Part shown: positions 1 through 64,000 of the stretch, piece after piece
Position numbering within the stretch: the first letter of the stretch is position 1
How the letters are laid out: each line of letters opens with the position of its first letter
Translations under genes and position numbers: made by a program
Source of the DNA: Clostridia bacterium
GTDB taxonomy: Bacteria; Bacillota; Clostridia; Christensenellales; Aristaeellaceae
Length of the DNA stretch: 64,000 bases
Assembly: GCA_017448975.1 (NCBI GenBank)
Contig: JAFSKN010000054.1
Coordinates: forward strand, 62,001-126,000
Reading direction: 5' to 3'
The notes under the pieces: model-generated
Seen by the model: the letters and a program-made list of their open reading frames with translations, nothing else
Databases searched by the model: none
Told to the model about the DNA's origin: nothing

Positions 1-1709
1 AATTCAAGGACTGTCATACCCGCTTCTTCCTTTACTTTTCGTCCTGCGCGTCGGATTCGTTCTTTGCCTATTTCACATATATTATGTGGCGCATGAATGC
101 TGTCTAATAAAGCTACTGCATTCTTTGCAACCTTCTTTGCATTATCACTACTTGCTTTCTCGGGATCGATGATCTCTGGCAATTGAACGAGAATAAAACG
201 ACGCTGACCTTGATCGAACATATTCTCCTGTATAACAGCATGCGCTGTAGTACCTGAGCCTGAGAAGAAGTCAAGGATTATATCATTTTCGGATGTAATC
301 CTCTTGATCAGATAACTTAGAAGACTGACTGGCTTGGGATACGAAAAAGGTTTTGCAGTAAACAAGTTGTCAATATCGTCATTCCCTTTAGCAGTGAAGA
401 ATTTCTTATCCGTCCATATCGTCGAAATACCAGCACCAGCCGTTTTATAATCCTTGATCTCGATAGTGGGAATTCTCGGGTTATTACTAATACGATAGGT
501 TGTCAATTCACCAGATAGTATTTTCTGAATAATGCCTTCCGACAAATACTGAATTCCGTAAGGTTGAGATGTTTTATCTATAGCTGTTTGAATTACTTTG
601 ATGTATCCTTTTGCATAATCACTTAGAAGACGATTTGGAATTAATCGCCATACGCATTGCTCACCCTTCGCAGATATTGGCCAGATAGCTGTTACACCTG
701 ATGGAACATCATCAGTTTTATACACGAAATCTCCCAGTGCCCCTTGATAAGATCCATCATCTATTCTTTCCTGAAGACTTTTTCCGCAACCGACTATACA
801 TCCTTCATCATCAACATAAATTGGATAGGCTTGATTTGGTCTCTGAATCTGATTGAATGTTGCAAGAGTCATACCGTGATATGGTGAAGCATACTCTTTC
901 ATATCTTCTTCAGTGGGAATTGGGGCAAATTCCTTCGGCGCAATAAAAACCAAATACTCATGTGTGATGTTAAAACCACTATTCGGTTTTCCACCTGATG
1001 TCTGAATGGTAACGGCCATTACTTGCTTGTTGCTAAACAGATGCTCACAAAGCATAACTAAATTATGAACCTCATGATATCCAATGCTTATAATGAGAAC
1101 ACCATCTTCAGATAACAGGTTCTTTGCTACACGTAGTCTCGGATAAACCATATTTAACCAGTCCGTATGAAACCGCCCGTTGCTTTCCGTATTCTGTTCC
1201 AGCCGGTTCCCCTGATCGTCAAACTGGCCGCTGCGTTCCAGATAGCCTTCGGCGTCCTCGGCAAAATCATCCTCATACACAAAATCATTACCCGTGTTGT
1301 ACGGCGGGTCAATATAAATCATCTTCACTTTGCCAAGATAGGTTTCCTGCAACAGCTTCAGCACATCCAGGTTATCCCCCTCGATGTACAGGTTTTCGCT
1401 GTCCCACCCGCCGGGCGTGCCGTCCTTGCCCACGCTCTCCGCCCGCACAGGCCGCAGCGTCGCCGCGATGGGCGCGTTCGCCGCCAGCATCGCCTTCTTT
1501 TTATCCGGCCATGTGAACTGATACCGCTCCTCCCGGCCTTCCACCACATGGGCGGAAATCTCCTGCATCAGCACGTCCTTGTCAATGGCACGGACAACCT
1601 CGCCCGTTTCAGGGTCAATCGTTTCCGTCACGGCATTGGGAAATAAAGCCGCCAGCTTTTTATAGTTTTCATCCGCCAAATTTGGCGTGTGCATTCTCAT
1701 TTTTTTCAT
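1..1709 (-). CDS. Type III-like site-specific DNA adenine methyltransferase (Mod), C-terminus beyond window
   Basis: This reading frame is open from an ATG at 1709 to the window edge, giving 569 codons of a longer protein, and has a ribosome binding site (GGAGG) 8-12 bases upstream. Motif IV DPPYNTG lies at about residue 134. The AdoMet-binding motif DFFSGSGTT lies at about residue 480. That order, catalytic motif first, is the beta class typical of type III Mod subunits, which methylate adenine and contain the target-recognition region between the motifs. It is the last visible gene of the leftward operon that starts with the helicase at 7017, and a Res endonuclease gene would be expected to the left. 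Base composition changes abruptly inside the gene at about 1150. Confidence 0.85.
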   Translation of the reverse strand, partial: MKKMRMHTPNLADENYKKLAALFPNAVTETIDPETGEVVRAIDKDVLMQEISAHVVEGREERYQFTWPDKKKAMLAANAPIAATLRPVRAESVGKDGTPGGWDSENLYIEGDNLDVLKLLQETYLGKVKMIYIDPPYNTGNDFVYEDDFAEDAEGYLERSGQFDDQGNRLEQNTESNGRFHTDWLNMVYPRLRVAKNLLSEDGVLIISIGYHEVHNLVMLCEHLFSNKQVMAVTIQTSGGKPNSGFNITHEYLVFIAPKEFAPIPTEEDMKEYASPYHGMTLATFNQIQRPNQAYPIYVDDEGCIVGCGKSLQERIDDGSYQGALGDFVYKTDDVPSGVTAIWPISAKGEQCVWRLIPNRLLSDYAKGYIKVIQTAIDKTSQPYGIQYLSEGIIQKILSGELTTYRISNNPRIPTIEIKDYKTAGAGISTIWTDKKFFTAKGNDDIDNLFTAKPFSYPKPVSLLSYLIKRITSENDIILDFFSGSGTTAHAVIQENMFDQGQRRFILVQLPEIIDPEKASSDNAKKVAKNAVALLDSIHAPHNICEIGKERIRRAGRKVKEEAGMTVLE

Positions 1710-1732
1710 GAGATTAGCCTCCAATTTTTCTT

Positions 1733-2290
1733 TCATTCGTTACCTTCATTAGTGACAGATTCTTCGATTTCTTCTGTTTCTGTTTGCAATGGAGGCGGCA
1801 ACTTAATTAACCGGTTAATAATGTAAACGACTTTTCTGCAATGAATTATTTCTTCAAATACCTCCTTAAACTTCTCCAAATTATCTATTTCAATATGTTT
1901 TTGCAGAGATGCCTCTTCAGCAATTGTCGGCTCAATCAATAAAGAAGCAGGTAGGGTATCGTTACAAGTTATCTGGAACAATGACAACTCATATTTATGT
2001 ATATCATCAACAATTAGGAATTCATACGTTTTCTTTTTATACAGATTTGATGCATCTGTAGCATCCTTGCTGAGCGTGGCATGATAGTGACCATTTGTAA
2101 TCCCACCGAAAGCATCTGCCAGAGTTGCAGCTACGTCTTTCCAGGAAACTCCCGCACGTACTAACACAGCTGTTAGTTTTCCTTCAGTTGCTTGTGCAAG
2201 CTCGGCCGCTTGTTGCCGGATAAAATCAATTACAGGTTGAGAAGGAAGTTCATTTTGATTGGAAATAATCCATATTGTTTCCTTCGCCAT
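1733..2290 (-). CDS. Unrecognised 185-residue protein in the defence operon
   Basis: I do not recognise this protein. It begins MAKETIWIIS, has no signal peptide or membrane segment, is mixed alpha/beta in character, and ends in a Glu-rich tail (ETEEIEES). Its start codon directly follows the stop of the upstream nuclease gene with no spacer, and a GGAGGA ribosome binding site sits inside the end of that gene, so the two are translationally coupled. The methyltransferase starts 23 bases downstream. The gene is AT-rich like the nuclease. An immunity, sensor or nuclease-partner role would fit the context, but nothing in the sequence shows it. Confidence 0.75.
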   Translation of the reverse strand: MAKETIWIISNQNELPSQPVIDFIRQQAAELAQATEGKLTAVLVRAGVSWKDVAATLADAFGGITNGHYHATLSKDATDASNLYKKKTYEFLIVDDIHKYELSLFQITCNDTLPASLLIEPTIAEEASLQKHIEIDNLEKFKEVFEEIIHCRKVVYIINRLIKLPPPLQTETEEIEESVTNEGNE

Positions 2291-3139
2291 TTATGGTTCC
2301 TCCTTATTAATAAGTTCAAAGGTTATTGGAAGGTGATCACTTATAACCTTTTTGGGTATATTGCCATTAGTCAATAAATCATTTCCTATTTTGCTCACGA
2401 TTTGCAGTGAATCAGGACAAAAATATGATAACAGAGAGTGTTTTATAAGCACCTGATCAAAACAAAACCATTGAGGTGCTACTTGTTGATAAAAAAATGT
2501 ACCTCTCGGCTGACTTGCAGATTTAGCATCATGATAAACGAGCATCATTGGATTATAAAATAAATCACGTGTTTCTCCATGCAAAGTACGGGAGGTAAAG
2601 CGCATTTGGTGCCTGAATAATTTTGCATTGAAACCTGAAAACTCTATCATAGGAGCATCATACGGATTCATGTTATAATCTCCAATAACTATGGTTCTCT
2701 TGTCGTTATACTTTTCCTCCATTCGAGCTATTGCACTTAGTGCCCGAGAAATATCCGCACGTTGACCTTCGCAGTAATTTGGATCGGATCGGGACGTTAA
2801 ATGCACTACAACAAGATTAATTCCAAGGGGCTCGATCCTAAGGAGGCAGAATCTGCTGTCTTCTTTATAATAATACTGTGTGGTAACTGCTGTATCTTTG
2901 ACAAACACTTGAATATCACCCTGCTTTGCTCGATTATCGATATGTTCAACAAGATGATATCCAGAGTTGGCCATAAGTTCCATATTACTTGGAGCCTCAC
3001 ATACAGCAATAACGCTAAAATCCTCGCTAATTCCAAGATTAATAATGCGGTCAATATTTTTCTGTACACGATGGACGTTCCAAAAAGCAAATCCAACTAT
3101 ATTACTGATACCATACACCCCCTTTCGTTTACCAAGCAT
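2291..3139 (-). CDS. Endonuclease/exonuclease/phosphatase (EEP) family nuclease in the defence operon
   Basis: The 282-residue protein carries the full set of EEP-fold signatures: the N-terminal FWNV segment, a metal-binding Glu in VCEAP, the HLTS segment, GDYNMNP with catalytic Asp and Asn, a central CFDQVLI and a C-terminal SDHLPI with the Asp-His pair. EEP enzymes are metal-dependent nucleases or phosphatases; DNA cleavage is the likely activity here given the neighbours. There is no signal peptide, so it is cytoplasmic. It starts 5 bases after the DUF4391 gene and has no strong ribosome binding site of its own, suggesting coupling. The gene is AT-richer than the helicase and DUF4391 genes, so it may have been added to the operon later. 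Confidence 0.85.
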   Translation of the reverse strand: MLGKRKGVYGISNIVGFAFWNVHRVQKNIDRIINLGISEDFSVIAVCEAPSNMELMANSGYHLVEHIDNRAKQGDIQVFVKDTAVTTQYYYKEDSRFCLLRIEPLGINLVVVHLTSRSDPNYCEGQRADISRALSAIARMEEKYNDKRTIVIGDYNMNPYDAPMIEFSGFNAKLFRHQMRFTSRTLHGETRDLFYNPMMLVYHDAKSASQPRGTFFYQQVAPQWFCFDQVLIKHSLLSYFCPDSLQIVSKIGNDLLTNGNIPKKVISDHLPITFELINKEEP

Positions 3140-3144
3140 TTACT

Positions 3145-3747
3145 CTACAAGTGACAGCGAAGTTTTTCGATTTTTTTCTTATATTCAAGTTTCTTTTTGG
3201 GCTGTTTCTCCGTCCAAGCTATCTTTTCCAGTTTGGTGATTTCCTTCTCCAGTTTCTGCCGCTTTTGTTGGGCGGCCAATTGTTCGTCCAGCGTCTGCCC
3301 CTGGGCCACTTCCACCCCGGCAACATTTGCCACGATGTTTTCCCAAATTTTATCCAAATCCAGTCCGTCCAGCGTTACTTTCAGGGCGTCAGGCGCAGCC
3401 CAGGGGCCAAGGATCAGGTGGGTCTGCCATACGGAAAGGGACTGCTTTCCTTCGCATTCTAACACAAGCAATAGCTTCTGACGAAATATTTTCGTCAGAA
3501 AAGCAATATTTTGCTTGTCGAAATCTTTCCGTTTCAGTTCCACCAGTAAAACAAAGAAAGAGTTGATGTTTTCACCCATCGCAATGTTGACCGAAACGGG
3601 AGAAACTTCATTTGTCAGCGTGATACGCGCAATATCGGCGTCAAAGCTCTTGCGGCGCTCCGTACTCATTTCCGCGCCGAAATGCTCGAAAACTTTTTTC
3701 TTTGTAATTACCTTGTATATCTCTGTCCCTGCCGGAAGCCCCAACAT
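3145..3747 (-). CDS. DUF4391 family protein
   Basis: This 200-residue protein resembles the DUF4391 family, which I know as a companion of helicase and methyltransferase genes in type III-like restriction clusters. It begins MLGLPAGTEIYKVITKK, where the LP-x-x-T-x-x-x-K pattern is typical. A compact central domain follows, and from about residue 150 a charged Gln/Lys/Glu-rich stretch looks like a coiled coil. No enzyme motif is visible. It lies 39 bases after the helicase, on the same strand, in a gap that holds a short AATTACGAATTACG-like repeat. Its function is unknown; a structural or adaptor role for the helicase is a guess from gene order. Confidence 0.75.
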   Translation of the reverse strand: MLGLPAGTEIYKVITKKKVFEHFGAEMSTERRKSFDADIARITLTNEVSPVSVNIAMGENINSFFVLLVELKRKDFDKQNIAFLTKIFRQKLLLVLECEGKQSLSVWQTHLILGPWAAPDALKVTLDGLDLDKIWENIVANVAGVEVAQGQTLDEQLAAQQKRQKLEKEITKLEKIAWTEKQPKKKLEYKKKIEKLRCHL

Positions 3748-3757
3748 ATTCCCATCT

Positions 3758-3787
3758 CCAATTACGCATTACAAATTACGAATTGCT
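3758..3787. repeat. Short direct repeat between helicase and DUF4391 genes
   Basis: Two imperfect copies of AATTACGNATTAC-like sequence fill the gap between the helicase stop codon and the DUF4391 ribosome binding site. It looks like one arm of a simple-sequence palindromic element. The matching second arm is not present here. Confidence 0.4.
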
Positions 3788-6700
3788 CATTTCACCACCA
3801 GGAAGCAAATCAGCTCAAAATCGTCCAGCCCCTTGATTCTCCCGGACAGAAAGCTGACCTGGCTGCCTTTGAGGAAACTGTCAATATCGCTTTCCTCCTT
3901 GACGTGAATGATGGAATCAATGGCGTCGGACAGCAGTTCGGAGTACAGCTCCATGTCCCGTCCGTCTTTCGTTTCCCGATTGAAAGCGCGGCACAGCGCC
4001 TTGTCTGGTTCGGAATGTCCCTTGCAGATCAGCCGCATCCGATCCAGCAGCTCCTTCGGGCTCAGGTGATCGCAGACCACTTCGCCGTTCTCTCCGATAT
4101 ATACCATATAAAACGGATGCAGTCGGTTCTGGTTGCCGATGTTCACATCATTGCTGATGTTTCGCAGGACGAAGATCACCCCGGGCGGCATATCATCCGT
4201 GGCGGATACGACGGCATGCATCCCGTGGGGCGCGTGCTCCACGTCGTCATGGTGCTTGATATATTCCAGCAGGTCAAGCCGGAACTCGTTCAGGCCCAAA
4301 TCCATGATGGATATGCCGCTTTGCATATCCTCTATATCCACCACTTCTTCCATCAGCCGCTTGAGCTGCTGGCGGCGATATTCCAAATCGCCCTTTTCCT
4401 CCAAATCAATAAGGTTATCGTCGCCGGTGGAGGTCATGACGGAAATTTTCATGCGGGTCTCCACCCGGTCTTTCAGGTTGATATACTCGTCCAAATCCAT
4501 GTCCGGCCAGAAATTCACCAACTGTATTTTGGCGTTACGAGAGCCGATACGGTCAATGCGACCGAAGCGCTGAATGATTCGCACGGGGTTCCAGTGAATA
4601 TCGTAATTCACCAGGAAATCACAGTCCTGCAAGTTTTGGCCTTCGGAAATACAGTCGGTGGCGATCAAAACGTCTATATCGTCCTTGCTGCCGGGCATCA
4701 GCAAATCCCGTCCCTTGGAAATGGGAGAGAAGCACGTAAGCACCGTATTCAAATCGCCGCTCAGCTTTGGAATGGTGGTTTTTCCGTCCACGCTTCCGGT
4801 AATCTCTGCGGAATGCAGATGGTAGCGTTCCATCACATAACGGCTGACGTTTTCATACAGGTAATCCGCCGTATCGGAAAAGGCCGTGAAAATGATGATT
4901 TTCTTGTTCCCCTCATTGATAGGGGCCGCCATTTTTTTATCAATGGCTTTAAACAGCGTTTGCAGCTTCGTATCGTAAATGGGGGTAATGTCGGCAACCA
5001 TAGAGGAAAGCAGTTCCAGATTGTCCCTGTCGCTGGTCAATTGATGCAGCCAGGATTTGTAATCCATATCTGCCAGGTCGATTTTCACTTTCTTCCCTAT
5101 CTGGAAAACGCCGCCGTTCTGGTCGTCATCATCAAATTCGGAAGCGTCCGAAATCTCCACCAGATCAAGAACGCAGGCCCCGCTGGTGTATTGTTCAATC
5201 GTCTGAATGGTTTGATCAATGAACTCCCGTATCCGGTCAAGCGTCAGCCGGAAGGAAAAGACTGAGCTTTCCAGCCGTTTCAGCAGGTTAATAGCCATCA
5301 AACGGCGGATGCCTTGCTCACGGCCCTGCATGGTCAGATGGGTCGCTTCTTCATCATCCACGTCCATATACTTGCCCAGTTTGGACGGCAGGATAAAATG
5401 TGACGGGGTGTAGACGGTCAGGTTCAGTTCATTCAAGAGCGTGTAAATATCATTGTAATTGATGGCGTTGTTTAAATCGGTCAGATGGGGACGGTATGCA
5501 ATCGGCTTGAGCCGTTCCGGGAATTTGCCAATTTCCGCAGTCGAATAGTATTTTTCGATATGGCGGCGGGAACGGGCAATGGTCACGCTGTCCAGCACTT
5601 CAAAGAAATCAAAGTCCAGCATTTTGAGCAGCGAGCCGGTGGTGCGCTGTTCCGGTTTCAGTTTACTCCAAGCATTGAAGGCTTTCTGCGCCTGCTTGAA
5701 TATCTCGTTGATCGGTTTGCTGGTATCCAGCCGTTCGTCAATGTATTCTGGATTCCCCTCGTAAGCAAGCGCAAGCTGATTCCGCAGATCAGTAAACCGA
5801 TTATTGACGGGGGTAGCGGAAAGCATCAGAACTTTTGTCTTTACACCCGTCTGGATCACTTTCCGCATCAGCGTTTGATAGCGGTTCTCCCGTTTCCCTT
5901 TATGCACGCCTTCGCCGCCTTCACCGTTGCGGAAGTTGTGGCTTTCATCAATCACGATCAAGTCATAGTTGCCCCAATTCAGCAAGTTCAGATCAAGACC
6001 GTTGGAAACGCCCCGTTCACGGGAAAGATCGGTATGATACAGCACATCATAGCGCAGGCGATCTGTAGCAATGGGATTATTGACGTAGTTTCCCTTATAG
6101 GTGCTCCAGTTTGCGGAAAGCTTCTTCGGGCACAGCACAAGCACGGATTTATTGCGGCCTTCGTAGTATTTGATGACGGCCAGGGCGGTAAAGGTTTTGC
6201 CCAAGCCTACGCTGTCCGCAAGGATGCAGCCGTTATACTTTTCCAGTTTGCTGATAATGGCTAATACAGCATCCCGCTGGAAATTGTAAAGCATGCTCCA
6301 AATTTTGCTTTGCTTAAAGCCTGTAGCTTCGTTGGGCAGAACGTCTTCCGATATGTCTTCCAGGAATTCATTGAAGATATTATAGAGGGTGTAAAAGTAT
6401 ATGAAGTCAGGCGAGTTTTCTCGGTAGGCCGTGGAAATGTTTTCTATAACAATTTCAGTTACGTCCTGCAAGCGCTTGCTGTCATTCCAAATCTCGTCGA
6501 ACAGCCGGATAAACTGTCTGCCGTTTTCAGTACTTTCAGTGCGCGTAACGATATTATAGGCATTGTTGCCGCGCTCGCAGCCTAAATCCACCGTCGTAAA
6601 TCCGCTCACTGGCATGAAGGTGCTTTCATCTACCGTCAGAAAGCCCATCATCTGTTCCTGCGTAATATTGGATTTGAAAGATACCTTTTTCCGTATCCAA

Positions 6701-7017
6701 TCCGCGCATTCTTTTGCGATTGCCCGCTGTGTCAATTCATTGCGCAGCTTTATTTCAAATTCTGTTCCATACAGACTGCGTTCGCGGGTCAATCGGGGGA
6801 TGAAGAATTCACGTTTTGCTTTGGGCGTTTTTTCTTCTATGAATGTGGGAGAGGTAAAAATGAACCGGACTTCCTCAACATGTTCGAGTTGGCGCTTCAG
6901 TTCCTGATAGGCATAAATAGAAAAGCAGGCAGCAGCGATGGACAGCTTGCTGCCCTTTTGAATGGTCTGTAACAGGTCATCCCGAACCGTTTGCGTAACA
7001 TTGTCCAGTATTTTCAT
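3787..7017 (-). CDS. SNF2/superfamily 2 helicase with N-terminal PLD-like domain
   Basis: This protein of about 1076 residues is an ATP-dependent DNA translocase of helicase superfamily 2. Visible motifs are Walker A (DSVGLGKT, about residue 267), motif II DESHNF (about 355), motif III LSATPVNN and motif VI QRFGRIDRIG (about 813). The first 180 or so residues look like the PLD-type domain often fused to such helicases, but I see no HxK catalytic motif, so it may not cut. I start it at the ATG at 7017, 6 bases after a GGGGG ribosome binding site, rather than at a TTG four codons upstream. It is the first gene of the leftward defence operon. Confidence 0.85.
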   Translation of the reverse strand: MKILDNVTQTVRDDLLQTIQKGSKLSIAAACFSIYAYQELKRQLEHVEEVRFIFTSPTFIEEKTPKAKREFFIPRLTRERSLYGTEFEIKLRNELTQRAIAKECADWIRKKVSFKSNITQEQMMGFLTVDESTFMPVSGFTTVDLGCERGNNAYNIVTRTESTENGRQFIRLFDEIWNDSKRLQDVTEIVIENISTAYRENSPDFIYFYTLYNIFNEFLEDISEDVLPNEATGFKQSKIWSMLYNFQRDAVLAIISKLEKYNGCILADSVGLGKTFTALAVIKYYEGRNKSVLVLCPKKLSANWSTYKGNYVNNPIATDRLRYDVLYHTDLSRERGVSNGLDLNLLNWGNYDLIVIDESHNFRNGEGGEGVHKGKRENRYQTLMRKVIQTGVKTKVLMLSATPVNNRFTDLRNQLALAYEGNPEYIDERLDTSKPINEIFKQAQKAFNAWSKLKPEQRTTGSLLKMLDFDFFEVLDSVTIARSRRHIEKYYSTAEIGKFPERLKPIAYRPHLTDLNNAINYNDIYTLLNELNLTVYTPSHFILPSKLGKYMDVDDEEATHLTMQGREQGIRRLMAINLLKRLESSVFSFRLTLDRIREFIDQTIQTIEQYTSGACVLDLVEISDASEFDDDDQNGGVFQIGKKVKIDLADMDYKSWLHQLTSDRDNLELLSSMVADITPIYDTKLQTLFKAIDKKMAAPINEGNKKIIIFTAFSDTADYLYENVSRYVMERYHLHSAEITGSVDGKTTIPKLSGDLNTVLTCFSPISKGRDLLMPGSKDDIDVLIATDCISEGQNLQDCDFLVNYDIHWNPVRIIQRFGRIDRIGSRNAKIQLVNFWPDMDLDEYINLKDRVETRMKISVMTSTGDDNLIDLEEKGDLEYRRQQLKRLMEEVVDIEDMQSGISIMDLGLNEFRLDLLEYIKHHDDVEHAPHGMHAVVSATDDMPPGVIFVLRNISNDVNIGNQNRLHPFYMVYIGENGEVVCDHLSPKELLDRMRLICKGHSEPDKALCRAFNRETKDGRDMELYSELLSDAIDSIIHVKEESDIDSFLKGSQVSFLSGRIKGLDDFELICFLVVK

Positions 7018-7082
7018 TCGTGCCCCCAATAGATTCTTGTCCGTTATGATACACGAAGATCAAAGATAGTTTTCCCTTCACG

Positions 7083-7111
7083 ATTATACCATAAAACCGC
7101 CATTTTGGGAA
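7083..7111 (-). promoter_or_regulatory. Promoter of the defence operon
   Basis: On the minus strand a perfect -10 (TATAAT, 7083-7088) is preceded by TGG, giving an extended -10. A weak -35 (TTCCCA, 7106-7111) lies 17 bases further upstream. Transcription would start near 7076 and give a leader of about 60 bases before the helicase start codon. Confidence 0.6.
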
Positions 7112-7210
7112 GTTCTTAGAGTATAGTTCTGATTGCCTGACAGAATACGCAATTAAGGTCATATGTTTTTTGTGGCGTGATATATGAACTTTCATTTTCC
7201 GCAAGTGGGG

Positions 7211-7282
7211 CTTTCTGATATCATTCCTGATAATCAGCAAGCAATGCTTTCCGATATCATGTTTGATAATCGGCAAGCAATG
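7211..7282. repeat. Tandem 36-bp direct repeat (two copies)
   Basis: Copies at 7211-7246 and 7247-7282 match at about 30 of 36 positions, each containing GATATCAT, TGATAATC and GCAAGCAATG. The unit is a multiple of three and one minus-strand frame stays open across both copies, but that frame lacks a good start and overlaps the helicase promoter and start. It lies between that promoter and the hairpin array. Confidence 0.75.
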
Positions 7283-7434
7283 TCCCGATGGCCAATAACT
7301 GCCATCGGTCGCTTGTTGGGGTGTACCCCAAGCCCCCAAGATCGCATGGTAAACCATGCGGCTGTGCGTTTTTTCAAAACGCTTCTGCACCCTGCGGGTG
7401 CCGGGGATGAATAACGGGAGAAATATACGATCAT
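7234..7434 (-). other. Possible small ORF (66 residues) across the hairpin array
   Basis: An ATG at 7434 on the minus strand follows a good ribosome binding site (GGAAGGAG) and opens a 66-codon frame that ends inside the tandem repeat. The protein (MIVYFSRYSS...) matches nothing I recognise, and most of its sequence is dictated by perfect inverted repeats. It may be a leader ORF or chance. Confidence 0.25.
7285..7401. repeat. Array of five consecutive perfect hairpins
   Basis: Five perfect inverted repeats follow one another: 7285-7308 (8-bp stem), 7316-7331 (6 bp, GGGG/CCCC), 7343-7360 (8 bp), 7366-7382 (7 bp, GCGTTTT) and 7387-7401 (6 bp, GCACCC). The whole stretch would fold on either strand. 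It lies upstream of the helicase promoter, so it is not in that leader. The rest of 7112-7572 shows no convincing gene apart from the small ORF noted here. Confidence 0.7.
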
Positions 7435-7573
7435 GGGCCTTGCTCCTTCCTTAATTCTTTTCCGTATTCTGAATTCATATTTTGTGAAAGAGGTTCCGTC
7501 TACAGGAGACACGGCATCTCGAATCGAGCGACAGAAAAAAATTCTATTTTATCAGGATACCAGTGAGATAAAA

Positions 7574-7601
7574 CGGTGCGAAGAAAAACTCCTCCGCACC
7601 G
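7574..7601 (-). terminator. Terminator after the excisionase-like gene
   Basis: A 7-bp stem (CGGTGCG/CGCACCG) is followed on the minus strand by TTTTATCT. It sits 32 bases beyond the stop codon of the leftward excisionase-like gene. Confidence 0.6.
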
Positions 7602-7632
7602 CGTGCCTCCGAAATCCGTTCCAATACAACCG

Positions 7633-7839
7633 TCAGGAGACTTTCCCGGTATCATCCTCATCTACCTGCAACCCATAGAACTTCTGCTTGAAATACGATG
7701 TGGGACACTTTCCAGATAAGGTGATATACCCTTCTGCTTTCAATTCCCGGTTTATTCCTTGAAGAATCTGATAGGCTTTACTCCTGCTGACGCCAAGAAT
7801 CTTTTGAACGTCATCGACGGTGACAAATTGCTTTTGCAT
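7633..7839 (-). CDS. Excisionase-like small DNA-binding protein
   Basis: The 68-residue protein begins with a helix-turn-helix of the excisionase/MerR-like type: TVDDVQKILGVSRSKAYQIL, followed by a basic stretch and a short C-terminal tail. Proteins of this size beside tyrosine integrases usually act as recombination directionality factors or small regulators. The gene is transcribed leftward from the consensus promoter at 7925-7953, divergently from the XRE repressor, and ends at the hairpin at 7574-7601. It could instead be a plain transcription factor; the context favours excisionase. Confidence 0.65.
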   Translation of the reverse strand: MQKQFVTVDDVQKILGVSRSKAYQILQGINRELKAEGYITLSGKCPTSYFKQKFYGLQVDEDDTGKVS

Positions 7840-7899
7840 ACGCTCCCTCCCTTCCGCTTGCTGTGTTCACCTCGTTTCATCCTTGTGCCAAACTGTACT

Positions 7900-7994
7900 A
7901 TACGAATTTTTAATACGCATTTTTATTATAAGTGGCAAAAATCTGTTTGTCAATAGAGGATTTCAAAAAATATGTACTTGAAATACGCATTTTT
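7900..7994. promoter_or_regulatory. Repeated operator of the island switch
   Basis: Three copies of ATACGMATTTTT lie at 7900-7911, 7913-7924 and 7983-7994. The second overlaps the start region of the leftward promoter. The third lies between the -35 and -10 of the rightward promoter. This is the layout expected for binding sites of the adjacent XRE repressor. Confidence 0.65.
7925..7953 (-). promoter_or_regulatory. Leftward consensus promoter for the excisionase-like gene
   Basis: On the minus strand, TTGACA (7948-7953) and TATAAT (7925-7930) are separated by exactly 17 bases, a perfect vegetative-sigma consensus. Confidence 0.85.
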
Positions 7995-8006
7995 CTGTGT
8001 TATACT
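7978..8006 (+). promoter_or_regulatory. Rightward promoter for the XRE repressor and integrase
   Basis: TTGAAA (7978-7983) and TATACT (8001-8006) are separated by 17 bases. One operator repeat fills most of the spacer, which suggests autoregulation by the repressor. Confidence 0.8.
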
Positions 8007-8026
8007 GTGTCCGAGGTGAATCAGTC

Positions 8027-8635
8027 ATGGATCAATTTGACCCTGCCGCCATTGGCAATCGTATCAAAATCCTTCGGAAAAAGAAGGGTTACAGCCAAAC
8101 CGAACTCGCCGCCATCATTGGAAAGTCTTTGCGCACTGTTCAGAAGTACGAAACGGGCGAAATAGAAGTCGCTGTTTCGGTCATCAATCAGCTGGCAGAT
8201 GTGCTGGACGCTTCTCCCACCTACATCCTTGGCTATGAAACGGAAGTCACACCCATCCGCAGTCTTTCGGATGTTATGAACTTTCTGTTCCATATCGAAC
8301 AGGTGAAGGGACTGAATTTTTCCATTGATGTGAAGCGTCCACCCCGAAGCAATGATTGGACGTGCGCTTTGGTCTTCGACGGCAAAGCAAAAGGTGAGGA
8401 ATACAATTCAGATATGTGTCTGTTTCTGGAGGAATGGGAGGCGCGCCGGGACGACCTGCGCACCTACAAATACGCCTATTCCGACTATAACAGATGGAAG
8501 GAAAAAACGCTGGTATACTACGCCTCTCTTCCTGTGGATTGTGAAGAACCGGCCGACCTTCCTCGTTCTGAACGAATCAAACTGCGGAAAGAGTATTTCA
8601 TGCACCTGTTCGATGAACAGGAGGGAAACGAGTAA
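8027..8635 (+). CDS. XRE-family repressor of the island
   Basis: The protein (202 residues from the ATG at 8027, with GAGGTGAA upstream) has a clear XRE helix-turn-helix at about residues 8-62: RIKILRKKKGYSQTELAAIIGKS, then LRTVQKYETGE. The remaining 140 residues do not match a domain I recognise and contain several Trp/Tyr-rich stretches; there is no LexA-type protease motif. It faces the excisionase-like gene across a shared operator region and is followed 39 bases later by the integrase, so it most likely keeps the island quiescent. A GTG ten codons upstream is less likely as the start because it overlaps the -10 element. Confidence 0.8.
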   Translation: MDQFDPAAIGNRIKILRKKKGYSQTELAAIIGKSLRTVQKYETGEIEVAVSVINQLADVLDASPTYILGYETEVTPIRSLSDVMNFLFHIEQVKGLNFSIDVKRPPRSNDWTCALVFDGKAKGEEYNSDMCLFLEEWEARRDDLRTYKYAYSDYNRWKEKTLVYYASLPVDCEEPADLPRSERIKLRKEYFMHLFDEQEGNE

Positions 8636-8674
8636 CGGGATGTCAAGGTCCAAGTCTGAGGGAAAGGAGGAAGA

Positions 8675-9748
8675 ATGTCTGTCACGAAAGACGGAAACAC
8701 AGGGCGTTGGATGAGCCAGATCCGCGTCACAGACTGGACGGGAAATGTCATTCACAAAAAGAAACGGGGCTTCGCCACCAAGAAGGAAGCCTTGAAATGG
8801 GAACAGGAAATCACCAATCAGGCCACTGGAAGCGTGGGCATGACCTTCGGCAGCTTTGTGGAAATCTATTACAATGATCTGAAAGAACGTGTAAAAGAGA
8901 CCACTTTGCGGGGAAAGCATTGGATGATCGACACCAAGATCACCCCTTACTTCAAGAAACTGCAGCTGAACGAGATCAAGCCGACCGACATCCGCAAATG
9001 GCAGAACATGATGACAAGCTATCGGGATCAGGGCGGAAAACCCTATTCTCCAACTTACATTCGGACGGTGTACAACCAACTGACGGCGATTTTCAATTAT
9101 GCCGTGAAGTATTACGGCCTGAAAGAGAATCCCTGCCATAAAGCGGGCGGTGTCGGGAAAAAGAAAGCGGACGAAATGCAGTTCTGGACGAAGGAGGAAT
9201 TCAATACCTTCATCGAGGCTGTAAAGGATGATGTAGTGGTTTATACCATCTTCATGACGCTGTACTATTCCGGCATCCGGGAAGGAGAACTGCTTGCGCT
9301 GACCCCGGCGGACATCGACCTTGAAAAGAAAACGCTGACGGTCAACAAGAATTATCAGGTCGTGGGCGATAAGGAGATGATCACTTCTCCGAAAACGCCC
9401 AAGAGCAATCGGGTGATCCCCATTCCCGATAAGCTGTGCGAGTGTCTGGATTTGTACATGGGACTGTGCTACGGCTTGAAACCTTCGGATCGTCTCTTTC
9501 CTTATCGGAAAGAATTCCTGTATCGAGAACTGAATAAGGGATGCAAGAAATCCGGGGTTAAGAAGGTACGAATTCATGATATTCGTCACAGCCACGCATC
9601 GCTTCTGGTAGAATTGGGATTCTCCCCGCTGCTGATCGCGGAACGCTTAGGCCATGAAAAGGTACAGACGACGATGGATACCTACAGTCATTTATACCCC
9701 AACAAGCAGGTGGAGGTCGCCAAGCAGCTCAACAGCCTGATCCCATGA
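8675..9748 (+). CDS. int: Tyrosine recombinase/integrase of the island
   Basis: This 357-residue site-specific integrase starts after a perfect AGGAGGAAG ribosome binding site. It has an N-terminal arm-binding domain (residues 1-60), a SAM-like core-binding domain (about 65-160) and a C-terminal catalytic domain. The catalytic residues are visible: Arg in GIREGELL (about 202), HDIRH (about 300), the His of LGHEK, and the nucleophile Tyr in DTYSHLYP (about 336). It catalyses integration and excision at the guaA 3' end. Its stop codon is 135 bases from the guaA stop codon, and the genes converge, leaving room for one attachment site with arm-type binding sites. Confidence 0.92.
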   Translation: MSVTKDGNTGRWMSQIRVTDWTGNVIHKKKRGFATKKEALKWEQEITNQATGSVGMTFGSFVEIYYNDLKERVKETTLRGKHWMIDTKITPYFKKLQLNEIKPTDIRKWQNMMTSYRDQGGKPYSPTYIRTVYNQLTAIFNYAVKYYGLKENPCHKAGGVGKKKADEMQFWTKEEFNTFIEAVKDDVVVYTIFMTLYYSGIREGELLALTPADIDLEKKTLTVNKNYQVVGDKEMITSPKTPKSNRVIPIPDKLCECLDLYMGLCYGLKPSDRLFPYRKEFLYRELNKGCKKSGVKKVRIHDIRHSHASLLVELGFSPLLIAERLGHEKVQTTMDTYSHLYPNKQVEVAKQLNSLIP

Positions 9749-9774
9749 GCAGTACGCGTCATCAAGAATGGGAT

Positions 9775-9812
9775 GGCTACAAAATTCAGGAGAATGTAGC
9801 CATTTTGTAGCC
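9775..9812. promoter_or_regulatory. Candidate integrase arm-type binding sites
   Basis: An 11-bp perfect inverted repeat, GGCTACAAAAT (9775-9785) and ATTTTGTAGCC (9802-9812), has an extra TGTAGCC copy at 9795-9801 between its arms. Clustered short repeats between an integrase gene and its crossover site are typical arm sites; this is inferred from position only. Confidence 0.45.
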
Positions 9813-9829
9813 AATCCAAAACGCAAAAT

Positions 9830-9862
9830 CCCGGAAACGCCGGTAAAATCAGCGCTTCCGGG
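9830..9862 (-). terminator. Terminator of guaA
   Basis: A stem of CCCGGAA/TTCCGGG with further CGC/GCG pairs is followed on the minus strand by ATTTTGCGTTTT. It lies 22 bases beyond the guaA stop codon. If the crossover is at the guaA end, this hairpin belongs to the island. Confidence 0.6.
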
Positions 9863-9883
9863 GCAAAAGACTTCAAGAAATCA

Positions 9884-9900
9884 TTATTCCCACTCGATGC
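9884..9900. other. attR: Probable attachment core: 3' end of guaA
   Basis: The last codons of guaA (ending GAGTGGGAATAA on the minus strand) are the conserved target reported for islands that insert at guaA. The duplicated left copy should lie outside the window, so the exact core cannot be measured here. Confidence 0.5.
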
Positions 9901-11428
9901 TGGCCGGGGGTTTCGTCGTCACGTCCAGGACGACGCGGCTGGCGTGGGGCACTTCGTTCACGATGCGGGCGGAAACCGTCGCGATCAGCTCATAGGGGAG
10001 ACGCGCCCAGTCGGCGGTCATGAAATCGTCGGTAGTGACGGCGCGGAGGGCGATGGTGTAATCGTAGGTGCGTTCGTCGCCCATGACGCCCACGCTGTGC
10101 ACGCCGGTGAGCACGGTGAAATACTGGTTCACCTTTCGGTCCAGGCCGGCCTTGGCAATTTCCTCCCGGAAGATGGCGTCGCTTTCCCGCACGATCGCCA
10201 CCTTTTCGGGCGTCACCTCGCCGATGACGCGGATGGAAAGGCCGGGACCGGGGAAGGGCTGCCGCCAGACCAGTTCGCGGGGGAGGCCCAGGGCTTCGCC
10301 CAAGGCGCGCACTTCGTCCTTAAAGAGCATGCGCAGGGGCTCGATCAGTTCGGTAAAGCCCAATTCTTTGGGCAGGCCGCCCACGTTGTGGTGGCTTTTG
10401 ATGACGGCGGCGTTGGTGCCCTGGCCGCTTTCGATCACGTCGGAGTAAATGGTGCCCTGGGCGAAATAATCCAGCTTGCCCAGCTTCGCCGCTTCCTCCC
10501 GGAAGACTTCAATGAAATCCCGGCCGATGATGTGGCGTTTTTCTTCCGGTTCGGTGACGCCTTTGAGGTCGGCAAAGAATTTTTCCGAAGCGTCGGCCCG
10601 GACGAAGCGCACCGGGAACAAATGGCTGAACACATGGCACACCTGCTCGCTTTCGCCCTTGCGGAGCAGGCCGTGATCCACAAACACGCAGGTGAGGCGT
10701 TTGCCAATGGCGCGGTAAATCAGCGCCGCCGCCACAGAGGAATCCACGCCGCCGCTGAGGGCCAGCAGGACCGTTCCGGCATCTCCTGTCACTTCCCGAA
10801 TCTGTTTAACGGCGGTTTCGGCGTAGGCGTCCATGGTCCAGTCGCCCGCGCAGCCGCAGATATCGTACAGGAAACTGCGGATCAGGCGCTTGCCCTCGTC
10901 GGTGTGGGTCACTTCGGGATGGAACTGCACGCCGTAAACGCGCCTTTCCTCGTTCGCCATGGCGGCTACGGGGCAATTGTCCGTTTCGGCGATGGCATGA
11001 AAGCCGGGCGGGCACTGCACCACCTGCCAGGTGTGGCTCATCCAGCAGGAGGAGGAAGCGCTCATGCCCGAAAGCAATCCCGCCTGCTCTTTCATGCGCA
11101 CGGTGACGCGGCCGTATTCCCGTTCCTGGGCCTTTTGCACCTTGCCGCCCAGCAGGTGGGCGGTCAGCTGCATGCCGTAGCAGATCCCCAGCACCGGCAC
11201 GCCTAAATCATAAATGGCCGGGCTGATATGGGGCGCGTCCGGGTCGCATACGCTGGACGGGCCGCCGGACAGGATGACGCCCGCAGGCTTGCGCTGTTTG
11301 ATTTCCTCCGCCGGGATATTCCAGGGCACCACTTCCGAAAAGACGCGGTTTTCCCGCACCCGCCGGGCGATCAATTGGGTATACTGTCCGCCGAAATCCA
11401 GGATGACGATTTTCTGATGGTCAGGCAT
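9884..11428 (-). CDS. guaA: GMP synthase (glutamine-hydrolysing)
   Basis: This 514-residue enzyme converts XMP to GMP using ATP and the amide of glutamine. It has an N-terminal class I glutamine amidotransferase (nucleophile Cys83 in GICYGM, His-Glu in QFHPE), an ATP-pyrophosphatase domain (LSGGVDSS, about 228-234) and a C-terminal dimerisation domain ending SIEWE. The start has AAAGGAGG upstream. The conserved amidotransferase loop usually read as WMSHGD is WMSHTW here (Thr133-Trp134). It is the last of the leftward genes asnB, GNAT, PAP2, XRE and guaA, and its 3' end borders the island. Confidence 0.96.
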
Positions 11429-11470
11429 GAGGCCGCCTCCTTTGCTGCGCCGTTCATTCCGGCATACCGG

Positions 11471-12070
11471 TTATTTCGCCTTGAGGATCAAAAAACCTTT
11501 TATGACCAATGCCGTCAAACAGATGAACCCCGGGTATGGCTGCCGGGTCAGAATGAATACGGCGGAACTTGCGATGGATAAAACCGTGCCCGCCGCGATC
11601 CCGTACCGGTTCCAGGCCGGTTTATCCAGCCGGCTGATGATGATTGCGCAAATCCCTTGCAGAACCATCAGGCAGAGAAGGATCACGAACACCGCTTTGA
11701 TCCAGGGGGCCACGCCGGTTAAGCCAAACAGAGATACGGCGGGAGCGCCTGCCCCATTGCCAAAAACCGGGATAAACAGCAGGATCGCTAAGAACACGTC
11801 CAGCGCGCCGCAGAGGAACGAAAGGTATTTGCCGGTGAACTCCTTCTTTTCGTTTTCCGCCGCGGAAAGGATTTCTTCCGAACAGATCAGATCGTCGATT
11901 TTTACGGAAAAGAACCGGGACAGCTCTTTCAAGGAGTCGATATTGGGATATCCTCTGCCGGACTCCCATTTTGAAACGGCGGTTCTGGAGACGAAAAGCG
12001 CCTCCGCCAGTTCCTCCTGGGTAAGCCCCCGGCTTTTCCGCAGCTGCTGCAGCTTTTCATTGAATTCCAC
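11471..12070 (-). CDS. Membrane-anchored XRE-family regulator
   Basis: The 199-residue protein has an N-terminal XRE helix-turn-helix (residues 5-60, with LRKSRGLTQEELAEAL and VSKWESGRGYP). It is followed by about four hydrophobic segments (from about residue 82 to the end) separated by short loops. This layout, a cytoplasmic DNA-binding head on a small membrane domain, is common in Firmicutes and may sense membrane state. Its start overlaps the end of the PAP2 gene by 14 bases, so the two are co-translated. The inverted repeat at 12765-12796 upstream of PAP2 could be its operator. Confidence 0.8.
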   Translation of the reverse strand: MEFNEKLQQLRKSRGLTQEELAEALFVSRTAVSKWESGRGYPNIDSLKELSRFFSVKIDDLICSEEILSAAENEKKEFTGKYLSFLCGALDVFLAILLFIPVFGNGAGAPAVSLFGLTGVAPWIKAVFVILLCLMVLQGICAIIISRLDKPAWNRYGIAAGTVLSIASSAVFILTRQPYPGFICLTALVIKGFLILKAK

Positions 12071-12752
12071 TGGTTTCCTCCTTGCGCCGCGCTGCTTTCT
12101 TTTGGTCTGCGATGTTTACGGAAGTCCGATACACGGTGAACAGCCCTCCGCTTAACAAAACGGAACCGACGATGTCCGTCGCCCAATGGACGCCTGCAAT
12201 CAATCTTCCGATCACCATCAGCGCCGAAAACAGAACGGCAAAGGCGTTTATTGCGCGCCGAAGCCTGGCGTTTTTGCATCTCCGGTCCATTTGAAGCGTC
12301 AGCGTCGGCATCACGCTCAGCACCAGCAGCGTGGTGGAAGAAGGATAGGAAGCCTCCAAAATCCCGTCGATCAGCACTGGGCGATAATTGACCGGCACCA
12401 TCTCGAAAAACAGGTATCCGAAGATGACCAGGATATAATAGACACCTAAGAGGAGTATGTCAAGATCGACCCGAAGCATGCGTTTCCGCTTGATCCACTG
12501 GGAAAGCCCCAGAACGCCAAAACCCATGCAAATGAAGATGGGAACGAGCCCCAGCCAGTCCGTGACCGTGTAGACCGTCATGTGCACGCCGGTCATCCGG
12601 TGAAACCAACCGTTAAAGGCTGCGAACCCCACCGTCGTCCCATTCGGTCCGATGGCCTGAACGTCCGCCGTCCGGATCAGGACCGTCCACCCAATGAACG
12701 CGGCCAGCAGCGCCGCGCCGGTCCAAAGCCCTCTTGTTTCTTTTTCTTTCAT
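12057..12752 (-). CDS. PAP2-family membrane phosphatase
   Basis: This 231-residue integral membrane protein has the three PAP2/acid phosphatase motifs in order: the RP of NYRPV (for KxxxxxxRP), SYPSST (for PSGH), and GRLIAGVHWATDIVG (for SRxxxxxHxxxD). About six hydrophobic helices surround them. Such enzymes dephosphorylate lipid phosphates, for example undecaprenyl pyrophosphate or phosphatidic acid, on the outer face of the membrane. PSST replaces the usual PSGH, so the second motif His is missing and activity may be altered. It overlaps the membrane XRE regulator gene downstream. The start has GAGG upstream. Confidence 0.8.
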   Translation of the reverse strand: MKEKETRGLWTGAALLAAFIGWTVLIRTADVQAIGPNGTTVGFAAFNGWFHRMTGVHMTVYTVTDWLGLVPIFICMGFGVLGLSQWIKRKRMLRVDLDILLLGVYYILVIFGYLFFEMVPVNYRPVLIDGILEASYPSSTTLLVLSVMPTLTLQMDRRCKNARLRRAINAFAVLFSALMVIGRLIAGVHWATDIVGSVLLSGGLFTVYRTSVNIADQKKAARRKEETSGIQ

Positions 12753-12764
12753 TTTTCCTCTGTC

Positions 12765-12796
12765 CTTTCATTTTGTGCCCAAGGCCAAAATGAAAG
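12765..12796. promoter_or_regulatory. 32-bp inverted repeat before the PAP2-XRE operon, possible operator
   Basis: CTTTCATTTTG (12765-12775) and CAAAATGAAAG (12786-12796) form an 11-bp perfect inverted repeat with GCC/GGC pairs in the loop. It lies 12 bases upstream of the PAP2 start codon. An operator for the linked XRE protein or a leader hairpin would both fit. Confidence 0.45.
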
Positions 12797-12899
12797 TAAC
12801 AGGGGTTCATGAAAACGTAAAGAAACGGGCTGTCACAGGCGTGATACGAATCGTGTCATTGGGGAAAACCGTTGAATTTCCATGGTTCCGCCCGCGCGT

Positions 12900-13292
12900 T
12901 TATTTGACCATCGCCCGGCCGCTGACCGTTTCAAAGCCGAATTTGGCGTACAGGCCATGGGCGTCCCGGGTGAGCAGGAGGCCGCGCAGCCCCGCGTATT
13001 CGGGCCGGGATTCGATGTGCCCGATCAGCGCCGTGCCCAAGCCCTTGCCCCGATATTCCGCGTCGATGATCACATCGCACAGGTAATAGGTGGTGGCGCA
13101 GTCGGTGATGACGCGGGCAAAGCCAACGAGCTTTTGTTCATCCTCCAGCCAGACGCCGTAGCAGGCGGAATGGCGCAGAGACGCTTCGATTTTTTCCGCC
13201 GGGCGCTGACCGGCCCAATAGGTGGTTCTGAGCAACCGGACGATGTCGTCCAGGCGCAGATTTTCCGCGCCTTCGAGGATTTTGTAATGCAT
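12900..13292 (-). CDS. GNAT family N-acetyltransferase
   Basis: This 130-residue protein is a single GNAT domain that transfers an acetyl group from acetyl-CoA to an unknown amine. The acetyl-CoA loop reads YRGKGLGTALIGH (R/Q-x-x-G-x-G/A), preceded by the beta-strand YLCDVIID and followed by AHGLYAKFGFE near the C-terminus. I start it at the ATG at 13292, which has GGAAAG upstream, because the longer frame would run into asnB. It starts 13 bases after asnB and is probably under the same T-box control. Confidence 0.85.
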   Translation of the reverse strand: MHYKILEGAENLRLDDIVRLLRTTYWAGQRPAEKIEASLRHSACYGVWLEDEQKLVGFARVITDCATTYYLCDVIIDAEYRGKGLGTALIGHIESRPEYAGLRGLLLTRDAHGLYAKFGFETVSGRAMVK

Positions 13293-13305
13293 ACACAGCT
13301 TTCCT

Positions 13306-14886
13306 TTATTCGCCGCTGGCTCCGTAGTTGGCAAGCACCCGGGCAGAGGGGTCGTCCACGTCGCAGCCGGGCCAGGTCTTGTTGGGCATCCAGAAATCGG
13401 GGATCATATGGGCCTGACCGGGATAGAATTGCTCGAAAAGTTCCCGGTAGAGCAGGCTTTCCTTGGTGAAAGGCCTGCGGTAATCATATTTCGACGCTTT
13501 CTCGAAAAATTCCTTGTCGGTGTAGGTCCTTTCCGCCAGGGCTTTCAAATCGTTGACCATGCTGTGGCCCACGGCGTCGGAGAAAGCCGCTTTCTGCCGC
13601 CAGAGGATGGCGTCGGGCAGGATATGGTCGTCGGCAAAGGCTTTGCGGATCAGGTACTTGCCCATGTCGTGGGTGTTCATTTTCAGCTCGGGGTCGATGC
13701 TCATGGCGTAGCGCACGAATTTGAGATCGCCGAAGGGAACGCGGGCTTCCAGGGAGTTGACGGAAATGCACCGGTCGGCCCGGAGCACGTCGTACACGTG
13801 CAGTTCCCGGATGCGCTTTTCCGCCTCCTCCTGGAATGCGGCGGCGTTGGGGGCAAAGTCCGTATATTTGTAGCCAAACAGTTCATCGGAGATTTCGCCG
13901 GTGAGCAGCACGCGCACATCCGTATGCTCGTGAATCCATTTGCACACCAGATACATACCGATGGAGGCGCGGATGGTGGTAATGTCCCAGGTGCCAAGCA
14001 GCTCCACCACGGTGGGCAGGGCGGAAATCACGTCCTTTTCGGAAATGATGACCTCGGTGTGGTCGCTGCCGATGTAATCGGCCACCATGCGGGCGTATTT
14101 GAGATCGATGGCGTCGATGTCCATGCCGATGGCGAAGGTGCGGATGGGTTTTTTCAGCAGCTTCTGGGCGATGGCGCACACGAGAGAAGAATCCAGGCCG
14201 CCGGAGAGCAGGAAGCCCACGGGGGCGTCGGCGTCCAGGCGCTTTTCCACCCCGTCCATGAGCAGGCGGCGGAGCTTCGGACACACTTCCTCTTCCGTTT
14301 TCATGGTGAAGTAGCCCACGTAGGCGGGATCGGCGTATTGGATGAACCGGCCGTCCATCCAGTAGTGGCCCGGGGGGAAGGGCAGGATGGTTTCGCACAG
14401 GCCCATCAGGTTCTTGGGCTCGCTGGCGAAGGCCCATTCGCCGTCCGTCAGCCTGCCGTAATACAGGGGCCGGATGCCGATGGGGTCCCGGGCGGCAATC
14501 AGCTTTTTCTGCGTCCCGTCGTAGAGCAGCAGGGCAAATTCCGCGTCCAGGGTCTTGAACATTTCCACGCCGTATTCGTGGTAAAGGGGAAGCAGGATTT
14601 CGCAGTCGGACTGGCTGTGCAGCTCGTACTTGGCAAGCAGCCGGTCCCGCAGGGGGCGGAAGCCGTACAATTCGCCGTTGCACACCACGGCGTCCCCGCT
14701 CATGCGGAAGGGCTGCATGCCCCGATCGTCCAGGCCCATGATGGCCAGGCGGTGGAAGCCTAAGTACCCGATGGGGATTTTTTCAAACCGGCTCATGTCC
14801 GGCCCGCGGGACACGGTGCGTTCAAAGCACTGTTTCAGGGTTTCAGGGTCGATTTGTTTGCTGGTCACGCCGAAAATGGAACACAT
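13306..14886 (-). CDS. asnB: Asparagine synthase (glutamine-hydrolysing)
   Basis: This 526-residue enzyme makes asparagine from aspartate, ATP and glutamine. The class II amidotransferase domain begins with the catalytic Cys2 (MCSIFGV), which fixes the start at 14886 rather than a GTG upstream; the ribosome binding site is GGAGGTGCC. The synthetase domain carries the PPi loop LSGGLDSS at about residue 232 and the LTGEISDELFGYKY segment. It is preceded by an asparagine-type T-box leader, so expression should rise when tRNA-Asn is uncharged. Confidence 0.95.
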   Translation of the reverse strand: MCSIFGVTSKQIDPETLKQCFERTVSRGPDMSRFEKIPIGYLGFHRLAIMGLDDRGMQPFRMSGDAVVCNGELYGFRPLRDRLLAKYELHSQSDCEILLPLYHEYGVEMFKTLDAEFALLLYDGTQKKLIAARDPIGIRPLYYGRLTDGEWAFASEPKNLMGLCETILPFPPGHYWMDGRFIQYADPAYVGYFTMKTEEEVCPKLRRLLMDGVEKRLDADAPVGFLLSGGLDSSLVCAIAQKLLKKPIRTFAIGMDIDAIDLKYARMVADYIGSDHTEVIISEKDVISALPTVVELLGTWDITTIRASIGMYLVCKWIHEHTDVRVLLTGEISDELFGYKYTDFAPNAAAFQEEAEKRIRELHVYDVLRADRCISVNSLEARVPFGDLKFVRYAMSIDPELKMNTHDMGKYLIRKAFADDHILPDAILWRQKAAFSDAVGHSMVNDLKALAERTYTDKEFFEKASKYDYRRPFTKESLLYRELFEQFYPGQAHMIPDFWMPNKTWPGCDVDDPSARVLANYGASGE

Positions 14887-14955
14887 AAAAGGCACCTCCG
14901 TTCATTTGGTCGGCAATCATTCTGTTGTCGCTGCGCCAATGGGGTCGCGAAGCTG

Positions 14956-15057
14956 GATTTGGGATGAGCAATCACTCCAGGCAAGGAATGAGGCCGCAGG
15001 CGTACTGGAGGTACGTCAAGGCCGAATGACGCAGGATGGAGGGATTGATCGCCCAAA
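14956..15057. repeat. Long imperfect palindrome in the asnB leader
   Basis: Between the T-box and asnB lies a stretch of about 100 bases that folds on itself. The outer arms are TTTGGG/CCCAAA and CAATC/GATTG, and the core is GCGTACTGGAGGTACG. I have the impression that similar CGTAC-centred palindromes recur in Firmicutes intergenic DNA, but I cannot check that here. Confidence 0.5.
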
Positions 15058-15071
15058 GACGATTCGTGATC

Positions 15072-15349
15072 TCGTTGGTGCAACGACCTTCAGGACGAAG
15101 GCCGCCGCTCCGTGGTGCCACCTGATTTGCTTCTTTGTCAGGCTCTTGGGATCATCCTTAGTCCCGCTAAGCCCTGGCGGCTGTAACGTGCCGCCCTGAC
15201 GCCGCCCCTACTTGCCTTCGGCGGCTTTCAGTTTGGACTTGGAAGGGTTCTTCGCCTGACCGCTCATACGGGATTCTCACCGGCTACCGCTCTCTTGGAT
15301 GCCGCCGCATCAGGTTACTTTGCTTCCGCAACGCTTTGGTGTGAAATTT
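15072..15349 (-). promoter_or_regulatory. T-box leader (asparagine type) of asnB
   Basis: On the minus strand the leader shows AGAGAGC and GGTGAGAA of stem I, a candidate AAC (Asn) specifier at 15249-15247 in GAAGAACCC, and the conserved T-box AGGTGGCACCACGG at 15123-15110. Two short hairpins follow at once (15087-15101 and 15072-15086). There is no clear U-tract after them. The bulge GGCACC is complementary to GGTGCC, which is part of the asnB ribosome binding site, so control may be at translation. Confidence 0.85.
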
Positions 15350-15355
15350 GCGGGC

Positions 15356-15384
15356 ATTGTAGCACAGGTTCTCTGCCCTGTCAA
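15356..15384 (-). promoter_or_regulatory. Promoter of asnB
   Basis: On the minus strand, TTGACA (15379-15384) and TACAAT (15356-15361) are separated by 17 bases. The transcript would start near 15349, giving a leader of about 460 bases that contains the T-box. Confidence 0.85.
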
Positions 15385-15454
15385 GAGGAAAAAATGGAAA
15401 AACAATCAGAAAACAGAGAAACAATTGCAGAACAATTTATTTTTCTGAAAGTTA

Positions 15455-15483
15455 TTGACTTTGCTCTGGAAGAATGTTATAGT
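15455..15483 (+). promoter_or_regulatory. Promoter of glnA
   Basis: TTGACT (15455-15460) and TATAGT (15478-15483) are separated by 17 bases, with an A/T-rich tract upstream. The transcript should start near 15490. Confidence 0.8.
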
Positions 15484-15494
15484 TTCCGCGACAA

Positions 15495-15541
15495 GGCAAA
15501 GGGGTCATGTCGAAAGGCCCGATTTGCCTGTTTTTTATTTT
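15495..15541 (+). terminator. Leader terminator (attenuator) before glnA
   Basis: GGCAAAGGG (15495-15503) pairs with CCC-ga-TTTGCC (15518-15528) and is followed by TGTTTTTTATTTTT. It lies between the glnA promoter and its ribosome binding site. An alternative stem, CGACA (15489-15493) with TGTCG (15508-15512), cannot form at the same time. The ANTAR antiterminator gene two positions downstream is the natural regulator. Confidence 0.7.
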
Positions 15542-15558
15542 TGAAGGAGGCGTTTGTC

Positions 15559-16890
15559 ATGAGTAAGTACACCAAGGAAGATATCATCCGCATGGTACGG
15601 GAAGACGACGTGGAATTCATCCGCATGCAGTTCACCGATATTTTCGGCCAGTTGAAAAATGTGGCCATTACAGCCAGCCAGATCGAAAAGGCGGTCAATA
15701 ATGAAATCATGATCGACGGAAGCTCCATCGAGGGCTTTGTGCGTATCAATGAAAGCGACCAGTATCTGCGGCCCGATTTGGACACCTTCGCCATCCTGCC
15801 CTGGCGGCCCCAGCACGGCAAGGTGGCCCGTCTCATCTGCGACGTGTACAACCCGGACGGCACCCCCTTCGCAGGCGACCCCCGCGGGGTACTCAAGAAG
15901 GTATTGAAGAAAGCCGCCGATATGGGTTATTCCTTCAACGTGGGCCCTGAAATGGAATTCTTCCTCTTCCAGACCGACGGAGAGGGCCGTCCCACCACCA
16001 CCACGGGCGACGAAGCGGGCTACTTCGACCTGGGCCCTCTGGATCACGGCGAGAGCACCCGCCGGGAAATCTGCATGAGCCTGGAACAGATGGGCTTTGA
16101 AATCGAGGCCAGCCACCACGAAGTGGCCGCCGGTCAGCACGAGATCGACTTTAAATACGCCGACGCCCTCACCGCCGCCGATAACATCATGACCTTCAAG
16201 CTGGCGGTGAAGACCCTGGCCCAGAAGAACGGCCTGCACGCCACCTTCATGCCCAAGCCCGTGTTCGGCATCAACGGCAGCGGCATGCACACCAACATGA
16301 GCCTGTTCAAGGACGGCAAGAACGTGTTCGCCGATCCCGGCGACAAGAAGGGATTGAGCAAGGAAGCCTACGCTTTCATCGCGGGCATCCTTTCCCACGT
16401 GCGCGGCATGGCGGCGGTGACCAATCCCCTGGTGAACAGCTACAAGCGCCTGGTGCCGGGCTATGAAGCGCCCTGCTATCTGGCCTGGAGCGCCAGCAAC
16501 CGCAGCGCGCTGATCCGTATTCCCGCAGCCCGGGGCATGGGCACCCGCGTGGAACTGCGCTGCCCCGACCCCAGCTGCAATCCCTACCTGAACATGGCGG
16601 TGTGCTTAGCCGCGGGCCTGGACGGCATTGAAAAGGGCCTGACCCCGCCGGACGAAATCACCGAAAACATTTTCGCCATGGACGGCCCCACCCGCGAAGC
16701 CAAGGGCATCAAGTCCCTGCCCGGCACCTTGAAGGAAGCCATCGAATGCCTCAAGGCCGATCCCGTGATCTGCGCCGCGCTGGGCGAACACGTGCTTTCC
16801 CAGTACGTGGAGGGCAAGGAAAAGGAATGGGACGCTTACCGCACCCACGTGAGCAAATGGGAAATCGATCGGTATATCGTGATGTACTGA
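15559..16890 (+). CDS. glnA: Glutamine synthetase, type I
   Basis: This 443-residue enzyme makes glutamine from glutamate, ammonia and ATP. The start at 15559 has a strong AAGGAGG site, and the length matches the GSI-alpha form of Firmicutes. Visible signatures are DGSSIEGF, the metal-binding [18 protein letters not shown], the ATP-binding [10 protein letters not shown] and the AsnArg motif near NRSALIRIP. There is no adenylylation-type C-terminal loop. It is the first gene of an operon with nitR, gltB and gltD, so ammonia assimilation by the GS-GOGAT route is encoded as a unit. Confidence 0.97.
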
Positions 16891-16899
16891 TGAGCCATC

Positions 16900-16924
16900 C
16901 CGGAAACGCCCCCAAGCTTTCCGG
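16900..16924 (+). other. Intercistronic hairpin between glnA and nitR
   Basis: CCGGAAA (16900-16906) and TTTCCGG (16918-16924) form a perfect 7-bp stem just after the glnA stop codon. There is no U-tract, so it is more likely an mRNA-processing or stability element than a terminator. Confidence 0.45.
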
Positions 16925-16955
16925 AGCCGAGGGGTAGGAGGAAAGGAGGCACACC

Positions 16956-17492
16956 ATGAAACGCATTGTGATCGCGGCCAGCACGGAAACCAGCCGGGAA
17001 CACCTGACCAGGATCCTGAACGGGGCGGGTTTTCAAGTGTTCCGTTCCTGCGCGTCCGGCGGCGAGGTGCGGCGGGCGGTGAACCAGGCGGGGGACTGTC
17101 TGGTGATCCTCTTCGGCGCGCTGACGGACTGTCTGGTGGACGAGCTGGCCTGGGATATTCAATCGGACGCCCAGATTTTGCTGCTGGCGCGGCCTGAACT
17201 GCTCGTCCGCTGCGAGCATCCCCGCCTGTTCAAACTGGAAGCGCCCTGCCCCGGCAGCGCCCTGACGGCGGCGGTGGATATGCTGTCCCAGATGCAGCGG
17301 ATGCAGATGCCCCGGCGGGAGGGCCAGGACAAGGAAACGGTGGAAAAGGCCAAGCGCCTGCTCATGGAACAAAAGGGCCTGACCGAACCGGAAGCCCATC
17401 GGGCCATTCAGCAGTACGCCATGCACCACGGCGTAAAAATGGCCGAGTACGCGAAACAAATTCTTAATTCGTCAATGAGGACGGAGGAATGA
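16956..17492 (+). CDS. nitR: NitR-like response regulator with ANTAR antiterminator domain
   Basis: The 178-residue protein has an N-terminal receiver-like half and a C-terminal ANTAR RNA-binding domain (about 125-172, KAKRLLMEQKGLTEPEAHRA...). The receiver lacks the usual phospho-acceptor Asp (CLVILFG at the expected strand end), so it is probably not controlled by phosphorylation. In Clostridium saccharobutylicum nitR lies in the same place after glnA and has been proposed to antiterminate that operon. The terminator in the glnA leader here supports the same role. The start has AAAGGAGG; the stop overlaps the gltB start region. Confidence 0.88.
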   Translation: MKRIVIAASTETSREHLTRILNGAGFQVFRSCASGGEVRRAVNQAGDCLVILFGALTDCLVDELAWDIQSDAQILLLARPELLVRCEHPRLFKLEAPCPGSALTAAVDMLSQMQRMQMPRREGQDKETVEKAKRLLMEQKGLTEPEAHRAIQQYAMHHGVKMAEYAKQILNSSMRTEE

Positions 17493-17494
17493 CC

Positions 17495-20400
17495 ATGGTG
17501 GATCAGCAATATCCGCTTTATCACCCGGAAATGGAGCATGACTCCTGCGGGGTCGGCGCGATCGTGGACTTAAGCGGAAAAAGCACCCACCGCACCGTAG
17601 ACCAGGCGCTTTCCATTGTGGAGCGCCTGGCCCACCGGGCGGGCAGCGACGCTTTGGGCACCACGGGCGACGGCGTGGGCATCATGACCCAGCTTCCCCA
17701 CGCCCTGTTTGCCGCCTGGGCCCAGGAGGAAGGCATTCCTCTGGGCAATCCCGGCGACTACGGCGTGGGCATGTTTTTTTTGCCGGAAGATGAGGTGGGC
17801 GTGCGCAACATCTGCCGCATTTTTGAGCAGCTGGCCGCCGCTGAAGCCATTCCCGTTTTGGGCTGGCGGGAAGTACCCTGCCACCCCGCCCAATTGGGGG
17901 CCGGGGCGCGCCGCACCATGCCACGCATCCGCCAATGTTTTTTGAAGCGTCCCGCGTCCATTGCCGCCGGGCAGGATTTTGACCGGCGGCTCTATGTTTT
18001 GCGCCGGGTGTTTGAAAAGCAGGATACCGATACCTATATTTGTTCCCTGTCCTGCCGCACCATCGTTTATAAGGGCATGATGCTGGTGAACCAGCTTCGG
18101 TCCTTCTATGACGATTTGCAGGACGTGCGCTACTGCTCCCAGATGGCCATGGTGCATTCCCGGTTTTCCACCAACACCTTCCCCTCCTGGAGCAAAGCCC
18201 ATCCCCAAAGGATGCTGCTGCACAACGGGGAAATCAACACCATCCGGGGCAACCATGACCGCATGAAGGCCCGGGAAGAAACCATGCGTTCTGACCTTAT
18301 GGGCGCGGAAATGGCCCGTGTGCTGCCCGTGGTCACAGAAGGCGGCAGCGACAGCCAGATGCTGGATAATACCCTGGAATTCTTAGCCATGAACGGCTTC
18401 CCCCTGCCGCTGGCGGGGATGATCCTGCTGCCCGAGCCCTGGCAGGGCCAGAAGCGGGAAACGCCCTGGCGGGACCTGTACCGCTATTACGCCGCCATGA
18501 TGGAACCCTGGGACGGCCCTGCGGCCATCCTGTATTCCGACGGGGACACAGTGTGCGCCTCCCTGGACCGCAACGGGCTGCGGCCTTTGCGCTGCGCCCT
18601 GACGGACGACAAGCGGCTGATCCTTTCCTCCGAGGCGGGGGTACTGTTTGAAGAAAACGCCCACATCCTGCGGCGCTGGAAGCTGACATCCGGCGACGTG
18701 CTGGAAGCCAATCTGCGCACCGGGACGCTGACGGAAAGCGAAGCGCTCAAGACCCGCTTTTCGTCCCTGCACCCTTACGGGGAATGGATGCGCGGCCTGA
18801 TCCGTATGGAGGATTTGCCCAAACAGGCGGAGCAGAATCAGCCCTTGGACGAAGCGGAGAGGACCCGCCTTTGCAAAGCTTTCCATTATACCTGGGAGGA
18901 TGTGCGGGATGTGATCCTGCCCATGGCAAAGAACGGGGCGGAGCCCATCGGCTCCATGGGCGCGGACGAGCCCCTGGCGGCGCTGTCCAAAACCCATCCC
19001 AGCCTGTTCGACTATTTCAAACAGCGCTTTGCCCAGGTGACCAATCCGCCCATCGACGCCCTGCGGGAGGAAATCAAAACCGACTGCTCCATTTATATCG
19101 GCGACGACGGGAACCTGCTGGGCACCGGGCCGGATAACTGCACCGTGCTGGAACTGAACACGCCCGTTTTGACGGAGGAAGAGTTGGCCCGCGTCCGGGC
19201 CATCCGCCATCCTGCTTTTGCCGTGCGAACGGTTTCCCTTTTATATGGAAGAAATCAATCTTTGCGGCAGGCGCTGGAAGCGCTCTTTTCCGCCTGCGAT
19301 CAGGCGTGCCGGGACGGGATCAATATTCTGATCCTGTCCGACCGGGGCGTGGACGCAAACCGTTTGACCATTCCCTCCCTGCTTGCAGTATCGGCCCTGG
19401 AGCAGCACTTGATCCACATCAAAAAACGCACCGCGGTGTCCGTGATTTTGGAGAGCGGCGAACCCAGGGACACACACCAATTGGCGCTGCTCATCGCCTA
19501 CGGCGCCCGGGCTGTGAACCCTTATTTGGCGCACGACTGCGTGCGCGCCCTCTGCGAACAGGGGCAGATCGATAAGGCCCCCGAAAGCGCCGTTGCCGAT
19601 TACAACAAGGCGCTGACTGCCGGTGTGCTGAAAATCGCCTCCAAGATGGGCGTATCCACCCTGCAGGCGTACCAGAGCGCCCAGCTTTTCGAGGCCGTAG
19701 GCCTGGATCAGCAGTTTGTGGACCGGTACTTTACCAATACGCCCGCTGTGTTAGGCGGCACGGATTTGAGCAAGGTGGAGGCGGACAGCCGCTTCCATCA
19801 CGGCGCCGCTTTCTGTGAAACCCAGCCCGCCGGTCTGCCCAGCGTGGGCGCCCATAGGCTTCGCGCGGGGGAAGGGGCGGAAGAACACCTGTATGCCCCG
19901 GAAACCATTCATCTTTTGCAGCAGGCCGTGTGGACGGACGACAGGGCGCTGTTTGACCAATACGCCGCCCGGGTGGAAAACGAGGGCCCCCGCACCGTTC
20001 GCTCCATGCTCACCTTCCGCTTTGAAGCCTGCCGGGAAATCCCCTTGGAGGAGGTGGAAAGCGCGGCCAGCATCGTGCGCCGCTTCCGCACCGGAGCCAT
20101 GAGCTACGGCTCCATTTCCCGGGAGGCCCATGAGTGCATGGCCCAGGCCATGAATCACTTGGGCGGCTGCTCCAACAGCGGCGAGGGCGGCGAGCTGCCC
20201 GCCCGCTTCGGCACGGCGCTCAATTCCGCCATCAAGCAGGTGGCCTCCGGCCGCTTCGGCGTGACGCGGGAGTATTTGCTTTCCGCCAAAGAAATTCAAA
20301 TCAAAATGGCCCAGGGGGCCAAGCCCGGCGAGGGCGGCCACCTGCCGGGGGCCAAGGTGACGGACAGCGTGGCGAAAACCCGCTGTTCCACCCCCGGTAT

Positions 20401-21814
20401 TTCCCTCATTTCCCCGCCGCCCCACCATGATATTTACTCTATTGAAGATTTGGCTGAGCTGATTTACGACCTGCAATGCGCGGCGGAGCAGGCGAAAATC
20501 ACGGTGAAGCTGGTGTCCTCCACGGGCGTTGGCACCATCGCCAGCGGCGTAGCCAAGGCCGGGGCGGGAGGCATCCTGATTTCCGGCGGCGAGGGCGGCA
20601 CCGGGGCCGCGCCCCTGTCCAGCGTGCATCACGCGGGGCTCCCCTGGGAAATCGGCCTGGCCGAAGCCCATCAGGTGCTGTGCCGCAACAGGCTCCGCCA
20701 GAAGGTGACGTTGGAAGCGGACGGCAAGCTTATGACCGGTCACGACGTGGCGGTGGCCCTGCTGCTGGGCGCGGAGGAATTCGGCTTTGCCACGGCGCCC
20801 CTCATCACCATGGGCTGCCGTATGATGCGGGTGTGCCATTTGGGCACCTGCCCCTTTGGCATCGCCACGCAGAACCCACAGCTGCGCAAGCGGTTTGCGG
20901 GCAAGCCGGAATATGTGGAGCGCTTCATGCTGTTCATCGCCGAGCAGCTGCGGGAAATCATGGCAAAGCTCGGCGCGAGGACCGTCAACGAACTGGTGGG
21001 CCGGGGCGATCTGCTGAAAATGAAGCCGGACGCCGCCCTGGATCTGTCCGCCCTGATCGGCTTTTCCCGGAATACCCATTTCCAGCCGGAAGCCAGGCAT
21101 GATTTCCATTTGAACGAACGCACCGACGCAAGGCTGTTCCAGCAGCACGTCACCCTGACCACCACCGACCGGGCCTTCGGCACCCTGCTGAAAGGCAGTC
21201 AGACCGTGCAGGCCCAGGGCTGCGGCGGCCAGTCCTTCGGGGCGTTCCTGCCCCAGGACAAGCACCTCACCCTCTACGGCGTGGCCAACGATTACGTGGG
21301 CAAGGGCCTGTCCGGCGGCTCCATCGCCGTTTGCCCGCCGGTGGACAGCGTATGGCTGGCGGAAGACACCCTCATCGGCAACGTGGCTTTGTATGGGGCC
21401 ACCAGCGGCTTTGCGTTCATTGCCGGGATGGCGGGGGAACGGTTTGCCGTGCGCAATTCCGGGGCCTGGGCCGTGGTGGAAGGCGTGGGCGACCACGGCT
21501 GCGAATACATGACCGGCGGCCGGGTGGCCGTGCTGGGCCCGGTGGGCGATAACTTCGCCGCGGGCATGAGCGGCGGCGTGGCCTGGGTGCTGGACGAAAA
21601 CGATCAGTTAAAAGACCGCCTGAATACAGGCCGCGTAAAAATCTACCCCGTATCCCCGGAGCAGGCGGGAGAACTGCACAGGCTTTTGCAGATGCACGAG
21701 AAAGCCACCGGTTCCCGGAAAGCCAAAGAAATCCTGCGGGATTTTGAAGCCTGGCTGCCCAAGTTCCGGGCGGTGATTTCCGACGAATATTTGGCGTATC
21801 TGAAAGGGGCGTGA
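17495..21814 (+). CDS. gltB: Glutamate synthase (NADPH) large subunit
   Basis: This subunit of about 1439 residues converts glutamine and 2-oxoglutarate to two glutamates. The class II amidotransferase domain starts after a short propeptide at the catalytic Cys of HDSCGVGAI. FMN-binding synthase and GXGXG helix domains follow, and the 3Fe-4S Cys set CRMMRVCHLGTCPFG lies at about residue 1110. An ATG at 17489 overlaps the nitR stop as ATGA, but GGAGGA spacing favours the ATG at 17495. The protein is slightly shorter than the usual 1,500 residues. It acts with the small subunit encoded 4 bases downstream. Confidence 0.97.
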   Translation: MVDQQYPLYHPEMEHDSCGVGAIVDLSGKSTHRTVDQALSIVERLAHRAGSDALGTTGDGVGIMTQLPHALFAAWAQEEGIPLGNPGDYGVGMFFLPEDEVGVRNICRIFEQLAAAEAIPVLGWREVPCHPAQLGAGARRTMPRIRQCFLKRPASIAAGQDFDRRLYVLRRVFEKQDTDTYICSLSCRTIVYKGMMLVNQLRSFYDDLQDVRYCSQMAMVHSRFSTNTFPSWSKAHPQRMLLHNGEINTIRGNHDRMKAREETMRSDLMGAEMARVLPVVTEGGSDSQMLDNTLEFLAMNGFPLPLAGMILLPEPWQGQKRETPWRDLYRYYAAMMEPWDGPAAILYSDGDTVCASLDRNGLRPLRCALTDDKRLILSSEAGVLFEENAHILRRWKLTSGDVLEANLRTGTLTESEALKTRFSSLHPYGEWMRGLIRMEDLPKQAEQNQPLDEAERTRLCKAFHYTWEDVRDVILPMAKNGAEPIGSMGADEPLAALSKTHPSLFDYFKQRFAQVTNPPIDALREEIKTDCSIYIGDDGNLLGTGPDNCTVLELNTPVLTEEELARVRAIRHPAFAVRTVSLLYGRNQSLRQALEALFSACDQACRDGINILILSDRGVDANRLTIPSLLAVSALEQHLIHIKKRTAVSVILESGEPRDTHQLALLIAYGARAVNPYLAHDCVRALCEQGQIDKAPESAVADYNKALTAGVLKIASKMGVSTLQAYQSAQLFEAVGLDQQFVDRYFTNTPAVLGGTDLSKVEADSRFHHGAAFCETQPAGLPSVGAHRLRAGEGAEEHLYAPETIHLLQQAVWTDDRALFDQYAARVENEGPRTVRSMLTFRFEACREIPLEEVESAASIVRRFRTGAMSYGSISREAHECMAQAMNHLGGCSNSGEGGELPARFGTALNSAIKQVASGRFGVTREYLLSAKEIQIKMAQGAKPGEGGHLPGAKVTDSVAKTRCSTPGISLISPPPHHDIYSIEDLAELIYDLQCAAEQAKITVKLVSSTGVGTIASGVAKAGAGGILISGGEGGTGAAPLSSVHHAGLPWEIGLAEAHQVLCRNRLRQKVTLEADGKLMTGHDVAVALLLGAEEFGFATAPLITMGCRMMRVCHLGTCPFGIATQNPQLRKRFAGKPEYVERFMLFIAEQLREIMAKLGARTVNELVGRGDLLKMKPDAALDLSALIGFSRNTHFQPEARHDFHLNERTDARLFQQHVTLTTTDRAFGTLLKGSQTVQAQGCGGQSFGAFLPQDKHLTLYGVANDYVGKGLSGGSIAVCPPVDSVWLAEDTLIGNVALYGATSGFAFIAGMAGERFAVRNSGAWAVVEGVGDHGCEYMTGGRVAVLGPVGDNFAAGMSGGVAWVLDENDQLKDRLNTGRVKIYPVSPEQAGELHRLLQMHEKATGSRKAKEILRDFEAWLPKFRAVISDEYLAYLKGA

Positions 21815-21818
21815 CGGT

Positions 21819-23234
21819 ATGGGCAAAGCCACCGGATTTTTAGAATATCCCCGGACGGAAAACCCGTATCGGGACGAACAGGCGCGGCTTCGGGATTTTG
21901 ACGATCTGCACGCCGCCCAGCCCGTGGACGTAAGGCGCTGTCAGGCGTCCCGGTGCATGAATTGCGGCGTGCCCTTCTGCCAGTCCGATTTCGGGTGTCC
22001 CCTGCACAACCTGATCCCGGAATGGAACGATTTGATCTATCAGGGCCAGGACAGGGAAGCACTCATGCGGCTTCTGCGCACCGCCCCTTTCCCGGAATTT
22101 ACGGGGCGGGTGTGTCCCGCCCTGTGCGAAAAAGCCTGCAATTTGGCCGACGACGGCGTGACCAACCGGGACAACGAACTGTATCTGATCGAGACGGGCT
22201 TTGAAAAGGGCTGGATCCAGCCCCGGATCCCCGCTGTCCGCACGGGGAAAACCGTGGCGGTGGTGGGCAGCGGGCCTTCGGGTCTGGCCGCCGCCGATTG
22301 GCTCAACCAAATGGGGCATACCGTCACCGTGATCGAACGGGCGGACCGTCCCGGCGGGCTGCTCATGTACGGCATCCCCAACATGAAGCTGCCCAAATCT
22401 GTGGTGGAGCGCCGCATTCAATTGATGGAAGCGGAGGGGATCTCTTTCGTATTGAATACCGAAGCCACGCCGGAGATCACCGACGCCTATGACGCGGCGG
22501 TATGCTGCGGCGGGGCGCGGAACCCCCGTTCCCTGAATGTGCCCGGCATGGAGGCGGAGGGCGTTCATTTTGCCGTGGATTACCTGACGGAAGCGACCAA
22601 AGGCGTATTGAGCGGCGTATCGCCCGCGATTGCCGCAAAAGGAAAACATGTGATCGTGGTCGGCGGGGGAGACACGGGCAACGACTGCGTGGGCACCGCC
22701 CTGCGGCAGGGCTGCGCCTCCGTTCTGCAATTGGAAATGATGCCCGCCGCCCCGGAAAAGCGCGCGCCCGGCAATCCCTGGCCCCAGTGGCCCCGCACCC
22801 TGCGCACCGATTACGGGCAGGTGGAGGCCATCGGCCTGCAGGGGGTTGACCCGAGGATTTACGAAACCACGGTGAAAACCATTTTGAAGGACGAAAACGG
22901 CGTTCTCCGCGCCCTGGAAACCGTGAAGCTGCAAAAGAATGCCGAGGGAAAGCCCGCTCCCGTGCCCGGCACGGAACAAACCCTGCCCTGCGAGCTTTTG
23001 CTCATCGCGGCGGGCTTCGTTGGCTGCGATCCGCAAACGCTTCGCGCCTTTTCCCTGGCCGCCGATGCCCGCGGACGGCTGCTGCCCCAAGATCAATCCC
23101 ATTATTTGGGCGGCAAGCTGTTTTCCGCCGGGGATATGCGCACCGGCCAGTCCCTGGTGGTGCGCGCCCTTTCAGACGGACGGGCGGCGGCGAAGGAAGT
23201 TCAGTTATACTTTGAAAAAAAGAACAGTTTATAA
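21819..23234 (+). CDS. gltD: Glutamate synthase small subunit
   Basis: The 471-residue flavoprotein passes electrons from NADPH to the large subunit. The N-terminal Cys-rich region (RCMNCGVPFCQ, then GRVCPALCEKACN) binds 4Fe-4S clusters. Two nucleotide-binding folds follow: FAD at VAVVGSGPSGLAAA (about residue 145) and NADPH at VIVVGGGDTGNDC (about 285). It is also called gltA in some Gram-positives. The gap to gltB is 4 bases; this is the last gene of the glnA operon before the glmS promoter. Confidence 0.95.
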   Translation: MGKATGFLEYPRTENPYRDEQARLRDFDDLHAAQPVDVRRCQASRCMNCGVPFCQSDFGCPLHNLIPEWNDLIYQGQDREALMRLLRTAPFPEFTGRVCPALCEKACNLADDGVTNRDNELYLIETGFEKGWIQPRIPAVRTGKTVAVVGSGPSGLAAADWLNQMGHTVTVIERADRPGGLLMYGIPNMKLPKSVVERRIQLMEAEGISFVLNTEATPEITDAYDAAVCCGGARNPRSLNVPGMEAEGVHFAVDYLTEATKGVLSGVSPAIAAKGKHVIVVGGGDTGNDCVGTALRQGCASVLQLEMMPAAPEKRAPGNPWPQWPRTLRTDYGQVEAIGLQGVDPRIYETTVKTILKDENGVLRALETVKLQKNAEGKPAPVPGTEQTLPCELLLIAAGFVGCDPQTLRAFSLAADARGRLLPQDQSHYLGGKLFSAGDMRTGQSLVVRALSDGRAAAKEVQLYFEKKNSL

Positions 23235-23246
23235 GCAAGGAAGGAA

Positions 23247-23275
23247 TTGACATCAGCCGGGAAGGAAAGCATAAT
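23247..23275 (+). promoter_or_regulatory. Promoter of glmS
   Basis: TTGACA (23247-23252) and CATAAT (23270-23275) are separated by 17 bases in the 90-base gap after gltD. The leader is only about 40 bases long, too short for a glmS ribozyme. Confidence 0.7.
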
Positions 23276-23325
23276 ATGCAAATGGATTTTCGCGGCGATT
23301 GCCGCTGACAGGAGGCAAGGGAGCC

Positions 23326-25194
23326 ATGTGTGGAATCGTCGGTTATACGGGCAATGAACAGGCCGCGCCCATTCTGCTGGACGGGTTAAAACGGCTGGAA
23401 TACAGAGGATATGATTCGGCGGGGCTGGCTGTGCGCGACGGCAGCGCCCTGGCGGAGGTGGTCAAGGCCACGGGCAAGCTGCAGCATTTAGCGGACAAGA
23501 CCGACCAGGGCCGCGCCCTGCCCGGCATGTGCGGCATCGGGCACACCCGGTGGGCCACCCACGGCGGTCCCAGCATGGTGAACGCCCATCCTCACGTCAG
23601 CGGCAACTGCTCCGGCTCCGGCTGCGGCGCGGTGGAATCGGACGTGGTGGGCGTGCACAACGGCATCATCGAAAACTTTACCGAGCTGAAGGAAAAGCTG
23701 CTGCGCCACGGCTATGTTTTTTACAGCGACACCGACACGGAAGTGGTGGTGAAGCTGGTGGATTACTACTACAAGAAATACAAGATCGGCCCGGTGGACG
23801 CCATCACGCGTACCATGGTGCGCGTGCGGGGCAGCTATGCCCTGGCCCTCATGTTCAAGGATTATCCGGACGAGATATTCGCCGCCCGGAAGGATTCGCC
23901 CCTGATCATCGGCACGGCGGAAAACGCCTCCTTCCTGGCCTCCGACGTGCCCGCCATCCTGAAATACACCCGCAGCGTGTATTATATCGACAATTTGCAG
24001 GTGGCGCGGGTTGCCCCGGGCAGCGTGAAATTTTACGACCTGAACGGGGACGAGGTAACGCTTCCCCTGACGGAGATCACCTGGGACGCGGCGGCGGCGG
24101 AAAAGAGCGGCTACGAGCATTTCATGCTCAAGGAAATCCACGAGCAGCCCGCCGCCGTGCGGGACACGCTGAACAGCATCATCAAAAACGGCGATATCGT
24201 GCTCACGGAAACGGGATTGACGGACGAGGTGATCCAGTCCCTTTCCCAAATCGATATCGTGGCCTGCGGCTCCGCCTGGCATGTGGGCATGGCCGCCCAG
24301 TACGTGATCGAAGACATGGTCAAGCTCCCCGTGCGGGTGGAGCTGGCCTCCGAATTCCGTTACCGCAGCGCGCCCATGCCGGAAAACACCCTGGTGATCG
24401 TCATTTCCCAGTCCGGCGAAACCGCCGACAGCTTAGCCGCCCTGCGGGTAGCCAAGGAACGCGGGGCGCTCACCCTGGCGGTGGTGAACGTGATCGGCTC
24501 CACCATCGCGCGGGAGGCGGATCACGTGCTGTACACGCTGGCGGGCCCCGAAATCGCCGTGGCGACCACCAAGGCGTACAGCGCCCAGCTCGCCGCCATG
24601 GACGCCTTAGCGGTGCGCATGGCCCTGGCCCGGGGCCAAATCTCCCGGGAGCAGTACGGCCATTTGATCGAGGAACTGGCCGCCATCCCGGACAAAATCA
24701 AGCGTATTTTGGAGGATAAGGAACGGCTGCAATGGTTCTCCTCCAAGATCGCCAACGCCCACGATATTTTCTTCATCGGCCGGGGGCTGGACTACGCCAT
24801 TTCCCTGGAAGGCAGCCTGAAAATGAAGGAAATCAGCTACATTCATTCCGAAGCCTACGCGGCGGGGGAACTGAAGCACGGCACCATCAGCCTGATCGAG
24901 CGCGGCACGTTGGTGGTGGGCGTGCTCACCCAAAGCGGGCTGTACGAAAAAACCGTTTCCAATATGATGGAATGCAAGTCCCGTGGCGCGTATCTGATGG
25001 GCGTGACCACCAACGGGAATTTCGACGTGGAGGATTCCGTGAATTTCGCCGTCTACGTTCCCCGGACCGACGAGCATTTCGTTTCTTCCCTGGCCGTGGT
25101 GCCCCTGCAATTGCTGGGCTATTATACCAGCGTCAGCCGGGGCCTGGACGTGGATAAACCCCGAAACCTTGCCAAAAGTGTGACTGTTGAGTAA
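23326..25194 (+). CDS. glmS: Glutamine-fructose-6-phosphate aminotransferase
   Basis: This 622-residue enzyme makes glucosamine-6-phosphate for peptidoglycan from fructose-6-phosphate and glutamine. The catalytic Cys2 (MCGIVGYTG) fixes the start at 23326, 10 bases after GGAGG. The amidotransferase domain carries GHTRWATHGGPS; two SIS sugar-binding domains follow (SGETADS at about residue 365), ending NLAKSVTVE. The loop after NAHPH is longer than in Bacillus subtilis and has two added Cys residues (NCSGSGCG). No glmS riboswitch is visible upstream. pyrG follows after 18 bases. Confidence 0.96.
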   Translation: MCGIVGYTGNEQAAPILLDGLKRLEYRGYDSAGLAVRDGSALAEVVKATGKLQHLADKTDQGRALPGMCGIGHTRWATHGGPSMVNAHPHVSGNCSGSGCGAVESDVVGVHNGIIENFTELKEKLLRHGYVFYSDTDTEVVVKLVDYYYKKYKIGPVDAITRTMVRVRGSYALALMFKDYPDEIFAARKDSPLIIGTAENASFLASDVPAILKYTRSVYYIDNLQVARVAPGSVKFYDLNGDEVTLPLTEITWDAAAAEKSGYEHFMLKEIHEQPAAVRDTLNSIIKNGDIVLTETGLTDEVIQSLSQIDIVACGSAWHVGMAAQYVIEDMVKLPVRVELASEFRYRSAPMPENTLVIVISQSGETADSLAALRVAKERGALTLAVVNVIGSTIAREADHVLYTLAGPEIAVATTKAYSAQLAAMDALAVRMALARGQISREQYGHLIEELAAIPDKIKRILEDKERLQWFSSKIANAHDIFFIGRGLDYAISLEGSLKMKEISYIHSEAYAAGELKHGTISLIERGTLVVGVLTQSGLYEKTVSNMMECKSRGAYLMGVTTNGNFDVEDSVNFAVYVPRTDEHFVSSLAVVPLQLLGYYTSVSRGLDVDKPRNLAKSVTVE

Positions 25195-25212
25195 AAAGTG
25201 AGGTACGAAGGT

Positions 25213-26817
25213 ATGACGAAATACATTTTTGTGACCGGCGGCGTGGTTTCGGGCCTGGGCAAAGGCATCACGGCGGCGTCCCTGGGACGGCTGCTGAAAG
25301 CCCGGGGTCTCAAGGTGGCGGCCCAGAAGCTGGACCCCTACATCAACGTGGACCCCGGCACCATGAGCCCCTACCAGCACGGGGAGGTCTACGTGACCGA
25401 GGACGGGGCGGAAACGGACCTGGACCTGGGCCACTACGAGCGCTTTATCGACGAGGACCTGAACAAGTATTCCAACCTGACCACCGGCAAGGTGTTCCAT
25501 AACGTGCTCAACAAGGAACGCCATGGCGGCTATTTGGGTTCCACCGTACAGATCATTCCCCACATCACCGACGAAATCAAGCGCTTCATTTACCGGGTGG
25601 GCGAAAAAACCGACGCCGACGTGGTGATTACCGAAATCGGCGGCACCATCGGCGACATCGAAAGCCAGCCCTTCATCGAAGCCATCCGCCAGGTGGGACT
25701 GGAGGCGGGAAAGGAAAACGCCCTGTACGTCCACGTCACCCTGGTTCCCTACCTGAAAGCCAGCGGCGAGCACAAATCCAAACCCACGCAGCATTCCGTC
25801 AAGGAACTGCAGGGCATGGGCATCACCCCCAACATCATCGTGCTGCGGGTGGACGAAAAAATTACCGATGAAACGATCTTCTCCAAGATCGCCCACTTCT
25901 GCAACGTAAAATCGGACTGCGTGATCGAAAATCTGACCCTGCCCAGCCTCTACGAAGCGCCTCTGATGCTGGAGGAAAGCGGCCTGTCCGGCATCGTGTG
26001 CCGGGAATTGGGCATTTCCGCCCCCGCCCCCGACCTGACCGAATGGCGGGAGCTGGCGGAGCGCATCCGGCATCAGAGCAAAACGGTGAAAATCGGCCTG
26101 GTGGGCAAGTATGTCCAGCTCCACGACGCTTATTTATCCGTGGCCGAGGCCCTGCGCCACGCGGGCTACGCCCTGGACGCGAAAGTGGAAATTACCTGGA
26201 TCGATTCGGAAACCCTGACGGAAGAAAATATCGAAGAAGTCCTGTCGCCCATGCAGGGGCTCATCGTGCCCGGCGGCTTCGGAGGCCGGGGTATCGAGGG
26301 CATGATCCTGACGGCGCGGTTCGCCCGGGAGCATCACATTCCCTATTTCGGCATTTGCCTTGGCATGCAGATCGCCGTGATTGAGTACGCCCGGCATCAG
26401 GCGAACCTGGAACACGCCAATTCAAGAGAATTTGATGAAAACGCGCCTCACAAGGTGATCGATTTCATGCCGGGCCAGAACGACGAAATCGACAAGGGCG
26501 GCACCCTGCGCCTGGGGAAATATCCCTGTATCCTGCATGAAAACACGGTGATCGCCCGCTGCTACGGAAAAACCGAAATCAGCGAGCGCCACCGCCACCG
26601 TTACGAGTTCGCCAACGAATACCGGGACGCGCTGACGGGCGCGGGCCTGTGCCTTTCCGGCCTGTCCCCGGACGGCAGGCTGGTGGAAACTGTCGAAATT
26701 CCCGGCGAAGCCTTCTTCGTGGGCGTGCAGTTTCATCCCGAATTCAAGAGCCGCCCCAACAAACCCCATCCTCTGTTTCAGGGCTTCGTCCAGGCGGCGC
26801 TGGAAACAAAAGCATAA
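25213..26817 (+). CDS. pyrG: CTP synthase
   Basis: This 534-residue enzyme aminates UTP to CTP with ATP and glutamine. The N-terminal synthetase domain starts [19 protein letters not shown], which fixes the start at 25213 over an upstream in-frame GTG. The C-terminal class I amidotransferase has the nucleophile in YFGICLGMQ (about residue 384) and QFHPEFKS near the end. The length matches the family. It appears to be co-transcribed with glmS and ends at a hairpin (26825-26850). Confidence 0.97.
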
Positions 26818-26824
26818 GATAAAC

Positions 26825-26856
26825 GCCATGGCGGGAAGCTCCGTCATGGCGATTTA
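26825..26856. terminator. Convergent hairpin between pyrG and the GGDEF-EAL gene
   Basis: GCCATG (26825-26830) and CATGGC (26845-26850), with inner GGA/TCC pairs, lie between two convergent genes. U-tracts on both sides are weak, so termination is plausible but not certain. Confidence 0.5.
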
Positions 26857-26872
26857 ATAAAGAAAGGAAAGT

Positions 26873-29800
26873 TTAATTGGTTTCCCCCGAGGGCACACTC
26901 CATTGGAGAATTTGGTCCAGCAGAAGGGGTTTTGCGTAATAATATCCCTGGAAGCTCTTTACGCTATAGCTCCGCAGGATATCCCGCATGCTCTTCGTTT
27001 CGATGCCCTCCACGCAGACCTTGGAGCCGAAGATGGTGGCCAGATCCGCCACGTTCCGGACGAGCTGCCGGTTGACGTTGCTCTGCTCGATGTCCGTTAC
27101 AAAGCTGCGGTCGATCTTGATGGTGTCGAAGGGCACCTCTTTCAGGAGGCCGACGTTGGAAAAACCGGTGCCGAAATCGTCCATGGCGATCAGGATCCCC
27201 CGGGATTTCAGGCTGGCGATCACATTTTTCAGCAGATCCATATCCAGCAGCCTGCACCGTTCCGTCACTTCCAGGCACAAATGATCCGCCGGGAAATCCA
27301 GTTCGTTCAGGATGCGCAGCACCCCGTCCGTGAAATCCGGTTTTTCCAGCTGGGTATAGGACAGGTTCACGTTCACGATGAAATCGGGATGCAGCTGCAA
27401 AATCTGCTTTGTGGCCAGGATCGCTTCCCGAATGATCCATTCTCCCAGCGTGGGGAACAGGGGGTCCGATTCTAAAACGGGAATGAACTGATCCGGCGGC
27501 ACCATGCCGTACACGTCGTTTTTCCAGCGGATCAGCGCTTCCGCGCCGATCAGCCTTTCCGTCTTGGCGTCCACCACCGGCTGATACAGCAGGTAGAAGC
27601 CTTCAAAGCTGTGGGTGATGGAGGCGCGGATGGTGTGCAGCATGCCAAGCCGCTGGTGGCTTTGCTCGTTCAGGCCGTTGCGGAATTCCACCAGATCGCC
27701 CTTTCGGTGCAGCTTGGATTCTTCATAGGCGAAGTTCAGGCAGGCGTAGACCGTTTGGGAATCCACGTCGAAATTATCCACCCGCAGCGCGCCGCAGTTC
27801 AGATCCAGCAGCAGGTTTTTGCCGTCCACCTTGAAGTTTTCGTGCAGGAACGCCCGGAAACGGCTGTAATAGCCCCGGAACTCGGCAATGGACAGGGTGT
27901 TGCTGATCACCGCGAACTTCGTTCCGTCGATCCTGTAAACATGGCCCACGTTCCCGGCGGCTTCAAAAACGCTCCGGGCGTATTGCTGCAGCACCCGGCT
28001 CCCGAAATGGTACCCGTACATTTCGTTGATTTCTGAAAATTTGCTGATGCCGAACAGCGAAACGCTGACCGCCGCGTTTCTTTTGATGCAGCCGTCCAGG
28101 TCTTCAAAGAAGCCGTACTGGTTTCTCAGCCCCGTCAGCGTGTCGATATGGCTCTGCAGGCCGTGATTGCGGATGGTGCCCACAAAGTAGTCCGGTTCGC
28201 CCGCCTGATCCCGGATCACGGTGCCCCGGCAGGTGCACACGTCGTATTCTCCTGTCGTTCGCCTTGCCCTGTACTGCATATCATGCCCGGCGGCGTTGCC
28301 GGAAAAAATTTCATCGATGCCTTTGTGATAGGCCGCCCGATCATCCGGATGGATTTGGTTTTCCCAGATATCGCCCGCCCCGTACATGTACTCGGCGGGC
28401 AGACCGTAGGTGTCCACCGCGCTTTTGGACCAGCGGGAGAAATCATACTTCATATCGCAGAGGTAGATGTAGGTTCCTTCCGAAACCACCTCGAAGGCCT
28501 TGTACAGGGCGTCCAGGTTGACCCGCCTTTCTTCGGTGATGGCCCGGATTTCTGATTTGTCCTGGAAGGAATGGCTTTCCTGAAGCATCTTCTGTTCCTT
28601 CAGGCGCGCCTTGTCGGCGTACATCAGGCTGTCGGCGCGGTTGAACACGTCCTCCACGGAATGGTCTTCATACGGCAGGAAGCCCGCCAGCCCGGACGCC
28701 ACCACCGGCCCCTCGCCGAAGCGGATGTTTTCTTCCACCTGCCTTTTCAGGGCGTCGATCAGTTCCTCCCGGCACACGTAATCCTTTCCCGTGAGGATCA
28801 CGGCAAATTCGTCCCCGCCAATGCGGAAGACGGGGCTGTGATGGAAAATGCGGCAGATCAGCTTGCAGGAGGCCTTGATATAATCGTCCCCCGCCTTGTG
28901 CCCTTCCGTGTCGTTGACGGTCTTTAAGCCGTTGATATCGCACACCACGATGCCAAAGGATTCGCGGCCTTCTTTCACCAGCTTCTGCAGCTCCTTTTCC
29001 GCTTCCTGATAGGCCGTTTTGTTCTTGGTGCCTGTCAGCTCGTCCCGCCGGGCCATCTCATTGGCGGTGGAGAGCGCCGCCAAATGCTCCTGCTCCCTGC
29101 GCACGTCCTCCTCCCGGTTTTCCACGCAGATGATAAAGTGGCTGTGATCGGAGGAATACGTGACCGACATGCGGGTGTACTGCGTCTTTTTACCGTCAAT
29201 GAGCATGCGGTAATCCTCGGCGAGCTGCCGCCTGTTTTCAAGCTGGGAAATCAAGTTGTCCCTGTCCAGAAACAGCTTCACCCGTTCCCTGTCCTCGGAA
29301 TAAACCAGCCGGTCCGCGTTTGTTCTGGAGATGGCGAAGAAATCGTCGCCCTCGTCCTGCACCCTGAGTTCGCCGGATTTCCGCTTGGTGGAAAACTCCG
29401 CGTAATTGGAGGTTTCGCAGTCGATATAATAGATCAGATCGTAGTGGGCGGCCAGCCGCTCGGCGATCTGCGTATAGGTAACGCTCTTTTTCTGATCCGC
29501 TTTCAGGGCAAGCTCCGCCTGCACCTCCGCGTCGATGTTCTTGATGCAGACGATGATATGCTTTTTGTCCCGAGCCATGATTTCCGAATGGCGGATATGC
29601 TGAACCTGCCCGTTCACCACCAGCCGCCAGGCCAGGGAGAAGGAGCCCCCGTTTTTCAGGTTGTCCAGCATCACGTCCTTATAATGAATGCTGAGGGCTT
29701 TTTCCTGATCCTCGGGGTGCACATACGTGCGGATGCTTCGCCTGCTTTCGGCAAAAAAGTCGCTGCCGGTGGCGGGCACATTCAGCTTTTTATATTCATC

Positions 29801-30337
29801 CGTGGAAGAAATTTCACTGTACGTGTTGGTGGCGATATCGATGTAATACAGCGTATCGTACTGTTCGGTCAGACTGCCGGTGATCTGGTCGTAGATTTCC
29901 TTTTGCCGCTCGATTTCTTTTTCCAGTTCTCTTTGCTTGTACTCGGCGTCAATGTTTTTCACGCCCAGCACAAAATAATCCTGTGTGCCGTCCAGGCCGC
30001 GAATCAGCCGCAGGGAATGCCATGTGGGCGTCCCGTTGATCATCAGGCGGTATTCGATGCTTTGCATCATGCCCTTCTTCATGGCGTTCAGAAGCTGTTC
30101 TTTCTGAATGTCCTGAATGAAGATGTGCTGATCCTCTTCATAGATCACCTTTTTGCAGTCCCGGATGATGTTTTTGAAAAAGTCATCGCCCCCCTGCTCC
30201 AAATTGAGGGAATGAAACTCCGGGTTCACGGAATACCAGTAGTATTCATTTGTCACGGCGTTCACATAGTAGATGCTGCTGTAATCCACCAGCAGCGCTT
30301 CCGCGATTTTCATAAAAATCTTTTCCTGTATCGTCAT
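26873..30337 (-). CDS. Cyclic di-GMP enzyme: three sensor repeats, GGDEF, PAS, degenerate GGDEF, EAL
   Basis: This soluble protein of about 1154 residues starts at the ATG at 30337 after GAGGTGGC. Three homologous PAS-like repeats (about residues 15-135, 155-275 and 295-425) share YYID...N.Y and G.DFF patterns. A catalytic GGDEF domain (about 440-600; RIGGDEF, no RxxD inhibitory site) makes cyclic di-GMP. A PAS domain, a GGDEF-like domain with GTKF in place of GGDEF, and an EAL domain (about 900-1145) follow. The EAL domain has EAL, LEVTE, DDFGTGFS and KIDRSF and looks active as a phosphodiesterase. No membrane segment is seen. It is a single gene between pyrG and proC. Confidence 0.92.
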   Translation of the reverse strand: MTIQEKIFMKIAEALLVDYSSIYYVNAVTNEYYWYSVNPEFHSLNLEQGGDDFFKNIIRDCKKVIYEEDQHIFIQDIQKEQLLNAMKKGMMQSIEYRLMINGTPTWHSLRLIRGLDGTQDYFVLGVKNIDAEYKQRELEKEIERQKEIYDQITGSLTEQYDTLYYIDIATNTYSEISSTDEYKKLNVPATGSDFFAESRRSIRTYVHPEDQEKALSIHYKDVMLDNLKNGGSFSLAWRLVVNGQVQHIRHSEIMARDKKHIIVCIKNIDAEVQAELALKADQKKSVTYTQIAERLAAHYDLIYYIDCETSNYAEFSTKRKSGELRVQDEGDDFFAISRTNADRLVYSEDRERVKLFLDRDNLISQLENRRQLAEDYRMLIDGKKTQYTRMSVTYSSDHSHFIICVENREEDVRREQEHLAALSTANEMARRDELTGTKNKTAYQEAEKELQKLVKEGRESFGIVVCDINGLKTVNDTEGHKAGDDYIKASCKLICRIFHHSPVFRIGGDEFAVILTGKDYVCREELIDALKRQVEENIRFGEGPVVASGLAGFLPYEDHSVEDVFNRADSLMYADKARLKEQKMLQESHSFQDKSEIRAITEERRVNLDALYKAFEVVSEGTYIYLCDMKYDFSRWSKSAVDTYGLPAEYMYGAGDIWENQIHPDDRAAYHKGIDEIFSGNAAGHDMQYRARRTTGEYDVCTCRGTVIRDQAGEPDYFVGTIRNHGLQSHIDTLTGLRNQYGFFEDLDGCIKRNAAVSVSLFGISKFSEINEMYGYHFGSRVLQQYARSVFEAAGNVGHVYRIDGTKFAVISNTLSIAEFRGYYSRFRAFLHENFKVDGKNLLLDLNCGALRVDNFDVDSQTVYACLNFAYEESKLHRKGDLVEFRNGLNEQSHQRLGMLHTIRASITHSFEGFYLLYQPVVDAKTERLIGAEALIRWKNDVYGMVPPDQFIPVLESDPLFPTLGEWIIREAILATKQILQLHPDFIVNVNLSYTQLEKPDFTDGVLRILNELDFPADHLCLEVTERCRLLDMDLLKNVIASLKSRGILIAMDDFGTGFSNVGLLKEVPFDTIKIDRSFVTDIEQSNVNRQLVRNVADLATIFGSKVCVEGIETKSMRDILRSYSVKSFQGYYYAKPLLLDQILQWSVPSGETN

Positions 30338-30439
30338 AAGCCACCTCACGAGACGTCAAACGGTGTCAGGCTTAACGTTCTTTTGCATTCATCTCATCTT
30401 ACCATATTTTTTTCCCAATTTCTACCCCAAAAATGAAAC

Positions 30440-30498
30440 CGTGAAAGAAAAAGAAAGAAAGAAAGATTTCAGGTTCCCGCGCGGTCCCTGAAACCTTT
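30440..30498 (-). terminator. Terminator of proC
   Basis: A 12-bp stem with one mismatch (AAAGATTTCAGG at 30462-30473; CCTGAAACCTTT at 30487-30498) is followed on the minus strand by the T-rich run CTTTCTTTCTTTTT. It lies 45 bases after the proC stop codon. Confidence 0.75.
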
Positions 30499-30543
30499 CT
30501 GATTCGGGGGCTTGGACGGATTGAATGAGCCCCCTATTTGGGA

Positions 30544-31353
30544 TTACGAATGAAAGGACGCGGATTTTTTCACCGCCGCGTCCACGGCGTCCATAACGGC
30601 GGCGCGAAAGCCGCCCTTTTCCAGCGCGGCCACGCCTTCGATGGTGGTGCCCGCCGGAGAGGTGACCATATCTTTTAGCTGGCCCGGATGCAGGCCCGTT
30701 TCCTGGGCCAGTTTCCCGCTGCCCACCAGGGTCTGGGCGGCCAGCCGGGTGGCCAGCGCCCGGGGAAGGCCTGCCCGTACTCCGGCATCGGACAGCGCTT
30801 CTAAGAACATGAACACAAAAGCGGGGGAAGAGCCGCTAAGCCCCGTCACCGCGTCCATCCATTTTTCTTCCACTGCCTCCGCCAGGCCCATGCAGGAAAG
30901 CAGCTTCATGCCCCGCTGCCATTCCTCGTCCGTCACGTACTGCCCCCGGCAGGCAGCCAGGGCCCCTTCGCCCACCATGGCGGGGGTGTTGGGCATAACG
31001 CGAATGATGTGAGCCTGATCGTTTTTCAGCAGCGCGTGCAGCATTTTTAAATCGTATCCTGCCATAATGGACAGCACCAGCGTATCCGGTTTCACCGCGC
31101 CGTCGATTTCCTTCCCCACCGCCGGGGCGTACTGGGGCTTCACCGCCAGCAGCAGGCAGGGAGCCAGGGCCGCCGCCTGCCGGTTATCCGATGTGACAGT
31201 CACGCCCAATTCCTTTTGCAATTTCTCCCGCAGCTCCGGGTTTTTGTCCGCCGCGATCACTTCTTCGGGCTGGAACATGCCCGCCTTTAACCATTGCCGC
31301 AGCATGGCCCCGCCCATATTGCCGCACCCGATGATGCCAAGCCGGATCATCAT
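30544..31353 (-). CDS. proC: Pyrroline-5-carboxylate reductase
   Basis: This 269-residue enzyme reduces pyrroline-5-carboxylate to proline with NAD(P)H, the last step from glutamate. The Rossmann motif GIIGCGNMGGAM lies at the N-terminus; LSGSSPAFVF and the family signature near HPGQLKDMVTSPAGTT are in the C-terminal domain. The start at 31353 has GGGAGG six bases upstream; a longer frame to 31428 lacks such a site. It is divergent from the pyr operon and ends at a strong terminator. Confidence 0.95.
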   Translation of the reverse strand: MMIRLGIIGCGNMGGAMLRQWLKAGMFQPEEVIAADKNPELREKLQKELGVTVTSDNRQAAALAPCLLLAVKPQYAPAVGKEIDGAVKPDTLVLSIMAGYDLKMLHALLKNDQAHIIRVMPNTPAMVGEGALAACRGQYVTDEEWQRGMKLLSCMGLAEAVEEKWMDAVTGLSGSSPAFVFMFLEALSDAGVRAGLPRALATRLAAQTLVGSGKLAQETGLHPGQLKDMVTSPAGTTIEGVAALEKGGFRAAVMDAVDAAVKKSASFHS

Positions 31354-31551
31354 GCTCAACCTCCCTTTTTCTCTAAAATTGCAGCTGTTCCGCAGTGTCT
31401 GTAAAGTATTAAGAGAAGAAACAGACAATGACCATGTTCATTATAACCCGCCCGGCTGGCCCGTGCGGCGCTTTTTTTGTTTTTTTCATGGGCGCGGAAA
31501 AAATCTGACCATTTTTATATCAAAGCGTCATAATGTTCGGTTTTTCCGGGA

Positions 31552-31580
31552 TTGACTTTTGCCGGATCATCGGTTATAAT
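31552..31580 (+). promoter_or_regulatory. Promoter of the pyr operon
   Basis: TTGACT (31552-31557) and TATAAT (31575-31580) are separated by 17 bases, 34 bases before the pyrC start. The leader is too short for a PyrR attenuator, so control may occur elsewhere. The rest of 31354-31551 shows no other gene. Confidence 0.8.
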
Positions 31581-31613
31581 GCATCGAACTGACGGAAAGG
31601 AGCGTGAACCAGC

Positions 31614-32888
31614 GTGCGGACCTTGCTCACAGGCGGCATCGTATACCAGCGTGGCACGCTTTCGGCGTCGGATGTAGCCGTTCGGAAAGGGACGGTGGAC
31701 GCTGTGGCGGATAAGCTTCCTCCCCAGCCCGGCGACCGTGTTTTGGACGTTTCCAATTGTATTTTGATCCCCGGTCTCGTAGATGTGCATGTGCACCTTC
31801 GGGAACCGGGCTTTGTTTATAAAGAAACCATCGAAACGGGCACTTTGGCCGCAGCCCGGGGCGGGTACACCACCGTGTGCGCCATGCCCAACGTGAAGCC
31901 CGCCCCGGATACGCCCATGAACTTGAAGGTGGAATTAAAGGCCATCCGGCACAAGGCCAAGGTGGAAGTGCTGCCCTACGGGTGCATCACCATGGGCCAG
32001 CTGGGCCGGGGTGAATTGGCGGACTTCGGCGGCATGGCCCCCTATGTCTGCGGTTTTTCCGACGACGGGCGCGGGGTGCAGGATGAAGAACTCATGGAGC
32101 TTGCCATGCTGGCGGTGCGCAAAACGGGCAGGCTCATCGCCGCCCACTGCGAGGATGAAAGCCTGCTGCGGGGCGGCTATATCCACGACGGGCCCTATGC
32201 GAGGCTGAACGGCCACGCGGGCATCTGCTCCGAAAGCGAAACGGCCCAGGTGAAGCGGGATTTGAGATTGGCGGCGAAAACCGGCTGCCCCTACCACGTG
32301 TGCCATGTGTCCGCCAAGGAAACAGTGCAGGTCATCCGGGAAGCCAAGCGGGCGGGGGTGGACGTGACCTGCGAAACCGCGCCCCACTATCTGCTTTTGA
32401 CCGATATGGATTTGCGGGAGGACGGACGCTTCAAAATGAACCCGCCCATCCGGGAACAGGCGGACCGGGACGCCCTCATCGAGGGCATCCTGGACGGCAC
32501 CATCGATATGATCGTCACCGACCACGCGCCCCATTCCGACGCGGAAAAGGAAAAGGGCTTAGAGGGCAGCCTCATGGGCGTGGTGGGCCTGGAATGTGCT
32601 TTCCGAGTGTTATACAGCCGTTTGGTTCGGGAGCAAAAAATCCTTACCCTGGAAAAAATGGTGGAGCTCATGAGCCTGAATCCCCGGAAACGCTTTCAGA
32701 TTCAGGGAGGCATCGAGCCGGGCCGGCGGGCGGACATTACGGTGATCGACCCGGACAAAACCGGCGTGATCGACCCGGACGAATTTTACTCCATGGGCCG
32801 GGCTACGCCCTTCGAGGGGTGGGAAACCACGGGCGACGTGGTCATGACCCTGGCGGCCGGAGACGTGGTGTGGAAGGCAAAAAGATAG
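31614..32888 (+). CDS. pyrC: Dihydroorotase
   Basis: This 424-residue zinc enzyme closes carbamoyl aspartate to dihydroorotate. Metal ligands are visible in DVHVHLREPG (about residue 57), HCEDE, HVCHVS and TDHAPH, with the GGYTTVCAMPN segment after the first motif. The start is GTG, with AGGAG ten bases upstream. It is the first gene of a rightward pyrimidine operon (pyrC, carB, CHAP gene, pyrK, pyrD, pyrF); pyrB, carA and pyrE are not in the window. Confidence 0.94.
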   Translation: MRTLLTGGIVYQRGTLSASDVAVRKGTVDAVADKLPPQPGDRVLDVSNCILIPGLVDVHVHLREPGFVYKETIETGTLAAARGGYTTVCAMPNVKPAPDTPMNLKVELKAIRHKAKVEVLPYGCITMGQLGRGELADFGGMAPYVCGFSDDGRGVQDEELMELAMLAVRKTGRLIAAHCEDESLLRGGYIHDGPYARLNGHAGICSESETAQVKRDLRLAAKTGCPYHVCHVSAKETVQVIREAKRAGVDVTCETAPHYLLLTDMDLREDGRFKMNPPIREQADRDALIEGILDGTIDMIVTDHAPHSDAEKEKGLEGSLMGVVGLECAFRVLYSRLVREQKILTLEKMVELMSLNPRKRFQIQGGIEPGRRADITVIDPDKTGVIDPDEFYSMGRATPFEGWETTGDVVMTLAAGDVVWKAKR

Positions 32889-32999
32889 AGTGGAGAGTTG
32901 AAAGTTAAGCGTTGAGATGATTTTGTGCTTATCTGTTGTGCTGTCAGCACATCGGTAAAGGAATCACTTTTAAATATCTCTCAACACTATAACTCATAA
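32887..32999. repeat. Intergenic palindromic repeat, copy A
   Basis: The left arm (GAGTGGAGAGTTGAAAG...GTTGAGAT, from 32887) is complemented imperfectly by a right arm (ATCTCTCAACACTATAACTC, about 32976-32996). A central perfect hairpin, TGTGCTG/CAGCACA, lies at 32937-32951. It fills the pyrC-carB gap. Confidence 0.75.
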
Positions 33000-33049
33000 A
33001 GCACCCTTTAACAATCATCCCAAATTGCAGTACAGCATAGGAGGCAACT

Positions 33050-36000
33050 ATGGCGAAGCGCACCGATATCAAAAAGGTTCTCATCATCGGCTCCGGCCCC
33101 ATCGTGATCGGTCAGGCGGCGGAATTCGACTACGCGGGGACCCAGGCCTGCCTGGCCCTGAAGGAAGAGGGCTACGAGGTGATCCTGTGCAATTCCAACC
33201 CCGCCACCATCATGACCGATACCGCCATCGCGGACAAGGTGTACATGGAGCCCCTGACCCTGGAATACGTGGCCAAGATCCTGCGCTACGAGCGCCCGGA
33301 CGCCATCGTGCCCGGCATCGGCGGCCAGACGGGACTGAACTTGGCCATGCAGCTGGAAAAGAAGGGCGTGCTGCGGGAGTGCGGCGTGGAGCTGCTGGGT
33401 ACCTCCAGCGAAAGCATCGAACGGGCGGAGGACCGGGAACTGTTCAAGGAAATGTGCCTGAAAATCGGCGAGCCCGTCATTCCCTCCGAAATCACCTATA
33501 ACATCGAAGAAGCCAAGGCCGCGGCCCAGCGCATCGGTTATCCCGTGGTGCTGCGCCCCGCGTTCACCTTAGGCGGCACCGGCGGCGGCTTCGCCAACGA
33601 TGAAGGAGAGTTGACGGAAATCGCCATGAACGGCTTTGCCCTCTCGCCCGTGCATCAGGTGCTGGTGGAAAAAAGCGTGAAGGGTTACAAGGAAATCGAA
33701 TTCGAGGTCATGCGGGACAGCACCGATCACGCCATTACCATCTGCGGCATGGAAAACATCGACCCCGTGGGCGTGCATACCGGCGACAGCATCGTGGTGG
33801 CCCCCATCCTGAGCCTGAACGAGCACGATCTCAAGATGCTGAACGACAGCGCCATCAAGATCATCCGGGAGCTGAAAATCGAGGGCGGCTGCAACGTACA
33901 GTTCGCCCTGAATCCCCAAAGCAGCGAATATTTCCTGATCGAGGTAAACCCCCGGGTGTCCCGCTCCTCCGCCCTGGCCAGCAAGGCCAGCGGATATCCC
34001 ATCGCCCGGGTCACGGCCAAAATCGCGCTGGGCATGGCGCTGGAGGACATCGCCGTGGCGGGCGGCACCGCCGCCATCGAACCCAGCCTGGATTACATTG
34101 TGGCGAAATTCCCCCGCTTCCCCTTTGATAAATTCGCCTCCGCGCCCAACACCTTAGGCACCCAGATGAAGGCCACCGGCGAGGTCATGGGCATCGGCAG
34201 CACCCTGGAGGAATGTCTGCTCAAATCCGTGCGGAGCTTAGAAACGGGCGCGTGCCATTTTTACCTGCCCAAATTCGACGGGAAAACCGACGAAGAGCTG
34301 CTGGATTCTATCGGCACGTTCCGGGACGACAACGTGTACGCCATTTTCGAGCTGCTGCGCAGGGGCGTATCCATCGAAACCCTGCACGAAAAAACCATGA
34401 TCACGGAGCTTTTCCTGGAGAGCTTCCGCCGCATCGTGGATATGGAACGGGAACTGAAGGATAACATCAATTCCGAGGATGCCTTACGCAAAGCGAAGAT
34501 CATGGGCTTTTCCGACGCGTATATCGCCCGGCTCTGGCATTTGGACGAAAGGGAGATTTACTTCCGCCGCAAACGGGCGGGCATTACCCCCGTATTCCGC
34601 ATGGTGGACACCCTGCACACCGGCGCGTACATCGCTTACCTGTATTCCTCTTACTCCAACCAAAATGACAGCCGCCTGACGGATAAAAAGAAGATCGTGG
34701 TGCTGGGCGCCGGCCCCATCCGCATCGGCCAGGGGGTGGAATTCGACTATTCCACCGTTCACGCGGTGCAGACCATCCGGCGGGCGGGCTATGAAGCCAT
34801 CATCATCAACAACAACCCGGAAACCGTGTCCACCGACTATACCACGGCGGACAAGCTGTACTTCGAGCCCCTGACGCCCGAGGACGTGATGGCGATCATC
34901 GATTTTGAAAAGCCCCAGGGCGTGATCGCCTCCTTAGGCGGGCAGACCGCCATCAACCTGGCCCAGCCCCTTATGGATCGGGGCGTGACCATCATCGGCA
35001 CGGACTGCGCCGCTATCGAACGGGCGGAGAACCGGGACAGCTTTGAAAAGCTGCTGCTGGCCCTGGGTATTCCTCAGCCCAAGGGCCGGGCCGTTACCAG
35101 CATCGAGGCCGGGGTGGCCGCCGCCGAAGAAATCGGCTATCCCGTGCTGGTGCGGCCCAGCTTCGTGCTGGGCGGGCGGGCCATGCAGATCGTCGCAAAT
35201 GAAACCCAGCTTCGCAAGTACCTGAAATCCGCCGTGGAAATCGACGCTGAAAAGCCGGTGCTGGTGGACAAGTACATCGAGGGCAAGGAGGTGGAGGTGG
35301 ACGCCATCTGCGACGGGCTGGACGTGTTCGTGCCCGGCATCATGGAGCTGGTGGAGCGCACGGGCATCCATTCCGGCGATTCCATCAGCGTATACCCCGC
35401 TTTCTCCATTTCGGACAAGGTCAAGGGCGTCATCCTGCAATATGCCAAAAAGTTAGGCCTTGGCATCGGCATCAAGGGCCTTTACAACATCCAGTTCATT
35501 GTGGACAGGCAGGAGAACGTATTCATCATCGAGGTGAATCCCCGTTCCTCCCGCACGGTGCCCTTCCTGTCCAAGGCCACGGGGTACAGCTTAGCGGATA
35601 TCGCCACCGAAGTGATTTTGGGCAAAACCCTCAAGGAACAGGGCATTTTCTGCCTGTACCCCGAGGAAAAGAAGCGCTTCTATGTGAAGGTGCCCGTGTT
35701 CAGCTTCAATAAGATCAAGGGCCTGGACGTGTACCTGAGCCCCGAAATGAAGTCCACCGGCGAGGCCATCGGCTACGACGCCAAGCTGAACCGCGCCCTG
35801 TACAAGGCGCTCCAGGCATCCGGCATGCATTTGCAGAATTACGGCACGGTGTTCGCCACCATCGCCGACCACGACAAGGAAGAGGCCCTGCCCCTCATCC
35901 GCCGGTTCTACAACTTGGGCTTTAACATCCAGGCCACTTTGGGCACCGCCCGCTTCCTCAAGGAGCACGGCATCCGCACCCACGTGCTGGGCAAAATCAG

Positions 36001-36226
36001 CGAGGGCAGCCAGGAAATCCCCGACGCCCTGCGCCAGGGCCATATCGCCTACGTGATCAACACCCGCCGCCTGGATTCTCCCGCCGAGGCCAGCGACGGC
36101 ATCGCCATCCGCCGTCTGGCGACGGACAACAACGTGTCCATCTTTACCTCCCTGGACACCGTGCGCGTGCTGCTGGACGTGCTGGAGGAAACCACCCTGG
36201 GCATTTCCACCATCGACGCGGAGTAA
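33050..36226 (+). CDS. carB: Carbamoyl phosphate synthase large subunit
   Basis: The 1058-residue subunit makes carbamoyl phosphate from ammonia, bicarbonate and two ATP. It has the duplicated ATP-grasp layout: KKVLIIGSGPIVIGQA at the start, the matching IVVLGAGPIRIGQG at about residue 550, and EVNPR motifs in both halves. The C-terminal allosteric MGS-like domain lies from about 930. It needs the glutaminase subunit CarA to use glutamine, and no carA is present here, so that gene must be elsewhere. The start follows AGGAGG. Confidence 0.96.
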   Translation: MAKRTDIKKVLIIGSGPIVIGQAAEFDYAGTQACLALKEEGYEVILCNSNPATIMTDTAIADKVYMEPLTLEYVAKILRYERPDAIVPGIGGQTGLNLAMQLEKKGVLRECGVELLGTSSESIERAEDRELFKEMCLKIGEPVIPSEITYNIEEAKAAAQRIGYPVVLRPAFTLGGTGGGFANDEGELTEIAMNGFALSPVHQVLVEKSVKGYKEIEFEVMRDSTDHAITICGMENIDPVGVHTGDSIVVAPILSLNEHDLKMLNDSAIKIIRELKIEGGCNVQFALNPQSSEYFLIEVNPRVSRSSALASKASGYPIARVTAKIALGMALEDIAVAGGTAAIEPSLDYIVAKFPRFPFDKFASAPNTLGTQMKATGEVMGIGSTLEECLLKSVRSLETGACHFYLPKFDGKTDEELLDSIGTFRDDNVYAIFELLRRGVSIETLHEKTMITELFLESFRRIVDMERELKDNINSEDALRKAKIMGFSDAYIARLWHLDEREIYFRRKRAGITPVFRMVDTLHTGAYIAYLYSSYSNQNDSRLTDKKKIVVLGAGPIRIGQGVEFDYSTVHAVQTIRRAGYEAIIINNNPETVSTDYTTADKLYFEPLTPEDVMAIIDFEKPQGVIASLGGQTAINLAQPLMDRGVTIIGTDCAAIERAENRDSFEKLLLALGIPQPKGRAVTSIEAGVAAAEEIGYPVLVRPSFVLGGRAMQIVANETQLRKYLKSAVEIDAEKPVLVDKYIEGKEVEVDAICDGLDVFVPGIMELVERTGIHSGDSISVYPAFSISDKVKGVILQYAKKLGLGIGIKGLYNIQFIVDRQENVFIIEVNPRSSRTVPFLSKATGYSLADIATEVILGKTLKEQGIFCLYPEEKKRFYVKVPVFSFNKIKGLDVYLSPEMKSTGEAIGYDAKLNRALYKALQASGMHLQNYGTVFATIADHDKEEALPLIRRFYNLGFNIQATLGTARFLKEHGIRTHVLGKISEGSQEIPDALRQGHIAYVINTRRLDSPAEASDGIAIRRLATDNNVSIFTSLDTVRVLLDVLEETTLGISTIDAE

Positions 36227-36250
36227 CGGGGGACAGGGAACGGACGGGGC

Positions 36251-36277
36251 GTTCTTTCTTGGAGCCCAAGAAAGAAC
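36251..36277. repeat. 27-bp palindrome between carB and the CHAP gene
   Basis: GTTCTTTCTTGG (36251-36262) and CCAAGAAAGAAC (36266-36277) form a perfect 12-bp stem with a 3-base loop. No U-tract follows, so it is not a clear terminator. Confidence 0.7.
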
Positions 36278-36301
36278 CAAAGAAGGCACTTTGAGGGCTT
36301 T

Positions 36302-36841
36302 ATGGAAAAAGCAACGAGAAAAACATTGGCATTGATTGCGAAAGAAAAAGCGCTGTTCCCTTTTCATGGGTACATTCCAGGTCAGGCGTCCAATCTGGAA
36401 CCGATCATCCGTTTTTTTCCCTCTTGGAGCCTGAAAGAAGCGGACGGGTTATGGTGCGCGGCGTTCGTGTATTATTGCTGTGTGGAAGCGGGCTTTGAAA
36501 TCCCTTACCGGCCCAACGAATGTATCACCTGTCATTTGGCAGGCTGCGTTGCTTGGGAGGAATTTGCTCTCGGCGACCGGCGAATAGAATATCACAAGGG
36601 AACGGAAGCCTTTGGGCCGGAAGCGGGCGATATCGTTCTTTACGACAGGGTGTTCGACAATCAGCCCCATGACCATATGGGCATCGTTCTGCAAAAGCAA
36701 AAGGATTCGATCCTTGCGGCGGAGGGAAACGTCCAGAATGTATCGGGATTGATCGAACGTCCCTTGGACGGGCATATCCGGGCGTATATCCGTCTCCCGG
36801 ACGGTTATTGCTATGGAGGAGGCCGTCATGCGAATTGGTGA
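36302..36841 (+). CDS. CHAP-domain amidase/peptidase-like protein in the pyr operon
   Basis: The 179-residue protein fits a CHAP (NlpC/P60-like) cysteine hydrolase: the nucleophile Cys in LWCAAFVYYC (about residue 52), GDIVLYD, the His in HDHMGIV (about 121) and a polar residue in AEGNVQ. CHAP enzymes usually cut peptidoglycan peptides or amides outside the cell, but this one has no signal peptide or membrane segment. It lies between carB and pyrK on the same strand. Its substrate is unknown; an intracellular amidase or export without a signal are both possible. Confidence 0.75.
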   Translation: MEKATRKTLALIAKEKALFPFHGYIPGQASNLEPIIRFFPSWSLKEADGLWCAAFVYYCCVEAGFEIPYRPNECITCHLAGCVAWEEFALGDRRIEYHKGTEAFGPEAGDIVLYDRVFDNQPHDHMGIVLQKQKDSILAAEGNVQNVSGLIERPLDGHIRAYIRLPDGYCYGGGRHANW

Positions 36842-36925
36842 AGTGGGTCTGCCGACAAATGATACAATATGCTTCCGATGCTTTTCGGATAACGGCTGAA
36901 TTTCATCATCTGACAGGAGAATTGC

Positions 36926-39248
<2,323 letters not shown>

Positions 39249-39271
39249 AGCCCCGTTTTGCCCGAAAACAT

Positions 39272-39312
39272 ACGGACGGAGAAGCCCATCTCGCTTCCCC
39301 GTCCGTTCGTTT
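39272..39312 (+). terminator. Terminator of the pyr operon
   Basis: ACGGACGG (39272-39279) and CCGTCCGT (39299-39306) form an 8-bp stem followed by TCGTTTATAT. It lies 23 bases after pyrF. Confidence 0.65.
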
Positions 39313-39883
39313 ATATCTGCCCGGCGATCAGCTCCCAGTCGTTATCGGAAATCTCTAATATTTCTTTTACCTGCGGTTCTGATAAGCCCAAATTGGCCTT
39401 TATATTCCTAACGGTTTCAATCAGCAAACGAAAGTGTTCTTCCTTTCGCCCCCTTTCCAGGGCTTCATTGCGCATATCTTCCATAGCCTTGCACATTTCA
39501 CTGACCCCCTTTGGATTCTCCTTGAAATAGCGTGCCCGCCGGGCAAGAATATCATAATGCATATCGGCGGGGTCGTTGCACAGAAAATCGTGCATGAGCC
39601 TGCCCAGATCGTCGTTGCCCTGATACTGGGCGTTGACGTACAGGATGTGTTCCCGATCTTTGAAGCGTTCCCCGGTGACCAGATTCATGCGTTCGATGGG
39701 ATACAGGCCCGCGCCTTTTCCGAAGAAATCATGCTCGGTCACAAAGATGACGTAGGTTTCGGGAAGCTCCTCAAACTCCTGCCCGGCGTTCAGGCTTTCC
39801 ACATCCAGCGCCGCGGCGTGGTATCGAGTCCGCTCGGACCGCCTCCTTCCACCTTTATTTTCATTCTGTCTTCCGCTTTTCAA
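39311..39883 (-). pseudogene. Truncated Rpn-family nuclease/transposase remnant
   Basis: The readable 190 codons match the C-terminal half of Rpn (PD-(D/E)XK recombination-promoting nuclease/transposase) proteins: RYHAAALDVESLNAGQ, then LPETYVIFVTEHD, then a tail of the ERGRKEEH type. The N-terminal nuclease core, with its Asp and Glu-x-Gln residues, is missing. The first 15 or so residues are low-complexity and basic and do not belong to the family. There is no ribosome binding site or promoter at the 5' end. The break lies near 39850, next to the restriction-modification genes, so their arrival may have destroyed it. Confidence 0.7.
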
Positions 39884-39926
39884 CTGCTTTACTGGTTTTT
39901 CTTTTATTCCACCGAAGCTACATATA

Positions 39927-40676
39927 TCAGATTGAAATGCGTTTCACATTCAATCTCTTTTCCATGAGCGATATATAATCATCATTCTTATCACAAAGAA
40001 TTGCTTTGAACCCGTTTTTTATCGCAGATGCGCCCGTAGTTCCTGAGCCGGCCATAGGGTCAAAAACCATTTGGTTTTCTGCCATTGCCATAAGTAATAA
40101 CTTGTCAAATACAGCTTCAGGTTTTTGGGACGGATGACCCGTTTGTTCATTCTTACCAACGAAACCAATTAGTAAAGGCGCTTCAATAACAGTGGGAGGC
40201 CCCGGCACAAACCGCATTTTTCCAGTTTCAAGTTTTTCTTTTTGTGTTTCATTCAAAAAGTGTTCTGGATGCAAGGAATACCCTCGACGCATGAATTGAA
40301 TACACGCATTTTGACTTGAACGCCATCCACGAATAACAGACGGGCAGTTTTTGTAATACCATGTCAACCATGATGCCATATAAAAACCTTTAGGAGCATA
40401 TCGAACATAAGGTCCGATTACTTCCGGGAATCCCCACAAATACAACAATTCCGACAATTCGCCAGATCTTTCTAACAACTGATTAATAAATGAATCATAT
40501 TCATCTATCGGTAAAACGTTACCTTTGCCCTTGTTATACCATGGGTCAAGCATAGTACATGCAACATGTATTTCTTCTGTTTTCAAAAGGCTAATAGAAT
40601 CAAAAACATCCATTGGAGGTAGTATAGCTATCCCTTGTTTGTTAATTGATTCAAATATTATGTCTTTCACGCTCAT
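39927..40676 (-). CDS. Beta-class DNA methyltransferase of a restriction-modification pair
   Basis: The 249-residue protein has the catalytic motif IV as DPWYNKG (about residue 44) and the AdoMet motif FDPMAGSGTTG near the C-terminus (about 208), the order of beta-class N6-adenine/N4-cytosine methyltransferases. Its start overlaps the stop of the endonuclease gene as ATGA, so the two are coupled. It should protect host sites from that endonuclease. The gene is strongly AT-rich relative to pyrF and mfd on either side, consistent with transfer. Target sequence unknown. Confidence 0.85.
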   Translation of the reverse strand: MSVKDIIFESINKQGIAILPPMDVFDSISLLKTEEIHVACTMLDPWYNKGKGNVLPIDEYDSFINQLLERSGELSELLYLWGFPEVIGPYVRYAPKGFYMASWLTWYYKNCPSVIRGWRSSQNACIQFMRRGYSLHPEHFLNETQKEKLETGKMRFVPGPPTVIEAPLLIGFVGKNEQTGHPSQKPEAVFDKLLLMAMAENQMVFDPMAGSGTTGASAIKNGFKAILCDKNDDYISLMEKRLNVKRISI

Positions 40677-42190
40677 TTTGTTTTAACAAATCCTTTCTCC
40701 AGCAGCCATTGAATATCTTCAAATGGTTCTACATGGGAACGCCATAACAACTCCAACATTGGTGCAATCTCTAAAGCGCGTTTTATCGCATCAGCTTGAA
40801 GCAATCCCCAATAAGTTGAATATCCCGGAACAGTCAAATAACCCGCGATTTTGTCCGCCGGAATCGGCTGACCATAATTTGCAATGGTATCAAGTATGCA
40901 ATATTTTCTTACAACGCTTTCTCTACTGGCTGATATAACAAACGGTTCTGTTTCAGATAAAAGCGCGTTTCTGATAGCGGAACTAATTCCCGTCTCTATT
41001 TCGTCAAGAGAATAGCCATCATTCAGCAATTTTTGAATTACATCATCTTTCTTACCGCCTGTCATCAAAATAGCATGTTCGATTTCCAGCGTAGTAAGGA
41101 AGCTTATACCCTGTAATTCTCGGCGCAGCTTCAACGGTGCTGTACAAATCTGTATGAAATTCTTTGTCGATGGTTTTGCAAGCATTTTTCGCAAATCACC
41201 GTTCAAAGAAGAAAAATAACCTGCCCCATCGAGGTACTCAATAAAAACAGCTTGTGGAAACTTTTTTAATGTTACTTCACGGCTGCTGTCGGTTTGGTCT
41301 ACAACTTTATGTGAAACACTTCCAGAATCCCCGGCGTAAAACTGACTCTGAATAAAGACCTTTGCGCCGCTTTCCCTTGACTGATATGGAATAATGAAAT
41401 CATATTTCCTCTTTTTAATCTGCGGGTTTGCTTCGATATCTCCAAGAATTTGTCCGATTTCAACATCCTGTGTATTGTAATCTGTTCCTGCTTCAAGCCC
41501 CCATTCTGTCATATATGAACGGAGAACAGTTTCCGGAATGTGCCCTTGCGTTGCTGTAATAGAACCGCGAGATTGAAAAACAACAATAGGGCTAAGCAAG
41601 GAATCTTCATTTCCCATCTGCTTTTGCGTATAGTAAGCGGTTCCTAAACTCCATAACTGTTTGGCATAATCTTCATCTGAAATGATAAGATGAAAATAGC
41701 TTTCAAGAAATCTTTCCTGAAACTCTGCTTTACCATCTGCTTGAATAATGATCTTTGTTACTGCGTCAAACTGTAAGGTTCGTGGCAGTTGTTTTTTAAC
41801 CCAACGTCCAGAACTATTCTTCTGTGGATATTCGCAAATTCCGTAGGTATTGCGTAACAAAAGCGGGAACTGACATTTCAAATTGTTATCCGTTTTTCCT
41901 GTGACAAGAAGCAATACCCCACATATACTATTCAAAATAGCTTGTTTTTCATCTTCGTTCTGACCTGAAATAAGATTGACCGTATTGTGTGCAAGAGCAG
42001 ATGAAGAACAACTCGATAAAAAATTAAAGTTGTTCGTGATTTGTGCCATATAATCAAACCCGCGCTTCATACCGTCCAAATTCACCTTGAATTGCGGCAT
42101 GTCTCGAATTTCGCCAAGTGAAGGTGTAACCCAAATATCAAATTCAGACATTTTTTCTTCGAGCGATTCATCATAAAGCCGTAGTTTCAT
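40673..42190 (-). CDS. Putative type II restriction endonuclease
   Basis: This 505-residue protein starts at the ATG at 42190 (GGGGTG upstream). It is called an endonuclease because of its coupled methyltransferase and a segment around residue 260 (KYDFIIP, then VFIQSQFYAGD, then SVSHK) that looks like a PD-(D/E)XK-type core with Asp and Gln-x-Gln residues. The rest is not recognised. A C-terminal part (about 400-505) resembles a winged-helix region. It is AT-rich and has its own promoter at 42242. It could instead belong to another nuclease class; direct evidence is limited. Confidence 0.65.
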   Translation of the reverse strand: MKLRLYDESLEEKMSEFDIWVTPSLGEIRDMPQFKVNLDGMKRGFDYMAQITNNFNFLSSCSSSALAHNTVNLISGQNEDEKQAILNSICGVLLLVTGKTDNNLKCQFPLLLRNTYGICEYPQKNSSGRWVKKQLPRTLQFDAVTKIIIQADGKAEFQERFLESYFHLIISDEDYAKQLWSLGTAYYTQKQMGNEDSLLSPIVVFQSRGSITATQGHIPETVLRSYMTEWGLEAGTDYNTQDVEIGQILGDIEANPQIKKRKYDFIIPYQSRESGAKVFIQSQFYAGDSGSVSHKVVDQTDSSREVTLKKFPQAVFIEYLDGAGYFSSLNGDLRKMLAKPSTKNFIQICTAPLKLRRELQGISFLTTLEIEHAILMTGGKKDDVIQKLLNDGYSLDEIETGISSAIRNALLSETEPFVISASRESVVRKYCILDTIANYGQPIPADKIAGYLTVPGYSTYWGLLQADAIKRALEIAPMLELLWRSHVEPFEDIQWLLEKGFVKTK

Positions 42191-42241
42191 AAGAACACCC
42201 CGTTTCTGCATTTGATTGCTGGATATAATAACACAGATAGC

Positions 42242-42270
42242 AGTATAGCACAAACTTACAACGTTCTCAA
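42242..42270 (-). promoter_or_regulatory. Promoter of the restriction-modification pair
   Basis: On the minus strand, TTGAGA (42265-42270) and TATACT (42242-42247) are separated by 17 bases, about 50 bases before the endonuclease start codon. No controller gene is seen upstream. Confidence 0.7.
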
Positions 42271-42439
42271 TACGGTGTCTTGCCAGAATTTCTGTTATCT
42301 TTCTGTATCGGCTTGTAGATTTAAGCGACAAACAGACATAGAGAAACGACGAAAGCCCTAAAACTAAGCATTTTCGCCGTTCTGAATATACTCTTTTTCA
42401 GAATATAAACGTGAAAAGGGCGGTTCGCGTTTTTCGTTT

Positions 42440-45400
42440 TCAGTTTTCCTCCCCCATCACCGCTTCCGTTTTCTCCAAAATCGGCACTGCGGCGCGGAGC
42501 AGTTCTTCCACGGTCAGTTTGGGATCGCGGAACAGGATGGCCGGTTCCTTGGAGGCGGAGAGCAGCAGGCGTTTGTCCGTTTTTTCCAGGGCGGCGTACA
42601 GGCGGGCGGGGTCCAGGGGGGCGTTGGGGTCCAGGCGGCAGACCAGGGTGTTGGCGGTGTAGTTCACCCGGTTCACGCCCAGCCGTCCGCAGATGCCCCG
42701 CAGGTGGGCGATGTCGATCAGGTTCATCACGCAGTCGGGAATATCGCCGAAGCGGTCGATCATTTCCTCGATCACGTCCTCCCGAATCTCGCGGGTCTTG
42801 ATCATGGCGATGCGCTTGAAGATTTCCATGCGCTGGGTGTCGCCCCGCACGTATTCGGCGGGCAGGTAAGCGTCCACCCGCACCTCCACCCGGGTTTCCG
42901 TCTGGTAGGGCACCTTTTCGCCCTGGGCGCCCCGGGCTTCCCGCACGGCTTCCTCAATGAGGCGGCAGTACATATCGTAGCCCACCTGGGCCACCTGACC
43001 GGACTGCTCGGGGCCGAAGATGTTGCCCGCGCCGCGGATTTCCAGATCGCGCATGGCGATGCGGAAGCCGGAGCCGAATTCCGTGAACTCCCGGATGGCG
43101 GACAGGCGCTTCTGGGCGGTTTCGGACAGCATTTTGTCCGGCCGCACGGTAAAGTAGGCGTAGGCCATGCGGTTGGAACGGCCCACCCGGCCCCGGAGCT
43201 GATAGAGCTGGCTCAATCCGAAGCGGTCCGCGTCGAAGACGATGATGGTGTTGGCCGTGGGCACGTCCAGACCGTTTTCAATGATGGTAGAGCACAGCAG
43301 CACGTCGAACCGGCCCTCGTAGAAGTCCAGCATCACGTCCTCCAGCAGGCTTTCCTTCATCTGCCCATGGGCCACGGCGATGCGGGCCTCCGGAACCAGG
43401 GCGCGGAGGCGGGCGGCAAACTGGTCGATGTGCCGCACCTGATTGTACAGGAAATACACCTGCCCCTGCCGGTTCAGCTCCCGCATGACGGCGTCCCGGA
43501 TCACGGCGTCGTTGTAATCCAGCACGTAGGTCTGCACGGGGTAGCGTTCCTCCGGCGGCGTCTGCAAAAGGCTCATATCCCGAACCCCCACCATGGACAT
43601 GTGCAATGTGCGGGGAATGGGCGTGGCGGACAGGGTGAGCACGTCCACCTGATTTTTCATGTTTTTGATGGATTCCTTGTGGGCCACGCCGAAGCGCTGT
43701 TCCTCGTCCACGATGAGCAGGCCCAGGTCCTTAAAATGCACGTCCTTGGACAAAAGCCGGTGGGTGCCCACCAGAATGTCGATCTTGCCCTCCGCCGCTT
43801 TGCATAGGGTTTCCTTTTGCAGCTTGGGGCTGCGGAAACGGGAAAGCACGTCGATCTCCACCGGGAAATGGGCGAAGCGCTTGAGCATGGTGTAATAATG
43901 CTGCTGGGCTAAAATGGTGGTAGGGGCCAGCAGGGCCACCTGTTTGCCGTCCATGACGGCCTTCATGGCGGCGCGGAGGGCCACTTCCGTTTTGCCGTAG
44001 CCCACGTCGCCGCACACCAGGCGATCCATATTGCTAGGCGCTTCCATATCCCGGCGGATGTCCTCCACGGCCTTGTCCTGGTCGGGGGTCAGCTCGTAGG
44101 GGAAAGCGTCCTCAAATTCCCGCTGCCAGGGGGTGTCCGGGCAGAAGGCGTGGCCGGGGTTGGCCTGACGGTCGGCGTACAGCTTCACCAGGTCGAAAGC
44201 TAACTTTTTCAGGCCGGCCTTGACCTTGTTTTTTTTCTTTTCCCAATCGTTGCCGCTTAAGGAGTTCAGGGGCGGCGGGTTGTCCTGGCCGCCGATGTAT
44301 TTCTGCACCCGGTCGAACTGATCCGTGGGCACGTACAGCTTATCGCTGCCCTGGTACTGGATCAGCAGGTAGTCCCGGTAGGTGCCTTCGCTTTGGAGCC
44401 GCACGGTGCCCTTGAAGATGCCCACGCCGTGGGCCTCGTGCACCACATAGTCCCCTTCCTTTAAGTCGGTAAAGGCTTCGATGCGCTCCCCGGCGGTCTG
44501 GCGCTTCCGGGTCTTGCGGTAGCCCGCGCCAAAGAGGTCGCTGTCGGCGATGACGGCCAGCTTGCAGTCCGGCAGAGTAAAGCCGTGGCTGAAGGTCTGG
44601 GGCCAGATCACCGCGTCCCCCGCTTTGACAGCCATGCCCTCCTCCCAGGCGGGCACGGGTACGTCCATTTCGGTCAGGGCCGTTTGCAGGCGGTGGGCGC
44701 GGGCTTCGCCGCCCGCCATGAGCAGCGTGAGATAGCCTTCCTTTTCCCAGGCTTTCAGGTCGCCGCCCAGATCCTTGAACCGGGACACGTATTTGGGCGC
44801 GTTCACCCCGGCGAAGCGGGTGATGCGGGTGGGCTTTAATTCTCCCATGCCCCGCAGGAATTCCATCAGCAGGTGGATGGGACGGCCCTGCATGGCGGCG
44901 GCCGCTTCCTCCCAGGTGCGCAGCAGATTGCCCTGCTCCGGCACGGCCTCCTGGCGCTCTAAGGTCAGCTTGAAATCCTCCCCGAAGCCCGCCAGCCGGT
45001 CTTCGCACCGGGCCTTGACCCGTTCCGGCTCTTCAAGGACCAGAATGGGATCGTTTAAGTATTCCCACAGCCAGGCGCAGGGCACGTCCAGCGCCCCGGC
45101 CCATAAGGACAGGGTGGGCGGCTGCAATCCCGCGTCCAGGTGGTCGGCGTCCTGGAGCAATCTGCCCACTCCGGTATCGTACACCCGGCGCACGGGAACG
45201 GCGGATTTTTCTTCTTTGCTTTCTTCCTCGTCCTCCGGCAGGGGCGGCAAATCGGCGTTCAAAAGATGATCCGGCAGGCGCTTCATCTGCTCCCGCACCA
45301 GGGCGCGGATGGACGCGGCATAGGACGCGGGCAGCAGCCATTCCACCGCCGGATAGAAATTCACTTCCTCCAAATTATCCAGGCTCCGCTGACTGATAGG

Positions 45401-46015
45401 GTCGAAAGCGCGGAGGGAGTCCACCTCGTCGTCCCAGAATTCCACGCGGGTAGCGCCGTTTTCGGCGGGGGAGAAGGCGTCCACGATGTCGCCGCGCAGG
45501 GCGCACTGGCCCCGGCCCTCCACCATGTCCACCCGCTCGTAGCCCATTTTTACCAGACGGGCCACCAGTTCGCCGGGCTCCATTTTGCTGCCGGAGCGCA
45601 GGCAAACGGCGTGCTCCTCATACTTCGCCGGGGGCATCATGCGGGTGAGCAGCGCTTCGGCGGAAACGCACAGCACCTTGATTTCGCCCCGGCGGGCCCG
45701 CTGCAGAACGGACAGGCGCTGGAACGCGGTTTCCCGGCTGGCGGTGCCCCGGGTGAAATTCATATCCGGCACGGGCAGCACCGCCGTGCCTCCGCCTAAC
45801 CACGCGGCGCAGTCGTCCGCCGCCCGCATGGCCGTGGCGTCGGAGGGCGCGACGTACAAAACGGGCCTGCCGCTTTCCGCCGCAAGCAGGGCGGCATAGA
45901 AGGGCCGCTGGCCCTCCGCCATATCGTACAGGGCGGCAATGCCGTTTTCGCGCGCGTCAAAAGCCTCCCGAAAGGCTGGGGAGGCGTGTAAAAAATCCCG
46001 AACATTATTCAGCAT
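42440..46015 (-). CDS. mfd: Transcription-repair coupling factor
   Basis: The 1191-residue ATPase removes stalled RNA polymerase at DNA lesions and recruits UvrA. It has a UvrB-like N-terminal region, a polymerase-interacting domain (about 545-620), and a RecG-like motor with Walker A GDVGYGKTEVA (about residue 669), DEEQRFG and LSATPIPRTL, then the TRG motif region and a C-terminal domain. Its start overlaps the end of pth by 11 bases. The GC-rich gene borders the AT-rich restriction islet at its 3' end. Confidence 0.96.
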   Translation of the reverse strand: MLNNVRDFLHASPAFREAFDARENGIAALYDMAEGQRPFYAALLAAESGRPVLYVAPSDATAMRAADDCAAWLGGGTAVLPVPDMNFTRGTASRETAFQRLSVLQRARRGEIKVLCVSAEALLTRMMPPAKYEEHAVCLRSGSKMEPGELVARLVKMGYERVDMVEGRGQCALRGDIVDAFSPAENGATRVEFWDDEVDSLRAFDPISQRSLDNLEEVNFYPAVEWLLPASYAASIRALVREQMKRLPDHLLNADLPPLPEDEEESKEEKSAVPVRRVYDTGVGRLLQDADHLDAGLQPPTLSLWAGALDVPCAWLWEYLNDPILVLEEPERVKARCEDRLAGFGEDFKLTLERQEAVPEQGNLLRTWEEAAAAMQGRPIHLLMEFLRGMGELKPTRITRFAGVNAPKYVSRFKDLGGDLKAWEKEGYLTLLMAGGEARAHRLQTALTEMDVPVPAWEEGMAVKAGDAVIWPQTFSHGFTLPDCKLAVIADSDLFGAGYRKTRKRQTAGERIEAFTDLKEGDYVVHEAHGVGIFKGTVRLQSEGTYRDYLLIQYQGSDKLYVPTDQFDRVQKYIGGQDNPPPLNSLSGNDWEKKKNKVKAGLKKLAFDLVKLYADRQANPGHAFCPDTPWQREFEDAFPYELTPDQDKAVEDIRRDMEAPSNMDRLVCGDVGYGKTEVALRAAMKAVMDGKQVALLAPTTILAQQHYYTMLKRFAHFPVEIDVLSRFRSPKLQKETLCKAAEGKIDILVGTHRLLSKDVHFKDLGLLIVDEEQRFGVAHKESIKNMKNQVDVLTLSATPIPRTLHMSMVGVRDMSLLQTPPEERYPVQTYVLDYNDAVIRDAVMRELNRQGQVYFLYNQVRHIDQFAARLRALVPEARIAVAHGQMKESLLEDVMLDFYEGRFDVLLCSTIIENGLDVPTANTIIVFDADRFGLSQLYQLRGRVGRSNRMAYAYFTVRPDKMLSETAQKRLSAIREFTEFGSGFRIAMRDLEIRGAGNIFGPEQSGQVAQVGYDMYCRLIEEAVREARGAQGEKVPYQTETRVEVRVDAYLPAEYVRGDTQRMEIFKRIAMIKTREIREDVIEEMIDRFGDIPDCVMNLIDIAHLRGICGRLGVNRVNYTANTLVCRLDPNAPLDPARLYAALEKTDKRLLLSASKEPAILFRDPKLTVEELLRAAVPILEKTEAVMGEEN

Positions 46016-46580
46016 GGCGATTGTTGAAGCGGTTCATGGCTGTGTCAATGCCGTTCTCCGCCCAGCAAATGGCCGCGTCGGCGGCCAGCATGTAGGCGTC
46101 AAAGGCAATTTTCCGCTCCTCCTCCGTCTGGAATTTGCTGAGCACCCAATCGGCCAAGTCCCACTGGGGCGGCGGCGCGCCCATGCCCACCCGCACCCGG
46201 GGAAAATCCCCCGTGGCGGTGCATTGCACGATGTGGCGCAGGCCGTTGTGGGTGCCGGGGCCGCCCTTGGGCCGGATGCGCACCTGCCCGAAAGGCAGGT
46301 CGATATCGTCCACAATGAGCAGCATGTCCTTCGGTTCCATTTTGTACCAGCTCAGAGCGTCCGATACGGTGTAGCCGCTTAAATTCATAAAGGTCTGGGG
46401 CTTGATGAGCACCAGCTTTTCGCCGCCCAGCAGGGTTTCACCGATCAGGCCCTGGAATTTCATTTTTTTGATGGGCGTGTTCAGCTTGGCGGCGATGATG
46501 CTGATCACGTCAAACCCGACGTTGTGCCGGGTATGCTCATATTTTTCGCCCGGATTTCCCAGGCCAACGATGGCTCGCAT
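46005..46580 (-). CDS. pth: Peptidyl-tRNA hydrolase
   Basis: The 191-residue enzyme releases peptides from prematurely dropped peptidyl-tRNA. It begins IVGLGNPGEKYEHTRHNVGF with the catalytic His, followed by KPQTFMNLSG, DDIDLPFG and GGPGTHNGLRHI. Ribosome binding site: AAAGGAG. It has a good promoter at 46632 and is coupled to mfd; this pth-mfd order is standard in Firmicutes. Confidence 0.96.
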   Translation of the reverse strand: MRAIVGLGNPGEKYEHTRHNVGFDVISIIAAKLNTPIKKMKFQGLIGETLLGGEKLVLIKPQTFMNLSGYTVSDALSWYKMEPKDMLLIVDDIDLPFGQVRIRPKGGPGTHNGLRHIVQCTATGDFPRVRVGMGAPPPQWDLADWVLSKFQTEEERKIAFDAYMLAADAAICWAENGIDTAMNRFNNRHAE

Positions 46581-46631
46581 GGGTGCTCCTTTCCCGCCTG
46601 TTCAAAATACCCGGAAGATACCGGGCACTTC

Positions 46632-46660
46632 ATTATAATGGATTTGGAGGACCGCGTCAA
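46632..46660 (-). promoter_or_regulatory. Promoter of pth-mfd
   Basis: On the minus strand, TTGACG (46655-46660) and TATAAT (46632-46637) are separated by 17 bases. A small CCCGG/CCGGG hairpin lies in the leader at 46609-46624. The remaining gap up to 46855 has a short stop-free protein-like frame but no start codon, so I leave it as non-coding. Confidence 0.75.
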
Positions 46661-46855
46661 GAAAAGCGTCACGCTGAGCAATGATCCTATTCTTCCAAAT
46701 TATCCAAGGATGCGGCGCAGAAATATTTCGAGAGCTATGCCGCCGCGCATGGCAATGCCCGGGAATATGGAACGCCGTATACTTTGCAAAGCATGAAACC
46801 GGCACATGAAAAAAGACGCGGCGGCGCCTTTCTTCCAAAACATACTTTAACACCC

Positions 46856-46887
46856 AAGAACGGCATGAAATCAGCCGTTCTTTTTTA
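46856..46887 (+). terminator. Hairpin with U-tract at the oppF end
   Basis: AAGAACGGC (46856-46864) and GCCGTTCTT (46874-46882) are followed on the plus strand by TTTTTT-AA. The U-tract is on the plus strand and overlaps the 3' codons of oppF. It would stop rightward antisense transcription, and its stem can also protect the oppF mRNA end. Confidence 0.55.
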
Positions 46888-47815
46888 ATTCCTCCTGATA
46901 AGCCGCCCATTCTTTTTGATTGGCGCGGACGAAGTGGCCCGGTTCGATTTCCGCCCAGAAGGGCTTGTCCGTGGCGTAATCATGCACGGATTCGTCGTAA
47001 ATCAGGGGCGGACCCTCGGTGCGGCAATCGGGGGAGGGCATGGGCACGGCGGACAGCAGGGCCTTGGTATAGGGATGCAGGGGATGGCGGAACAGCAGTT
47101 CCGTTTCGCCCAGTTCCATGAGCAGGCCCTTATGGATGACGGCGATGCGGTCGCAGATGAAACGCATCACGCTCAAATCGTGGGAAATGAACAGGTAGGT
47201 GAGGCCCCGCTCCTTTTGCAGCTCGGATAGCAGGTTCAGCACCTGGGCGCGGATACTCACGTCCAGGGCGGAAATGGGTTCGTCGGCCACGATGAATTCC
47301 GGCTCCATGATCAGGGCCCGGGCGATGCCGATGCGCTGGCGCTGGCCCCCGGAAAACTCGTGGGGGAAACGGCTGGCAAACTCGGGCAGCAGACCCACGT
47401 CCAGCAGGGCCCGGCGCACCTTTTCCGCCCGCTCTTCCTTTGTGAATTTCCGGTCGGAATTGTACAGGCCCTCGGATACGATATAGTCCACCTTGGCGCG
47501 CTCGTTCAGGGAAGCCATGGGGTCCTGAAAGATCATCTGTATTTTCCGGGTCACTTGCCGGTCCAGTTCTTTGCTGATTTTTCCGTTGATCTTCTGGCCG
47601 TCGAAAATCACTTCGCCTCCCGCCGTTTCGTAAATGCGGATGATGGCGCGGCCAATGGTGGTTTTGCCGCTGCCGCTTTCGCCTACCAGGCCGAAGGTCT
47701 CTCCGCGATAGATGTCAAAGCTGACGCCCTTCACGGCGTGGAAAGGCTTGCGGCGGGAGCCGAAATCCACCTTCATGTCCCTGACGGACAGCAGGATCTT
47801 TCTTTCTTCGCTCAT
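46871..47815 (-). CDS. oppF: Oligopeptide ABC transporter ATP-binding protein (OppF type)
   Basis: The 314-residue ATPase has Walker [10 protein letters not shown] (about residue 46), the signature [15 protein letters not shown], Walker [13 protein letters not shown] and a C-terminal oligopeptide-transporter extension ([15 protein letters not shown]). The start at 47815 follows AGGAGG and overlaps the oppD stop as ATGA. The longer upstream frame only reads back through oppD. It powers import with OppD through OppB-OppC. Confidence 0.93.
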
Positions 47816-48846
47816 GCCAGTTCCTCCTGTTTCAGCCTTTGGAGCACCGGCGGCGGGTCTACCTTGGGCGCGTCGGGATGCAAAAGCCAAGTGCGGGCAA
47901 AGTGGGTGGGGCTCACCTCAAACAGGGGCGGCCGCCGCTCAAAATCGATTTTCAGCGCCTGGGGATTCCGGGCGGCGAAAGCGTCCCCTTTGATTTCCTG
48001 GAACAGGCTGGGAGGCGTGCCCTGGATGGAAAACAGCTTTTCTCCCTTCACGCCCAACTGGGGCAGGGAGGAGAGCAGCGCCCAGGTGTAGGGGTGCTTG
48101 GCGTCGTAAAACACTTCCCGGGCCATGCCGATTTCCACGATGTCCCCGGCGTACATGACGGCCACCCGATCGGCTACGTTGGCCACCACGCCCAAATCGT
48201 GGGTGATGTATACGGTGGTCAGGTGATATTTGTGCACCAGATCGCGGATCAGGTGCAAAATCTGTGCCTGAATGGTCACGTCCAGGGCGGTGGTGGGCTC
48301 GTCGCAGATGAGGATTTTCGGGTTGCAGGCCATGGCGATGGCGATGACCACCCGCTGGCGCATGCCACCGGAAAACTCATGGGGGTACTGCCTGCTGCGG
48401 CGTTCCGGCTCGGGAATGCCCACGTCGGACAAAAGATCGATCACCCGCTTGTGGGCGACCGGGCCGGTGACATGCTGGTGCAGGACAATGGCTTCCTCGA
48501 TCTGCATGCCGATGGTTTTCAGGGGGTTCAGGCTGGTCATGGGGTCCTGGAGCACCATGGCGATTTCTTTGCCCCGGATGGTGAGCCATTCCTTTTCGGT
48601 TTTGTACTTCGCCAGATCCTGGCCGTTATACAGGATGCTGCCGCTGTCGATCCAGCCGTTCTGGTCCATGAGGCCCATGAAGGTTTTGGTCAGCACCGAT
48701 TTGCCGGAGCCGCTTTCGCCTACGATGGCCAGGGTTTCGCCCTTGTACAAATCCAGGGACACGTCCCGAATGGCGTGAAGCACCTTGCCCCGAAGGGAAA
48801 ACTTCACGTTCAGATGCTGCACGGACAAAATGGGTTCCTGATCCAC
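47812..48846 (-). CDS. oppD: Oligopeptide ABC transporter ATP-binding protein (OppD type)
   Basis: The 344-residue ATPase has Walker [10 protein letters not shown] (about residue 40), the signature [15 protein letters not shown], Walker [13 protein letters not shown] and the H-loop THDLGVV. The C-terminal extension contains KHPYTWALL and a segment typical of peptide and nickel importers. It follows oppC by 12 bases and overlaps oppF. Confidence 0.93.
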
Positions 48847-48858
48847 GGTTTTCCCTCC

Positions 48859-50268
48859 TTACAGATGGTTTTTGGGGTCGGCTGCGTCGGCGAAGGCGTT
48901 GCCGATGATGTAGAAGGAAATGGTGATGACAGACAGCACAATAGCGGGGAAGAACAGCTGATACCGCAGCGACGCGGAGGAAATCAGCTTGCGCCCTTCG
49001 TTGATCAGATTGCCCAGGGAGGGCACGTCCACCGGCAGGCCTAAGCCGATGTAGGTGATGAATACTTCGCTGCCGATCGCGCCGGGAATGGCCAGCGCCA
49101 TGCGCAGCATGATGACCGAAACCAGATACGGCAGCAGGTTCCGCATCATGATCCGAACGGAGCCCGTGCCCAAGCAGCGGGAAGCTAAGTTATAATCCCG
49201 GTCGCGGATGATCACGATCTGATTGCGGATGAAGCGCGCCATGCCCAGCCAGCGCGTCAGCGACATGGCGAAAATCAGGGTGCGGATGCCGGGCCGCATG
49301 ATATAGGAAATGAGAATCAGGATGATGGTGGTGGGGATATTGTCCAGCACGTTGTAGACTTCGGTGATCAGCCGGTCCAGCCTGCGCACATAGCCCCAAA
49401 CGACGCCCACGATGATGCCGATGAACGCCTCAAAAAAGGCTACCACAAAGCCGATCCACAGGCTGGTGCGCGTGCCGCTCCACACCCGGGCCCAAAGGTC
49501 CTGGCCAATGTTGTTGGTGCCGAACAGAAAAGGATGCGCTGACGGCATGCTGTGCAGCGCCGTTTCCTTTACGGTGACGACCTTTCCGCCGTCCATTTCG
49601 CGCAGGCTTTCCGTCTCGGCGTAAAGCGGCTCGCCGCCGTTGGTGTAGTCCACGGGCTCTTCATAGACGGAAATGGGAAAATTGGATTTGCTTTCGTAGG
49701 GGGTAGCGGCGGGGTCGGCGGGCAGCTTCAGCTTGGTCTGGAAATTATTCTTCACATAGCCGACCACGCCGCCATATTCGATCTTGCACCAGTCTTCCCC
49801 GTATTCCAGCAGGGTAAAGGCCTGGCGCGCCTTCAGGGTAAGCGCCACGTTGGACACGGCGTACCAGTCCCCGTCGATGGCGCTGCCGATCAGGACCGTT
49901 CCCTCCGGCACGGTGATGTAAGTCGTCGTCAGGCTCGGCGCCTGGTTCTGCATCTGCATGCCGGTGACGGGGTTGTTGTAAACCGTGTTGGCCTCGTACT
50001 GGCCGGGCAGGTAAGGCTGGATGAACGTAAACAGCAGCACCAGCGCCAGCACGGTCAGCAGCGTGATGGCCAGGGGATTATGAAAAAACACGTTAAAAGT
50101 GCTGCGCCAGTAGGAATAGTTGGAAAAGCCCGTTTTTTCGGACGCCTGTTCGTCATATTGGGCGGGGGCGAACAGCGCTTTATCGATCTCCGGCAAAGGG
50201 GCGTCCTGGACAGCGGCGGTGATATGGCCCTCGACCCGGCGCTTGCGGCCCTCAAACAGCGACAGCAT
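48859..50268 (-). CDS. oppC: Oligopeptide ABC transporter permease (OppC type) with extracytoplasmic SH3-like insert
   Basis: The 469-residue permease is about 160 residues longer than usual. TM1 lies at about 63-86; the family core restarts at HPFLFGTNNIGQDLWARV (about 245) and carries five further membrane segments and the ATPase-coupling loop. The extra part (about 87-244) would face outside. Within it, residues 143-178 (LTLKARQ..., then LEYGEDWCKIEY, then GYVKNNF) look like a bacterial SH3 repeat, a fold that often binds cell-wall peptide. Its start overlaps the oppB stop as TGATG. Confidence 0.9.
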   Translation of the reverse strand: MLSLFEGRKRRVEGHITAAVQDAPLPEIDKALFAPAQYDEQASEKTGFSNYSYWRSTFNVFFHNPLAITLLTVLALVLLFTFIQPYLPGQYEANTVYNNPVTGMQMQNQAPSLTTTYITVPEGTVLIGSAIDGDWYAVSNVALTLKARQAFTLLEYGEDWCKIEYGGVVGYVKNNFQTKLKLPADPAATPYESKSNFPISVYEEPVDYTNGGEPLYAETESLREMDGGKVVTVKETALHSMPSAHPFLFGTNNIGQDLWARVWSGTRTSLWIGFVVAFFEAFIGIIVGVVWGYVRRLDRLITEVYNVLDNIPTTIILILISYIMRPGIRTLIFAMSLTRWLGMARFIRNQIVIIRDRDYNLASRCLGTGSVRIMMRNLLPYLVSVIMLRMALAIPGAIGSEVFITYIGLGLPVDVPSLGNLINEGRKLISSASLRYQLFFPAIVLSVITISFYIIGNAFADAADPKNHL

Positions 50269-51209
50269 CAGCGCGCACCCTCTTTCTTCACAAAACTGAT
50301 CCTCGGGTCGATCACGGCCATCAGCAGATCGCCCAGCAGCATGCCGATGATGCCGATGGCGGAATAGAGCATCACCAGCGTCTGCACCATGGGGTTATCC
50401 TGGCGGCCGATCACGTCCACCAGCAAGCCGCCCATGCCCGGCACGGAATAAAGGGATTCGATGTAGATGGAGCCGGAAATGGTATAGAGGATGGAGGCCG
50501 GGATATACTGGATCATCGGTACGAAAGCGTTGCGGAATACGTGGCGCATCATGATCTTCTGGCTGACCACGCCCTTGGCGCGGGCAAGACGCACATAATC
50601 CTTGTTGATTTCATCCAGCATGTAGCGCCTCAGCCACATGGCGTAGCTGGCGGTGGAGCCTAAAGACATGGAAAACACGGGCAGGATCCAGGTGATCCAG
50701 TTGGTTCGGTCGAACAGCAGCGAAATGTGCATCCAGTCGGTGCCGTAAAGCTGAATAAAAATATAATAGACCGCCGCGGGCACCGCGTTGATGAACACGA
50801 TGAACACCGTGCCGAATTTATCCCAGAATTTGTTTTTGCTGCGGGCCATGGCCGCCCCTAAGGGAATGCCCATCAGCAGCGACAGCGCCATGCTCATCAG
50901 GCCCATCTGGATGGAAAGAGGGGCCTTCTGGGCAATGATGCCGGCGATGGGCGTGCCCACGCTGTACCGGGTGGAGGTGCCAAAATCGCCCTGGAACAGC
51001 TTGGTGTAAAAATCCCAAAGCTGGGCCGGGATCGATTTGGTCAGGCCCAAATTGGCCAGCTTGACGTTGATCTGTGCCTCGCTCAGCTTTTCAAAATTGT
51101 CAAAGTAGCCCTCGATAGGCATTTGCCTGAGCAGCACAAACACAATGGTGATGACGATAAACAGCGTCAGCACGGACAGGGCCAGCCGCTTGAGCACATA
51201 TTTCACCAT
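50268..51209 (-). CDS. oppB: Oligopeptide ABC transporter permease (OppB type)
   Basis: The 313-residue permease starts MVKYVLKRLALSVLTLFIV at 51209; the longer frame upstream has a basic, non-homologous leader. It has six membrane segments and the coupling loop LARAKGVSQKIMM-type sequence (RLARAKGVVSQK). It forms the channel with OppC. It lies 414 bases after the oppA stop, with a cluster of hairpins between them that may reduce permease expression relative to the binding protein. Confidence 0.93.
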   Translation of the reverse strand: MVKYVLKRLALSVLTLFIVITIVFVLLRQMPIEGYFDNFEKLSEAQINVKLANLGLTKSIPAQLWDFYTKLFQGDFGTSTRYSVGTPIAGIIAQKAPLSIQMGLMSMALSLLMGIPLGAAMARSKNKFWDKFGTVFIVFINAVPAAVYYIFIQLYGTDWMHISLLFDRTNWITWILPVFSMSLGSTASYAMWLRRYMLDEINKDYVRLARAKGVVSQKIMMRHVFRNAFVPMIQYIPASILYTISGSIYIESLYSVPGMGGLLVDVIGRQDNPMVQTLVMLYSAIGIIGMLLGDLLMAVIDPRISFVKKEGAR

Positions 51210-51317
51210 GGTTCCATCACAACCTTTACGCGAACTCCACGCCGGAGGAAGCCAGCTTTTTTTAAAAAAAACGCGCACCCCCTACCGGGGTTTGAGGACG
51301 ACTTTCGTAGGGGGATT

Positions 51318-51576
51318 GTCAAGGGGTGTTCCCCTTGACTGTAATCCGCACCGGCGGCGTGTACGCCGGGAGGACGGAAAATTTCTGTAGGGAGCGAAGA
51401 CGACTGAAAGAAATTTTCCTTCCTTGCGGTTTTTCCGCCCGGAAATCCTGAAAGGATTTTAGGAAAAACCGTGCGGGGGGCACGCGGGGGGTATGCAATA
51501 CCCGCCCGCGGGTTACCAGGAAGCCGCAGGCTGAATGGTAACCACAATACATCGCGGAGGCGGCCGTCAGACCGCC
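51318..51576. repeat. Cluster of nested palindromes between oppA and oppB
   Basis: Perfect inverted repeats follow one another: 51318-51339 (GTCAAGGGG), 51351-51369 (CCGGCG), 51376-51419 (GGAAAATTTCT arms), 51427-51471 (CGGTTTTTCC arms enclosing AAATCCT/AGGATTT), 51489-51503 (GGGTAT), 51511-51543 (GGTTACC/GGTAACC) and 51559-51576 (GGCGG/CCGCC). None has a U-tract on the minus strand. The 414-base gap has no convincing gene. Confidence 0.75.
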
Positions 51577-51623
51577 CCCGTGATGATCTTTGTTCTTATA
51601 TGTTCCGTTTCTCAGTCAGCCGA

Positions 51624-53486
51624 TCATTTGCCCTGGGCGGTGAGTTCTTCCAGCCAGGCGTCATAGGCGTCGTAATATTCGTCGGTGCTCATGGGCTTCT
51701 CCAGGAGATGCTGGCCCTTGAAGCGGCAGGTGGCCAGACCGGTGGGAGCGAACTGCGCCTCGAAGGGATTCAGGCGGGAGGCCGTATAGCCGGCGGTATC
51801 GGAGCCGAAGGGGATGGCGACGGCGTGATTGAGCAGATACGCTTCCGCCGCGGCATAAGCCTGATAGCGTGCTTCCGGATCGGTGGTGGAGGCTTTGCCC
51901 GCGGCATTCAGCAGGTTAAAGTAGGTCAGGGTGCCGTCCTCGTCGAAGAGGTCAGCCTGGGTGGCAAACTTGAAGAAGTTGTAGTTGTTGCCATCCTTGA
52001 AGGGGCTGGTCATGTTCTCGGGATCGTCGTAGTCCAGGCCCCAGTTGCACTTCAGGAAAGCATAGTTACCGGAGCGGCGGATCGCCTTGAGGAAACCCGA
52101 GGAGGGACCGGCTTCGATGACGATATCGATGTAATCCTTGCCCAGCAGGCCTTCCAGCTGCTGCTCCACGACCTGGCATTCCTCGGCCCAGGTGGAGGAA
52201 GAGGGATTGTAGCTCATGAGGATCTTCACCGGGAAGGTGGCGCCGGCTTCGGTCAATTCCTTTTTGGCGGCGTCCCGGGCGGCCAGGGCTTTTTCGGTAT
52301 TGGCGGTCAGATCCGGGATCTCGGCCAGGGCCTTCACCATATCCGCGTAATCGGTGCCGTTATACACCACGATGCTGGCAGGGGTGAGGGAATCCCAAAT
52401 CAGGTCGGAGGGGTTATCGGGCTCGATAACGGTCTTGGCCTTCAGGCGGTCCAGGCCGAAGTACAGGGACTTGCGGAAATTCTCGTTATTGACGGCGATC
52501 TTCCAGTTATCGGGTTCGTATGCGGCGTCAAATTTGGGATCGAAGTTGAAGCAGAAGAAGTAGGAATACTGGCCGATCTGGCGCACGGGATGGATCAGGT
52601 CGGCCTTTTCCGGGTCAGCCAGCCATTCGGCGGCGATGGTGGGGGTGATATCGGCGGCGTCAACCTCGCCGCGCAGATACATTTCGGGAGAAAGGGTGCT
52701 GGCTTCCTTGTTGTAAAGTTCCTTGATGGTGGTGATATACACGTGCTCCGCGTCCCAGTTGGAAGCGTTCTTGGTGAACACGCGGCATTCCTGGGGCTTG
52801 AACTCAGACAGGATATAGGGGCCGCAGAACAGCAGGGTGTCGTTGCCGGTAGCCAGGCCGAATTGATCGCCCTTTTCTTCCAGGAACTTGGCGTTTACCG
52901 GCATGTAGCAGGAATAATCCAGCATGGAGAGGAAGAAGGGGATGGGCTCCATGGTGGTATAGGCGATGGTGTACTCGTCCAGGGCCTTTACGCCCACCGT
53001 TTCAAAATCAACGGGATCGGGGGCCGCTTCGCCCTCGCCGGGGAGCTCGGTGCTCTCGTAGTAGGCTTCCGCGCCCTCTAAATAATCGGTCAGGATCCAG
53101 GCGTTGGAGGCGTCGTTCTTGGCGTCCAGCACATACTGGGCGGCAGTCACAAAGTCGTCGGCGGTCACGCCGGCGTAGTACGCGCCGTTCTGATCCACCC
53201 AAGTGGCGCCCTTGCGGAGGTGGAAGGTCCAGGTCAGGCCGTCCTCGCTCTGCTCCCAGCTTTCAGCCAGACAGGGAACGATGTTGCCGTAAGCGTCGCG
53301 CTCCACCAGCGTGTCGATAATATTGGCTGCCACAGAGAATTCATTGGTGGTGCCTGTGGTCAGGTAGTTCAGGCTGGTCACTTCGCCGCTGTACAGCGTG
53401 GTATAAGTGGCCCCGTCTTCCGCCACGGCGCCGGTCATGCCGATCAGCAGCGCCAGGCAAAGCAATAAGGAAACAATTTTCTTCAT
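51624..53486 (-). CDS. oppA: Oligopeptide-binding protein of the ABC transporter
   Basis: The 620-residue protein is a family 5 extracellular solute-binding protein that captures peptides for OppBCDF. It starts at 53486 with a signal peptide (MKKIVSLLLCLALLIGMTGAVA, cleavage likely before ED). The binding lobe begins YSGEVTSLNYL and includes LAESWEQSEDGLTWTFHLRKG, the SBP family 5 pattern. The usual lipobox is not evident at the cleavage site; the only Cys in the signal is within the hydrophobic core, followed by a typical type I site, so it may not be lipid-anchored. Confidence 0.9.
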   Translation of the reverse strand: MKKIVSLLLCLALLIGMTGAVAEDGATYTTLYSGEVTSLNYLTTGTTNEFSVAANIIDTLVERDAYGNIVPCLAESWEQSEDGLTWTFHLRKGATWVDQNGAYYAGVTADDFVTAAQYVLDAKNDASNAWILTDYLEGAEAYYESTELPGEGEAAPDPVDFETVGVKALDEYTIAYTTMEPIPFFLSMLDYSCYMPVNAKFLEEKGDQFGLATGNDTLLFCGPYILSEFKPQECRVFTKNASNWDAEHVYITTIKELYNKEASTLSPEMYLRGEVDAADITPTIAAEWLADPEKADLIHPVRQIGQYSYFFCFNFDPKFDAAYEPDNWKIAVNNENFRKSLYFGLDRLKAKTVIEPDNPSDLIWDSLTPASIVVYNGTDYADMVKALAEIPDLTANTEKALAARDAAKKELTEAGATFPVKILMSYNPSSSTWAEECQVVEQQLEGLLGKDYIDIVIEAGPSSGFLKAIRRSGNYAFLKCNWGLDYDDPENMTSPFKDGNNYNFFKFATQADLFDEDGTLTYFNLLNAAGKASTTDPEARYQAYAAAEAYLLNHAVAIPFGSDTAGYTASRLNPFEAQFAPTGLATCRFKGQHLLEKPMSTDEYYDAYDAWLEELTAQGK

Positions 53487-53560
53487 GGGGGTTTCTCCCT
53501 TCCTTTGGATTACATGAAGAACCAAAGCCTTCCGCCGGTTCTCACGGTAAACAAAACATT

Positions 53561-53588
53561 AGCATAAAAATTTAAATATTGCAATCAA
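53561..53588 (-). promoter_or_regulatory. Candidate promoter of oppA
   Basis: On the minus strand, TTGATT (53583-53588) and TATGCT (53561-53566) are separated by 16 bases in a very AT-rich stretch. An overlapping TTGCAA-17-TAATGT pair is also possible. Confidence 0.45.
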
Positions 53589-53663
53589 TATACAAAGAAA
53601 ATGCAGTTTGCATACAGAAATACAGAAAACGCCCTGCTATTACCGATTATTTTGATAGGCGTA

Positions 53664-53692
53664 TTGACTTTTTCCTTTTGCCATGGTATGCT
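53664..53692 (+). promoter_or_regulatory. Promoter of the isc operon
   Basis: TTGACT (53664-53669) and TATGCT (53687-53692) are separated by 17 bases, and the transcript should start near 53700. Confidence 0.7.
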
Positions 53693-53703
53693 TTTGCCGT
53701 AAA

Positions 53704-53722
53704 CCCGACAAAAAAGGTCGGG
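53704..53722. promoter_or_regulatory. Probable IscR operator
   Basis: CCCGAC (53704-53709) and GTCGGG (53717-53722) flank an A-rich centre, with AAA before and ATTTT after. This fits the type 1 IscR consensus (ATASYYGAC...GTCRRSTAT) at most positions. It lies just downstream of the -10, where binding would block transcription of iscR itself. Confidence 0.55.
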
Positions 53723-53741
53723 ATTTTGGAAGGGGGCCTTT

Positions 53742-54185
53742 ATGAAGCTGTCCACCAAGGGAAAGTATGGGCTGTACGCCATGATTTTTCTGGCCCGGCG
53801 GCACGGGGAAGGGCCGCAAAGCCTGAAAGCCTTCGGGGAACTGAACCTGCCGGAAGCGTATTTGGAGCAGCTGTTGGGATCGCTTCGCCGGGCCGGGCTG
53901 GTAAACACCGTACGGGGCACCCAGGGCGGGTATCTGCTCTCCCGGGAGCCGGAAAAGATCACGGTGAAGGAAATTTTGGAAGCCATGGAAGGGCCTTTAT
54001 GCTTTGCGGACTGCGTGGCCGATTCGGACCAGCCGCCCTGCGCCCACAGCGGCGATTGCCCCGCCCGGGGGGTATGGGAATACCTGACGGGGGAAATCAA
54101 CGCGCTGCTGGGCCGCATCACCCTTTCCGATATCCTGAATCAAAATCTGCATCATCCTGAAAACGTTACGGAGGAAACAACATGA
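53742..54185 (+). CDS. iscR: Rrf2-family iron-sulfur cluster regulator (IscR type)
   Basis: The 147-residue regulator has an N-terminal winged helix (KLSTKGKYGLYAMIFLA, then the recognition region RAGLVNTVRGTQGGYLL) and a C-terminal Cys cluster (CFADC, then PPCAHSGDC) suited to bind a 2Fe-2S cluster. In this family the cluster-loaded form represses isc genes. It starts after GGAAGGGGG. It overlaps iscS by ATGA, and an IscR-like operator sits at its promoter, which supports autoregulation. Confidence 0.9.
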   Translation: MKLSTKGKYGLYAMIFLARRHGEGPQSLKAFGELNLPEAYLEQLLGSLRRAGLVNTVRGTQGGYLLSREPEKITVKEILEAMEGPLCFADCVADSDQPPCAHSGDCPARGVWEYLTGEINALLGRITLSDILNQNLHHPENVTEETT

Positions 54186-55363
54186 TGGATCGCATTTACA
54201 TGGACAACGCCGCCACCACCGCCATCTGTCCCGAAGCGCTGGCCGCTATGCTGCCCTGCTTCGGCGAGCATTTCGGCAACGCTTCCAGCATCCACGGCAC
54301 AGGGCGGGACGCCCGCAAGGTGCTGGAGGACGCCCGCCGCACGGTGGCGGATATCTTAGGCGCCAAGCCCGCCGAGATTTATTTTACCTCCGGCGGCTCG
54401 GAAAGCGATAACTGGGCCATCAAAGGCGCGGCTTTCGCCAACCGGAAGAAGGGCAACCACATCATCACCAGCCAGATCGAGCATCACGCGGTGCTGCACA
54501 CCTGCCAGTGGCTGGAAAAGCAGGGCTTTGAAGTCACCTATCTGCCGGTGGATGAATACGGCCTGGTGAACCCCCGGGACGTGGAAGCTGCCATTACCGA
54601 CAAAACCATCCTGATCACCATCATGGCCGCCAACAACGAGATCGGCACCATCGAGCCCATCCCGGAGATCGGCAGGATCGCCCACGAGCACAAGATCATT
54701 TTCCACTGCGACGCGGTGCAGGCCGTGGGGGCCATCCCCGTGAACGTGGACGCCTGGCACGTGGATATGCTCAGCCTTTCCGGCCACAAGTTCCACGGCC
54801 CCAAGGGCGTGGGCGCGCTGTACATCCGCACCGGCACCAAAGTGGATCAGTTCCTTCACGGCGGGGCCCAGGAGCGTGGCCGCAGGGCCACCACGGAAAA
54901 CGTGCCCGGCATCGTGGGCATGGCGGCGGCGCTGGAAAAGGCGGCGGCCAACCTGGAAGAAAACGGCGTGCGCCTGACCTATCTGCGGGATAAGCTGATT
55001 AAGGGCATCCTGGATGCCATTCCTTACACCCGCCTCAACGGCCATTCCCTGAAACGTCTGCCCGGCAACGTGAACGTGTCCATTCAGTACATCGAGGGCG
55101 AAGCGCTGCTTTTGCGCCTGGATTTAGCGGGTATCGCCGCTTCCTCAGGCTCCGCCTGCACCAGCGGCAGTCTGGACCCCTCCCACGTGCTGCTGGCCAT
55201 CGGCCTGCCCCATGAGGTGGCCCACGGCAGCCTGCGCCTGTCCCTCACCGACAGCAACACCGAGGAAGAGGTGGACGAGGTGCTGCGGGTCCTGCCCAAG
55301 ATCGTGGAGACCCTGCGGGCCATGTCGCCCATGTACGACGATTTTATCCACAGCGCGAAGTGA
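54182..55363 (+). CDS. iscS: Cysteine desulfurase (NifS/IscS)
   Basis: The 393-residue PLP enzyme takes sulfur from cysteine for iron-sulfur clusters. Visible are the N-terminal MDNAATT, the HCDAVQAVG Asp-Gln pair that holds PLP, the Schiff-base Lys in SGHKFHGPKG (about residue 202) and the catalytic Cys loop SGSACTSGSLDPSH (about 325). It could equally be named nifS. It overlaps iscR and is followed by a 569-base structured gap before iscU. Confidence 0.94.
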   Translation: MMDRIYMDNAATTAICPEALAAMLPCFGEHFGNASSIHGTGRDARKVLEDARRTVADILGAKPAEIYFTSGGSESDNWAIKGAAFANRKKGNHIITSQIEHHAVLHTCQWLEKQGFEVTYLPVDEYGLVNPRDVEAAITDKTILITIMAANNEIGTIEPIPEIGRIAHEHKIIFHCDAVQAVGAIPVNVDAWHVDMLSLSGHKFHGPKGVGALYIRTGTKVDQFLHGGAQERGRRATTENVPGIVGMAAALEKAAANLEENGVRLTYLRDKLIKGILDAIPYTRLNGHSLKRLPGNVNVSIQYIEGEALLLRLDLAGIAASSGSACTSGSLDPSHVLLAIGLPHEVAHGSLRLSLTDSNTEEEVDEVLRVLPKIVETLRAMSPMYDDFIHSAK

Positions 55364-55372
55364 AAGGGTACG

Positions 55373-55420
55373 CTGGGGCCTCCGCGGCCCCAGACCCTGC
55401 GGCAGGGGATGATCCCCTGC
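55373..55420. repeat. Two GC-rich hairpins after iscS
   Basis: CTGGGGCC/GGCCCCAG (55373-55393) and the near-continuous palindrome GCAGGGGAT-G-ATCCCCTGC (55402-55420) follow the iscS stop codon directly. There is no U-tract. Confidence 0.7.
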
Positions 55421-55495
55421 ACCCCACCCGGCGATCAGCTTGAATATAGAAACCAAACAATTTCCGCCTGCAGCTCGGAGATACGAAAGATGGGG

Positions 55496-55622
55496 GCTTC
55501 TGGCCCAAGAAAGCCGGGAAAATCCCAAGGAAAAAGCTCGCTTTTTCCTAAGGGATTATTCCCCGGCTTTCCCCGGATGCTTTGCATCCGGGTTGGCCGC
55601 TTTCAGCGGCCGGGCCAGAAGC
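55496..55622. ncRNA. Predicted four-way-junction RNA in the iscS-iscU gap
   Basis: An 11-bp perfect stem, GCTTCTGGCCC (55496-55506) with GGGCCAGAAGC (55612-55622), closes three inner arms. Arm 1 stacks GAAAGCCGGG/CCCGGCTTTC, AATCCC/GGGATT and AGGAAAAAGC/GCTTTTTCCT (55509-55571). Arm 2 is CCGGATGC/GCATCCGG (55573-55591). Arm 3 is GGCCGCT/AGCGGCC (55595-55611). Either strand could fold this way. It may be a structured RNA or a palindromic mobile element; I do not recognise the family. Confidence 0.45.
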
Positions 55623-55670
55623 ACAGCAGCGACAAGCGTGTTTCACCTTTCCAAGCAGCAGCGGGAAATT

Positions 55671-55854
55671 GCCTGATTATCCTATCAAGAAACTTCCGCG
55701 AGTGTGGGTCCAGGGAGGTCACCTCCCTGGTGGGGACGAACCTCGGACGGCCGCCTGCGGCGGAAATACCGTCCGAGGTGAGATCAGGCGAAACAAGCAA
55801 TGTCCGCATGAAGCGGACTTGCGAAGATTGAGCCTGCGGAAGGGGCAAAGCCCC
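55671..55854. repeat. Second nested hairpin module in the iscS-iscU gap
   Basis: GCCTGAT (55671-55677) and ATCAGGC (55783-55789) enclose CCAGGGAGGT/ACCTCCCTGG (55710-55730) and CCTCGGACGG/CCGTCCGAGG with an inner CCGC/GCGG (55741-55778). GTCCGC/GCGGAC (55802-55818) and GGGGC/GCCCC (55842-55854) follow. No coding frame in 55364-55932 looks real. Confidence 0.65.
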
Positions 55855-55932
55855 GCCGTCCCTTAGCGGTGATACGCAGTCAGTAACTTGTAAAAAACAG
55901 AATTTACATAAATAATAGGAGGAAATAAAGCC

Positions 55933-56319
55933 GTGTACAGCGAAAAAGTAATGGATCACTTTGAAAACCCCCGCAACGTGGGCGAAATTCCCGACGCCAA
56001 CGGCGTGGGCACGGTGGGCAACGCCAAGTGCGGCGACATCATGCGCATGTATTTGAAGGTGGAAAACGGCATTATCGAGGATGTAAAGTTCAAAACCTTC
56101 GGCTGCGGCGCGGCCATCGCCACCTCGTCCATGGCGACGGAAATGGTGAAGGGCAAAACCTTGAAGGAAGCCCTGCAATTGACCAACAAGGCCGTGGCGG
56201 AAGCCCTGGACGGGCTGCCCCCGGTGAAAATGCACTGTTCCCTGCTGGCGGAGGAGGCCATCCACGCCGCGGTGGAGGATTACTTGAAGAATCATCCGGA
56301 GGAAGCGCCAAAGGATTAA
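55933..56319 (+). CDS. iscU: Iron-sulfur cluster scaffold protein (IscU/NifU N-terminal type)
   Basis: The 128-residue scaffold has the three ligand Cys residues (NAKCGDIM, TFGCGAAIA, KMHCSLLAEEA), and the start is GTG after AGGAGGAAA. It assembles clusters with sulfur from IscS. The LPPVK motif for chaperone binding is present as GLPPVKMHC. It is separated from iscS by the structured 569-base gap, and copy B of the palindromic repeat begins at its stop codon. Confidence 0.93.
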   Translation: MYSEKVMDHFENPRNVGEIPDANGVGTVGNAKCGDIMRMYLKVENGIIEDVKFKTFGCGAAIATSSMATEMVKGKTLKEALQLTNKAVAEALDGLPPVKMHCSLLAEEAIHAAVEDYLKNHPEEAPKD

Positions 56320-56424
56320 AAGTGAAAAGTGGAAAGAGAAAAGTGAAAATGTAAATGGTCCGCGTATTTGCGGCCAAATGACGTCAGCTTTATTAGTCTC
56401 CACTTTTCACTTTCCACTTTCCCG
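56320..56424. repeat. Intergenic palindromic repeat, copy B
   Basis: The left arm (GTGAAAAGTGGAAAGAGAAAAGTG, from 56321) and the right arm (CTCCACTTTTCACTTTCCACTTTCCC, to about 56423) are imperfect inverted repeats around a unique centre. This copy has AAAGTG units where the others have GAGTTGAGAG. Confidence 0.75.
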
Positions 56425-56448
56425 CTTCTCCGAAAAAAAGGAGAACGA

Positions 56449-58242
56449 ATGCAAGAAGTACACGGAAACATCACGGGGATCCGGGACAGCCAACTGGCGG
56501 AATTAAAAGCCCTGTACGACTGTCCCTTTGAATGGAACGAATACGCGCCGCGCGAGCTGATACAAGAGCTTGCGCGGCATTCGTGCGCTTTGAACCGGGA
56601 AATCGCGGTGTATGTGAGCCGGGACGGGGACGTGCTGGACGTGACCGTGGGGGTCATCGACAGCGTGCCCCTGCTGGACCTGCATTTGCGCAGGAACAGC
56701 AAGCGCCTGTCCTGCGTGCGCTGCATCCACACCCATCCCGGCGGAAGCGCCCAACTGTCTGACGTGGACATCGCCGCCCTGCGCTCCCTCATGCTGGACA
56801 GCATGTGCGCCATCGGCGTATCAGGCGACGGGCACGTGACCGGCGTCAGCGCCGCGTTCCTGACGGAGCGGGTGAACGGACTGCCCGGTGTCGAGATAAC
56901 CGATGTTTATCCCCTGAAAAAGCTGCCCCAGGAAGCCTGGATGCGGGAAATCGAGCTGTCCGATCAGCGGGTCATGCAGGGGGACGAAGGAGCCATCACC
57001 GAGCCGCCGGAAAAGGCCGTGCTGGTGGGCATCGATTCGGAAAAATCTTTGGACGAGCTGGCCGCCTTGGCGGAAAGCGCCGGGGCCCAGGTAGTGGGCC
57101 GGTTCTTCCAGAAGCGCCCCAAGCCCGACACCGCCACCTTCGTGGGCAGCGGAAAAGCCCAGCAATTGCAGCTGGACGCCCAGGCGCTGGAAGCCGACCT
57201 GGTGATCTTTGACGACGAGCTCACCGGAGCCCAAACCCGCAATTTAGAAGAAATCATCGGGGTGAAGGTCATCGACCGCACCACCCTGATCCTGGATATT
57301 TTTGCCCAGCGCGCCCAGAGCGGCGAGGGCAAATTGCAGGTGCAGCTGGCCCAGCTCAAATACCGTTCCGGCCGCCTCATCGGCCAGGGCCTGATTCTGT
57401 CCCGCTTAGGCGGCGGCATCGGCACCCGGGGCCCTGGCGAAAGCAAGCTGGAAATCGACCGCCGCCGCATCCGGGAGCAGATCACGGCGCTGAAACGCGA
57501 GCTGGACACCCTGCAAAAGCAGCGCCAGCTTCGCCGCCGGAACCGGGAAAAGAACTTGATCCCCATCGTTTCTTTGGTGGGGTACACCAACACGGGCAAA
57601 TCCACCCTGCTCAACACCATGACCGGCGCGGGGGTGTACGCGGAAAACAAGCTGTTCGCCACGCTCGACGCCGTGTCCCGCCGGGTGGAGCTGCCCGACG
57701 GCGGCGAATTTTTGCTGGTGGACACCGTGGGCTTTATCAGCAAGCTGCCTCATGAATTGGTGGAGGCGTTCAAATCCACCCTGGAGGAAGCGGCGCTATC
57801 CGACTTGCTGGTGATCGTTTCCGACGCCGCGTCCCCCGACACACCGGAACAGCACCGGGTGGTGGAGGAAGTGCTTTCCCAGATCGGGGCCGACACCCAG
57901 CCCCGGATCGACGTGCTGAACAAGAGCGACCTGATCCCCGCCGGGGAAGAGGTGCTGCCCATCATGCCGGGGGCCCTGCGGATTTCCGCCAAGACCGGCG
58001 CGGGCCTGGACCGGCTGCTTGCCGCCATCGCGGGTGAGCTGCGCAAAAAAGAGCAGCAACTGACCCTGCTGGTGCCCTTCGACCGCTACGCCGTCATGGG
58101 CGAATTGCGGCAAAAAGGCCGGGTGATCGAAGAAAACTATGAAGATACCGGCACGCGGGTCACGGTGATGCTGCCCGGCGACGCCGCGGGACAGATCGCG
58201 GCCAGGTACGGGGATTTGATACAAAAGAGAGTGGAGAGTTGA
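56449..58242 (+). CDS. hflX: GTPase HflX with N-terminal JAMM-like domain
   Basis: The 597-residue protein starts at 56449 after AAAGGAG; a longer frame only translates the repeat upstream. The HflX part has the N-terminal nucleotide-binding region (about 190-370, with GGGIGTRGPGE) and a GTPase domain: G1 GYTNTGKST (about 378), G3 DTVGF and G4 NKSD. HflX splits stalled ribosomes. The first 150 residues are extra and carry a JAMM-like metalloprotease pattern: Glu51, HTHP (His94, His96) and SDVD (Ser104, Asp107). The last codons and the stop lie in palindromic repeat copy C. Confidence 0.92.
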   Translation: MQEVHGNITGIRDSQLAELKALYDCPFEWNEYAPRELIQELARHSCALNREIAVYVSRDGDVLDVTVGVIDSVPLLDLHLRRNSKRLSCVRCIHTHPGGSAQLSDVDIAALRSLMLDSMCAIGVSGDGHVTGVSAAFLTERVNGLPGVEITDVYPLKKLPQEAWMREIELSDQRVMQGDEGAITEPPEKAVLVGIDSEKSLDELAALAESAGAQVVGRFFQKRPKPDTATFVGSGKAQQLQLDAQALEADLVIFDDELTGAQTRNLEEIIGVKVIDRTTLILDIFAQRAQSGEGKLQVQLAQLKYRSGRLIGQGLILSRLGGGIGTRGPGESKLEIDRRRIREQITALKRELDTLQKQRQLRRRNREKNLIPIVSLVGYTNTGKSTLLNTMTGAGVYAENKLFATLDAVSRRVELPDGGEFLLVDTVGFISKLPHELVEAFKSTLEEAALSDLLVIVSDAASPDTPEQHRVVEEVLSQIGADTQPRIDVLNKSDLIPAGEEVLPIMPGALRISAKTGAGLDRLLAAIAGELRKKEQQLTLLVPFDRYAVMGELRQKGRVIEENYEDTGTRVTVMLPGDAAGQIAARYGDLIQKRVES

Positions 58243-58349
58243 GAGTGAAGAGTGGAGATATATTATGTGTTTTCCGTCCACCGAATTTACGGAACGCAGA
58301 TTGAAAACTATATAAATCTCCACTCTCCACTCTTCACTCTCCACTCTTT
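58228..58349. repeat. Intergenic palindromic repeat, copy C
   Basis: The left arm (GAGTGGAGAGTTGAGAGTGA..., from about 58229) is complemented by a right arm of CTCCACTCT units (58316-58348). The centre shares ACTATATAAATCTC with copy E. The hflX stop codon is inside the left arm. Confidence 0.8.
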
Positions 58350-58366
58350 GCAATACGGAGGCAATC

Positions 58367-59044
58367 ATGCTTTCAAAACTATTGAGCCTGCTCCTGACCC
58401 TCCTTTCCCTGGGCCAGACGGCGGTGGAATCGTATGTGAACGAAGCCAGCTTAGGGGGCAATCTATTTCTGGTGAATCGGGATTACACCATCTCGGCGGA
58501 TTATGTGCCGAACGATTTGGTCAAGCCCAACGTTTTAGGCGGCAGTGAAAGCACCATGCTGCGGGCGGAAGCCGCCGCGGCCCTGGAAGAAATGTTCAAC
58601 GCCGCCAAGGAGGAGGAAGGCTATCTCCTGGTGGCCGTTTCCGGCTACCGCAGCTACGGCAAGCAGGCGTCCATCCACCGGCGGAAGATACAAACCGTGG
58701 GTAAAAAAGAGGCCCTGCGGGTATCCGCCCCGGCGGGGTGCAGCGAGCATCAATTGGGCCTGGCTATGGACGTGGGCCGCAAAAAGAATACCAACCTGAA
58801 TAAGTCCTTCGGCGATTCGCCGGAAGGCCAGTGGGTGGCGGAAAACGCCCACCGCTTCGGCTTCATCATCCGCTATAAAGCCGAATGGGAGGAAGTGACG
58901 GGCTACATGTACGAGCCCTGGCATATCCGCTACGTGGGCAAGGATCACGCCGCCCGCATTTACGAACTGGATATACCCTTTGAATACTATGTCGCCCAGC
59001 TTCGCGCGGCCCAGGCCGCCCTGGCGGGGGAGGGGGCTGAATGA
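58367..59044 (+). CDS. VanY-type D-alanyl-D-alanine carboxypeptidase, paralogue 1
   Basis: The 225-residue M15B peptidase trims the terminal D-Ala from cell-wall peptides. Zinc ligands and catalytic residues are in SEHQLGLAMDVG (about residue 124) and EPWHIRYVG (about 183), with SGYRSYGKQ before them. The N-terminus (MLSKLLSLLLTLLSLG) is a signal peptide or anchor. Start after CGGAGG. It overlaps the second paralogue by ATGA. Confidence 0.88.
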   Translation: MLSKLLSLLLTLLSLGQTAVESYVNEASLGGNLFLVNRDYTISADYVPNDLVKPNVLGGSESTMLRAEAAAALEEMFNAAKEEEGYLLVAVSGYRSYGKQASIHRRKIQTVGKKEALRVSAPAGCSEHQLGLAMDVGRKKNTNLNKSFGDSPEGQWVAENAHRFGFIIRYKAEWEEVTGYMYEPWHIRYVGKDHAARIYELDIPFEYYVAQLRAAQAALAGEGAE

Positions 59045-59853
59045 TGGTCAAAAGGCTGACGCTGCTTTTTCTGTCCGCGCTGCTGATGTTCAGCGCGTTT
59101 TCCGTCCGCGCGGAGGGGATGCCGGACTGGGAATATCCCCTGGAGCCTGAAATATTGGATGATTTCGATGAATACATCATCCTGGCGAACCGGCAGCATT
59201 TGCTTGCCAGCGATTACGCGCCCAACGATCTGGTGAACACCACCTGCAAAAAGTCCTCCGACGCGGGCAAGCCCGAGCTTCGTCAGGCAGCCAGCGAGGC
59301 CATCAACGCCATGTTCGCCGCCGCCCTGGAGGACGGCTTCACCCTGTACCTGAAAAGCGCCTACCGCACCTATCAGACCCAGAAAACCATGTATAACAAC
59401 CGCCTGGATAAGCTGGGCCGGGACGACGGGCTGGTGTCCTATCCCGGGGCCAGCGACCATCAGACCGGCCTTGGCGCGGACATTCTCAACTACGAATGGA
59501 CGAAAAAGGACGGCATGAACAAGGAGTTCGCCAAAACCAGGGAAGCGCAATGGATGGAAGCCCACTGCGCGGAGTTTGGTTTCATCCTGCGCTATATGTC
59601 CGACAAGGAAGAAATCACCGGCATCAAGTTCGAGCCCTGGCATTTCCGCTATGTGGGCAAGGAAGCCGCCGCCTACATCATGGAAAACCACCTGTCCTTA
59701 GAGGAGTTCACCGAGGAATGGCAGGCGTATATCGCCGATTGGGAGGCCCAGGGCGGCGATTTCCGGGAGCTGATCATCCAGCGTGCTCAGGTAAACCCCG
59801 TCACCGTGCTGGACGACGAGGACGGGGAAGAGGAACTTTCGATTTTCTATTAA
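59041..59853 (+). CDS. VanY-type D-alanyl-D-alanine carboxypeptidase, paralogue 2
   Basis: The 270-residue protein is a tandem paralogue of the preceding gene, sharing the DYxPNDLV motif after the signal peptide (ending VRAEG). It has SAYRTYQTQ, SDHQTGLGADI (zinc His and Asp) and EPWHFRYVG. It has an extra acidic C-terminal tail (DDEDGEEELSIFY). It is translationally coupled to paralogue 1, so both are made together and may differ in substrate or location. Confidence 0.88.
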   Translation: MMVKRLTLLFLSALLMFSAFSVRAEGMPDWEYPLEPEILDDFDEYIILANRQHLLASDYAPNDLVNTTCKKSSDAGKPELRQAASEAINAMFAAALEDGFTLYLKSAYRTYQTQKTMYNNRLDKLGRDDGLVSYPGASDHQTGLGADILNYEWTKKDGMNKEFAKTREAQWMEAHCAEFGFILRYMSDKEEITGIKFEPWHFRYVGKEAAAYIMENHLSLEEFTEEWQAYIADWEAQGGDFRELIIQRAQVNPVTVLDDEDGEEELSIFY

Positions 59854-59867
59854 GGGAAGCCAGCAAA

Positions 59868-59969
59868 AGAGTTGAGAGTGAAGAGTTGAGATGGTTTTGT
59901 TTGCGCCTTAGCAAAGTTGAACTAAAAAAACTCAACCCCCAACGCTCAACTCTCCACTCTGTCTCCGTG
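59868..59969. repeat. Intergenic palindromic repeat, copy D
   Basis: The left arm (AGAGTTGAGAGTGAAGAGTTGAGAT, from 59868) and the right arm (CTCAACCCCCAACGCTCAACTCTCCACTC, to about 59960) are imperfect inverted repeats between the second VanY gene and the YprB-like gene. Confidence 0.8.
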
Positions 59970-59998
59970 ATTACAGCTATAAGGGAGGCTAATAAAGG

Positions 59999-61159
59999 AT
60001 GCTTTCCCTGCGGGACAAGCTGAAAGCCGTCGGGGTTTCCAAGCCTAAGGAAACAAAGCCCGCGCCCAAGGACTGCATGGTGAAAGAGGTATCTTTTCCC
60101 CTTTCCCATTTCACCCTGCCCCCGCTGCTGTCCGGCGCGTGCCTGGAAGAAATGCAGGGCCTGCCTTATACGGATTTTCGGCGGGAGGATATTTGCTTTC
60201 TGGACACGGAAACCACGGGGCTTTCCCACGGGGCGGGCACGGTGGCCTTTCTGGTGGGCATCGGGTTTTTTGACGAAACGGGCTTCACCGTGCGCCAATA
60301 TCTTATGCGGGATTATGACGAGGAAGCGTTTCTCCTTGCTCACGTGGCGGAAGAAATGCAAAAGCGGCAGGTGCTGTGCACCTTCAACGGGGCCACCTTC
60401 GATCTGCCCCTGCTGGAGGCCCGCTTCACCATGCAGCGCATGCGGGATACGTATCCGAAGCGCCCTCACGTGGACCTGCTGCCCACCTCCCGCAGGGTGT
60501 GGAAGCTGCGGCTGAAAAAGTGCAATCTCACCGGCTTGGAGGAAGCGGTGCTGGGCCTTGCGCGGGAAAACGACCTGCCGGGGGCGCTGGTGCCGGAGCG
60601 GTACTTTTCCTTCCTCAAAACCGGGGATTTTTCCCTGCTCACGGATATTCTGGATCACAACGCCCAGGACATCGTATCCCTGGCCCACATCTTAGACCGG
60701 CTCATGCGCCTGCACGATACGCCCCTGCTGGCCCAGGCCCCGGAGGACGTGTTCAGCTTGGGCCGTGTGTACGAAAAACGGGGGAAAAATGAAAAGGCCC
60801 GGGTATGCTACCGGGCGGCGGATCAGGGCAGCGTGTCCATCCTGGCCCGGGGCCGCATGGCGGAGACCTTCCGCCGGGAGGGCGATTGGGAAGCGGCGGC
60901 CAGGGTCTACACCCGCATGATCTTAGACCACCAGGGCGGGCCGGGGCCGCTGGTGGCTATGGCAAAAATCTGCGAGCACAAAAAAAGGGATATTCCCGCC
61001 GCCATCGAATATACAAGAAAAGCGATCATCTTGGCGTCGGATCAGCCGGACGCCGATATGACCCCGCTGCAAAAGCGATTGGAACGCCTGCTGCTGAAAG
61101 CAAGAAAGGATGAACGACCATGGGAATCATGGATGGATTCAAAGCCCGCAAAGCGTTGA
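59999..61159 (+). CDS. YprB-like ribonuclease H-fold exonuclease with TPR-like tail
   Basis: The 386-residue protein has a DEDD-type exonuclease fold: FLDTETTG (about residue 67), CTFNGATFDLPLL (about 126) and DHNAQDIVSLAH (about 219). This matches the YprB-type RNase H-like domain of Firmicutes. The region from about 245 on has helical repeats (YEKRGKNEKARVCYRAA) like TPR units. The substrate is unknown, probably nucleic acid. It overlaps the next TPR gene by 40 bases. Confidence 0.8.
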   Translation: MLSLRDKLKAVGVSKPKETKPAPKDCMVKEVSFPLSHFTLPPLLSGACLEEMQGLPYTDFRREDICFLDTETTGLSHGAGTVAFLVGIGFFDETGFTVRQYLMRDYDEEAFLLAHVAEEMQKRQVLCTFNGATFDLPLLEARFTMQRMRDTYPKRPHVDLLPTSRRVWKLRLKKCNLTGLEEAVLGLARENDLPGALVPERYFSFLKTGDFSLLTDILDHNAQDIVSLAHILDRLMRLHDTPLLAQAPEDVFSLGRVYEKRGKNEKARVCYRAADQGSVSILARGRMAETFRREGDWEAAARVYTRMILDHQGGPGPLVAMAKICEHKKRDIPAAIEYTRKAIILASDQPDADMTPLQKRLERLLLKARKDERPWESWMDSKPAKR

Positions 61160-61821
61160 TGGATCATCAGAAGGGAAAATATGCCGAGGCCCGTGCGGCT
61201 TATGAGCAATTGTACGCGGGGGGGTATGTGTCCGCCGCCTATATGCTGCCTTACAGCGTGATGCTGCTGCGGGAAGGCGGGGAAGAAAACTATCTGAAAG
61301 TAAAAGAAATCCTGAAAAAGGCGGAAAAAGCCCCCGATCTGTCCCCCTCCCGCCGTCAGGAGCTGCTGATGGACTACGCCGTGGCCCAATACAAGTTAGG
61401 GGAGCTGGATAAGGCCATCAACCTGCTGGAAGCATCCCACCGCAAGGGCGTCTGCGGCGTCACCTACCAGGCGCTGGGCTTCCTGTATATCGAGGCGGGA
61501 GACGCGGAAAAGGCCCTGGCCTATAACCAGGAGGCCGTGGATTACGACGACGAGGATCCCATTTGCCTGGACAATATGGGCCAAACCTATTACCGTCTGC
61601 TGAACGATAAAGAAAAGGCCAAGGAATATTTCGATAAGGCCCATGAAATCAAGGAAAGCCAGATCGACACCCTGTATTTCCTGGCCCAGTACGATAAGGA
61701 AGCGGGCGACAAGGAAGCCGCCGTCGCCAAGCTGGAAAAGGCAATGGAGGGCCGCTTCTCCCCCCTGAATTACGCCACCAAGGAAAAGGTGCAGGCGGAA
61801 CTCGAGGCTTTGAAGCAGTAA
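61120..61821 (+). CDS. Tetratricopeptide repeat protein
   Basis: The 233-residue protein is built of TPR-like helical pairs throughout (KYAEARAAYEQLYAGG, LGELDKAINLLEASH, AGDAEKALAYNQEAV, NDKEKAKEYFDKAHE). There is no signal peptide, so it should be a cytoplasmic scaffold. It overlaps the exonuclease gene by 40 bases in another frame, with AAGGA upstream of its ATG, so the two are coupled and may act together. The partner is not known. Confidence 0.8.
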   Translation: MGIMDGFKARKALMDHQKGKYAEARAAYEQLYAGGYVSAAYMLPYSVMLLREGGEENYLKVKEILKKAEKAPDLSPSRRQELLMDYAVAQYKLGELDKAINLLEASHRKGVCGVTYQALGFLYIEAGDAEKALAYNQEAVDYDDEDPICLDNMGQTYYRLLNDKEKAKEYFDKAHEIKESQIDTLYFLAQYDKEAGDKEAAVAKLEKAMEGRFSPLNYATKEKVQAELEALKQ

Positions 61822-61860
61822 ATCCACAATATTACAAGCCGCCGCATGAAATGCCGCCCA

Positions 61861-61918
61861 ACGGGCCATGCTATCACCGAAATCTTTCCTGTAAAAGGAG
61901 GAAGAAAGCATGGCCCGT
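61861..61918 (+). promoter_or_regulatory. Hairpin that buries the dacF start codon
   Basis: ACGGGCCATGC (61861-61871) is a perfect complement of GCATGGCCCGT (61908-61918), which contains the ATG start codon. The 36-base loop holds the AGGAGGAAG ribosome binding site. The fold would limit ribosome access. Confidence 0.6.
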
Positions 61919-63085
61919 TTTTTTCGTGTGTTCGTTTGTCTGGTGTGCTTGACCCTGTGCGTGGGTGCGGCTGCGTTCTCTCCGGCTGCTCTGGCGGAAC
62001 CCTTGGAGCAGGGCGCGCCCATGACCCTGACGGCCCCCAGCGCCATTTTGATGGAGGCGGAAACCGGGGCGGTGATCTTTGAAAAGAACGCGGACGAGCG
62101 GCGGCCCGCCGCGTCGGTGACCAAGCTGATGACGTTGCTGATCGTGCTGGAAAAGCTGGATCAGGGAGCGTTCACCTTAGAGGACAAAATCACCGTGTCC
62201 CCAGCGGCGGCGGCGCAGCCCGGCTCCCAGGCGTTTTTGGACGCTCATGCCGTTTATCCCCTGAAAGAACTGCTGAAAGCCACCATCATTGCCAGCGCCA
62301 ACGACGCGGCGGCGGCTTTGGCGGAGTATACGGCGGGCACGGAGGAAGCTTTCGCCACCTTAATGAATGAAAAAGCGGCGGCGCTGGACCTTGAAAACAG
62401 CCATTACGTGAACTGCACCGGCCTGCCCGCCGAGGGGCAGTACACCTGCGCCAGGGACGTGGCGGTGCTGTCCCGGGAGGTGGCGAAGCACCCAACGTAT
62501 TTCACCTATTCCTCCGTGTGGCTGGATAATCTCACCCATCCTTCGGGCCGGGTGACGGATCTGACCAACACCAACCGGCTGGTGCGGTTTTACAAGGACT
62601 GCGACGGCATGAAGACCGGCTCCACCAACGAGGCCAAGTATTGCCTCAGCGCCACGGCGGAAAGAAACGGTATGCGCCTGATCGCGGTGGTGCTGGGCGT
62701 GCCCAACAGCCAGACCCGGTTCGACGAAGCCCGGGCCATGCTGGATTACGGCTTTTCCGCCTATTCCTTAACGCCCGTGGCCCGGGAAGGGGACTGGATC
62801 GGCATGCAGGTGCCGGTGAAATTGGGGGCCAAGGATCAGGTGGACGCGGCGCTGGGAACTGGCCTGTCCTTGCTGCTGCGCTCTGGCATGAAGGACCAGT
62901 TGAGCTTCGAGGCTGAATTGCCGGAATCCGTCACCGCGCCGGTGCGGGCCGGGGATCCGCTGGGAAACGTTTGGGTGCTGCTGTCCGGGAAACGGATCGC
63001 CCAGCTGCCTGCCGTGGCGGCCCAGGACGTGCGCCTGCCCGGCATGCTGGAAGGGTTCATGCGGCTGTGGGAGAATTGGCGGTGA
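61910..63085 (+). CDS. dacF: PBP5-type D-alanyl-D-alanine carboxypeptidase
   Basis: The 391-residue S11 serine peptidase removes terminal D-Ala from peptidoglycan peptides. It has a signal peptide (cleavage near ALAEP) and the three penicillin-binding motifs: SVTK (about residue 70), SAND (about 127) and KTGS (about 232). A PBP5 C-terminal beta domain and a short amphipathic tail (MLEGFMRLWENW) for membrane attachment follow. With the two VanY genes it forms a local carboxypeptidase group. The symbol could equally be dacA or dacB. Confidence 0.92.
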   Translation: MARFFRVFVCLVCLTLCVGAAAFSPAALAEPLEQGAPMTLTAPSAILMEAETGAVIFEKNADERRPAASVTKLMTLLIVLEKLDQGAFTLEDKITVSPAAAAQPGSQAFLDAHAVYPLKELLKATIIASANDAAAALAEYTAGTEEAFATLMNEKAAALDLENSHYVNCTGLPAEGQYTCARDVAVLSREVAKHPTYFTYSSVWLDNLTHPSGRVTDLTNTNRLVRFYKDCDGMKTGSTNEAKYCLSATAERNGMRLIAVVLGVPNSQTRFDEARAMLDYGFSAYSLTPVAREGDWIGMQVPVKLGAKDQVDAALGTGLSLLLRSGMKDQLSFEAELPESVTAPVRAGDPLGNVWVLLSGKRIAQLPAVAAQDVRLPGMLEGFMRLWENWR

Positions 63086-63086
63086 C

Positions 63087-63203
63087 AAAAAAGAGTGGAG
63101 AGTTGAGAGCGGAGAGTTGAGATCATATCATGTTAATGACAGGTGAATCGTATGTGATCGACTATATAAATCTCAACTCTCAACTCTCAACTCTTAACTC
63201 TCC
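63087..63203. repeat. Intergenic palindromic repeat, copy E
   Basis: The left arm (GAGTGGAGAGTTGAGAGCGGAG..., from about 63092) and the right arm (CTCAACTCTCAACTCTCAACTC, to about 63202) are inverted repeats; the centre shares ACTATATAAATCTC with copy C. Confidence 0.8.
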
Positions 63204-63209
63204 TAACTG

Positions 63210-63256
63210 AAAAAAGCGCCTTTGAAAGCCGATCATCGGCCCAAAGGCGCTTTTTT
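63210..63256. terminator. Bidirectional terminator
   Basis: GCGCCTTTG (63216-63224) and CAAAGGCGC (63242-63250), flanked by A6 on the left and T6 on the right, lie between convergent genes. It can stop transcripts from both sides. Confidence 0.85.
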
Positions 63257-63264
63257 ATCAAGGA

Positions 63265-63675
63265 TTATTCTTCTTCGTCGTCGGGAGTTTCGGGGAAGAG
63301 GGGCTGATGGCAGTTGGGGCAGAGATAGTCCTCGTCGAAATCGAAGGAATCCACCTCAAAGGTCATTTCCTCGCCGCAGTGGGGGCAGGTGTATTCCACC
63401 ACGCTGTCGTCTTCCTGTTCGTCCTCGCCGTCTTCGTCGTCGAAATCATCGTCTTCCAGCAGGGTGTCTTCCAGGTCGCTCAGATCGTTGTCGATGGCTT
63501 CCACGTAGGAGCTCAGATCGTCGTGATCATTCCGGATGGAGGCGATTTCGGCGGTGATATCGGTAAGCACTTCCAAGATCTTTTCGATCAGCTTGCCTTC
63601 GCTTTTTTCGGTGTCCAGCTTCAGGCCCTCAGCCAGGCCCTTCAGGTAGGATACCCGATCAGAAAGGTTATTCAT
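63265..63675 (-). CDS. Small acidic zinc-ribbon protein (CD1247 N-terminal domain type)
   Basis: The 136-residue protein begins with an alpha-helical domain (MNNLSDRVSYLKGLAEGLKL) of the kind annotated in Clostridia as the CD1247 N-terminal domain. A very acidic stretch (about 70-90) and a zinc ribbon (CPHCGEE, then CPNCHQP) follow. The ribbon probably binds zinc. Its function is unknown. It follows efp on the same strand, separated by a large palindrome. Confidence 0.75.
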   Translation of the reverse strand: MNNLSDRVSYLKGLAEGLKLDTEKSEGKLIEKILEVLTDITAEIASIRNDHDDLSSYVEAIDNDLSDLEDTLLEDDDFDDEDGEDEQEDDSVVEYTCPHCGEEMTFEVDSFDFDEDYLCPNCHQPLFPETPDDEEE

Positions 63676-63750
63676 ATTTCCTCCTCATAATACGCAGTTG
63701 CTGAACCGCTTGGGAATGCCGTTCCTTTTGCGGTTTTCTTGAAAAGGGGT

Positions 63751-63795
63751 CTGGGGGAAACCATTCTTTTGACTCAAAAGAATGGTTTCCCCCAG
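63751..63795. repeat. 45-bp perfect palindrome between efp and the zinc-ribbon gene
   Basis: The arms at 63751-63772 and 63774-63795 are perfect 22-base reverse complements around a single C. On the minus strand they begin 21 bases after the efp stop and are followed by ACCCCTTTTC, so the palindrome could end efp transcripts. Confidence 0.75.
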
Positions 63796-63816
63796 TAAAC
63801 TTCGTCTCCGTTTGCC

Positions 63817-64000
63817 TTACGCGCGGGACAGGTATTCGCCGGTGCGGGTGTCGATCTTGATGACGTCGCCGATGTTGATGAACAGGGGCACCTGAATCTC
63901 CAGGCCGGTTTCGGTGGTGGCGGGCTTGAAGTTATTGGTAGCGGTATCGCCCTTGAAGCCGGGTTCGGTCTTGGTGATTTCCAGCTCAACAAAGTTGGGC
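63817..64000 (-). CDS. efp: Elongation factor P, N-terminus beyond window
   Basis: The visible 60 residues plus stop are the C-terminal OB domains of EF-P: the frame reads [11 protein letters not shown], then [25 protein letters not shown], and ends TAA. EF-P binds ribosomes stalled at proline runs. The N-terminal domain with the modified tip residue is outside the window. Confidence 0.92.

Follow-up and report, generated by a model that had tools for sequence, protein, structure and literature searches.

At the left end of the window, a 64,000-nucleotide stretch of contig JAFSKN010000054.1 from a Clostridia bacterium of the Aristaeellaceae, lies a leftward operon that reads helicase, DUF4391, EEP nuclease, 185-amino-acid (aa) protein, and Mod, as the initial annotation described it (Table 1). 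From the helicase to Mod, the successive gaps are 39, 5, 0, and −4 bases. On its own contig the operon runs past base 1 of the window, continuing from Mod (714 aa) through a 91-aa open reading frame (ORF) and a RhuM gene to Res, so that two ORFs separate Res from Mod. Res carries ResIII and RE_endonuc domains and scores 363 bits against the NCBIfam type III model, below the cut-off of 564. With Mod and Res in one operon, the core of the host operon is, judged by these domain matches, a type III-like restriction-modification (R-M) operon, and the initial annotation was right on this point.

Table 1. Genes of the window operon and small plasmids that carry the EEP-partner pair
Feature	Coordinates or length	Strand	Remark
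SNF2-type helicase, 1076 aa, host R-M core gene	3787..7017	-	PADLOC HKD+Snf2 class by model match
DUF4391 protein, 200 aa, host R-M core gene	3145..3747	-	PF14335, 2e-22
EEP-fold nuclease, 282 aa, gene 1 of portable pair	2291..3139	-	2.9e-56 against family profile built without the window EEP; GC3 0.304
Partner protein, 185 aa, gene 2 of portable pair	1733..2290	-	2.2e-10 against family profile built without the window partner; GC3 0.306
Mod, type III-class DNA methyltransferase	1..1736	-	578 of 714 aa inside the window, end beyond; MTase_III 7.7e-148
Klebsiella plasmid (ColRNAI), L081	3,541 b		Other annotated content beside the pair is Rop and a replication gene only
E. coli plasmid pEC904, L082	3,066 b		Two annotated genes: EEP and a partner of about 106 residues
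Edwardsiella plasmid, L083	3,311 b		Carries pair
Metagenome plasmid, L088	5,168 b		12 annotated ORFs; carries pair

The surroundings of the operon also caught our attention. A tyrosine integrase gene lies next to the 3′ end of a gene reading by eye as guaA (window 8675-9748 and 9884-11428), and another integrase, with matching Pfam domains, is located to the left of the operon (L003:6325-7416). The ends of an island were sought by looking for the 3′ end of guaA repeated within 79 kb; a single 14-base match was found, 28 kb off, and was taken as chance. Window positions 40001-42000 have a low GC content of 0.397, compared with 0.55 to 0.65 elsewhere beyond base 10000, and are possibly another foreign insert.

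The EEP and partner genes have a GC content of 0.38 (GC3 of 0.30), whereas the helicase, DUF4391, Mod, and Res genes range from 0.47 to 0.51 (GC3 of 0.50 to 0.65). The pair is therefore probably a late arrival, a guest in a slot of the host operon. The 91-aa ORF is likewise AT-rich; RhuM is not. In a relative of the same family whose helicase is 90% identical, the pair is missing: a 635-aa gene stands at its place, and a 356-aa gene stands where RhuM and the 91-aa ORF lie in the window operon. These two observations, the deviant composition and the absence beside a 90% identical helicase, agree with the original proposal that an extra module had been inserted. The other half of that proposal, that the module belongs to the R-M system, went too far.

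We looked for relatives of the host operon by means of its helicase, which had relatives in 6 of the 120 nearest genomes (E ≤ 1e-60). At E ≤ 1e-80, the class (391 genomes) gave 24 genomes with a relative and the order (396 genomes) gave 19, with some genomes shared between the sets. Five operons whose contig ends within them (L101, L102, L116, L119, and L173) were dropped from the survey, and the hits in G113, G597, and G503 were left out. Of the 36 operon stretches analyzed, 28 were complete in having helicase, Mod, and Res. DUF4391 was present in 26 of the 28 and absent from L171 and L176. Other genes were carried as cargo by 18 of the complete operons and were lacking in the remaining 10; cargo lay before Mod in 16 cases and between Mod and Res in 13. 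The helicase-DUF4391-Mod-Res operon has two cargo slots. The initial annotation had suggested a homologue search for co-occurrence of the pair with DUF4391, helicase, and Mod, and this search found the pair in none of the 28 other complete operons.

The 36 stretches held 46 unlabeled cargo ORFs, of which 43 were scanned; the three left out encode 90 aa (L146), 292 aa (L161), and 177 aa (L166). Pfam matches among the 43 proteins included YhcG, Fic, DUF2971, TIR, ThsA-Macro, ThsB-TIR, AIPR, Abi_C, and AlbA_2, among others, with one or two members each, and RhuM also occurred among the cargo. In the Mod-Res slot of one related operon, ThsA-Macro and ThsB-TIR genes stand side by side in a Thoeris-like arrangement (L165:9363-10708). 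Two proteins from the slot before Mod, of 635 aa (L098:10216-12123) and 601 aa (L144:5387-7192), are 32% identical to each other, have no Pfam match, and represent another unnamed cargo family.

The pairing of the two genes was evident from the first nuclease search, which hit an Acinetobacter plasmid as well as phage records; in each, a small gene followed the nuclease. Fifty-five loci came from a pattern scan in which each species was represented by one genome, and profile searches of the ORFs in these loci and in plasmid, phage, and own-genome loci gave 61 distinct full-length EEPs, a set that includes close kin (three Acinetobacter phage copies and two Klebsiella plasmids). Eleven EEP ORFs of less than 240 aa, from 8 loci, were excluded as fragments. 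Six EEP-like proteins of 347 to 402 aa (L067, L073, L074, and L078 to L080) were set aside as another family because they had no partner; in a tree made after this step, they lay on one side of a branch with support of 100/99. The partner profile was seeded by position with seven partners, the remainder being recruited by score. A partner-family ORF lay directly downstream of 60 of the 61 EEPs. Fifty-five of these partners matched the main profile, and five matched a gammaproteobacterial profile only, one of them strongly (L085, 1.6e-10) and four weakly (L081, L084, L088, and L089, 2e-4 to 8e-4). The 61st EEP, from Psychrosphaera (L068), is full length and stands beside a decayed partner remnant.

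Among the 60 pairs, the two genes overlap in 28, are 0 to 35 bases apart in 30, and lie further apart in 2. The trees of the two proteins run in parallel, with a mirror-tree Spearman coefficient of 0.79 over 57 nonredundant pairs against a maximum of 0.20 in 1,000 permutations, a statistic that ignores host ancestry. Of 43 loci, 35 had no gene on the same strand that ended within 60 bases upstream of the pair. The EEP gene and the gene for the 185-aa protein form a stand-alone two-gene module.

The window nuclease has the fold of the EEP superfamily. Its catalytic N, E, H, D-x-N, D, and D-H residues were invariant across 47 aligned EEP sequences. The active site is thus intact, as first thought. 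The protein is probably a metal-dependent phosphodiesterase, and probably a DNase. It matched no NCBIfam family and none of the PADLOC 2.0.0 families up to an E value of 1. The EEP was found in 3 of the 391 genomes of the class, and among the 100 nearest relatives in its own genome alone. Because it is so rare, the gene is not a housekeeping gene in the class, a possibility that the initial annotation had named as one that would undo its reading.

The window partner likewise matched no Pfam or NCBIfam family and no PADLOC 2.0.0 family up to an E value of 1, and its family profile had no other match among 403 proteins. When 44 partners were scanned against PADLOC, five families were matched, by one member each and at E values of 0.003 or worse. 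Partners were found in 4 genomes of the class, the fourth being a weak 51-residue match, and every EEP locus there was paired. The partner is fused to an OLD-like TOPRIM domain in three loci (L034, L041, and L052) and to HATPase_c_4 in two (L058 and L062). Because of these fusions, we suggest that the partner domain may be an adaptor that unites effector domains.

Many of the pairs in the tree come from metagenome bins; together they represent about 13 phylum-level groups, and the tree mixes phyla, placing, for example, a cyanobacterium, a member of the Desulfobulbaceae, and a planctomycete near one another. Their vehicles are varied. They include plasmids of 3 to 5 kb (Table 1), one of which, pEC904, is known as a 3-kb plasmid (PMC8190604), a conjugative plasmid, a Vibrio inovirus, prophages, and chromosomes. 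In Acinetobacter phages the pair lies behind an integrase gene and is broken in one copy, and one contig with a pair (L020) reads by eye as Mu-like. No DNA-level match to the Aeromonas, pEC904, or Klebsiella pairs was found in E. coli genomes. Among 10 neighboring genes of pairs picked by hand, 6 matched PADLOC models, and defense-like neighbors included AbiD, overlapping the EEP start (L007), FRG (L008), AbiEi (L035), and TIR (L029). Since the same pair occurs in distant bacteria, phages, and tiny plasmids, it looks like an unrecognized portable defense (or addiction) module.

In a Bacteroidota contig, the pair is flanked by genes that, read by eye, look like nuoC and nuoD (L065:8416-9784). 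The genome of the window has a second, distant EEP-partner pair (G000:C53:7732-9036, L005) with a SIR2-like gene upstream; the partner there is 380 aa long, and its additional C-terminal portion matches nothing in Pfam.

One further pair was found within an R-M operon. In another Clostridia contig (L042), an unrelated type I operon has the order hsdM-hsdS-pair-hsdR (hsdS matching PF01420 at 3.2e-22), with gaps of 0 and 20 bases around the pair. Queried with the R-M proteins from the window and L042, 71 loci showed no further embedding; this screen could miss other R-M types, and outside the two embeddings it matched RhuM (L058) and a 66-residue stretch in L043. The tight spacing of zero to five bases in the window had been read as a sign of one functional unit with the R-M genes. 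This reading was overstated, because the pair occurs in dozens of loci where no relatives of the window helicase, DUF4391, Mod, or Res were detected, an outcome that the initial annotation had itself named as refuting its reading, and the sister operons do not contain it.

Several known systems resemble parts of this arrangement. In the host operon both Mod and Res fit type III R-M models, but this operon places a SNF2-type helicase, usually with DUF4391, before Mod and takes variable cargo in two slots; the pair does not occur whenever the operon does, as a subunit would, and so is no fixed component. The host helicase bears a distant likeness to DrmD, but with 150 bits against an NCBIfam DrmD cut-off of 610, it does not qualify as the DrmD-class helicase of DISARM. 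EEP domains also occur in an antiphage setting in ARMADA type II YprA helicases, where, according to PMC12458937, they are predicted to be inactive and are fused to the helicase, whereas here the EEP is a separate gene with an intact active site. The window family shares fold and catalytic residues with ExoIII, NExo, TDP2, and non-LTR retrotransposon endonucleases, but it differs in having a near-constant partner and a mobile, patchy distribution. Among the matches listed in our search of mostly open-access literature, no publication on this pair was found, and a search for DUF4391 with methyltransferase returned no papers. In the parts of PMC8092258 and PMC11341870 that matched, EEP is the name of a phage, and the terms looked up in PMC10853773 and PMC11090510 did not occur there.

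On balance, we think it probable that the EEP and 185-aa genes constitute a self-contained, horizontally mobile module of an effector nuclease and a controlling partner, which is a guest in the R-M operon. The pairing and gene order are nearly constant, the trees parallel, the catalytic residues intact, and the vehicles varied; the pair deviates in base composition and is absent from the 28 complete sister operons, the slots of which hold unrelated genes, several of them defense genes. The most likely function, as far as sequence can suggest one, would be that of a partner-controlled nuclease effector against phages or plasmids. The EEP protein would be the effector; the partner would bind it and either hold it inactive or aim it. 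On sensing of an invading phage or plasmid, the partner would release or load the nuclease, which would then cut the nucleic acid of the invader (or of the host). In the window, the module would ride between DUF4391 and Mod, probably coexpressed with the R-M genes, and would act as a second layer of defense, not as an R-M subunit.

The main rival is a toxin-antitoxin or addiction module, in which the partner would be the antitoxin to a toxic EEP nuclease and the pair would enforce the maintenance of 3-kb plasmids, with phage defense secondary or absent. The layout is that of a type II system, a candidate toxin and a small partner in a two-gene operon (60 of 61); the genes are small and coupled, one encodes an enzyme that could harm DNA, and the pair is carried by tiny plasmids that encode little else, as well as by phages. 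The partner ORF is also kept beside a broken EEP in five loci (L019, L023, L061, L063, and L086), with the reverse in one, L068, short EEP ORFs in L052 and L075 and a second copy in L084 being counted neither as broken nor as intact. This imbalance of five to one is too small to test, however; L019 and L086 are related to each other, and sequencing errors may account for L061 and L063. The full-length EEP beside a decayed partner in Psychrosphaera, the absence of a recognized DNA-binding domain or any family match in the partner, and its TOPRIM and HATPase_c_4 fusions do not fit an antitoxin well, and we regard this alternative as unlikely, though less so than the two that follow.

The pair could instead guard the R-M enzyme as PrrC guards EcoprrI, silent while the enzyme works and firing once a phage blocks that enzyme. 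A precedent for a guard nuclease placed within an R-M locus is the type I locus of PrrC (PMC12707154), and the two independent embeddings, between DUF4391 and Mod in the window and between hsdS and hsdR in L042, point the same way; the second, in a type I operon, favors some link to R-M. PrrC, however, is an anticodon nuclease, whereas the nuclease here has the EEP fold and its partner is encoded by a gene of its own. Most copies of the pair were not seen in R-M operons: the context was found in only 2 of the 57 nonredundant pairs, in a screen with the window and L042 R-M proteins as queries, and the other helicase-Mod-Res operons do not have the pair. We consider such a guard improbable. A nuclease that serves housekeeping or repair, aided by a chaperone, seems more improbable still. 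The closest solved folds of the EEP protein do include the repair enzymes ExoIII, NExo, and TDP2, at 12 to 18% identity in the listed structural alignments, but the gene is patchy and rare in its class, and phages and plasmids carry the pair. The mobile effector-and-partner module remains the reading that we prefer.

What began as two extra genes of one operon has thus become a widespread module whose partner family has no match in Pfam, NCBIfam, or PADLOC. It is nearly as likely as not that the pair is an unrecognized two-gene immune system of an EEP nuclease and a new sensor or adaptor family, spread over about 13 phylum-level groups, small enough to fit 3-kb plasmids and filamentous phages, and adopted more than once into R-M operons, with the helicase-DUF4391-Mod-Res operon serving as a two-slot docking scaffold. 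Several slot proteins of its relatives are also without a family, and this two-slot R-M operon offers a defined place in which to seek further unnamed defense genes.
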